Assembly (NCBI GenBank): GCA_947372795.1
Contig: CANBVC010000003.1
Location: 1 to 38,682 of the forward strand
Reading direction: 5' to 3'
Source of the DNA: Beijerinckiaceae bacterium
Lineage (GTDB): Bacteria; Pseudomonadota; Alphaproteobacteria; Rhizobiales; Beijerinckiaceae
Length of the DNA stretch: 38,682 bases
The position numbers and the translations under genes were made by a program. Each line of letters begins with the position of its first letter. The first letter of the stretch is position 1. Positions 1 through 38,682 of the stretch are shown here, piece after piece. A model generated the notes under the pieces. That model made no database searches, had not been told where the DNA came from, and worked only from the letters and a program-made list of their open reading frames with translations.

Positions 1-144
1 CCTGACGATTACATCCTGCCCGCGCGCTATAACGACGCCTATCATCTGCTTGGCGATGGGTTGGCCGTTTCGGCGGTGCGTTTCCTGCGCGAACATTTGC
101 TTGATGCGCTGGTTGGGGGCTCGCCTGTTCAGGCGGCGGCGTGA
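1..144 (+). CDS. C-terminal end of DNA (cytosine-5) methyltransferase, truncated by window edge
   Basis: Frame 1 reads PDDYILPARYNDAYHLLGDGLAVSAVRFLREHLLDALVGGSPVQAAA*, resembling the C-terminus of C5-MTases (YNDAY..xGDGxAVxxVRxL). Immediately followed by vsr. Absent from the ORF track because its start lies outside the window. Confidence 0.75.
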   Translation, partial: PDDYILPARYNDAYHLLGDGLAVSAVRFLREHLLDALVGGSPVQAAA

Positions 145-530
145 CCACCCGCTCCGACATCATGCGCGCCGTGAAGGGCAAAGACACCAAGCCCGAACTG
201 ATCCTGCGCAAAAAAGTGCGCGCCATTGCGCAGGGCTACCGGCTCAACAGGCGCGATATCGCAGGCACGCCGGACATCGCTTTCATCGGCCGCAGAATCG
301 CGGTCTTCATGCATGGCTGTTTCTGGCACGGGCATGATTGCAAGCGCGGCGCGCGAATCCCAAAAGACAATCGCGCCTATTGGATCGCCAAGATCGCCCG
401 CAACAAGACGCGCGACGAAGAAACCCTCGCACGGCTGGCGCGCGAGGGCTGGAAAACTCTGGTGGTCTGGGAATGCGACCTTAAGGACGAAGCGGCGCTC
501 GAAGGCAGGCTCCGGGCGCTGCTGGCGTGA
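141..530 (+). CDS. vsr: Very short patch repair endonuclease (Vsr)
   Basis: 129 aa; motifs RSDIMRAVKGKDTKPE, GTPDIAF, VFMHGCFWHGHDC, GWKTLVVWECDL. GTG start overlaps the upstream MTase TGA (GTGA). Confidence 0.92.
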   Translation: MTTRSDIMRAVKGKDTKPELILRKKVRAIAQGYRLNRRDIAGTPDIAFIGRRIAVFMHGCFWHGHDCKRGARIPKDNRAYWIAKIARNKTRDEETLARLAREGWKTLVVWECDLKDEAALEGRLRALLA

Positions 531-533
531 GCC

Positions 534-2339
534 TCAATTGTCCATCTTGAGGGCGGCGATGAAGGCTTCCTGCGGAATTTCGACCTTGCCGAATTGCCGC
601 ATACGCTTCTTGCCCTCTTTCTGCTTGTCGAGCAGCTTGCGCTTGCGGCTGGCGTCGCCGCCGTAGCACTTCGCCGTCACATCCTTGCGCAGTGCGCGCA
701 CGGTTTCACGCGCGATGATCTTGCCGCCCAGCGCCGCCTGAATCGGGATCTGGAACATGTGCGGGGGGATGAGATCCTTCAGCTTCTCCACCATGCCGCG
801 TCCGCGGCTGTCGGCGCGTGTGCGATGCACGAGCATGGAGAGCGCATCAACGGGCTCCGCGTTCACGAGGATCGACATTTTCACCAGATCGCCTGCGCGG
901 TAGTCGGTGATCGCGTAGTCGAAGCTGGCGTAGCCCTTCGAAATGGACTTCAGCCGGTCGTAGAAATCAAACACGACTTCGTTCAGCGGCAGATCATAAA
1001 CGGCCATGGCGCGCTTGCCGACATAGCTCAGATCAATCTGCAATCCACGCCGCTCCTGACAGAGCTTCAGCACGGAGCCCAGATGCTCGTCCGGCGTCAG
1101 GATGGTGGCGCGAATCCAGGGCTCGGCGATTTCATCGATCTTGACCACGTCCGGCATGTCGGCGGGATTATGCAGTTCGATCATCTCGCCGTCCGTCAGT
1201 TTGATCTGATAGACGACGCTGGGCGCGGTGGCGATGAGATCGAGATTGAACTCGCGCGACAGGCGCTCCTGAATGATTTCCAGATGCAGCAGGCCCAGGA
1301 ACCCGCAGCGGAAGCCGAAGCCTAGCGCAGCCGAGGACTCCATTTCATAGGAGAAGCTGGCGTCGTTGAGGCGCAACCGGCCCATGGCGGCGCGAAGATC
1401 GTCGAAATCGGCGGCGTCGACGGGGAAGAGGCCGCAGAAGACGACTGGCTGCGCGGGTTTAAAGCCGGTCAGCGCCTCCGTGCAGCCGCGCTTCTCATCG
1501 GTGATCGTGTCGCCGACGCGCGTATCCGACACCTGCTTGATCTGCGCGGTGATGAAGCCGACTTCGCCGGGTCCGAGCAGCGCGACGTCCAGCATCTTCG
1601 GCTTGAAGACGCCGATCTTCTCGATCTCGTAATGGGCGTCCGTGCCCATCATCTTGATGCGCTGGCCCTTCTTCATCGTGCCGTCGATGACGCGCACGAT
1701 GACGACGACGCCCAGATAAGCGTCATAATAGCTGTCGACGAGCATCGCCTTGAGCGGCGCGGTCTCGTCGCCCTTGGGCGCGGGCAGGCGCTTGACGATG
1801 GCTTCCAGCACGAGGTCGATGCCGATGCCGGTCTTGGCCGAGATCAGCACCGCGTCGGATGCGTCAAGGCCGATCACGTCTTCGATCTGCTGCTTGATGC
1901 GGTCTGGCTCAGCGGCGGGCAGGTCGATCTTGTTGAGGACGGGCACGATCTCGTGGCCCGCATCGAGCGCCTGATAGACGTTGGCGAGGGTCTGGGCCTC
2001 AACGCCCTGCGAGGCGTCCACCACCAGCAACGAGCCTTCGCAGGCCGCAAGCGAGCGGGACACTTCATAGGCGAAGTCGACGTGACCGGGCGTGTCCATG
2101 AGGTTCAGGATGTAGCTTTTGCCATCCTGAGCCTTGTAGTCCAGCCGCACGGTCTGGGCCTTGATGGTGATGCCGCGCTCGCGTTCGATGTCCATCGAAT
2201 CGAGAACCTGCTCGACCATGTCGCGCGCGGCGACCGTGCCGGTCTGCTGGATGAGCCGGTCGGCGAGCGTCGATTTCCCGTGGTCGATGTGCGCCACGAT
2301 GGAAAAATTGCGGATATTGTCGAAGGTGTGCGTCGTCAT
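534..2339 (-). CDS. lepA: Elongation factor 4 (LepA)
   Basis: 601 aa; [58 protein letters not shown]-terminal [42 protein letters not shown]. Confidence 0.98.
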
Positions 2340-2494
2340 GATTGGCAGATAGCACCCTGCGCGTGGCCATGCAAAGCCGGATCGGTGTTAGAGGCGGCTC
2401 AGATAACGCTTGCACTTGCCATTTTCGCGGCCGCCATGTTCAGATGGCGTCCATAAAAGCAGGGTGAGGCGCCCCGCCAAATCGGGAGGGGACC

Positions 2495-3301
2495 TTGGGC
2501 TTTGAACAGATTTTCCGCATGGACGGGCAGGTGGCGCTGGTCACGGGGGCGGCTTTTGGGCTGGGGCGGTCCTTTGCACAGGGCCTCGCCGATTTCGGCG
2601 CCCATGTTATCTGCGCTGACACCAATATGCCCGACGCAGAGGAAACCGCAGCCATGATCCGCGCGAGGGGCGGTTCGGCGGAGGCGATTTTCGTCGATGT
2701 GGCGCAGACCCAGTCCGTGGACGGGCTGTTCGGCGAGATTGGGCGCCTGCACGGCCGGCTCGACATTCTCATCAACAATGCGGGCGTTTCGACCGGCCCC
2801 CGGCGCCTGCACGAGCTTGCGGTCGAGGACTGGGACCGGCTGATGGATGTCAATCTGCGCGGGGTCTTTCTTTGCACACGCGCCGCCATCGCCATGATGC
2901 TGGAGCGGGGCGCAGGCTCCATCGTCAATATTTCCTCGGTGGCGGGGCTTGCGGGCTATTATCCGGGCACGGCCCGGCTCTGCGTCAATTACGCGGCGTC
3001 CAAGGCGGGCGTCATCGGCCTCACCCGGCAGGCGGCCATGGAATATGCCCGCGACGGCATCAGAGTGAACGCCATCGCGCCGGGCTGGCATGGGGGCACG
3101 CGGCTTGGCGGGGCGCGTCTGGCCGCGCTGGCGCCAGAAGAGCTCGCCAGTCTTGAGGACATGGTCAACAGCCGCATTCCCATGGGTCGCCGGGGCCTTC
3201 CCGATGATCTCGTGGGCCTCGCCGTCTATCTTGCAAGCTCCGCCTCTTCTTATGTCACGGGGCAGGTGATCGCCCATGATGGCGGCTGGTCGGCCGAGTG
3301 A
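2495..3301 (+). CDS. SDR family NAD(P)-dependent oxidoreductase
   Basis: TGAAFGLGRS nucleotide motif, NNAG, YAASKAG (YxxxK); likely TTG start with GGGAGGGG upstream. Confidence 0.92.
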   Translation: MGFEQIFRMDGQVALVTGAAFGLGRSFAQGLADFGAHVICADTNMPDAEETAAMIRARGGSAEAIFVDVAQTQSVDGLFGEIGRLHGRLDILINNAGVSTGPRRLHELAVEDWDRLMDVNLRGVFLCTRAAIAMMLERGAGSIVNISSVAGLAGYYPGTARLCVNYAASKAGVIGLTRQAAMEYARDGIRVNAIAPGWHGGTRLGGARLAALAPEELASLEDMVNSRIPMGRRGLPDDLVGLAVYLASSASSYVTGQVIAHDGGWSAE

Positions 3302-3369
3302 ATGTGTCGCGCTTTGCCTGCGCGGCGCAATATGGCAATCTACGGTCAATGACCGGGAGCGAACGACCT

Positions 3370-4398
3370 ATGGAATTTGGTATTTTCGATCACCTCGACA
3401 ACGAGTCCAGGCCCTTCGAGCAATATTATCAGGAGCGACTGAAGGTCATCGAGCTCTTTGATCGCTTTGGGTTCCATTCCTATCATCTGGCCGAACACCA
3501 TGCGACGACGCTCGGCATGGCGCCCTCGCCCAACGTCTTTCTTTCGGCGGTGGCCCAGCGCACGAAACAGCTGCGTTTCGGACCCATGGTCTATGCCCTG
3601 CCCCTCTATCACCCCCTGCGCCTCGCCGAAGAAATCGGCATGGTCGACCAGATGAGCGGCGGACGCCTCGATATCGGCTTTGGGCGCGGTTCGTCCCCGG
3701 TTGAGATTTCCTATTTCGGCATCGATCCGGCCAAGACCGAAGAAATTTTCCAGCGCGATCAGCCGCGCATTCTGGAAGCCCTCGAAACCGGCGTCCTGCG
3801 CGTCGCCGAGCAGGAAGAGCCCTATCGCGACATCGTGCTGAAGATTCTGCCTCTGCAAAAGCCCACGCCTCGCGTCTGGTATGGCGTGCATACGGTGGAG
3901 AGCGCGGAACGCGCCGCGCGTCGGGGCTGGCAGACAATCAATCTCGACAAGACCGACGAGGCGCGCGAATGCAACCTCGTCTTCCGCGACGTTTGGAGAC
4001 AGACGCAGGGCGACGCGCCCCTGCCGCTCATGGGCCTTGGCCGTTTCATCGTCGTGGCGGAAACAGACGAAAAGGCGCTGGAGATCGCGCGCCGCGCCTA
4101 TCCCGCATGGCATCGCGGTTTCACGCATTTGTTCCGGGTGCTGGGCCGCATGGCCCGTCACCCCCGCCCCGACAACTGGGACGAGCTGGCCCGTCAGGGC
4201 AAGGCGATCGCGGGCAGTCCTGCAACGGTCGCCGCTTTCCTCGGCGATCAGCTCGCGACCTCCCTGTGCAATTACTGCGTGGGTCAGTTCGCCTTCGGCG
4301 ACCTTACGCTTGCCGAGATGGAGACATCCGTCACCCTCTTCGCCAAGGAAGTCATGCCTGTGCTGCGCAAGGTGAACGTGACCGCTGAGGCGGCCTGA
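3370..4398 (+). CDS. LLM class flavin-dependent oxidoreductase
   Basis: MEFGIFDHLDNESRPFEQYYQERLKVIELFDRFGFHSYHLAEHHAT; luciferase-like fold motifs (MSGGRLDIGFGRG). ORF track starts at 3298; ATG 3370 is preferred. Confidence 0.9.
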   Translation: MEFGIFDHLDNESRPFEQYYQERLKVIELFDRFGFHSYHLAEHHATTLGMAPSPNVFLSAVAQRTKQLRFGPMVYALPLYHPLRLAEEIGMVDQMSGGRLDIGFGRGSSPVEISYFGIDPAKTEEIFQRDQPRILEALETGVLRVAEQEEPYRDIVLKILPLQKPTPRVWYGVHTVESAERAARRGWQTINLDKTDEARECNLVFRDVWRQTQGDAPLPLMGLGRFIVVAETDEKALEIARRAYPAWHRGFTHLFRVLGRMARHPRPDNWDELARQGKAIAGSPATVAAFLGDQLATSLCNYCVGQFAFGDLTLAEMETSVTLFAKEVMPVLRKVNVTAEAA

Positions 4399-4797
4399 TC
4401 AATTCAGCTTTGTGGGCCGGGGCGCCGCGCGGGGCGCAGACAAAAGGCTGGCGTGATGATGGATCATGCGCCAGTCCGTCCCAACGCGCACGAATAGGTT
4501 GGTGGCGATGAGCTGCGCGCCCGCCACGACCTCCACGCAAATGACCCGAGCCACATCCCCGCTGATCATGACGGTCTCATCATGGCAAGTGACCGGTGGC
4601 TGGTCGGGGTTGGACATGATCCGCCTGTAGGAGGCCAGCACTTCGGCGCGGCCGATGATCGGCGGCCAGCCGGGATGCAGGCAGGCGACATCCGAATCGT
4701 TCCAGACGCGGCCCATGAGAGCGTCGTCGCCCGTGCGAAAAGCGCGGTAATAGGCCGCGTTGGCGCGCAGTATTGGTTCGTCGCTGGTCATTTCCAT
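4399..4797 (-). CDS. SnoaL/NTF2-like nuclear transport factor 2 family protein
   Basis: MEMTSDEPILRANAAYYRAFRTGDDALMGRVWNDSDVACLHPGWPPIIGRAEVLASYRRI...; small alpha+beta NTF2-like pattern. ORF track extends to 4872. Confidence 0.8.
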   Translation of the reverse strand: MEMTSDEPILRANAAYYRAFRTGDDALMGRVWNDSDVACLHPGWPPIIGRAEVLASYRRIMSNPDQPPVTCHDETVMISGDVARVICVEVVAGAQLIATNLFVRVGTDWRMIHHHASLLSAPRAAPRPTKLN

Positions 4798-4883
4798 TTG
4801 CTCCGAAGGGCAGCGCTTAAGGGGCCAGCATAGGCCGACGCAGGCCGCCGCGCATCTGCGTAGGGGTTTCATAAACGCCGCGC

Positions 4884-5076
4884 ATGGATAAGCTGAAGCC
4901 GCAATCTATTGTTTATTTTATCAAATATAAATACTTACGTAGCGTAATAATCATATGGCTAAGCTACAGAAGTATCAATAAAAACACGGGTATTTCATTT
5001 GTAGTTACTCTACTTGTTCTTCAAATAAAAACACGCGACTGTCCGTTTGTGCTGACTGGCAGCAAGGAGATTTGAA
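4884..5076 (+). promoter_or_regulatory. AT-rich upstream/leader region of outer membrane protein gene
   Basis: Marked AT-rich stretch in a GC-rich window; contains the 12-mer AATAAAAACACG twice (4977-4988, 5024-5035) and the inverted repeat TTACG-TAG-CGTAA (4935-4947); SD AAGGAG before ATG 5077. Confidence 0.6.
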
Positions 5077-5931
5077 ATGAAGAAAACAGTACTTATGTCG
5101 GCAATCGCGTTCGGTGCGATGGTCGCTACCGCCTCGGCGGCTGATCTGTCCCCCCGCGCGGCGGCGGTGGCGCCTGCGCCCTATATTGCTCCGCTCTTCA
5201 CCTGGACCGGCTTTTACGTCGGCGTGAACGCTGGCGCCGCCTGGCATGGCGACAACAATTGCCCCGGTCTCTATGACTATAAGAATGGCGTCCTCGGCTC
5301 GCGCTACACCGCTTTCAACCCTGTCTGCAACAAGGACAACACCGCCTTCACCGGCGGCTTCCAGGCCGGTTTCAACTGGCAGATGGGCGCGGTGGTCTTC
5401 GGTCTTGAAGGCGACGTGAACTGGATCGGCAACGATTCCAAGCGCGGCTTCGCAAATTATGTCGGCCCCACCGGCATTGGCGCCGCCTATAGCTATTCTC
5501 TCGACGGCAACTCACAGAGCAACATGCTCGGCGGCATCCGCGGCCGCCTCGGCTGGTCCTTCGATCGCGCCATGCTCTACATCGCTGGCGGCGCAGCCTT
5601 CCGCAGCAGCGCTGACAGTGAAGTCATCAACGTCTACAATAACTTGGGCGTACAGGTGGCGAGCTTCGCGCCCAACTCTACCCGCAACAACGTCGGCTGG
5701 TCTCTGGGCGGCGGCGTTGAGTGGGCCTTCACCAACAACGTCTCCCTCAAGCTTGAATATCTGCATTCGCAGTTCAACCATGGCGACAACACCTACCTGA
5801 CCTCGGCCAAGGACTATATCGGTTACGCCTTAGTGACGGATAGCCGTCGCGACTCCGTGGATGTCGCGCGTATTGGACTCAACTATCGCTTCGGCGGCCC
5901 GGTCGCGGCGCCGGTTCTTGCACGTTACTGA
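5077..5931 (+). CDS. Outer membrane beta-barrel protein (Omp25/Omp31-like porin family)
   Basis: Signal peptide MKKTVLMSAIAFGAMVATASAAD, FTWTGFYVGVNAGAAW, C-terminal RIGLNYRFGGPVAAPVLARY. Confidence 0.93.
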   Translation: MKKTVLMSAIAFGAMVATASAADLSPRAAAVAPAPYIAPLFTWTGFYVGVNAGAAWHGDNNCPGLYDYKNGVLGSRYTAFNPVCNKDNTAFTGGFQAGFNWQMGAVVFGLEGDVNWIGNDSKRGFANYVGPTGIGAAYSYSLDGNSQSNMLGGIRGRLGWSFDRAMLYIAGGAAFRSSADSEVINVYNNLGVQVASFAPNSTRNNVGWSLGGGVEWAFTNNVSLKLEYLHSQFNHGDNTYLTSAKDYIGYALVTDSRRDSVDVARIGLNYRFGGPVAAPVLARY

Positions 5932-5989
5932 GTTAGTCGCGTAGCGTCTTCAGGCGAGGGAGCTCCAGCCTCTCCTGAGCAAAGCGTGA

Positions 5990-6018
5990 GCCCTCGTGGA
6001 TCTTCCGCGAGGGCTTTT
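5990..6018. terminator. Rho-independent terminator downstream of the omp gene
   Basis: GCCCTCGTGGA-TCT-TCCGCGAGGGC (11 bp with one G.U) followed by TTTT. Confidence 0.8.
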
Positions 6019-6804
6019 CTATGTAGAGCGTCCGAGCCGAGCGTTGAGGGATGCGGCGGCTTCGCGCAAGGCCGCGCCTTGCTTGCCGGAAAGGTCCGCC
6101 GGGAAAGCCTCGCTCGGGCCGATAAGTGAAACCACGCCCTGAATCGTGCCGGTATAGTCGAAGACCGGGGCCGCCAGCGCCGCAAGGCCGCTGTTGAGCA
6201 TGCTCGCGGTATAGGACAGGCCGAGGCGCCGCACATCAGCGCCGATCGCGTCCACATCAGCATCTGACCAGCGGCCCTGCGCCATTTCGGCGCGCAGGAT
6301 CTCCGCGACTTCTGATTTGCGCTGATGGGCGAGGAAGGCGCGGCCCGTGGCGGTGGACAGGAGCGGCAGCACGAAACCCACGCGAGAGGCGAAGGGCAGT
6401 GGTCGCGCGCCATTCACATTGAGCACGATGCAGGGACCACGATCGCTCCAGACCGAAAAATGCGCCGCCTCGCCTGTGCGCTCGCGCAGGCGGTCGAGCT
6501 CCTCGCGGGCCAGAGCCACCACATCAAGCCCACGCATGGCGGCGAGGCCGAGCCGCAAGGCGAAGGGCCCTAGCTGGTAGCGATGGGTGCCGGGGTCCTG
6601 ATGGACCATGCCCTCGTGCAGATAGCTCGCGAGATAAAGATGGGCCTGGCTCGTGGGCATGTCCGCAGCAGCGGCGAGCTGGGTGAGGGACATGGGCGCG
6701 CTGGCGGCTTCGAGCGCCCGAATCAGCCGAAAGCCAACAGCCACGGACTGGATGCGTCGCCGTTCTGGCCTCGTCTCAAGATCAGTGGGCTCCTCGCCGC
6801 TCAT
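6019..6804 (-). CDS. IclR family transcriptional regulator
   Basis: RRIQSVAVGFRLIRALEAASAPMSLTQLAAAADMPTSQAHLYLASYLHEGMV HTH; C-terminal effector domain (LGLSYTASMLNSGLAALAAPVFDYTG). Confidence 0.9.
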   Translation of the reverse strand: MSGEEPTDLETRPERRRIQSVAVGFRLIRALEAASAPMSLTQLAAAADMPTSQAHLYLASYLHEGMVHQDPGTHRYQLGPFALRLGLAAMRGLDVVALAREELDRLRERTGEAAHFSVWSDRGPCIVLNVNGARPLPFASRVGFVLPLLSTATGRAFLAHQRKSEVAEILRAEMAQGRWSDADVDAIGADVRRLGLSYTASMLNSGLAALAAPVFDYTGTIQGVVSLIGPSEAFPADLSGKQGAALREAAASLNARLGRST

Positions 6805-6955
6805 CGCCGCTTTCCGCTATCCGTTGGGAAGCCCTGTGTTGACACGATCTTCACCGTGGCTCAAGCCGCGCCTCCTATATAATGTATAATCATGCTTGAC
6901 GTAATCCAGCCAAAGGGGCAAAAAGGAGCAGTTTCATCGTCAGGGGAGGTCCGTC

Positions 6956-7468
6956 ATGAAGGGCGCCATCCGCAAGCTCTACCATTTCGCTTATCCCTGC
7001 CGGGACGCCGAAGAGACGCGTCATTTCTATGAGGATCTGCTGGGCCTGCCGCTCGTGCACTGCATGCAGGTCGAGGCGGTGCCGAGCTCCGGCGACAAGG
7101 GCCCCTACGCCCATATCTTCTTTGAGATGGGCGACGGCTCCTACATCGCCTTTTTCGATCTCGGCAAAGGCGAAATGCCCTTGCCCTCGCCCAATACGCC
7201 GAGCTGGGTTCAGCATCTGGCTATGGAAGTCGAGACGCTTGAAGAGGTCGCGGCCTACAAGCAGAAGCTCGAGGCCGCAGGCGTCGAGGTGCGCGGCCTC
7301 GTCGATCACGAATTCATCAACTCGATCTATTTCTTCGATCCCAACGGCCTGCGGCTGGAGATCACGACCCGCACCGAAGAGCCGGGCTTTTTGCAGAAAG
7401 CAGCCGACGAGGCCCATGGCCTTCTGGCGGATTGGCAAAAATTCAAGCGCGAGGGCGCCGAGAAATGA
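6956..7468 (+). CDS. VOC family protein (glyoxalase/extradiol dioxygenase-like)
   Basis: KLYHFAYPCRDAEETRHFYEDLLGLPLVH ... FDPNGLRLEITTRT. Confidence 0.9.
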   Translation: MKGAIRKLYHFAYPCRDAEETRHFYEDLLGLPLVHCMQVEAVPSSGDKGPYAHIFFEMGDGSYIAFFDLGKGEMPLPSPNTPSWVQHLAMEVETLEEVAAYKQKLEAAGVEVRGLVDHEFINSIYFFDPNGLRLEITTRTEEPGFLQKAADEAHGLLADWQKFKREGAEK

Positions 7469-8667
7469 GCGCCGGCAAGAAACAGGCTGTCGAGTGGGAT
7501 CGCGTACCGATCACCCTCTCCTTCGCAGAACAGCTCAAGATGACGGAGACCTATGGCTTCAGTGGAAGCCAGGGGCGCACCGTGCTCGAAGGCCAGCGGC
7601 TTCTGCCGCGCGGGATCCCATCCGACACCGTCTTTCTATTCATGCACCCGGCCTCCACCCTGCAACTTCTGCCCATGCCCATGGCGCTGGCCGATGCGGG
7701 CTTGCATGTGATCTGCGCGGGCAGCCGTTACGCCAAGAACGACAGCGCCCTGATCATGGAGAAGGTCGCTTATGACCTTGGCGTCTACATGCGCCATGCG
7801 CGTGAGGAGCTCGGCTATAAGAAAGTGATCCTCGTCGGCTGGTCGGGCGGCGGTTCGCTCTCGCTCTTTTATCAGGCGCAGGCCGAAAATCCCTCGATCA
7901 CCCAGACGCCTGCAGGCGACCCCTATGACCTCAAGGGCGCCGGCTTGACGCAGGCGGACGGCATCGTTTTCATAGCCGCCCATCTCAGCCGCGCCGAGAC
8001 ACTGACCGAATGGCTTGACCCTTCCGTCATCGACGAATTGCGCCCCGACGAGCGCGATCTCCAGTTCGACATCTACGCCAGCAACTGCACGGCGCAGCCG
8101 CCTTTCTCAGCAGATTTCGTGGCCCGTTTTCGCGCCGCCCAGCAGGCGCGCAATCGCAAGATCACGGCCTGGGCGCAGGAGATGCTCGAATATCTGCGCC
8201 GCAAGAACGACGGCGAGATGGAGCGCGCCTTCGTGGTCCATCGCACCATGTGCGATGTGCGCTGGATCGACCCTTCGATCGACCCCAACGACCGCAAGCC
8301 CAACTGGACCTATCTCGGCGATCCCCGCACGGTGAACGCTGGTCCCGCAGGGCTCGCCCGCTTCTCGACGCTTCGCTCGTGGCTCTCGCAATGGTCCTAT
8401 GACCTGTCGAACGCAAAGGGTCCGCTGAACGCTGCGAAGATCCGCAACGTGCCGGTTCTGCAGATCGAGAACACCGCCGACGACGCCGTGCCTGCGACCC
8501 ATAATCCTGCGATCCGGGCTGCGCTCGCGACGCCTGATCAGGAGTTCGTGCAGATCGAAAAGGCGACCCATTACTATCTTGGCCAGCCCGAGCTGCTCAC
8601 GCGCTGCATCGACACCGTCATCGAGTGGAGCGCCCGCAAGGGCCTGCTCGCCAATCCCCCGCTCTGA
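7465..8667 (+). CDS. Alpha/beta hydrolase
   Basis: Nucleophile elbow VGWSGGGS, TADDAVP and ATHYY near the C-terminus. ATG 7465 overlaps the upstream TGA (ATGA). Confidence 0.85.
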   Translation: MSAGKKQAVEWDRVPITLSFAEQLKMTETYGFSGSQGRTVLEGQRLLPRGIPSDTVFLFMHPASTLQLLPMPMALADAGLHVICAGSRYAKNDSALIMEKVAYDLGVYMRHAREELGYKKVILVGWSGGGSLSLFYQAQAENPSITQTPAGDPYDLKGAGLTQADGIVFIAAHLSRAETLTEWLDPSVIDELRPDERDLQFDIYASNCTAQPPFSADFVARFRAAQQARNRKITAWAQEMLEYLRRKNDGEMERAFVVHRTMCDVRWIDPSIDPNDRKPNWTYLGDPRTVNAGPAGLARFSTLRSWLSQWSYDLSNAKGPLNAAKIRNVPVLQIENTADDAVPATHNPAIRAALATPDQEFVQIEKATHYYLGQPELLTRCIDTVIEWSARKGLLANPPL

Positions 8668-8697
8668 CCGCCCAACTCACTTAGAGGCTATGCGCCC

Positions 8698-9903
8698 ATG
8701 TCCGACCAACCATCTATCGCCATCGCAGGAGCTGGCATCGGCGGTCTTGTGGCGGCGCTCGCCCTTATCCAGAAGGGCTTTGCTGTCGATATCTATGAGC
8801 AGGCGAAGGAATTGCGCGAGATTGGCGCCGGCCTGCAACTCAGCGCCAATGGCACGCGCATCCTGATTGCTTTGGGTCTTGGCGACGCGGTGCGGTCCAT
8901 CGCCTGCGTTCCCGAGGGCAAGGAGGTGCGTCTGTTCAGCACCGGCCAGACCTGGAAACTCTTTGATCTCGGCGAAACCTCCATCGAGAAATATGGCGCC
9001 CCCTATTGGATGGTCCATCGCGGCGATCTGCATAAGGTGCTGATTGAGGCGGTCGAGCGGGCGCGGCCCGGCGCCATCCATGCCGGCCACAAGCTGGTGA
9101 ACTTGGAGCAATCCCCGTTCCGCGTGGATATGACGTTCGAGAATGGCGTGCGCGCGAGCGCTGGCGCCCTCATCGGCGCCGATGGCGTTCACTCCACCGT
9201 GCGGCGAATTCTATTTGGCGAAATGCCCGCCGAGTTCATGGGCGTCGCCGCCTGGCGCGGGCTCGTGCCCATGGAGCGCTTGCCCAAGCATCTGCAACGT
9301 CTTGTCGGAAGCAACTGGGTCGGACCGGGCGGCCATATCATCACCTATCCCTTGCGCGGCGGAAAGCTGCTCAACTTCGTCGCCGCCATCGAGCGCGACA
9401 ACTGGGCGGTCGATTCCTGGACTGAAGCTGGGACGCAGGAAGAATGCGCTGCTGATTTCGTCGGCTGGCATTCGGATATCCGGGAAATCGTCAGCCATAT
9501 CGAGATCCCCTACAAATGGGCGCTACTGGGCCGCGAACCCCTGCAAAAATGGGCCGTCGGCCGCGTCAGCCTGCTAGGCGACGCCTGCCATCCGACGCTT
9601 CCGATGCTGGCGCAGGGCGCGAATATGGCCATCGAGGACGGCATGGTTCTGGCCCGCTGCCTCAGCGGGCAAGCGGATGTGGCTGCGGCGCTGGCGCAAT
9701 TCGAGGCGGCGCGGGTCACGCGCACGTCGCAGATCGTGCGCCGCTCGACCGAAGCCGCCAAACGCTTCCACAATCCCGCCCTCGCAGATCCCGCAGGCGC
9801 CGCCGCCTATGTCGACCGCGAATGGACGCCCGAAAAGATCGAGGCGCGCTATGGCTGGCTGTTTGAATATGACGCGCTGGAAACTCCGCTTCTGGCGGCG
9901 TAA
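8698..9903 (+). CDS. FAD-dependent aromatic-ring monooxygenase (salicylate / 3-hydroxybenzoate hydroxylase-like)
   Basis: GAGIGGLVAALAL FAD motif, ALIGADGVHSTVR, LLGDACHPTLPMLAQGANMAIEDGMVLARCL. Confidence 0.92.
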   Translation: MSDQPSIAIAGAGIGGLVAALALIQKGFAVDIYEQAKELREIGAGLQLSANGTRILIALGLGDAVRSIACVPEGKEVRLFSTGQTWKLFDLGETSIEKYGAPYWMVHRGDLHKVLIEAVERARPGAIHAGHKLVNLEQSPFRVDMTFENGVRASAGALIGADGVHSTVRRILFGEMPAEFMGVAAWRGLVPMERLPKHLQRLVGSNWVGPGGHIITYPLRGGKLLNFVAAIERDNWAVDSWTEAGTQEECAADFVGWHSDIREIVSHIEIPYKWALLGREPLQKWAVGRVSLLGDACHPTLPMLAQGANMAIEDGMVLARCLSGQADVAAALAQFEAARVTRTSQIVRRSTEAAKRFHNPALADPAGAAAYVDREWTPEKIEARYGWLFEYDALETPLLAA

Positions 9904-9924
9904 CAAGGGCTGAAGGCGATAAAA

Positions 9925-9957
9925 AAGGCGCTTCCGGGAGGAAGCGCCTTTTGTTTT
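9925..9957. terminator. Bidirectional rho-independent terminator between convergent genes
   Basis: Perfect GGCGCTTCC-GGGA-GGAAGCGCC flanked by A6 on the left and TTTTGTTTTT on the right. Confidence 0.95.
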
Positions 9958-9966
9958 TGAGGGGTG

Positions 9967-11991
9967 TCAGTCCGCCTTAGGGCGCTGCTTCTTGTTGAAT
10001 TTCTTCGGGCCAGAGGAGTCGCCCGCACTGGGCTTATCCCCATAGGGCTTGCCGGCGAATGGCTTACCTGCAGCGGGCTTGCCTGCGAAGGGCTTGCCTT
10101 CGGCTGGCTTGCCCGCGAAGGGCGGACGCTTATCCGCGAAGGGTTTGCCCTCTGAGAAGTCCTTCTTGAACTTGCCCTTGCGCTCGCCCTGTTCGTCGAA
10201 TTGACGCGGCTTCTCGTCGTTCGTGCCCTTGCTGAAGTCCTGCCCCCCCTCGCGCTTGCGCGCGGCATAGGGCTTGGGCGTGAACTTGCGCATTTCCTGC
10301 AAGGAGCCTGCGGCGGGCTGGATATTGACGTTCTCCTCGCCCGAGGACCGGCGCACGTTGGCGGCGAACTTCTGCGCGGCTTCTTCAAGGATCTCGAATT
10401 TCGTCTCCTTGTCGAAAATCTTGATCACGCCGATTTCGTTCTTGGTGATGTGGCCAAGGCGGCAGATCACCGGCACGATCCACTTGGGGTCGGCATTGTT
10501 GGTGCGCCCCACATTCATGCGGAACCAGATCATGGGGCCGGTTGCGCGGCGCTGGAACGCGCGGTCCATGCTCGCTTCCTCGCCCTCGGGGGCGGGGCCT
10601 TGCGTGCGACGGACTTCGCGCTCGCGCTTGTCGGGACGTTCGCGTTGTTCCCTGCGCTCACGCGGGGGCCGCCCAACCTCGCCAGCCTGGAACACATCCT
10701 CGGGCGCCGGGAAGCGGCCACGATACATGCGCGCCAGAGCGCCCGCGATGTCTTCGGGCGTACGCTCGGCGATGAGCATTTTCGCCAGCTCGAGATCTTC
10801 CTCGGTGCTTTCCTCGGTGAAGATCGGATCGTTCTTCATGCGCTGCTGGTCGGCGCGGCGAATTTCTTCGGCGGTCGGGGGGCCGGCCCAGAGCACATCG
10901 ATGCGCGCCTGCGCGATTAGGCCTTCAGCCTTGCGGCGCCGCGTGTAGGGCGCGAGCAAAATACAAACGCCCTTGCGGCCCGCGCGGCCCGTGCGCCCGC
11001 TCCGGTGCAGCAACGTGTCGCGATCATTGGGCAATTCGGCATGGATGACGAGTTCAAGGCCCGGCAGATCGATGCCGCGCGCCGCCACGTCGGTCGCCAC
11101 GCAGACGCGTGCTCGCCCGTCGCGCAGGGATTGCAGCGCATGGGTGCGTTCGTTCTGCGAGAACTCGCCTGAAAGCGCCACGGCGGCGAAGCCGCGCTCG
11201 ACGAGACTTGCGTGCAGATGGCGCACGGCCTCGCGGGTCTGGCAGAAGATCAGGGCGCCCGGCGGTTCGAAATAGCGCAGCACATTAACGACCGCGTGTT
11301 CGATCTCGTTGGGCGCGATCAGCAGGGCGCGATATTCGATGTCGCCGTGGGACTGGGTCTGGTCCACCGTATCAATGCGGAAGGCGTCGCGCTGGTAGCG
11401 CCGCGCCAGATTCGCGATGTCACGGGGAATGGTGGCGGAGAAGAGAAGGGTGCGCCGCTCGGCGGGCGTCGCGTCGAGGATGAACTCCATATCCTCGCGG
11501 AATCCAAGGTCCAGCATCTCGTCTGCTTCGTCGAGCACGACGGCGCGCAGGCTGCTCACATCGAGCCGTCCGCGCTCCAGATGGTCGCGCAGGCGCCCGG
11601 GGGTGCCGACCACGATATGGCAGCCATCCTCCAGTATGCGTGCTTCACGGCGCACATCCATGCCGCCGATGCAGGCGGCGACCTTCGCCCCGGTCGGGCC
11701 GTAGAGCCAGATCAGTTCGCGCTGAACCTGCATGGCGAGTTCACGGGTGGGCGCTACGATCAGCGCCATGGGAGCGCCGGGGGCGCCGATGCGCTCTTCG
11801 CCCGCGAGAAGGGTCGAGGCAAGGGCCAGCCCATAGGCGACGGTCTTGCCCGATCCGGTCTGGGCCGAGACCAGAAGATCGCGCTCGGCGGCTTCGGGTT
11901 GAAGGACGGCGGCCTGAACGGGGGTAGGCTCGGCATAGCCGCGCGCTTCAAGGGCGCGCTCAAGGCTGGGGTTGGTGGTAGGAAACGGCAT
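9967..11991 (-). CDS. DEAD/DEAH-box ATP-dependent RNA helicase with DbpA-type RNA-binding domain and PFAGKP-rich C-terminal tail
   Basis: SAQTGSGKT, PTRELA, VVLDEADEMLDLGF, SAT, HRSGRTGRAGR; WFRMNVGRTNNADPKWIVPVICRLGHITKNEIG; low-complexity tail. Confidence 0.95.
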   Translation of the reverse strand: MPFPTTNPSLERALEARGYAEPTPVQAAVLQPEAAERDLLVSAQTGSGKTVAYGLALASTLLAGEERIGAPGAPMALIVAPTRELAMQVQRELIWLYGPTGAKVAACIGGMDVRREARILEDGCHIVVGTPGRLRDHLERGRLDVSSLRAVVLDEADEMLDLGFREDMEFILDATPAERRTLLFSATIPRDIANLARRYQRDAFRIDTVDQTQSHGDIEYRALLIAPNEIEHAVVNVLRYFEPPGALIFCQTREAVRHLHASLVERGFAAVALSGEFSQNERTHALQSLRDGRARVCVATDVAARGIDLPGLELVIHAELPNDRDTLLHRSGRTGRAGRKGVCILLAPYTRRRKAEGLIAQARIDVLWAGPPTAEEIRRADQQRMKNDPIFTEESTEEDLELAKMLIAERTPEDIAGALARMYRGRFPAPEDVFQAGEVGRPPRERREQRERPDKREREVRRTQGPAPEGEEASMDRAFQRRATGPMIWFRMNVGRTNNADPKWIVPVICRLGHITKNEIGVIKIFDKETKFEILEEAAQKFAANVRRSSGEENVNIQPAAGSLQEMRKFTPKPYAARKREGGQDFSKGTNDEKPRQFDEQGERKGKFKKDFSEGKPFADKRPPFAGKPAEGKPFAGKPAAGKPFAGKPYGDKPSAGDSSGPKKFNKKQRPKAD
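10020..10145 (-). repeat. Degenerate tandem repeat encoding the (K)PFAGKP(A)-type tail of the helicase
   Basis: Protein PFADKRPPFAGKPAEGKPFAGKPAAGKPFAGKPYGDKPSAG; DNA shows repeated ggcttgcc(t/g)gcgaa(g)gg units. Confidence 0.8.
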
Positions 11992-12180
11992 GAGGCGAAG
12001 GGCCTGACTTTAGGAGGATTGAGGGGGGACGCGCGCGAACAAAGGCGCAAGCGCTGAAGTTTTCCCGGAGGTAGTTTGACGTATCGGCGAAAGACGCGCC
12101 GGGGGGCAAGCGACGGATCAGCACCTTCACCCTTGCTTTGTCAAGGATGAAGGCCCTCGTGCGTCCGCGCACCTTATATA
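11992..12180 (-). promoter_or_regulatory. Putative promoter and structured 5' leader of the helicase gene
   Basis: On the minus strand an extended -10-like TGGTATATA lies around 12183-12175. Downstream hairpin CCTTCATCCTTG-ACAAAG-CAAGGGTGAAGG (12153-12124) pairs over 12 bp with one U.G. Confidence 0.55.
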
Positions 12181-12319
12181 CCAACCTCGCGGGAAAAGCA
12201 CCTTTTCCGCGCTTCAACCGCCAAGTTCAAGCGTTTGATGGCGCTCGGCCTAGACCGCGCCAACGAAAACGTATGAAATGCGCTTATAGCAGATCGATAA
12301 ACGCAAGGGAGCAGAAACC

Positions 12320-12904
12320 ATGGACGCAGGACTTCCTGATCGCCTCCGCGCCATCGCGCAGGCCGCGACCGCGCCTTTCGCGATCACCAAGATAGGCCAT
12401 GTCGTGCTCAATTGTCGGGACATTGAGGCGTCCGTTCGGTTCTACACCCATGTGCTTGGCTTCAAGATCTCCGATATCTACGGCGACGAGATGATCCCGG
12501 GCGGCATGGTCTTCATGCGCTTCAACGCCGATCACCACGGCGTGGCCCTGATCGGCTCGCTGCCGGACAGCTCCCCCAATATCGAGCTGCACCACATGGC
12601 CTTCGCCGTCTCCACGCTCGATGAGGTCTTCCGGGCGCGCGAGCATCTTGAACGCAAAAATGTGCCGATCATCGTCGAGGGGCGCCGCCGCGCAGGAGTG
12701 CAGATCGCGGTCGAGTTCGCAGATCCCGATGGTCACATGCTCGAAATCTACTGGGGCCTCGATCAGGTCGGAAGCGATGGGATCACCCGCCCGCCCTCCG
12801 AATGGAAAGGCGCCAAAAGTCTTGAAGACGCCATCGACAATCCGGTGCGCGGTCAGGATGTGAGGGTCTTCGATGAGCGCATGATCCGCCGGGCGCCGAA
12901 ATGA
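12320..12904 (+). CDS. VOC family protein (extradiol ring-cleavage dioxygenase-like)
   Basis: KIGHVVLNCRDIEASVRFYTHVLGFKISD ... LHHMAFAVSTLDEVFRAREHLE ... FADPDGHMLEIYW. Confidence 0.92.
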   Translation: MDAGLPDRLRAIAQAATAPFAITKIGHVVLNCRDIEASVRFYTHVLGFKISDIYGDEMIPGGMVFMRFNADHHGVALIGSLPDSSPNIELHHMAFAVSTLDEVFRAREHLERKNVPIIVEGRRRAGVQIAVEFADPDGHMLEIYWGLDQVGSDGITRPPSEWKGAKSLEDAIDNPVRGQDVRVFDERMIRRAPK

Positions 12905-12930
12905 TCAAGAACACTGCGAGGAACGTCCCG

Positions 12931-13722
12931 ATGGGAATTGTGAAATGGTGCCGTCTGGAAACCGCGCAGGGGCCGAGCTTCGGCCTTGTCGACGGCGACC
13001 AGATCGAACTCGTCGAGGGCTCCCCCTTCGACACGTTCCGCAAGACGGGAAAGCGTACGCCTTTGGCGCAAGCGCGTCTGCTCGTTCCCGTCGTGCCGCC
13101 CACCTTCTACGCCATCGGCTCGAACTACCATGACCACGTCGTCAAGATGGCCGAGGTCATGGGTCGCAAGCCGGTCTTTTATGACAGACCGCGCGTCGGC
13201 TATCGCGCCAACAGCGCGTTGATCGCCCATGGCGAGGACATCGTGAAACCCGCGGACTCGGGCGAGCAGTTTCAATATGAGGCGGAGCTTGTCGCCGTCA
13301 TCGGCAAGGCCGTTCCGCGGCGGGTTTCGCACGAAGAGGCGGCCCAATATATTTTCGGCTGGACCATCGGCAACGATGTCAGCGAGCGCGAATGGCAGGT
13401 CAAGGACCAGACCAATATCCGTGCGAAGAACACCGACACATTCAAGCCCATGGGGCCGTGGATCGTGCAAGGCGTCGATCCAGCGGATATGCGCACGGAT
13501 GTTCGACTGAATGGCGTGACTGTTCATTCTTTCCCCACCGGCGCCATGCAATTCGACGCCGCAGCGGTGATCTGTGAAATATCGAAATATAACACGCTGG
13601 CGCCCGGCGACGTGATCTGGCTAGGCACCGACGACAGGCCGCTGAACATGAAGCCCGGCGACGATCTCGAGATCGAAATCTCAGGCATCGGCGTGCTGCG
13701 CAACAGGGTCGTCGCCGAATAG
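12931..13722 (+). CDS. Fumarylacetoacetate hydrolase (FAH) family protein
   Basis: MGIVKWCRLETAQGPSFGLVDGDQIELVEG; FYAIGSNYHDHV; YEAELVAVIGKA; GWTIGNDVSEREWQ; LGTDDRPLNMKPGDDLEIEISGIGVLRN. SD GAGGA precedes ATG 12931; ORF track starts at 12901. Confidence 0.92.
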   Translation: MGIVKWCRLETAQGPSFGLVDGDQIELVEGSPFDTFRKTGKRTPLAQARLLVPVVPPTFYAIGSNYHDHVVKMAEVMGRKPVFYDRPRVGYRANSALIAHGEDIVKPADSGEQFQYEAELVAVIGKAVPRRVSHEEAAQYIFGWTIGNDVSEREWQVKDQTNIRAKNTDTFKPMGPWIVQGVDPADMRTDVRLNGVTVHSFPTGAMQFDAAAVICEISKYNTLAPGDVIWLGTDDRPLNMKPGDDLEIEISGIGVLRNRVVAE

Positions 13723-13763
13723 AGCGGGCTTTAAAAATATAAAGCAATGATGGGGAGAGAAGC

Positions 13764-14750
13764 ATGAGCGTGAAATCAAATTTTCTTGGGGCGGTCTGTA
13801 TGAGCGTTTTGGCTTTGGGCGGCCTCACGCTTTCGCCTGCCCATGCTCAGGATGCCTGGCCGACCAAGCGCGTCGTATTTGTGATCGGCTACGCGCCGGG
13901 AGGCTTCGCTGATAGCGTGGCGAGGATCATCGGCGCGAAACTCGGCGACACGCTGAACCAGCAGATCATCACGCAAAATATGGAAGGCGCAGGCGGCAAT
14001 ATCGCCGCGCGCCATGTCGCCACCACCCCGCCCGACGGCTACACGATCCTTGTCACCACCACGTCACTTGCCATCAACGACACGCTTTATAAAACGAAGG
14101 GCTTCTCCACCAAGGGCCTGATGCCGGTGGCGATGCCCGTCTCCGCACCTGAATCCTTCGCGTCCAATCCCAAGTCGAACGTCAAGTCGCTGGGCGATCT
14201 TCTTGCGCAGTCCAAGGCGGGCGAGACGGTCTATCTTGGCACACCGGGGATCGGCAGCGGCTCCCATCTGGCGGCGGAATATTTCTTCAAGGTTCTCGCC
14301 AAGGCCAATGTGAAGCACATTCCGTTTCCCGGCGGAGCGCCCGCAAAGCTTGGCCTTCTTGGAGGGGATGTGAGCGTCTTGTCGAGCACGGCGACGGCGG
14401 CGACGATCCCGGCCATGTTGAGCAAGGAGATCATCGGCCTTGCAGTCGCCAGCGCCGAGCGCGACCCTGCGATCCCCGATGTGCCCACATTTGCAGAACT
14501 GGGCTATCCCGGTTTTCTGGCGAGTTCCTGGACCGGGTTCTTCGCCCCCGACGGTACGCCCGAAGCTGTACTGACGAAGCTGAACGCGCAGATCAACGCG
14601 GCCCTCAAGGATCCGGAAGTGAAGGCGAAGATCGACGCCATGGGCCTCATCATAGCCAATCGCACGCAGCCCGAAACGCGCGCCTATTTCCAGTCTGAAA
14701 TCGCCAACTGGGCGAAGATGGTTGAAGCCTCCGGCGTCGCGGTGCCCTGA
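13764..14750 (+). CDS. Tripartite tricarboxylate transporter (Bug/TctC family) substrate-binding protein
   Basis: Signal peptide; WPTKRVVFVIGYAPGGFADSVARIIGAKLGDTLNQQIITQNMEGAGGNIAARHVATTPPDGYT. Confidence 0.93.
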   Translation: MSVKSNFLGAVCMSVLALGGLTLSPAHAQDAWPTKRVVFVIGYAPGGFADSVARIIGAKLGDTLNQQIITQNMEGAGGNIAARHVATTPPDGYTILVTTTSLAINDTLYKTKGFSTKGLMPVAMPVSAPESFASNPKSNVKSLGDLLAQSKAGETVYLGTPGIGSGSHLAAEYFFKVLAKANVKHIPFPGGAPAKLGLLGGDVSVLSSTATAATIPAMLSKEIIGLAVASAERDPAIPDVPTFAELGYPGFLASSWTGFFAPDGTPEAVLTKLNAQINAALKDPEVKAKIDAMGLIIANRTQPETRAYFQSEIANWAKMVEASGVAVP

Positions 14751-14755
14751 AGGTC

Positions 14756-16516
14756 ATGACCATGCCCGGTAGCATCGAGGTATTGCACACGGACGTGCTG
14801 GTCATCGGCGGAGGGTTCGCCGGGACCTGGGCGTCCTTGCGCGCCGCTGATCTTGGCGCAAGCGTCACGCTGGTCGACAAGGCCTATGTGAGCAAAAGCG
14901 GCGCCTCCACCATGTCGGGCGGCATCACCACATGCCCGCTCGATACGGATGACATGGACCTATGGGCGCGCGAGTTCATCGAGCGCGGCGATTATATGTG
15001 CGACCAACGCTGGACCTATCAGTTGCTTGAGGGCCAGCGCGAGCGCGTGAAGGATTATGTGCGGTGGGGCGTGCCGATTTCGCGCGCGGAGGATGGCTCC
15101 ATCCGCCGCTTCGCAAGCCGCGGCATGATCGACGTGCGGGGCATGCAATACCAGCCCAAGGCGGCGATGATAGAGCTGCGCCGACGCATCGTTGCGCGCG
15201 GCGTCCGCATTCTCGATCGCGTCCATATCACCGAGCTTGTGACCGCAGACGGCCAATGGCCCAGCAATGGGGCGATCATCGGCGCAGTTGGTTTCAACAT
15301 CTATACGGGGCAGTTCGTCTTCATCAACGCCAAGCGCACCATCGTCGCCACAGGCATGATCGCGATGAAGGGCACGCATCGCGTCGACAATGACACGGGC
15401 GATGGGGTCGCCATGGCCTTTCGCGCCGGCGGGCGGCTCGTCGATATGGAATTCACCTTCGGCGGGACGTTCAATGTGCTGATGAAGAAATTCGATTTCC
15501 CCAGCTACAATGTGGCGGTCGCCCACGGCGCGCGGCTCATCAACGCCCGTGGCGAACGCTTCATGGAGCAGCATGACCCCGTGCGTCTCGAGCGCGGCGA
15601 GCTGTCCAATGTGGTGGCCGCTTTCGCCAAGGAAATTGTGGAGGGGCGTGGGCCGGTGTTCGTCGATTTGCGCCATGTGGACGCAAGCTACTGGACCGAT
15701 CTGGCGAAGCTGCATCGCGGCGGCTCGATCCTTCTGTCAGGCCATGTGCCTGATCCCCGCGTGAACCCGCTTCCCATCGAGCCGACATGGGGTCTGTGGG
15801 CGAGCGGGCGCAGCGGGTTGCAGATCGATCTTGGCGCCCGCACCAATCTGCCCGGCCTTCTGGCGGCGGGGTCGGCGGCCAAGAACGACGCCACCGGCAC
15901 CCACGCCAGCGCAGGCTCGCCGACCGCTTTCGCAAAAGTGTCGGGATGGCATGCAGGCGAGACGGCGGCGCTGGAAAGTCGTCAAACCGACCTCGAATCC
16001 GCGCCGCAAGGCCTTATCGCAATGCTGCAGGAAAAGGCTTTGGCGCCCCTCAACCGCGCGAGAGGCGAGCGCAGCGCCGACCGTCTGCATGACGATCTCG
16101 CAAGGCTCGAAAGTAGCGTTGTGAAGAGCATGATCCTTAGCGAGGGGCGTCTCAACGAGCTTTTGCAGGGCGCGCGCGATGTTGCGGGCGCACTCGATCA
16201 GACGGCGGCGGGCGATCTGCACGATCTCGTCAAATGGCACGAGGCGCGCAATGTCTCGTTGAACGCCGAAATCGTCTATCGCTCCGCGCTCGACCGGACC
16301 GAGAGTCGGGAACAGTTTTATCGCGAGGATTTCCCCATGACGGACCCGGGCTGGTTCTGCTGGCATGGTGTGAAATCGACGGGCGAGGGATTGGCTTTCG
16401 ACAAGCAGGCCTTCCCGCAGGAAGGCGCGCGCTTCCTACCCGAGCATCAGCACAGCGGCCTTGGCCCCATCGGCGCGATCATGAGCGCGAAGCATCAACC
16501 GGCGAAGGCGCTTTGA
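14756..16516 (+). CDS. FAD-binding protein, succinate dehydrogenase/fumarate reductase/AprA flavoprotein-like
   Basis: TDVLVIGGGFAGTWASLRAADLGASVTLVDKA; SKSGASTMSGGI; TGDGVAMAFRAGGRLVDMEF; C-terminal SREQFYREDFPMTDPGWFCWHGVK. Confidence 0.88.
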   Translation: MTMPGSIEVLHTDVLVIGGGFAGTWASLRAADLGASVTLVDKAYVSKSGASTMSGGITTCPLDTDDMDLWAREFIERGDYMCDQRWTYQLLEGQRERVKDYVRWGVPISRAEDGSIRRFASRGMIDVRGMQYQPKAAMIELRRRIVARGVRILDRVHITELVTADGQWPSNGAIIGAVGFNIYTGQFVFINAKRTIVATGMIAMKGTHRVDNDTGDGVAMAFRAGGRLVDMEFTFGGTFNVLMKKFDFPSYNVAVAHGARLINARGERFMEQHDPVRLERGELSNVVAAFAKEIVEGRGPVFVDLRHVDASYWTDLAKLHRGGSILLSGHVPDPRVNPLPIEPTWGLWASGRSGLQIDLGARTNLPGLLAAGSAAKNDATGTHASAGSPTAFAKVSGWHAGETAALESRQTDLESAPQGLIAMLQEKALAPLNRARGERSADRLHDDLARLESSVVKSMILSEGRLNELLQGARDVAGALDQTAAGDLHDLVKWHEARNVSLNAEIVYRSALDRTESREQFYREDFPMTDPGWFCWHGVKSTGEGLAFDKQAFPQEGARFLPEHQHSGLGPIGAIMSAKHQPAKAL

Positions 16517-16517
16517 G

Positions 16518-16766
16518 ATGAGCGTTCATGCGATCTCCATCGACCCCGCCACCTGCACCGGCTGCGGCCTGTGCGTGCTCGCATGCCCCGCTGACGTTAT
16601 CCGCATGGATGCCGCCAGCGGGAAGGCGAAGGTCGTTTACGGCGGGGATTGTCAGGTTTGCTATTTGTGCGAGGACGATTGTCCGGCCCACAGCATTTCG
16701 CTCAGCCATGACATCACAAATCCGAGGCGCTACAGCATCTATGACGAGCCCGGCGGGACTTTTTGA
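16518..16766 (+). CDS. 2[4Fe-4S] ferredoxin-like protein (probable partner of the upstream flavoprotein)
   Basis: CTGCGLCVLACP and CQVCYLCEDDCP motifs; start one base after the upstream stop. Confidence 0.92.
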   Translation: MSVHAISIDPATCTGCGLCVLACPADVIRMDAASGKAKVVYGGDCQVCYLCEDDCPAHSISLSHDITNPRRYSIYDEPGGTF

Positions 16767-16804
16767 CATCCGGCCAAGATACAAAAACCAATCCAGAGGA
16801 CCAC

Positions 16805-17230
16805 ATGGCATTTAGCGAAACGATCCGCCGCCTGATCACCAACGCCTGGGAGGACGGCTATGTTTGCCTGCTGGGGACATCCGGCGAGGACGGCCCCAAT
16901 ATCAGCCCCAAGGGCAGCATGATGTTGTTCGACGACAACCATCTCGCTTATTGGGAGCGCTCCAAGAAACAGGCGCTGGCCAATCTGCAGCATGATAATC
17001 GCGTCATCGTCGTCTACAGCAATATGCAGGCGCAGCGCGACAAGGTGCTGGAATCGGGCATCCTGCGCTTTTATGGCGTGGCGGAACTGCATGAAAGCGG
17101 CCCCGTCCATGACGCCATCTTCGCGCGGCTGAACGAGCGCGAATCGACCCATGACGGCGCGGATGCCGGCGTTGGCGTGTTGATACGGATTGAGCGCGCG
17201 CAGGATGCACGGGGCAAGGCGATCAGCTGA
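16805..17230 (+). CDS. Pyridoxamine 5'-phosphate oxidase (PPOX) family protein
   Basis: MAFSETIRRLITNAWEDGYVCLLGTSGEDGPNISPKGSMMLFDDNHLAYWERSKKQALANLQHDNRVIVVYSN. Confidence 0.85.
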   Translation: MAFSETIRRLITNAWEDGYVCLLGTSGEDGPNISPKGSMMLFDDNHLAYWERSKKQALANLQHDNRVIVVYSNMQAQRDKVLESGILRFYGVAELHESGPVHDAIFARLNERESTHDGADAGVGVLIRIERAQDARGKAIS

Positions 17231-17329
17231 ATCAGCCGATTTCCATTTGCGACGTGAGCGGCGCCGGGTGTAGACAGAGGCAACCCCTTCCACACTGAGC
17301 GGCTGGCTGGCGTCCTCCGCCGCAGGATC

Positions 17330-18172
17330 ATGCCCTTGTCTCACCCCGTTGATGCGCCCCTCATCGAGTTGAAGAACGTTCGATTCGGTTACGGCGAGCG
17401 CGTGGTGCTGGACGGGCTCGATCTCACCGTGCCGCGTGGGCAGATTCTCGCGGTCATGGGCGGGTCAGGAAACGGCAAAACCTCACTTCTTGGCCTTCTG
17501 GGCGGGCGCAATATCGCCTGGTCGGGCAGCGTCCGGGTCGAAGGACAGGACGTCGGAGGCCTCGATGGGTCCAGCCTTTACGCCCTGCGGCGGCGGATGG
17601 GCATGCTGTTCCAGTTCGGCGCCCTGTTCACCGACCTCAGCGTCTTCGACAACATCGCCTTTCCCTATCGTGAGCAAACCAATCTGCCCGAGACGGTGAT
17701 TCGCGACCTTGTGCTGATGAAGCTGGAGGCGGTGGGGCTGCGCGGCGCCGCTGCGTCCATGCCCTCGCAATTGTCCGGCGGCATGGCGCGCCGGGTGGCG
17801 CTCGCTCGGGCCATCGCGCTTGATCCCATGCTGATGCTCTATGATGAGCCCTTCACAGGGCTTGATCCCATTTCAGCGGGCATCATCGGTCGCCTGATCC
17901 GGCGTTTGAACGACGCTTTCGGCATGACCTCCCTCATCGTGACACATGATGTGAACGAAACCCTGCGAATCGCCGACCGCATCGTGCTGGTCTCTGATGG
18001 GCGTATCGTGCGCGACATTACGCCCCAGGAGGTCCGCGCCAGCGACGACCTCTTCATCAGACAGTTCGCCGACGGCCTGCCGGACGGGCCGGTGCCCTTC
18101 CACTATCCCGCCCCAGCCTATGCGCAGCAATTGCTGGGCGGGGCCGTTGGCGGAGGCGGCGCTCATGGTTGA
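17330..18172 (+). CDS. mlaF: Mla phospholipid transport ABC ATP-binding protein
   Basis: GGSGNGKTSLL Walker A variant, LSGGMARRVALARAIALDPMLMLYDEPFTGLDPIS; adjacent to mlaE and mlaD. Confidence 0.93.
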   Translation: MPLSHPVDAPLIELKNVRFGYGERVVLDGLDLTVPRGQILAVMGGSGNGKTSLLGLLGGRNIAWSGSVRVEGQDVGGLDGSSLYALRRRMGMLFQFGALFTDLSVFDNIAFPYREQTNLPETVIRDLVLMKLEAVGLRGAAASMPSQLSGGMARRVALARAIALDPMLMLYDEPFTGLDPISAGIIGRLIRRLNDAFGMTSLIVTHDVNETLRIADRIVLVSDGRIVRDITPQEVRASDDLFIRQFADGLPDGPVPFHYPAPAYAQQLLGGAVGGGGAHG

Positions 18173-18950
18173 TTTCTTCGAAAGGCTCGGCGCCCTCACC
18201 TTGAGCGTTCTGGCGCGGCTCGGGCTTGCGACGCTGTTCTTTGGAGCCGTTTTCGCCCGCATGGCTCAGGGGGCGAAGCGGGGCGCCCTGCTGGTGCGCG
18301 AGATTCACTTCGCCGGCGTTCGCTCCCTCGCCATCATCCTCGTTTCCGGCCTGTTCGTTGGCATGGTGCTGGCGGTGCAGGGATATGAAGTCCTCCAAAG
18401 ATTCGGCTCGGCCGACGCGCTCGGCTCCCTTGTCGCGCTTTCTCTTGTGCGGGAATTGGGGCCGGTTGTGGCGGCGCTGCTCTTCGCAGGCCGTGCGGGG
18501 TCTGCTGTGACGGCGGAAATTGGCCTGATGCGCGCCACCGAGCAGCTGGCCGCAATGGACATGATGGCGGTGGACCCGATTTCCCGGGTCATCGTGCCTC
18601 GCTTCATGGCTGCGCTGGTGTCGCTACCCATCCTGGCGGTGATTTTTTCGAGCGCGGGCGTCATCGGCGCCTATCTCGTGGGCGTCGAACTGATCGGCAT
18701 CGACGCCGGGGCTTTCTGGTCGCAGATGCGCGCCAGCGTCGATTTCCGCCTTGATGTGCTCAATGGCCTGTTCAAGGCGCTGGTTTTTGGCGTTGCGGTG
18801 GGGCTGATCTCCGTATTTGAAGGCTATCATGCCGCGCCGACCGCCGAAGGCGTTTCGAGCGCCACCACCCGCACGGTGGTGATCTCCTCCCTAAGCGTGC
18901 TAACGCTCGACTTTATATTGACCGTCCTGATGTTTAGGGGGCTGAATTGA
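18165..18950 (+). CDS. mlaE: Mla ABC transporter permease
   Basis: MVDFFERLGALTLSVLARLG...; LVALSLVRELGPVVAALLFAGRAGSAVTAEIGLMRATEQLAAMDMMAVDP. ORF track over-extends upstream to 17997. Confidence 0.95.
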   Translation: MVDFFERLGALTLSVLARLGLATLFFGAVFARMAQGAKRGALLVREIHFAGVRSLAIILVSGLFVGMVLAVQGYEVLQRFGSADALGSLVALSLVRELGPVVAALLFAGRAGSAVTAEIGLMRATEQLAAMDMMAVDPISRVIVPRFMAALVSLPILAVIFSSAGVIGAYLVGVELIGIDAGAFWSQMRASVDFRLDVLNGLFKALVFGVAVGLISVFEGYHAAPTAEGVSSATTRTVVISSLSVLTLDFILTVLMFRGLN

Positions 18951-19423
18951 TGAACCGCTCCAAAACCAACGTCGCCGTCGGCGCCTTCGTGGCTCTAGGC
19001 ATTGTCGCGCTTGCGTTTATGGCGCTCAAAGTTGGCAACCTCGTCAGTTTCGACAGCGCCGAGGGGTACCGGCTCGAGGCTCGCTTCGACAATATTGGCG
19101 GCTTGAGGGTGCGTGCGCCGGTCAAGAGCGCGGGGGTCGTCGTCGGGCGGGTGGAAGACATCCGTCTCGACCGCGACACTTATGAGGCGGTCGCTCAATT
19201 GCGGATCCGCCCCGAATATCGTTTCTCCGCCGATACGATAGGCGCGATCGTGACCTCTGGGCTGCTCGGGGAGCAATACTTAAGCTTAGACGCGGGCGGA
19301 GATTCACTATATCTTAAAGATGGTGAACGAATTATCAAAACCCAGTCAGCGATAGTCCTCGAGAAGCTGATCGGGCAATTCCTGTATAATAAAGCTGCGG
19401 AAAGTTCTGGAGATAAAAAATGA
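18950..19423 (+). CDS. mlaD: Mla MCE-domain lipid-binding protein
   Basis: NVAVGAFVALGIVALAFMALKVGNL; FDNIGGLRVRAPVKSAGVVVGRVEDI; TSGLLGEQYLSLD. Confidence 0.95.
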   Translation: MNRSKTNVAVGAFVALGIVALAFMALKVGNLVSFDSAEGYRLEARFDNIGGLRVRAPVKSAGVVVGRVEDIRLDRDTYEAVAQLRIRPEYRFSADTIGAIVTSGLLGEQYLSLDAGGDSLYLKDGERIIKTQSAIVLEKLIGQFLYNKAAESSGDKK

Positions 19424-20130
19424 TTCGATCCTTGCGTCCGGCGCTCTTGGCCGTCAGCCTGTTCGCGGGGCTTGGCCTTTCCTCCGTCGCCTGCGCCCAG
19501 AGCCCTGTCGCCCATAATGATCCGATTGAGCCGATCAATCGGGGCTTTTTCGCCGTGAACGAAGCGCTCGATACAGTTATCTTCAAGCCTGTCGCGACGG
19601 TCTGGAACACAGTCCTGCCCCAGCCCGTGCGCGCTAGTGTGAGCAACGTGTTCGGCAATCTCGACGATGTCTTCATCGGCGCCAATCACTTGCTGCAGGG
19701 ACGCGGCAAGGACGCCATGACCGATTTTTCGCGCGTCCTGATCAATTCGACCGTGGGCCTGGCTGGCCTCATCGATGTCGCATCGACCCAGAACCTTCCG
19801 AAGGGTGAGGGCGATTTTGGCCAGACGCTTGGCGTCTGGGGCGCTGAGCCAGGCTTCTATATGGTCCTGCCGCTCCTTGGTCCCTCGACGGCTCGCGATA
19901 CTGTTGGCCGGGCGGCTCGCGTCGTCTCCGATCCGCGCTACTATCTGGCCGACGCTTGGTACTACAGCCTAACCGGCCTCGAATTCGTCCAGATTAAGGC
20001 TGACAATGTCGATAATGCGAATCTGATCGACACATCGAGCCTCGATAAATATGCCTTCACCCGCAATCTCTATCTCCAGCGCCGCGCCGCTGTCGTCCAA
20101 TCCGGTCGGGAGGCGGCGGGCGCGCGCTGA
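19420..20130 (+). CDS. mlaA: MlaA (VacJ) family protein
   Basis: DPIEPINRGFFAVNEALDTVIFKPVA; RVLINSTVGLAGLIDVAS; GDFGQTLGVWGAEPGFYMVLPLLGPSTARDTVGR. ATGA overlap with mlaD. Confidence 0.95.
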   Translation: MIRSLRPALLAVSLFAGLGLSSVACAQSPVAHNDPIEPINRGFFAVNEALDTVIFKPVATVWNTVLPQPVRASVSNVFGNLDDVFIGANHLLQGRGKDAMTDFSRVLINSTVGLAGLIDVASTQNLPKGEGDFGQTLGVWGAEPGFYMVLPLLGPSTARDTVGRAARVVSDPRYYLADAWYYSLTGLEFVQIKADNVDNANLIDTSSLDKYAFTRNLYLQRRAAVVQSGREAAGAR

Positions 20131-20152
20131 TCTTCCTCTTCAGGTAAATCTC

Positions 20153-20740
20153 ATGTTGCGTATTGTATTTTCGCTTGGTCTCCTTTTCGCCTGCATAGCT
20201 CCCGCTCAAGCGCAGAACGCCGCCGCCGAGGATCTCGTGCGGCGCATGGCGGCAGAGGTCACCATGCAGGTTCGCAAGAATCCTGAGGTTGTGAATTCTC
20301 CGTCCCAACTGGCGGCGCTGGTCGACCAGCGCCTCATGCCACGCTTTGATTTCAACCGAATCACCCAGATGGCCATGGGCCGCAACTGGCCCAGAGCCTC
20401 GGGCGGCGAACAGGGCCAGGTGACGGCTGAGTTCAGCAAATTGCTTGTCCGCACCTATTCGAACGCTCTCGCCGGCCTTAAGGACCTCGACGTACAGGTG
20501 CGCGATTCGCGCTCCAACAGCGCCGCTGACGTCACGGTTCGCACTCAGATGATCGGACGCGCCAAGCCTGTGGCGATCGATTACACCTTGTCGAACGCTA
20601 CGGGCGGCTGGCGCGTCTATGACGTGACCGTCGAGGGCGTGAGCCTCATCACCGCCTATCGCGATGAATTCAACGGCATCGTTGGTTCCTCCGGCGTGCC
20701 GGGACTGATCGCCGTCTTGAAGCAGAAGAACGCGAAATGA
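20153..20740 (+). CDS. mlaC: MlaC/Ttg2D family periplasmic lipid-binding protein
   Basis: Signal peptide MLRIVFSLGLLFACIAPAQAQ; RLMPRFDFNRITQMAMGRNW; LLVRTYSNAL; WRVYDVTVEGVSLITAYRDEFNGIV. Confidence 0.94.
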   Translation: MLRIVFSLGLLFACIAPAQAQNAAAEDLVRRMAAEVTMQVRKNPEVVNSPSQLAALVDQRLMPRFDFNRITQMAMGRNWPRASGGEQGQVTAEFSKLLVRTYSNALAGLKDLDVQVRDSRSNSAADVTVRTQMIGRAKPVAIDYTLSNATGGWRVYDVTVEGVSLITAYRDEFNGIVGSSGVPGLIAVLKQKNAK

Positions 20741-21054
20741 CCAGCGCGACCGCCGCCCTAGCCCATGACATCAGCGACGGCGCGCATCATGTCAGGCTCA
20801 GCGGCGTTCTAACGATGGATAGCGTCAGCGACCTGTGCACCCGGCTCAAACCTTTGAATGGCGGCGGGGTTCTTGTGCTCGACGCCACCGCCGTCACCAG
20901 AGCTGATTCAAGCGCGCTCGCCTTGATGACCTCTCTCATGCGTCAGGCCCACGAGCGCGACATGCGCGTCGATCTGAAACCCCTGCCGCAAGCCTTCTCC
21001 GCCATCATTGAGCTCTACGGGCTCCACAACATCCTGTCCGCGCGCGAGGCGTAA
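20737..21054 (+). CDS. mlaB: STAS-domain protein (MlaB-like)
   Basis: Small STAS fold: VRLSGVLTMDSVSDLCTRL...GGGVLVLDATAVTRADSSALALMTSLMRQA; ATGA overlap with mlaC. Confidence 0.85.
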   Translation: MTSATAALAHDISDGAHHVRLSGVLTMDSVSDLCTRLKPLNGGGVLVLDATAVTRADSSALALMTSLMRQAHERDMRVDLKPLPQAFSAIIELYGLHNILSAREA

Positions 21055-21089
21055 GCCATGGTCGAGATCGCCACTGAGGGAGGGTGTCG

Positions 21090-22409
21090 ATGAAAGCTTT
21101 GTCAGCTGCGACCCTATTCCTCAGCATGGTGAGTCTTATGGGCTCGAGCGCCGCTCTTGGCGATGAGACGCCGGTCAAAGGCTCCGCCAGCGCCATTTGG
21201 GGTGAGCGCGCGCAGGGCAAGACCTATCGTATCGCCGAGGACGTGGAGATCGACGGCGTCCATCGCAAATATGTTCTGGAAACAAGCGCAGGCAAATTCA
21301 CCATTGTCAGCGATGCGCTCATGGCCGTGCGGCTGCACGAATACGCCGTCCTGGAGCAATTGAACGACAATACGGGACTGGGACAATTCATTCAGTCCTT
21401 TGGTTCCTCCGCCATCGCCCCGCTGAGGTTCGGCGGGCAGCTCATCATCAGCCCGATCGAGACCACCAAACAATCGGCGGAGGGGATCGGTAATTTTTTT
21501 GATTCGCTCTCAACCTCGTCAGAGAACAAGGACTCCGAGCGCGGCAGCTTTATGGGCGGAGTTTTGGGCACCGACAGCGCCCGGCGTGAACTTGCGGCGC
21601 AGGCGCTGATCGACCCCTATACCGACTTCCCACCCCTCGCTAAACGCCTGCAGGAGCTTGCGGCGGCGCGCGGCGTCGGCAGTCTTTCCGTGCGTGGCGC
21701 CATGATGGCGGTTCCGGGCGGCGCGGCCCTGCCCTCCCTGACCGTGAACACCACGCGCACCGTCATGTTCAGCGCCTCATCGGTCGGCGCCGCTCAGGGC
21801 CTTCAGGAGGCCCTGCGCACCAAGACGGCGGGCCAGATCATGCGCGACTGCCGCGAAAAGCTCACCGCGCTGACAGGCGACGGCGAGCTCGTCGATTCCC
21901 TCTTGAGCAATAAAAATTATACGCCTGCGGATCTGCTCGTGATCGCTTTGGCGCTGGAGCAGACCGGCGTAAAAGATGCTGACGCCATCATACGCCAGAG
22001 CAGCAGCGCGCAAGACCGCACCACCGCCTATCTCAATCGCCAGCAGGCGGAAATGTATGCGGGCCTGCGACGTTCTTTCGCCTTTGACCGTTTTCTCGCC
22101 AAAGATGGTTTTGTGATCATGGTCCTGCGGGATCATCGCCACCTTGTGGCCCTGCCTGCCGACCAGCTTTTCTGGACGACGAAGAACAAGCAGGACATCA
22201 GCGCATTGAACGCCAGCCTTGCGTCGGAGAAGCCCGCCGGCGGCAAGCCCGGCATCGACAAAGTGATGGTCATAACGGGCGATTATTCGAAAATGGCGCG
22301 TGGAGAACTCGCCAAGCTTCAATGGGAAGCCGCGCGTATGACCCTGACCGCCGGTCTTGTAAGCGATCAAAAGCCTGCCCCAAAGCAGGCTAAACCCGCA
22401 GCTCGATGA
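21090..22409 (+). CDS. Uncharacterised exported protein encoded at the 3' end of the mla gene cluster
   Basis: Signal peptide MKALSAATLFLSMVSLMGSSAALG; no enzymatic motif recognised; RRELAAQALIDPYTDFPPLAKRLQELAAARGVG segment. SD GGGAGGG before ATG 21090. Confidence 0.85.
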   Translation: MKALSAATLFLSMVSLMGSSAALGDETPVKGSASAIWGERAQGKTYRIAEDVEIDGVHRKYVLETSAGKFTIVSDALMAVRLHEYAVLEQLNDNTGLGQFIQSFGSSAIAPLRFGGQLIISPIETTKQSAEGIGNFFDSLSTSSENKDSERGSFMGGVLGTDSARRELAAQALIDPYTDFPPLAKRLQELAAARGVGSLSVRGAMMAVPGGAALPSLTVNTTRTVMFSASSVGAAQGLQEALRTKTAGQIMRDCREKLTALTGDGELVDSLLSNKNYTPADLLVIALALEQTGVKDADAIIRQSSSAQDRTTAYLNRQQAEMYAGLRRSFAFDRFLAKDGFVIMVLRDHRHLVALPADQLFWTTKNKQDISALNASLASEKPAGGKPGIDKVMVITGDYSKMARGELAKLQWEAARMTLTAGLVSDQKPAPKQAKPAAR

Positions 22410-22425
22410 GCGGTGTGGGCTTAGG

Positions 22426-23451
22426 TTACTTTGACGGACCCTCAATTAGTTGCTTAGCCCGTGCGATGACGCTCGGCGGCATGCTGAGCATGGATGCGGC
22501 GACCTTCTGCGCCTCCTCGCCACTGGAGGGCGCGATCTCCATCTGCGCCTTATCGGTCTCGGCGATGAAAGCCGGGTCGCGGAGCATGTCCTGAAAGGCT
22601 TTTCGCAGGGCCTCCACACGTTCGGGCGGCGCGCCCGGCGTCGTGGCGATGGCGCGCGCTATGCCCATGTCCGACGACAGGAACTGGAGAACCTGCCTGT
22701 CCTCCTCATTGGTGGCGAGTTCATGCATGAGCGGGATGTCGGGGAGATCCGGCGCGCGTTTGAGCGCGATCTGCACGAGGATGCGGATCTTCTTCTCGGC
22801 GATCCAATGGGGATGGCCGCTCTTCCACGAGGCCCAGCTATTGGAGCCACGCCCGCCGACCTCGCCCTTCTCCATGGCGAGATTGATTTCATTGCCGCCG
22901 GGATAGCCGCCAACGATCTTGAATTTCGTGCCCAGCAGGGCGTTCATCGCGGCGGGATAAACATAACCGCCTGAACCCGTGCCGGAGGCGCCGACGACAA
23001 GCTCCTGATGATAGACCTGCTCAATCTTCGTGACGCCGCTCGCATGCCAGGAGTTTATGACATTAGGGCCATCGGTCGTATTGCCTATCCAGTTGAAGGC
23101 GCGCACGTCGAACTGGATCCCGGGCGATCCTATGGCTTGCAGAATCGGCATGTTCTGAAAGACCATGGTGATGACGGAGCCATCGCGCGCCGCCGCATTA
23201 GCGAGGTGATTGCCCGCTGCGATCCCGATGCCACCCGGCATATTTCGCACCACGATCTGTGGCTGGCCGGGGATATGTTTGCCCAAATGACGCGCGACCA
23301 TGCGCGCGCGCAGATCATAATCGCCGCCCGGCGAGCCGGGGACTGTGAAATCGATGGTGCGGCCCCGATAAAAATCGGCGACCGCGTCTGCGAGGGCGGC
23401 GCAGGGCGCTAACGCTGCAAGCAAGGCGACGGCGACGACGGATCTGCGCAT
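22426..23451 (-). CDS. Tripartite tricarboxylate transporter (Bug family) substrate-binding protein
   Basis: Signal peptide; DFYRGRTIDFTVPGSPGGDYDLRARMVARHLGKHIPGQPQIVVRNMPGGIGIAAGNHLANAA. Confidence 0.88.
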   Translation of the reverse strand: MRRSVVAVALLAALAPCAALADAVADFYRGRTIDFTVPGSPGGDYDLRARMVARHLGKHIPGQPQIVVRNMPGGIGIAAGNHLANAAARDGSVITMVFQNMPILQAIGSPGIQFDVRAFNWIGNTTDGPNVINSWHASGVTKIEQVYHQELVVGASGTGSGGYVYPAAMNALLGTKFKIVGGYPGGNEINLAMEKGEVGGRGSNSWASWKSGHPHWIAEKKIRILVQIALKRAPDLPDIPLMHELATNEEDRQVLQFLSSDMGIARAIATTPGAPPERVEALRKAFQDMLRDPAFIAETDKAQMEIAPSSGEEAQKVAASMLSMPPSVIARAKQLIEGPSK

Positions 23452-23526
23452 GGTCCCTCCCCTTAATTGATTGCCAGCGATGCAATTCCGCTGGTTTACA
23501 TATCTGCTACATCCGCATCGACCGCC

Positions 23527-24579
23527 TCAGTTCGGCAGAAGAATCTTGGCCATGCGCGCGCGCACGTCCTGCGGCGTTTTGGCCGCTTCCGCGATGACCG
23601 CGCTGACCGCATCTCCATCGATGGGGCTGATCAGGAAACCAGCCTTCAGCATTTCCTCGCGAAAACCTGCGTCCGTCGCCATTTTCATGAAAGCAGTCTT
23701 CAAAATCTTCGCCCGGTCGGCGGGAATATTCGGGGGCGCCGCGAAGGGAAGGGCCATGAAGAAGGGGCTCTCGGCGAATTCAAGCAGAGCCCGATCTTCG
23801 GGCTTGCTGACGAGTTCGCGTCCGACCGGCACATCGGGCAGAGCCGCAAGGCGCGTCTTGCGACCGAACTGGACCAGAACGCGCAGCTTATTCTCGCGCC
23901 ACAGATTAGGCCTTCCCGACATGATGGCGCTGAGGTCGATCACCTGCCCGTCGATTTCTCCCCTTTCCATGGCGAGCCAGATATCATTGGCGCCGGGAAA
24001 GCCTCGGACTTCGGCGATGTTCATGCCAAGTAGGTCGCGCGCCAGCAGCGCGAAGGTAGTGTTGGTGGCGCCGACGCCCACGCCCGCGAGATGCACGGCT
24101 TTGGCTCCCCGCATATCCTCGATGCTGCGCGCCCAATGGGACGCGTTCACGACAAGGAAATAACCATCGTCGTCAAAGGACGACAGGCTGCCGAGCCATG
24201 TGAGCTTCGCCGGATCGAAACTGACATTGGGGTCGCCGACCATGGCGAGCTGAGGAATGCCGCGACTGACCGAGGCGATGGTGAGCCCATCCTTCTCCAC
24301 TGTCGTGGCCAGACGATTGGCGCCGGTGATGCCGCCTCCGCCGGGAAGGTTCTGCACCACCATCTGGGGATGGCCGGGAATGAAGTCCGGCATCATGCGC
24401 GCGACGATGCGGGCTGAAAGGTCATAGATGCCGCCCGGGGAGAAGGGCACGATGAGCTGCATCGTCTTGCCGCGATAAAAATCGGTCGGCTCTTGCGCCT
24501 GCGCGGCGGGGGCTGCGAGCATCAGTCCTGCGAGAGCCAGGCCGCGCCCCACAGATGCAAACCCATCCAAGATCGTCAT
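23527..24579 (-). CDS. Tripartite tricarboxylate transporter (Bug family) substrate-binding protein
   Basis: Signal peptide; DFYRGKTMQLIVPFSPGGIYDLSARIVARMMPDFIPGHPQMVVQNLPGGGGITGANRLATT; related to its downstream neighbour. Confidence 0.9.
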   Translation of the reverse strand: MTILDGFASVGRGLALAGLMLAAPAAQAQEPTDFYRGKTMQLIVPFSPGGIYDLSARIVARMMPDFIPGHPQMVVQNLPGGGGITGANRLATTVEKDGLTIASVSRGIPQLAMVGDPNVSFDPAKLTWLGSLSSFDDDGYFLVVNASHWARSIEDMRGAKAVHLAGVGVGATNTTFALLARDLLGMNIAEVRGFPGANDIWLAMERGEIDGQVIDLSAIMSGRPNLWRENKLRVLVQFGRKTRLAALPDVPVGRELVSKPEDRALLEFAESPFFMALPFAAPPNIPADRAKILKTAFMKMATDAGFREEMLKAGFLISPIDGDAVSAVIAEAAKTPQDVRARMAKILLPN

Positions 24580-24819
24580 TCATTCCTCCCCCGAAACTCT
24601 TTCTTGCGAAGCAGAATAGGCGCGCAGGCGCGTCATGGGAAGCCGTCCTGATATTTGAGGTGGCTCAAGTTGCTGGGCCTTAGGCCTATGATAGGTTTTT
24701 GCGAGCGCCGGGAGGCCGGGATGCTTCCCGTGTGGTGGCGCTTGGCATGACGCTCGCGCCATGCCATCTCATTGCGCGAGCTCGCGCCATGGATAGAACG
24801 TAAGGGAATGGAGACGACG

Positions 24820-26160
24820 ATGACCAGGCAGATGACCCTTGCCGCCTATTTCAACCCGACGGGGCATCATGTGGCGTCGTGGCGCCATCCGCGCGCCGAA
24901 CCTGCGGCCAATATCAGCATCGAACATTATGTGGAGATGGCGCAGGCGGCTGAGCGCGCGAAATTCGACATGATCTTCCTCGCCGACAGCAACGCCACGC
25001 GTCAGGCCCATATCGACGCCATCTCGCGCTCTGTGCAATTCGTCGCGCATTTCGAGCCGCTGACCCTGCTCTCGGCGCTGGCCATGGTGACGAAGCGCAT
25101 CGGCCTCACCGCCACGGCCTCAACCACCTATCAGGAGCCTTATAATCTCGCCCGCAAATTCGCCTCGCTCGATCACATCAGCCATGGCCGCGCGGGCTGG
25201 AACCTCGTCACGTCAGCCCAGCCTGCCGAAGCCCTCAACTTCGGCCGCGACAAGGTGGGCGACCATGCGGAGCGCTACGCCCGCGCGCGCGAATTCGCCA
25301 AGGTCGTCTATGGCCTGTGGGACAGCTGGGACGATGACGCCTTTGTGCGCGACGTGGAAGGCGGTCTCTATTTCGATCCAGACAAGATGCATTACCTCCG
25401 GCACGAGGGCGAGCACTACAAGGTGCGCGGACCACTCAATGTTCCTCGATCTCCGCAGGGCTATCCGGTGCAGGTACAGGCTGGCGCCTCCGACGAGGGG
25501 CGCGAACTCGCCGCCGAACTCGCCGAGGCCGTCTTCTCTCCGCATCTCAACATTCCCGAGGCGAAAGCCTATTACGACGACCTCAAGGGAAGGATGCAGA
25601 AGAACTACAATCGCAACCCCGACCACCTGAAGGTTCTGCCGGGATTGAGCGTCGTGGTCGCCGAAAGCGATGACAAGGCGGCGGAGGATTTCGACCGCCT
25701 GCAAAATCTCATTCACCCCATCGTCGGGCGCGAGATTCTCTCGACCATGTTGGGCGGGCTTGATCTGTCATCTTATCCGCTGGACGAGCCACTGCCCGAT
25801 CCGCTGCCGGGCACCAACATCAGCAAAGGCCATTACGATTCCATCGTCGGCATGGCGCGTCGCGAGAACCTGACCATTCGTGAGCTTGGGGCGCGTTGCG
25901 CGGGCGCGCGTGGCAAGAATTCCATCCACGGCAGCCCGAAGAAAGTCGCCGACTATATGGAGGAATGGTTCACCAACAGGGCCTGCGACGGCTTCTGCGT
26001 GTTGCCGCCTTATATGCCGGGCCAGCACATCGATTTCTGCAACATGGTCGTGCCCGAACTGCAGAAGCGCGGGCTGTTCCGCACCGAATATACCGGAACG
26101 ACCCTACGCGATCATCTTGGCCTGCCGCGTCCGGAAAGCCGCTACAAGAAGGCGCCTTAA
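24820..26160 (+). CDS. LLM class FMN-dependent monooxygenase (NtaA/SnaA/DszA family)
   Basis: MTLAAYFNPTGHHVASWRHPRAEPAANISIEHYVEMAQAAERAKFDMIFLADS; GRAGWNLVTSAQPAEALNFG; PVQVQAGASDEGRELAAELAEAVFS. ORF track starts at TTG 24772. Confidence 0.95.
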   Translation: MTRQMTLAAYFNPTGHHVASWRHPRAEPAANISIEHYVEMAQAAERAKFDMIFLADSNATRQAHIDAISRSVQFVAHFEPLTLLSALAMVTKRIGLTATASTTYQEPYNLARKFASLDHISHGRAGWNLVTSAQPAEALNFGRDKVGDHAERYARAREFAKVVYGLWDSWDDDAFVRDVEGGLYFDPDKMHYLRHEGEHYKVRGPLNVPRSPQGYPVQVQAGASDEGRELAAELAEAVFSPHLNIPEAKAYYDDLKGRMQKNYNRNPDHLKVLPGLSVVVAESDDKAAEDFDRLQNLIHPIVGREILSTMLGGLDLSSYPLDEPLPDPLPGTNISKGHYDSIVGMARRENLTIRELGARCAGARGKNSIHGSPKKVADYMEEWFTNRACDGFCVLPPYMPGQHIDFCNMVVPELQKRGLFRTEYTGTTLRDHLGLPRPESRYKKAP

Positions 26161-27404
26161 TCCTCGCCCACCCCTTCCAACTCGCCGATCATGGCGCGCT
26201 GGCGGAACATGGCCCAGACCCAGAAGGTCAGCATCAGAACAGCGCTGCCGCCCACGGCGGCAGGCAAGCCGAAGAAGGTCGCGAGCCAGCCCTGAACCAG
26301 CGCGCCAAGCGCGGGCAGGCCATGGCCGAAGACGATGAAGAGGCCGAGCACGCGCGCGCGCATATCGTTCGAGACATTGTTCTGCACCAGCGTCTGCGCT
26401 GACACATTGCCGCAAAGCATGAAGACGCCCATGCAGCTGAACGCCAGCGCCGCCAGCTGAATGCTGGGCGCATGGAGCGCGGCCCAGACGCTGATGCCGG
26501 TTCCGAAGGTCGACCAGACCAGAACCTTGGTGAGGCCCTGCGTTTGTCCGCGCCGCGCCAGAACAAGGCTGGCCGCTACAGCGCCTACGCCAATGCCCGA
26601 AAGCATCATTGAAAGACCTGTCGGCCCCGAATGAAAGATCCTGTCAGCGATGCTGGACAGCAATTCAATCACTGGGCGCACCAGCAGGCTTGTCGCCGTC
26701 AGCAGGATCATCACGAAACGGATGCCACGATGGTCGAGCACATAGGTGAAGCCCGCGAGCGTTTCGCGCCACAGGGAATCACCCTGCTTCTTGGGCTTGG
26801 GCTTTTCCTCCAGATGAATGCGGCGCACGACGGTCCAGAAATAGAAGACGGCGAGCGCGCAAAGCAGCATCACGACCCCCGGTCCCGTCGCCAGAATGAG
26901 CAGGCCCGCAATGCTGGGGCCGACGATGCGCGAGGCGTTGAACGAAGTCGAACCGAGAGCGATAGCGGATGACAGGTCATGTTTGGGGACGAGCGCATTG
27001 ACGATGGCGAGGCGCGCGGGTTGCCCAAGAGATTCCGCTGAACCTGACAGAAGCGCGATCACCATCAGCCATTCGACAGAAATCGAGTTGGTGATGACCA
27101 AGACACCCAGAAGCGCCGTCAGCGACATCACCACCACAAGACTATTGCGGATGATGCGCATGTAGCCGAAGCGATCGGTGATGGCGCCCGCGAAGATCGT
27201 CAGCACGGCGCTGGGCACGAGATCGGCGAAGGCGACGGCGCCTAGCCAGACGGTTGAGCCCGTCAGATCCCAAGCGAGCCAACCGATGGACATGCGATAC
27301 ATCCACCGTCCGATGCTGGCGATGAAATGGCCCAGAAAGTAGTTGCGGAAAATCGGAATGCGCAGCGCGCTCGCCGCTCCTCCAAAGACGCTTGTTCGTA
27401 ACAC
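26157..27404 (-). CDS. MFS transporter (EntS-like)
   Basis: About 12 hydrophobic segments; RNYFLGHFIASIGRWMYRMSIGWLAWDLTGSTVWLG; AGAITDRFGYMRIIR. Confidence 0.9.
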   Translation of the reverse strand: MLRTSVFGGAASALRIPIFRNYFLGHFIASIGRWMYRMSIGWLAWDLTGSTVWLGAVAFADLVPSAVLTIFAGAITDRFGYMRIIRNSLVVVMSLTALLGVLVITNSISVEWLMVIALLSGSAESLGQPARLAIVNALVPKHDLSSAIALGSTSFNASRIVGPSIAGLLILATGPGVVMLLCALAVFYFWTVVRRIHLEEKPKPKKQGDSLWRETLAGFTYVLDHRGIRFVMILLTATSLLVRPVIELLSSIADRIFHSGPTGLSMMLSGIGVGAVAASLVLARRGQTQGLTKVLVWSTFGTGISVWAALHAPSIQLAALAFSCMGVFMLCGNVSAQTLVQNNVSNDMRARVLGLFIVFGHGLPALGALVQGWLATFFGLPAAVGGSAVLMLTFWVWAMFRQRAMIGELEGVGED

Positions 27405-27451
27405 CCGATGCTCTCCTTCGGTCGCCTGTCTGAGGCGCCCGGCTTGATCTG

Positions 27452-28795
27452 TCAGGGCAGCAACGCCCCAGAAATATCCTTGAACTCCGCGAAGCCCTCA
27501 AGCGTCCGCGCCCAGGCCTTCGCGCGCTGCGAGCCGATGACGGCGGTGGCGTTGTCGATGAGCTTGTCGGCGCGTCGGTCGTGGCTAAGGGGGCGCGCCG
27601 CATGGCCAAGGCCCGCGATCAGCGAGCGCTCGAATGTGCGCCCGCCAGCCGTGATCGTGATGCGTGCGGGCGCCTGCTTCGGCCATGCGGCTGAATAGGC
27701 AGGGTCTTCGACGACGCTCACCCTACGGGTCAGCGCGCGTACCGCCGCATCGTCAATGCCCGCCTCGATGTCATGATGATGCACCTGCCCGCGCAGCAGC
27801 GCCAGCGCCGTCATGAAGGGAATGCTATGGTCGGCGGTCTCGCGATTTTGCGGCTCCCAGAGCGCGGGGATCGTGCCCGCCCAATGGATAGCGAAAGCGT
27901 GGGTCGCGACTTCGATCTCGTCGATTTGAAAAAGCAGCTCCGGTCCCAATTCGTCACGCATGGCGAGCGCGATCTCGCAGGGAGCCTGCGCATGAAAGAC
28001 GGCGGGAAAGCGCTTGAGATGGGTGTCGCCGCTGCGCTCACGCATGGGGTCGAGCGCCAGATGCAGATCGCCGCAGACGACCTCAAGAAAACCAAGCTTC
28101 CCCTCAAAGACAGGATCGGGGCCTGAGACATCGGCCTTCGCCAGCGCCGTCACAAAGAGCGCATTGCGCAACGCATGCGGCGAGGCGAGGCTGCGCCACG
28201 CTGAGACCTTCGCTGAGCGGGCGAGAAGCATATTGTTCGCCGCCGTCATCATGGAGATCGCATGGGCGAATTGCGTGCGGTCGAGGCCGCGCAATAGCCC
28301 GACCGCCACGGTTGCGGCTATGCCCACATAGGTCGCGTGGTCCCAGCCCCGCGCCAGCGCGTTGGAGCCATCGCACATGTCGAGCATGAGATGCTGACCG
28401 GCGCCGATGGCGCGCAAGACGTCCGCGCCGCTGCAATGGCTCTCTTCGCCTACCGCAAGGGCTGCGGCGATGATGTCGGAGGGATGGCCGCCGTTCTTGC
28501 CGACATAGGTGTCGTTCCAGTCATGGAAGCGCACCATCAGGCCATTGAGAAAGGCGGCTGTATCGGCTGCGCCGCACCCCAGCGTCAGGGCGGTGCAGGG
28601 CCCCGCCTGGCCGGTAAAGCCGATGGCTTTGGCGATGCGGCGCACCTCCGCGTCCTCGCTGGCCGCAATGGCGCAGCCAAGCATATCCATCACCCGCGCC
28701 GTCAGCGCATCGCGGCGCGGCGCATCAAGCGGGCGCGCATAGCTTGCGAAGGCGAAATCGACAATGGCGCGGGTGATGCTGTCCTGAATCACCAC
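27452..28795 (-). CDS. MmgE/PrpD family protein
   Basis: DSITRAIVDFAFASYARPLDAPRRDALTARVMDMLGCAIAAS; AAFLNGLMVRFHDWNDTYVGKNGGHPSDIIAAALAVGE. GTG start; overlaps the end of the Rieske gene. Confidence 0.92.
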   Translation of the reverse strand: MVIQDSITRAIVDFAFASYARPLDAPRRDALTARVMDMLGCAIAASEDAEVRRIAKAIGFTGQAGPCTALTLGCGAADTAAFLNGLMVRFHDWNDTYVGKNGGHPSDIIAAALAVGEESHCSGADVLRAIGAGQHLMLDMCDGSNALARGWDHATYVGIAATVAVGLLRGLDRTQFAHAISMMTAANNMLLARSAKVSAWRSLASPHALRNALFVTALAKADVSGPDPVFEGKLGFLEVVCGDLHLALDPMRERSGDTHLKRFPAVFHAQAPCEIALAMRDELGPELLFQIDEIEVATHAFAIHWAGTIPALWEPQNRETADHSIPFMTALALLRGQVHHHDIEAGIDDAAVRALTRRVSVVEDPAYSAAWPKQAPARITITAGGRTFERSLIAGLGHAARPLSHDRRADKLIDNATAVIGSQRAKAWARTLEGFAEFKDISGALLP

Positions 28796-30060
28796 TTGGC
28801 CTTGGTCTCGGATTCGAAGATCTCGCGCCAGTCTTGCCCCGCTTTCACGAAATTATCATAGGGCCGCATGTTGTTGTGGGTCTGCGGATCGGCGCCCGGC
28901 GCATCGCCGCCCTTCTCCACCGCTTCCATGGCGCGCAGCAACATGCTGCGCATGGCGATGATGGCGCGGTCGGTGGAGCCCAGATGTTCGCGCGTGCGAT
29001 CGACGATGCGGCCCATGCCCTCCTGCAAGGCGAAGTCCTGCGTATTGATGCCGACGATGCCGGTGAAGACCTTCTCCTTCTGGAGCTTTCGGTCGATCAT
29101 ATAATCATTCGACTTGTTCTTCTTCAGTCGATAGGTGCCGGGGATCAGATCGTCGGGGCCCCGGCCATAGAAAGTCTCGGTGGCGTCGCGATGGGCCTGA
29201 TCGACCGGCGTGGTGTCGTCATAGGTATGATGCCAGTTGTAGACATAGGTCGTCTCGTCATCGATCGGGACCCAGAGATGGCCGTCGATGGCGGGAGACT
29301 TGCGCCGCGCGCCGCTGAAATCGTGAATGCCGCCGCGCATCTGCTGGAAGGGCATCACATAATGATAGAGGCGCACATAGGTGTCGCCCTCGCCCATCTG
29401 CCGCGTCGAGACATAGTTATAGCCATAGTCCGTCGGATTGACGTCGAGGCGAGGCGACTTGTCCATCAGGCGCGGGTCGCTCTTGGCGGCCATGTTGTTG
29501 TTATGGGCGTAGGACGAATGGGCCGTGTCGAGCCCGCCTTCGAGCGCCTGCAGATAGTTGCATTCCTCGAAAGTCTTCGAGACATGCAGGAACTCGTGCG
29601 GCACGCGGGTCCATTCATAATCCGGCGCCGGCGGCTTGCGATCAGGCGGGCCCATATAGGCCCAGACCATGCCGCCCCGCTCGACCGTAGGATAGGCCTT
29701 GAGCTTGGTCTTCTGCTGCATCACCTCATTGCCGGGCTCCGTCGGCATGTCGGTGCAATCGCCGTTGCGGTCGAATTTCCAGCCGTGATAGGCGCAGCGG
29801 ATGCCGCATTCCTCGTTACGGCCAAAGAACATGGGCGCGAGGCGATGGGGGCAGTAGGCGTCGACAAGGCCAACCAGGCCGTCGGTGTCGCGAAACGCGA
29901 GAAGATCCTCGCCAAGCAGGCGCACGCGCACGGGGGCGCCATCATTCTCCGGTACTTCTTCGCTGAGCACGGCCGGCTGCCAATAGCGGCGGAAGAGTTC
30001 CCCTGCAGGCGTTCCAGGACCCACCCGGACCAGACGTTCATTTTGCTCACGCGTCAGCAC
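28789..30060 (-). CDS. Rieske 2Fe-2S aromatic ring-hydroxylating oxygenase alpha subunit (phthalate dioxygenase-like)
   Basis: Rieske ligands YCPHRLAPM and CAYHGWKFD; non-heme iron region LEGGLDTAHSSYAH. Confidence 0.95.
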   Translation of the reverse strand: MLTREQNERLVRVGPGTPAGELFRRYWQPAVLSEEVPENDGAPVRVRLLGEDLLAFRDTDGLVGLVDAYCPHRLAPMFFGRNEECGIRCAYHGWKFDRNGDCTDMPTEPGNEVMQQKTKLKAYPTVERGGMVWAYMGPPDRKPPAPDYEWTRVPHEFLHVSKTFEECNYLQALEGGLDTAHSSYAHNNNMAAKSDPRLMDKSPRLDVNPTDYGYNYVSTRQMGEGDTYVRLYHYVMPFQQMRGGIHDFSGARRKSPAIDGHLWVPIDDETTYVYNWHHTYDDTTPVDQAHRDATETFYGRGPDDLIPGTYRLKKNKSNDYMIDRKLQKEKVFTGIVGINTQDFALQEGMGRIVDRTREHLGSTDRAIIAMRSMLLRAMEAVEKGGDAPGADPQTHNNMRPYDNFVKAGQDWREIFESETKAKW

Positions 30061-30180
30061 GGCGCTTCCTCCTGCGTTTTTTCATTGGCTTGAGCCGACT
30101 CTCGCCGGCTTCATTAGCTTTAATCGCATGTCGGAGGAGAGTGGTAAACCGGGCCGAGCGTCGCAGTCCCGCGAGCCGCG

Positions 30181-30555
30181 TCAGCGCGTCCGGAAGGCGC
30201 GGGATTCATCATGGGAGACGCGCGAGCTCGCCATCAGCGCAAAGACCCCGGCGATGAGGCAGATGTCGAGCAGCAGGCCGGAACGCAGCCAGCGCAGGCG
30301 GCCCCAAAGAAATTCCGCCATGCTGCAGTCGTGAACGCCCTGCCGCAGGCCGCAATGGCCCTGATAGAGATCGGCTTGCGTCAGGAGAAAGGCCGCCCAG
30401 GGCGAGGCCCAGATGATCAGCACCGCCGCATAGGTGAGCCAGGCGCGGGCTCCGCTGACGCCGCGATCGCGCGCCACCCAGAGCCAGAGCAAAGCCAAGC
30501 AATTGCCGAGAAGGACCTTGAGCCAGACGAGAATCACGTAAAATACGATCAACAT
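30181..30555 (-). CDS. Small hypothetical membrane protein
   Basis: Three hydrophobic segments; 28 nt downstream of infC on the same strand; no known motif recognised. Confidence 0.6.
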   Translation of the reverse strand: MLIVFYVILVWLKVLLGNCLALLWLWVARDRGVSGARAWLTYAAVLIIWASPWAAFLLTQADLYQGHCGLRQGVHDCSMAEFLWGRLRWLRSGLLLDICLIAGVFALMASSRVSHDESRAFRTR

Positions 30556-30582
30556 CGCCCGGCCCTCCGTCGAAGGCTGGCG

Positions 30583-31122
30583 CTATCTCGGCGCCAGGAT
30601 CATGATCATCTGTCGGCCTTCCATCGAGGGCTCGGCCTCCACCTTGGCGAAGGTTGCGGTCTCGGTCTTGACCCGGTTCAAAAGCGCGTAGCCGAGGTCC
30701 TGATGGGCCAGTTCGCGTCCGCGGAAGCGCAGGGTCACCTTGACCTTGTCGCCTTCGTCGAAGAAGCGGCGGACGGCCTTCATCTTGGTCTCGTAGTCAT
30801 GGTCGTCAATGCCGGGACGCAGCTTGATTTCCTTAACTTCAACGATTTTCTGGCGTTTGCGCGCCTCGGCGGCCTTCTTTTGCTCCAGAAAGCGGAATTT
30901 CCCGTAATCGAGGATCTTGCAGACCGGCGGCGTGGCGTTCGGCACGATTTCGACCAGATCGAGCCCTGCGGCTTCCGCTAGCCGAAGGGCCTCATCGACG
31001 TCCTTAACCCCTTGGTTCTGGCCGTCCTGGTCGATCAGCATCACCTCGCGGGCGCGGATCTCACGATTGGTCTTCGGCCCCGTCTTCTGCGGGACGGGCG
31101 GTGCTTTCATTGGGCGGCGAAT
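30583..31122 (-). CDS. infC: Translation initiation factor IF-3, probable AUU start
   Basis: [65 protein letters not shown]; 179 aa from ATT 31122-31120 with SD GGAG seven nt upstream. ORF track extends to 31194. Confidence 0.95.
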
Positions 31123-31254
31123 GGTATGTCTCCATTGGTGAACAGATCGAACCCGGCCGCGCAACGGCGGAACAGCCTCGCAGTAAAGCTGCAAGGCGCC
31201 GGACCCGTTCCAAGCTTTATGGGTTTGAGGAGTGAAGTCAACTCGACCTCCTGC
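31123..31254 (-). promoter_or_regulatory. infC 5' leader with SD and hairpin
   Basis: Minus strand: GCCTTGCAG-CTTTA-CTGCGAGGC (31197-31175), 9 bp with one U.G; SD GGAGA before ATT. Confidence 0.6.
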
Positions 31255-32466
31255 CTAGCCGCCCGAACCATCCTCGATCGCGGCGGCGTAGATATCGAGA
31301 GTCCGGGCGCACATGCGCTCCAAAGAGAAATGCGACTGCACATGGGCGCGAGCCCGGTGGGCAAGACTCTCGCGGGCGGTTTCCTCCAAAGCCAGCGCAT
31401 GGGCGAGGGCGTCGGCGAGCGCCCGCGCGTCGCCGGGGGGCACATGCCAGCCAGTGCGGGCCTGCGGTGAGACCTGCGGGGGCGCGAGCACGGTTTCGGG
31501 CACCGCGCCCAGCTCCGAGACCACCACTGGCGCGCCCATGGCCTGCGCCTCCACCGCCGCCCGGCCAAAGGCCTCGGGCTCAGTCGAGGGCACCGTCACG
31601 ACGGCGGAGGTCAGATAGGCGGCGGGCATGTCCGTGCAATGGCCCGGCAGCTTTACAATGCCCGTCAGCCCCGCGGCTGCGATCTGGCTGCGCAGGTCCC
31701 GCACATAGGAGTCGCGGCCCTGATCGTCCCCCGCCAAGACGAATTTGGTGTCGGTGAGGCCCTGCGCCATCAGAAGCTTCGTAGCCTCGATCAGCACCTT
31801 CTGGCCCTTCCAGCCCGTGAGGCGCGCCGCCAGCAGCACGATCCGGTCGTCAGGGGCGAGGCCCCAGGACTGGCGCAGGCGCGCCACCCGCTCGGCGTCC
31901 ACCTGCTCTGGCATGAAAGCCCGGAAATCCGTGCCCCGATGGATGACGTGAATGCGATCCGCCGCAAAGGGGTGCATACGCAGGATGCGGTCGGCGGTGA
32001 ACTGCGAATTGGCGATCACCGCATCGCCCCGCGCCATGACGGAATTATAGAGCACCTTCAGAACGGACTGGCCCGCATAGCTGCCGTGATAGGTTGTGAC
32101 GAAGGGCGTATTGGTGAGCCTCGCCGCCCCCAACGCCACCCAGGCCGGGGCGCGCGAGCGGGCATGGACGAGATCGACCTTCTCTTCGCGGATGAGGCGC
32201 ACGAGACGGTAGACGTTTAGCGCCATGGCGAGGGGGTTCTTGGTCTTGGCCGGGAAAGGCGCCCAGACGCCCCCATTGGCCTGCAATTCGCTGATGAGCC
32301 GCCCGCCTTCGGTGGCGACCAGCGGGCGGGCGCCGGCTTCGGCGAGGGCGGCGGCGACATCGATTGTGGTGCGCTCCGCCCCGCCAGCGTCGAGCCGGGG
32401 AATGATCTGCAATACCGTCCGGCCGACAAGCGAGGCGCTCAGTCCTGTCACAAGGCCGCCCCGCAT
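31255..32466 (-). CDS. Glycosyltransferase family 4 protein
   Basis: VLQIIPRLDAGGAERTTIDVAAALAEAGARPLVAT; VHARSRAPAW; EAFGRAAVEAQAMGAPVVVSELGAVPETV. Start approximate (ORF to 32550; internal MRGG chosen). Confidence 0.92.
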   Translation of the reverse strand: MRGGLVTGLSASLVGRTVLQIIPRLDAGGAERTTIDVAAALAEAGARPLVATEGGRLISELQANGGVWAPFPAKTKNPLAMALNVYRLVRLIREEKVDLVHARSRAPAWVALGAARLTNTPFVTTYHGSYAGQSVLKVLYNSVMARGDAVIANSQFTADRILRMHPFAADRIHVIHRGTDFRAFMPEQVDAERVARLRQSWGLAPDDRIVLLAARLTGWKGQKVLIEATKLLMAQGLTDTKFVLAGDDQGRDSYVRDLRSQIAAAGLTGIVKLPGHCTDMPAAYLTSAVVTVPSTEPEAFGRAAVEAQAMGAPVVVSELGAVPETVLAPPQVSPQARTGWHVPPGDARALADALAHALALEETARESLAHRARAHVQSHFSLERMCARTLDIYAAAIEDGSGG

Positions 32467-32529
32467 CTTGCTTGCGGGAATGAACTGAGCCGCATAAGCC
32501 TCTTCCATTGCAGAATGGTGGGCCGATCG

Positions 32530-33351
32530 ATGACCGAACAGCAACCACATGTTGAGACGCCCAACGGCCTCGCGTCGCCAAACTTCGTCGAAACCGGCGA
32601 TGAGCGCAACCGCCGACGCATCGCATTCCGCAGGAGATTTCCGGTAAATAGCACATATCCCCGACCGGGCGTCGTTTGGCTGGGGGGCTTCAAGTCCGAC
32701 ATGCTATCGACCAAGGCGCAGCGCGTTGATGATTGGGCCGCCGCCCATGGCCGCGCCAGCCTGCGCTTCGATTACAGCGGCCACGGCGAATCGGAAGGCC
32801 GCTTCGAGGACGGGACCATCGGGCGCTGGATGGAAGAGAGCCTCGCGTTGATCCGAGGGCAAACGCAGGGTCCGCAAATTCTCGTCGGCTCCTCCATGGG
32901 AGGCTGGATCGCCCTGCTTGTGGCGCGCGAACTGGAGCGGCTTGGGGAGGCTGATCGGCTGGCGGGCATGGTGCTGATCGCCCCTGCGGTCGATTTCACG
33001 CAGGCGCTCATCTGGGACAAGTTGCCCGAACCCGTCCAGCGCGACATTCTTGAGCAGGGCTTTTGGATGCGGCCTACCGCCTATGCGGCCCAGCCCTACC
33101 CCATCACCCGCGCCCTCATCGAGGATGGGCGGGAGCACATATTATTGAACGACGTGGTGCGCAGCCATTGTCCCGTGCATATTTTGCAGGGAATGCACGA
33201 TCCCGATGTGCCCTGGGAACACGCCCTGAGCCTCGTCCACCGGCTTGCAGGCGACCCCGTGGCGCTCACCCTGATCAAGGACGCCGATCACCGCCAGTCG
33301 CGCGAGGAGGACATTGCGCGCCTGCTTATGGCGGTCGAGGGGATCGCCTAG
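32530..33351 (+). CDS. Alpha/beta hydrolase
   Basis: LGGFKSDMLSTKAQRVDDWAAAHGRASLRFDYSGHGESEGRFEDGTIGRW; VGSSMGGWIALL; HDPDVPWEHALSL; DADHRQSREED. Confidence 0.92.
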   Translation: MTEQQPHVETPNGLASPNFVETGDERNRRRIAFRRRFPVNSTYPRPGVVWLGGFKSDMLSTKAQRVDDWAAAHGRASLRFDYSGHGESEGRFEDGTIGRWMEESLALIRGQTQGPQILVGSSMGGWIALLVARELERLGEADRLAGMVLIAPAVDFTQALIWDKLPEPVQRDILEQGFWMRPTAYAAQPYPITRALIEDGREHILLNDVVRSHCPVHILQGMHDPDVPWEHALSLVHRLAGDPVALTLIKDADHRQSREEDIARLLMAVEGIA

Positions 33352-34547
33352 AAGCGTCCCGAGCCGCGATGGCGCGTCGTCAGATGGAAGACCGCGAAGC
33401 TGCCGAGGCCAGAAATCGCCATCACCGTGACGAGCGGCAGGGCGCTTGCGCCGAGCGACGCCGCCATGATCCAGCTCACGAATGCTGCTGAGAACATCTG
33501 TACGAAGCCGATGAGCGATGAGGCGGCTCCGGCGCGCTCGGGAAAGGGCGTCATGGCGGCAGCCTGCGTGTTTGGCAGCAGGAAGCCGATGCCAAGAAAA
33601 TAAATCATTTCCGGCGCGACCAGGGCCACGGTCGCCTTGGGGAAGGCGAGAACCGCGGCGACCTGCCCTAGACCCCCGATGAGCACGCAAGTGACGCCGA
33701 GGCGGATCATGCCGTCGAGCCCCCGCCGCGCCACCATGCGCCCGCCAAGAAAGGCGCCGAACACAAAGCTCATTGAACAGGCCGCGAAGATGAGCCCGAA
33801 TTGCGTCGGCCCGAAGCCATAGATTTCCTGCAGCACATAGGAAGAGCCGCTGAGGAAGGCGAAAAGCCCATTATAGCTGAAGGCCTGAATTCCCAGATAA
33901 GAGCGATACGCGCCGTTTTCCAAAACAACGCCGAAACTCCGCAGAATCGAGGCGATCGAGATCGGCCCCTCCTGCCGGTTCTTGTTGGTCTCAGGTAGCA
34001 GGAAAATCATGCAAAGGGCCGCGACGGCGCCGATCAGGCCCATGGCGATGAAGCTCGCGCGCCAGTCGAAAAGCGCTTCAAGCACGCCGCCGAGCACTGG
34101 CGCGCAGATGGGCGTCAGGCCCGCGATGGTGCTCATGACGGCGAGTTGGCGGCCGGCGCGCGCCCCCTGATAGAGGTCGCGGACGATGGCGCGGGCGAGG
34201 ATCGAGGCGGCAGCCACCCCCACAGCCTGCGCCACACGCGCCGCGATCAAAAAGTCGATGCTCGTTGAAGCGACGCAGGCCGCCGTCGACGTGAGATAGA
34301 TCGCGAAGCCAGCCAAAAGAACGGGGCGGCGGCCATATTTATCGGACAACGGTCCATGCAGCACCTGCGCGAAGGCGAAGGCTACTATATAGACCGACAT
34401 GGTCAGCTGGACCGACGCGTTGGAGGCTCCCAGCGCGGTCCCGATATGGGGCATGGAGGCCAGATAAATGTCGGTGGAAAGAGGCCCCAGCGCGGTCATC
34501 ATGGCCAGCAGAAGCGTCATGCCGCGCGTGTCGGTTTGGAGTCGCAT
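33348..34547 (-). CDS. Bcr/CflA family multidrug efflux MFS transporter
   Basis: ALGPLSTDIYLASMPHIGTALGASNASVQLTMSVYIVAFAFAQVLHGPLSDKYGRRPVLLAG. Confidence 0.93.
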   Translation of the reverse strand: MRLQTDTRGMTLLLAMMTALGPLSTDIYLASMPHIGTALGASNASVQLTMSVYIVAFAFAQVLHGPLSDKYGRRPVLLAGFAIYLTSTAACVASTSIDFLIAARVAQAVGVAAASILARAIVRDLYQGARAGRQLAVMSTIAGLTPICAPVLGGVLEALFDWRASFIAMGLIGAVAALCMIFLLPETNKNRQEGPISIASILRSFGVVLENGAYRSYLGIQAFSYNGLFAFLSGSSYVLQEIYGFGPTQFGLIFAACSMSFVFGAFLGGRMVARRGLDGMIRLGVTCVLIGGLGQVAAVLAFPKATVALVAPEMIYFLGIGFLLPNTQAAAMTPFPERAGAASSLIGFVQMFSAAFVSWIMAASLGASALPLVTVMAISGLGSFAVFHLTTRHRGSGRF

Positions 34548-34639
34548 CTGATGCTCAGGGTCAGGAATGGGGCCGGGGCAATGCTTTAGGGGGCGGGGCT
34601 GCAGGTGTCGAGCGCGGAATGACCGACCCGCGATTTCCC

Positions 34640-34667
34640 TTGCGATTTCCGCAAAACCTGCTATCAG
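34640..34667 (+). promoter_or_regulatory. Putative promoter of the rimP-nusA-infB operon
   Basis: TTGCGA (34640-34645), 16 nt, TATCAG (34662-34667), in a divergent intergenic region. Confidence 0.4.
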
Positions 34668-34720
34668 AACCTCAGAACATCGTTCTCATATAACGGTCAT
34701 CGCCTGATGATCGCAGTTTG

Positions 34721-34755
34721 AGAGTGGGGCCCTCCCGGGACCCGCTCTTTTTTAT
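34721..34755 (+). terminator. Intrinsic terminator/attenuator in the rimP leader
   Basis: AGAGTGGG-(GCCCTCCCGGGA)-CCCGCTCT, 8 bp with one G.U plus an inner CCC/GGG stem, then TTTTTTATT; 35 nt upstream of the rimP start. Confidence 0.8.
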
Positions 34756-34789
34756 TGCCCGCGCCGGGACGGCCGGGACAGGAGCCAGA

Positions 34790-35542
34790 TTGACGACCGA
34801 GGAGCAGACCCCCAACACCGCCGCTGCGGATCCAGCCTTGCTCGACGAGCCGCGTCTCGTCAGCGAGAATGGCGTGGCTGCGCGCGTAGCGACGATCTCG
34901 AGCCGCGTCCTTCGGGACGTCGGGTTCCGGCTCGTGCGGGTGAAGATTTCGGGCGCCAATGGCATGACCGTGCAGATCATGGCCGAGCGGCCCGACGGGA
35001 CGATGACGGTGGCCGATTGCGAAACCGCCAGCATGGCGCTCTCCCCGGTGCTCGATATCGAAGAGCCCGTGCCGCAGGCCTATCATCTCGAAATGTCCTC
35101 CCCCGGCATCGACCGCCCGCTGGTGCGCGTGTCCGATTTCCAGCGCGCCATCGGTCACGAAGTGCGCCTTGAAACGGCTATCATGATCGGCGACCGTAAG
35201 AGATTCCGCGGCTGGATTGAAGGCGTTGAGGGCGAAGGCCCCGCCGCCATGCTGAAGCTGCGCCGCATCGATGCGCGCGCCGAAGAGGAGGCGGACGTCT
35301 CCTTGCCCCTGCGGGACCTTGCGGAGGCCCGTCTTGTGCTGACCGAGGCGCTCATTCGCGAGTCGCTCAAGGCTGCCAAGGATGCCGAACAAGCTCCGCC
35401 CGAGGAGCCGACCGAGGAAGCGCCGCATCGCGGCCCCGGACGGTTTCGACGCGACAAGCCGACGCCCCTGCGTTCCGCAGGCGGCCCTGGCAAACCTTCA
35501 CCATCGGGGAAACCCGGACCACGCGGGGGCTCACGCTCCTGA
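34790..35542 (+). CDS. rimP: Ribosome maturation factor RimP
   Basis: [73 protein letters not shown] start with GGAG upstream; P/G/R-rich C-terminal extension. Confidence 0.92.
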
Positions 35543-35584
35543 ACTTTGCTTGCGCGGGATCAATCTCGCATAAGGAGGTAGGCT

Positions 35585-37171
35585 ATGGCCGTTAGCGCCA
35601 ACAGACTTGAACTCTTGCAGATCGCCGATGCGGTCGCCCGTGAGAAATCGATTCCGCGCGAAACCGTGCTGCAATCGATGGAAGACGCTCTCCAGAAGGC
35701 CGCGCGCTCGCGCTACGGCCAGGAGACCGAGGTGCGCGCCGAGATCAATCCCAAGACCGGCGAGCTGCGCTTCTCGCGCCTTCTGCTCGTGGTCGATCTC
35801 GTCGAGAGCGACGCGACCCAGATCACTCTTGAGGACGCGCGGAAGAAGAACCCGGCCGCGCAGGTCGGCGACTGGATCGCCGAGACCCTGCCGCCCTTCG
35901 AATATGGCCGAATCGCCGCCCAGTCCGCCAAGCAGGTCATCGTGCAGAAGGTGCGCGAGGCTGAGCGCGATCGTCAGTATGACGAATATCGCGACCGCAT
36001 CGGCGAGATCATCAACGGCGTCGTCAAGCGCGTCGAATATGGCAATGTGATCGTGGATCTCGGCCGCGCCGAGGCGATCATCCGCCGCGATGAACTTGTT
36101 CCGCGCGAAATGTTCCGCCCCGGCGATCGCGTGCGCGCCTATGTCTACGACGTACGCCGCGAACAGCGTGGGCCGCAGATCTTCCTGTCGCGCACCCATC
36201 CGCAGTTCATGGCGAAGCTTTTCGCTCAGGAAGTGCCGGAAATCTACGACGGCATCATCGAAGTGAAGTCTGTGGCCCGCGATCCCGGCTCCCGCGCCAA
36301 GATCGCCGTCGTCTCGCGCGATTCCTCCATCGACCCCGTGGGCGCCTGCGTTGGTATGCGTGGCTCGCGCGTGCAGGCCGTGGTGAACGAACTGCAGGGC
36401 GAGAAGATCGACATCATCCCCTGGTCCATCGATGCGGCGACCTTCATCGTCAATGCGCTGCAGCCCGCCGAAGTGGTCAAGGTGGTGCTCGACGAAGACA
36501 GCGCGCGTATTGAAGTTGTGGTTCCCGATGACCAACTGTCTCTTGCGATCGGTCGTCGCGGCCAGAACGTGCGTCTGGCTTCCCAGCTCACCGGCTGGGA
36601 CATCGATATTCTGACGGAGGCCGAGGAATCGGGCCGTCGTCAGAAGGAATTCCAGGAGCGCACCACGATCTTCATGGCGGCGCTCGACGTCGACGAGGTC
36701 GTCGGCCAGTTGCTGGCGTCCGAAGGATTCCGCACGGTCGAGGAGCTTGCTTACGTCGATGTGGCGGAACTCGCCAGCATCGAGGGCTTCGACGAAGAGA
36801 CCGCCGAGGAGATCCAGAACCGCGCCCGCGACCACATTGCGCGCATCGAGGCCGAGCTTGACGAACGCCGTCTGGCTCTGGGCGTCGCAGATGAGCTCAA
36901 GGAAGTGGAAGGCGTCACCCTGCCGATGCTCGTGAAGTTCGGCGAGAATGATGTGAAGACCATCGAGGATCTTGCTGGCTGCGCCACTGACGACCTCACC
37001 GGATGGACCGAGCGCAAGGATGGCGAGTCTGTCAAGCAGGCTGGTTTCCTTGATGGCATTGAAATCTCCCGCGAGGACGCGGAGGCGCTCATCATGGCGG
37101 CTCGCGTGAAGGCGGGCTGGATCGAGGCTTCTGTTCCTGAGGCGGAACCAGAAGAAGCGCCCGAGGCTTGA
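35585..37171 (+). CDS. nusA: Transcription termination/antitermination protein NusA
   Basis: [113 protein letters not shown]. Confidence 0.98.
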
Positions 37172-37172
37172 A

Positions 37173-37913
37173 ATGGATCTGGTCGAGCTGACCGATGCGG
37201 AACTGGACGAGAACGGACCTGAGCGGACCTGTATCGTCACCCGCGTCAAGGGATCGCCCGACCAGATGATTCGCTTCGTCGCCGCCCCCGACGGGACGGT
37301 GACGCCAGACCTTAAGCGCCGGCTTCCGGGCCGTGGCGTCTGGGTCACAGCGACAGCCAAGGCTGTCGCTGAAGCGGTGAAGAAAGGGTCCTTCGCGCGC
37401 GGGTTGCGGGCGAAGGTGACTGTCTCCCCGGCGCTTGCCGAGGAGGTCGAGGCCCTTCTGGAGCGTGATGCGCTTCAATATTTGTCCATCGTCAACAAGA
37501 CGGGACTGGTGGTTACAGGCTTCGCCAAGGTGGAGAAGCTCGTTGCAGGCGACGCGAAGATCGCGGGCATGGTCCACGCTGTCGACGCCGGCGACGATGG
37601 GGTACGCAAGATGGGTCAGGTGCTGTCGCGTCGTTATGGCGAGGCTGCGGCCGCGGTCCCAAGGGCTATTCTGTTCGTTTCGAGCCAAATGGATTTGGCA
37701 TTGGGGCGGGCAAATGTGATACATGCAGCGCTGAGGACCGGCCCTGCTGCGGAAGCATTCTTTTCGCGCACCCGGCGGCTGTCCCTCTACAGGGGTGCGG
37801 CCGAGCCGGGTCTGGCGGTGGATGTTGAAGATAAACAAGGCGTTGGGTCTGAATCTGATCCAGCAGTGAACGACGTGGCGAACGGGCTCGGCCCTGGGAT
37901 CCGAAACGAATGA
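37173..37913 (+). CDS. YlxR (DUF448)-type RNA-binding protein with L7Ae-like C-terminal domain
   Basis: [45 protein letters not shown]; located between nusA and infB. Confidence 0.92.
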
Positions 37914-38682
37914 GTGAAACGAAGAATTCCGGCGACAAGACCCTGACGGTCGCTCCGAAGACACTGTCCCTGAAGCGGCCGGTCGAGCAGGGCGTCGTGC
38001 GTCAGAGCTTCTCCCATGGCCGCACGAAGGCGGTCGTGGTTGAGACCGTGAAGCGTCGCACCATCGGTCCAGCCGCAGCGCCAGCCGCGGCCGCCAAGGC
38101 TCCGGCGGCGCAAGCCGCGCCGCCGCCAGCTCCTGTCGCTGCGCCTCCAGTTGCTGAGGCCCCTGCTGTTGTGGCGCCTGCCGTTGTGGCGCCCGCCCCG
38201 GCTCCCGTCGCCCCGCCTCCGCCTGCAGCGCCTGAGCCCGCACCCGTTCCTGTGGCTGCGGCTCCCGTCGCCGCTGCGGCTCCGGCCCCAGTTGCGCCGC
38301 CTGTTCAGGCCGCAGCGCCTACCCCTGCGCCAGCCGCTCCCCGCCCGGCGGTTGCGGCCGCTGCTGCGCCCAAGCCTGTCGCGGCCAAGCCCGCCGCAGC
38401 GCCTGCCGCCGCCAAACCCGCCGCCGCTCCGGCGCCGCGTGGGCCCACGGTCGCGCCGCGCGGTCCTACGCCGCCGCGTGGACCCCAATCCGCTCGCCCC
38501 ACAGCTCCCGGCCGTACTCCTGGCGGCATGGTGCTGCGCACTTTGACCGACGCCGAGCGTGAAGCTCGCGAGCGCGCCCTTGTGGACGCTCGCGGCCGCG
38601 AGGAAGAGGATCGTCGCCGCGCCGCGATCGACGCCATCGCGCGCGCCGAGCGTGAAGCCCGCGAGAAAATCGAGCGTGAGGC
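37910..38682 (+). CDS. infB: Translation initiation factor IF-2, N-terminal part, truncated by window edge
   Basis: ATG 37910 overlaps the upstream [57 protein letters not shown]... followed by an Ala/Pro-rich linker and [22 protein letters not shown]. Open to window end, so missing from the ORF track. Confidence 0.95.
38080..38520 (+). repeat. Low-complexity Ala/Pro-coding region in infB
   Basis: Repeated gcgcc/gccgct-rich codons; local tandem gttgtggcgcc units ([14 protein letters not shown]). Confidence 0.75.

Follow-up and report, generated by a model that had tools for sequence, protein, structure and literature searches.

The window, by which we mean the whole analysed stretch of 38,682 nucleotides, carries on its plus strand a complete mlaF-E-D-A-C-B operon, confirmed by Pfam and NCBIfam models, and as the last gene of that operon an open reading frame for an exported 439-aa protein of an undescribed family (21090..22409, plus strand, with ATG at 21090 and TGA at 22409). 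The plus-strand genes before it encode the ABC ATPase MlaF (17330..18172; PF00005 at 5e-26, and the NCBIfam MlaF model at 3e-99, which is below the cut-off of that model), the permease MlaE (18165..18950; PF02405 at 4e-73, NF033619 over its cut-off), the short MCE protein MlaD of 157 aa (18950..19423; PF02470, TIGR04430 over its cut-off), MlaA (19420..20130; PF04333 at 6e-70), MlaC (20153..20740; PF05494 at 3e-44) and the STAS protein MlaB (20737..21054; PF13466 at 3e-17, and NF033618 at 1e-8, below its cut-off). An earlier note had described the Mla genes as tightly coupled, and this is the case: mlaE and mlaD overlap by TGATG (18948-18952), mlaD and mlaA by ATGA (at 19420) and mlaC and mlaB by ATGA (at 20737), but mlaA and mlaC are separated by a gap of 22 nt. 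The same note had placed the 439-aa reading frame after mlaB, and its coordinates, its strand, the gap of 35 nt to the mlaB stop (21054) and a good Shine-Dalgarno sequence all hold. The probable Shine-Dalgarno sequence, read from the DNA as GGAGGG about 7 nt before the ATG, lies at 21077..21083 (plus strand). Between mlaB and the reading frame no promoter-like or terminator-like site was found on the plus strand, in a scan that overall returned no more sites than expected by chance and that is weak evidence.

The signal sequence of MlaA (19420-20130) ends in SSVACAQ, and since this is not a canonical lipobox, the lipidation of MlaA is uncertain. For MlaC (20153-20740), the E. coli MlaC model gives 62 bits and the hopanoid-associated HpnM model more, 96 bits against a cut-off of 160; both scores are below cut-off. 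Three genes for TctC-type (Bug) periplasmic receptors or their relatives flank the Mla operon, one at 13764-14750 and two on the minus strand at 22426-23451 and 23527-24579.

The reading frame at 21090-22409 is coding and conserved, with close orthologues that are 58-89% identical to its product. Its first 25 residues (21090..21164, plus strand) form the signal peptide region recognised by the earlier note; hydropathy, with KD up to 1.48 at residues 5-23, and sequence agree on this. As judged from this signal peptide, which has no lipobox, the protein is exported, periplasmic and non-lipidated; a lipobox is present in two distant homologues (L025 and L066). When the protein is compared with Pfam, NCBIfam and the sequences of the PDB, as a single sequence and as a profile, there is no match in Pfam or the PDB and no meaningful one in NCBIfam, and the same is true for its homologues. 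From this follows that it is neither a core component of Mla (MlaA-F), none of the Mla models in Pfam or NCBIfam being matched, nor a member of any family named there, so that the HMM search proposed in the earlier note leaves it undescribed. Because neither Pfam nor NCBIfam has an entry for the family, it has been overlooked in annotation. Two further assignments were rejected: DUF4112, matched by one family member at E = 0.059, which was taken as chance, and a lipase-specific foldase, since the Pfam lipase-chaperone family is unmatched by the protein and its homologues.

Structure prediction, also proposed earlier, yields a model with two domains and with low-confidence amphipathic and hydrophobic linkers, on which two AlphaFold2 runs agree (pTM 0.74 and 0.76). 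The confident parts are a small N-terminal alpha/beta domain at residues 26-91 (21165..21362, plus strand; pLDDT ~84-96), a helix at the invariant DPYT block, and the C-terminal domain at residues 230-419 (21777..22346, plus strand), which is predicted very confidently (pLDDT mostly 95-98). The low-confidence parts, residues 102-149 and 200-223, lie between the confident domains. Residues 102-149 (21393..21536, plus strand; pLDDT < 50) are predicted to form two amphipathic helices around the invariant P122, with a hydrophobic moment of 0.42-0.47 that is similar in the family, and residues 199-223 (21684..21758, plus strand; pLDDT 32-39) make up a conserved, Gly-rich hydrophobic segment with PGG, whose best 19-residue KD is 1.15, the values for 30 homologues being 0.87-1.98. 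The amphipathic and hydrophobic properties are kept across the 30 homologues. The most conserved block of all, ARRELAAQALIDPYTDFPPLAKRLQELAAARGVG (residues ~164-197; 21579..21680, plus strand), has R166, D175, Y177, L183 and G197 each conserved in at least 90% of 48 sequences, and the segment LAAQALIDPYTDFPPLAKRLQELAAARGVG pointed out in the earlier note is present as part of it; the K/P/A-rich C-terminal tail is there as well, but limited to close orthologues. The simplest reading of this architecture is probably that of a periplasmic protein that touches the membrane, the proposed membrane-contact parts being those that coincide with the low-confidence parts of the model.

In the genus of the window the gene lies directly 3' of mlaB in eight of the nine genomes that have it, with orthologues after mlaB on the same strand at the loci L016, L017, L018, L019, L020, L021 and L152, where the contig of L019 ends within mlaB. 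Between some of these genomes the flanking genes other than mla vary, and the position after mlaB is constant. The gene of genome G036 is on a contig cut inside mlaB, and in G025 the copy is partial, divergent (38%) and at the end of a contig, with no mla nearby. A count over 51 genomes of the genus gives 8 with an MlaC of whatever kind, 9 with the gene and 7 with both, so that their co-occurrence has a Fisher p of 2.4e-6 when shared ancestry is ignored; one genome of the genus, G014, has mlaFEDACB and no trace of the gene. The pairwise divergence of the 439-aa protein runs parallel to that of MlaE, MlaD, MlaA and MlaC (Mantel r = 0.97, p = 0.0004). Selection on the gene is purifying, with dN 0.075 and dS 0.85 (dN/dS ~0.09) for the closest pair, G000-G028, where G000 is the genome of the window, and dN 0.10 and dS 0.75 for G000-G033; the two close pairs thus span a dN/dS of ~0.09-0.14, and the more diverged pair G005-G036 has dN 0.23 and dS 0.95. 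From linkage, co-occurrence, co-divergence and purifying selection taken together follows that the operon and the gene are inherited largely as one unit in this genus.

Outside the genus, profile searches find homologues at 20-38% identity, and family matches, with the window genome counted, occur at the level of the order in 17 of 298 genomes, of the class in 15 of 385 and of the phylum in 7 of 399. None of about 40 distant homologues in Pseudomonadota has an mla operon beside it, a tblastn search with the Mla proteins of the window found no mla operon beside 23 distant homologues, and phmmer near a larger set of homologues returned generic ABC ATPases only. The linkage to mla is confined to the genus of the window. 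In the earlier note, orthologues unlinked to mla elsewhere would have counted against a role in Mla, and a survey of gene neighbourhoods was proposed: the linkage is there for all eight orthologues of the genus, but not for the ~40 distant homologues, so that it fails for the wider family and not for the orthologues.

What does lie beside the distant homologues is in several cases a lipid gene. A patatin phospholipase gene is found 18 bp downstream of the homologue at L056 and 64 bp upstream at L130, an LCAT-like lipase gene directly downstream at L121 and L122, fabI 7 bp upstream at L121, accA at 87 bp at L072, and a class-3 lipase (Lipase_3) gene two genes upstream at L023. At L071 (genome G366) genes for a LolA-like and an MMPL protein follow the homologue, and PqiA, PqiA and PqiB, the latter with three MlaD-type domains, are encoded divergently. 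This locus is like the window in that a member of the family adjoins an MCE lipid-transport system, but transcription is divergent, the MCE family is another one, and the homologue is only ~24% identical to the 439-aa protein. Among 454 neighbour genes, relatives of the lipase type account for 6 of 221 at distance 1-3 and for 0 of 233 at distance 4-9, and when the Pfam scans are pooled, LCAT and patatin each occur twice in 112 near genes and are absent from the families given for 92 far genes, a listing that would miss single weak matches. That distant homologues are unusually often beside lipid genes is suggestive only, because the categories were picked after inspection of the data, the queries of the distance control were drawn from the near genes, and L121 and L122 come from one bacterial family. 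These neighbours suggest a wider lipid role, which Mla would have recruited in the genus of the window.

The reading we favour, with a probability of roughly 0.45, is a periplasmic, membrane-bound accessory in lipid handling, which serves Mla in the genus of the window and other lipid enzymes elsewhere; as such, the 439-aa protein is a plausible candidate for a new envelope-lipid factor. Membrane binding, contact with a partner, an effect on lipid transport and involvement in Mla are all things we infer. The amphipathic helices and the Gly-rich hydrophobic segment would bind to the face of a membrane, and the folded N- and C-terminal domains could then make contact with a partner that handles lipids. 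In the Beijerinckiaceae genus of the window, the mlaFEDACB operon would have recruited the protein as a seventh product, which may help phospholipids to pass among the membrane, MlaA/MlaC and MlaFEDB, or may stabilise or regulate their transfer. Elsewhere, a protein of the same kind might serve patatin or LCAT-type lipases and PqiAB. The accessory role in Mla that the earlier note had put forward thus survives in part: the position after mlaB in all eight genus orthologues, the co-occurrence with MlaC, the co-divergence, the export signal and the features for membrane interaction speak for it, while the lack of mla linkage outside the genus and the operon of G014 speak against it.

The same two observations are what the main rival would explain, namely that the protein is a general envelope-lipid protein, for instance one that assists a lipase or binds fatty acids or lysolipids, and that its tie to Mla is one of shared expression only. 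Such a protein could have homologues that adjoin patatin, LCAT, Lipase_3, fabI and accA and never mla, and an mla operon could exist without it, but in the genus it has long been linked to mla, occurs together with it and diverges with it, which makes this reading somewhat unlikely. Less likely than this, and quite improbable in itself, is a passenger, i.e., an exported protein with an unrelated envelope function, fixed behind mlaB by chance. It would fit the patchy distribution in the order and the unrelated neighbours at many distant loci (pckA, rplU/rpmA, secA and folC), but all eight orthologues hold their position while other flanking genes change, and several of the lipid-gene neighbours are independent. 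The neighbours folC/accD, pckA and rplU/rpmA are conserved in some families; they were taken as lineage synteny and left out of the functional links. Plasmid records contain one homologue, annotated 'hypothetical protein', and none of its ten listed neighbours is lipid-related.

In its last part, the C-terminal domain arranges strands and helices in the order alpha-beta-beta-beta-alpha-beta, as in PD-(D/E)XK folds, and the Foldseek matches, which were placed on this domain by strand order, are to NucS/EndoMS (prob 0.95-0.97), Card1, MspJI, RPB5 and Mrr-type proteins, all with E of at least 0.004. In the third strand (D/E)xK is not conserved, the pattern occurring in 5 of 48 sequences; D358 is invariant and W362 is found in 94% of the 48. 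A profile comparison with Mrr gave no similarity (prob 9%), although the frame was wrong for two of the 13 Mrr sequences, which weakens the test somewhat. A catalytic PD-(D/E)XK nuclease, which would require a conserved catalytic D...(D/E)xK, is rejected, and the protein indeed has no recognised catalytic motif, as the earlier note had it. With the PD-(D/E)XK / Mrr / NucS / RPB5-N fold it shares the order of secondary structure and the weak Foldseek matches, but it differs in lacking the catalytic motif and sequence similarity and in being exported, so the resemblance may offer a weak lead on ancestry, not on function. An exported nuclease or nucleic-acid-binding protein, as the fold matches of the C-terminal domain could suggest, is very improbable when no match reaches E <= 0.001, (D/E)xK and Mrr profile similarity are missing, the protein is exported and its homologues have lipid genes as neighbours.

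The way in which phospholipids travel between the membranes of Gram-negative bacteria is still debated, and so is the direction in which Mla works. With the six-component Mla system of E. coli and other Proteobacteria (MlaFEDB, MlaC and MlaA) the window operon has all six genes, a short MlaD and the operon logic in common, but here the operon includes mlaA and has after mlaB a gene for a seventh exported protein, one to which no Mla counterpart is known. MlaEFD is the core, to which MlaABC was added late and mostly in Proteobacteria, and the short MlaD is atypical (PMC10665443). In Brucella and other Hyphomicrobiales, MCE lipid transport is commonly by Mpc, a Mla-Pqi chimera with a long MpcD, and the available part of that work mentions no extra protein like the 439-aa one (PMC12436622). 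Mpc is an MCE system of the same order, whereas the window operon has MlaC and MlaA and is of the type with a short MlaD. The genome of the window has three MlaE-type loci, the window operon, L153 (contig C14) and L154 (contig C109), and L154, whose MlaE carries a fused STAS-like region and which also encodes an ABC ATPase and an MCE protein of 392 aa, resembles Mpc by this long, MpcD-like MCE protein. Since Hyphomicrobiales commonly use Mpc and three MlaE-type loci are present, the Mla operon with the gene is a patchy, additional lipid system in the genus. In a literature search, no report of additional genes after mlaB turned up. If the proposed accessory role is correct, a seventh exported component in a natural variant of Mla, belonging to a family found repeatedly next to lipases and other lipid machines, would give a new handle on the hand-over of lipids in the periplasm. 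A wider version, which we regard as doubtful, would make the protein the first example of a family, widespread and so far undescribed, of membrane-bound lipid-handling partners in the periplasm, whose nuclease-like domain has been repurposed and is catalytically empty; the lipid machine that such a protein works with would differ between bacteria (Mla, PqiAB, patatin/LCAT), and here it would be the seventh working component of Mla.

The gene fabI, which usually has few copies per genome, occurs within ~6 genes of a homologue in three bacterial families (L068, L113, L121, L122 and L056), and this looks commoner than expected for a few-copy gene. Genome G698 has four paralogues of the family (L114, L115, L117 and L119), and DUF3313 genes lie upstream of two homologues, at L115 and, in a different genome, at L116.
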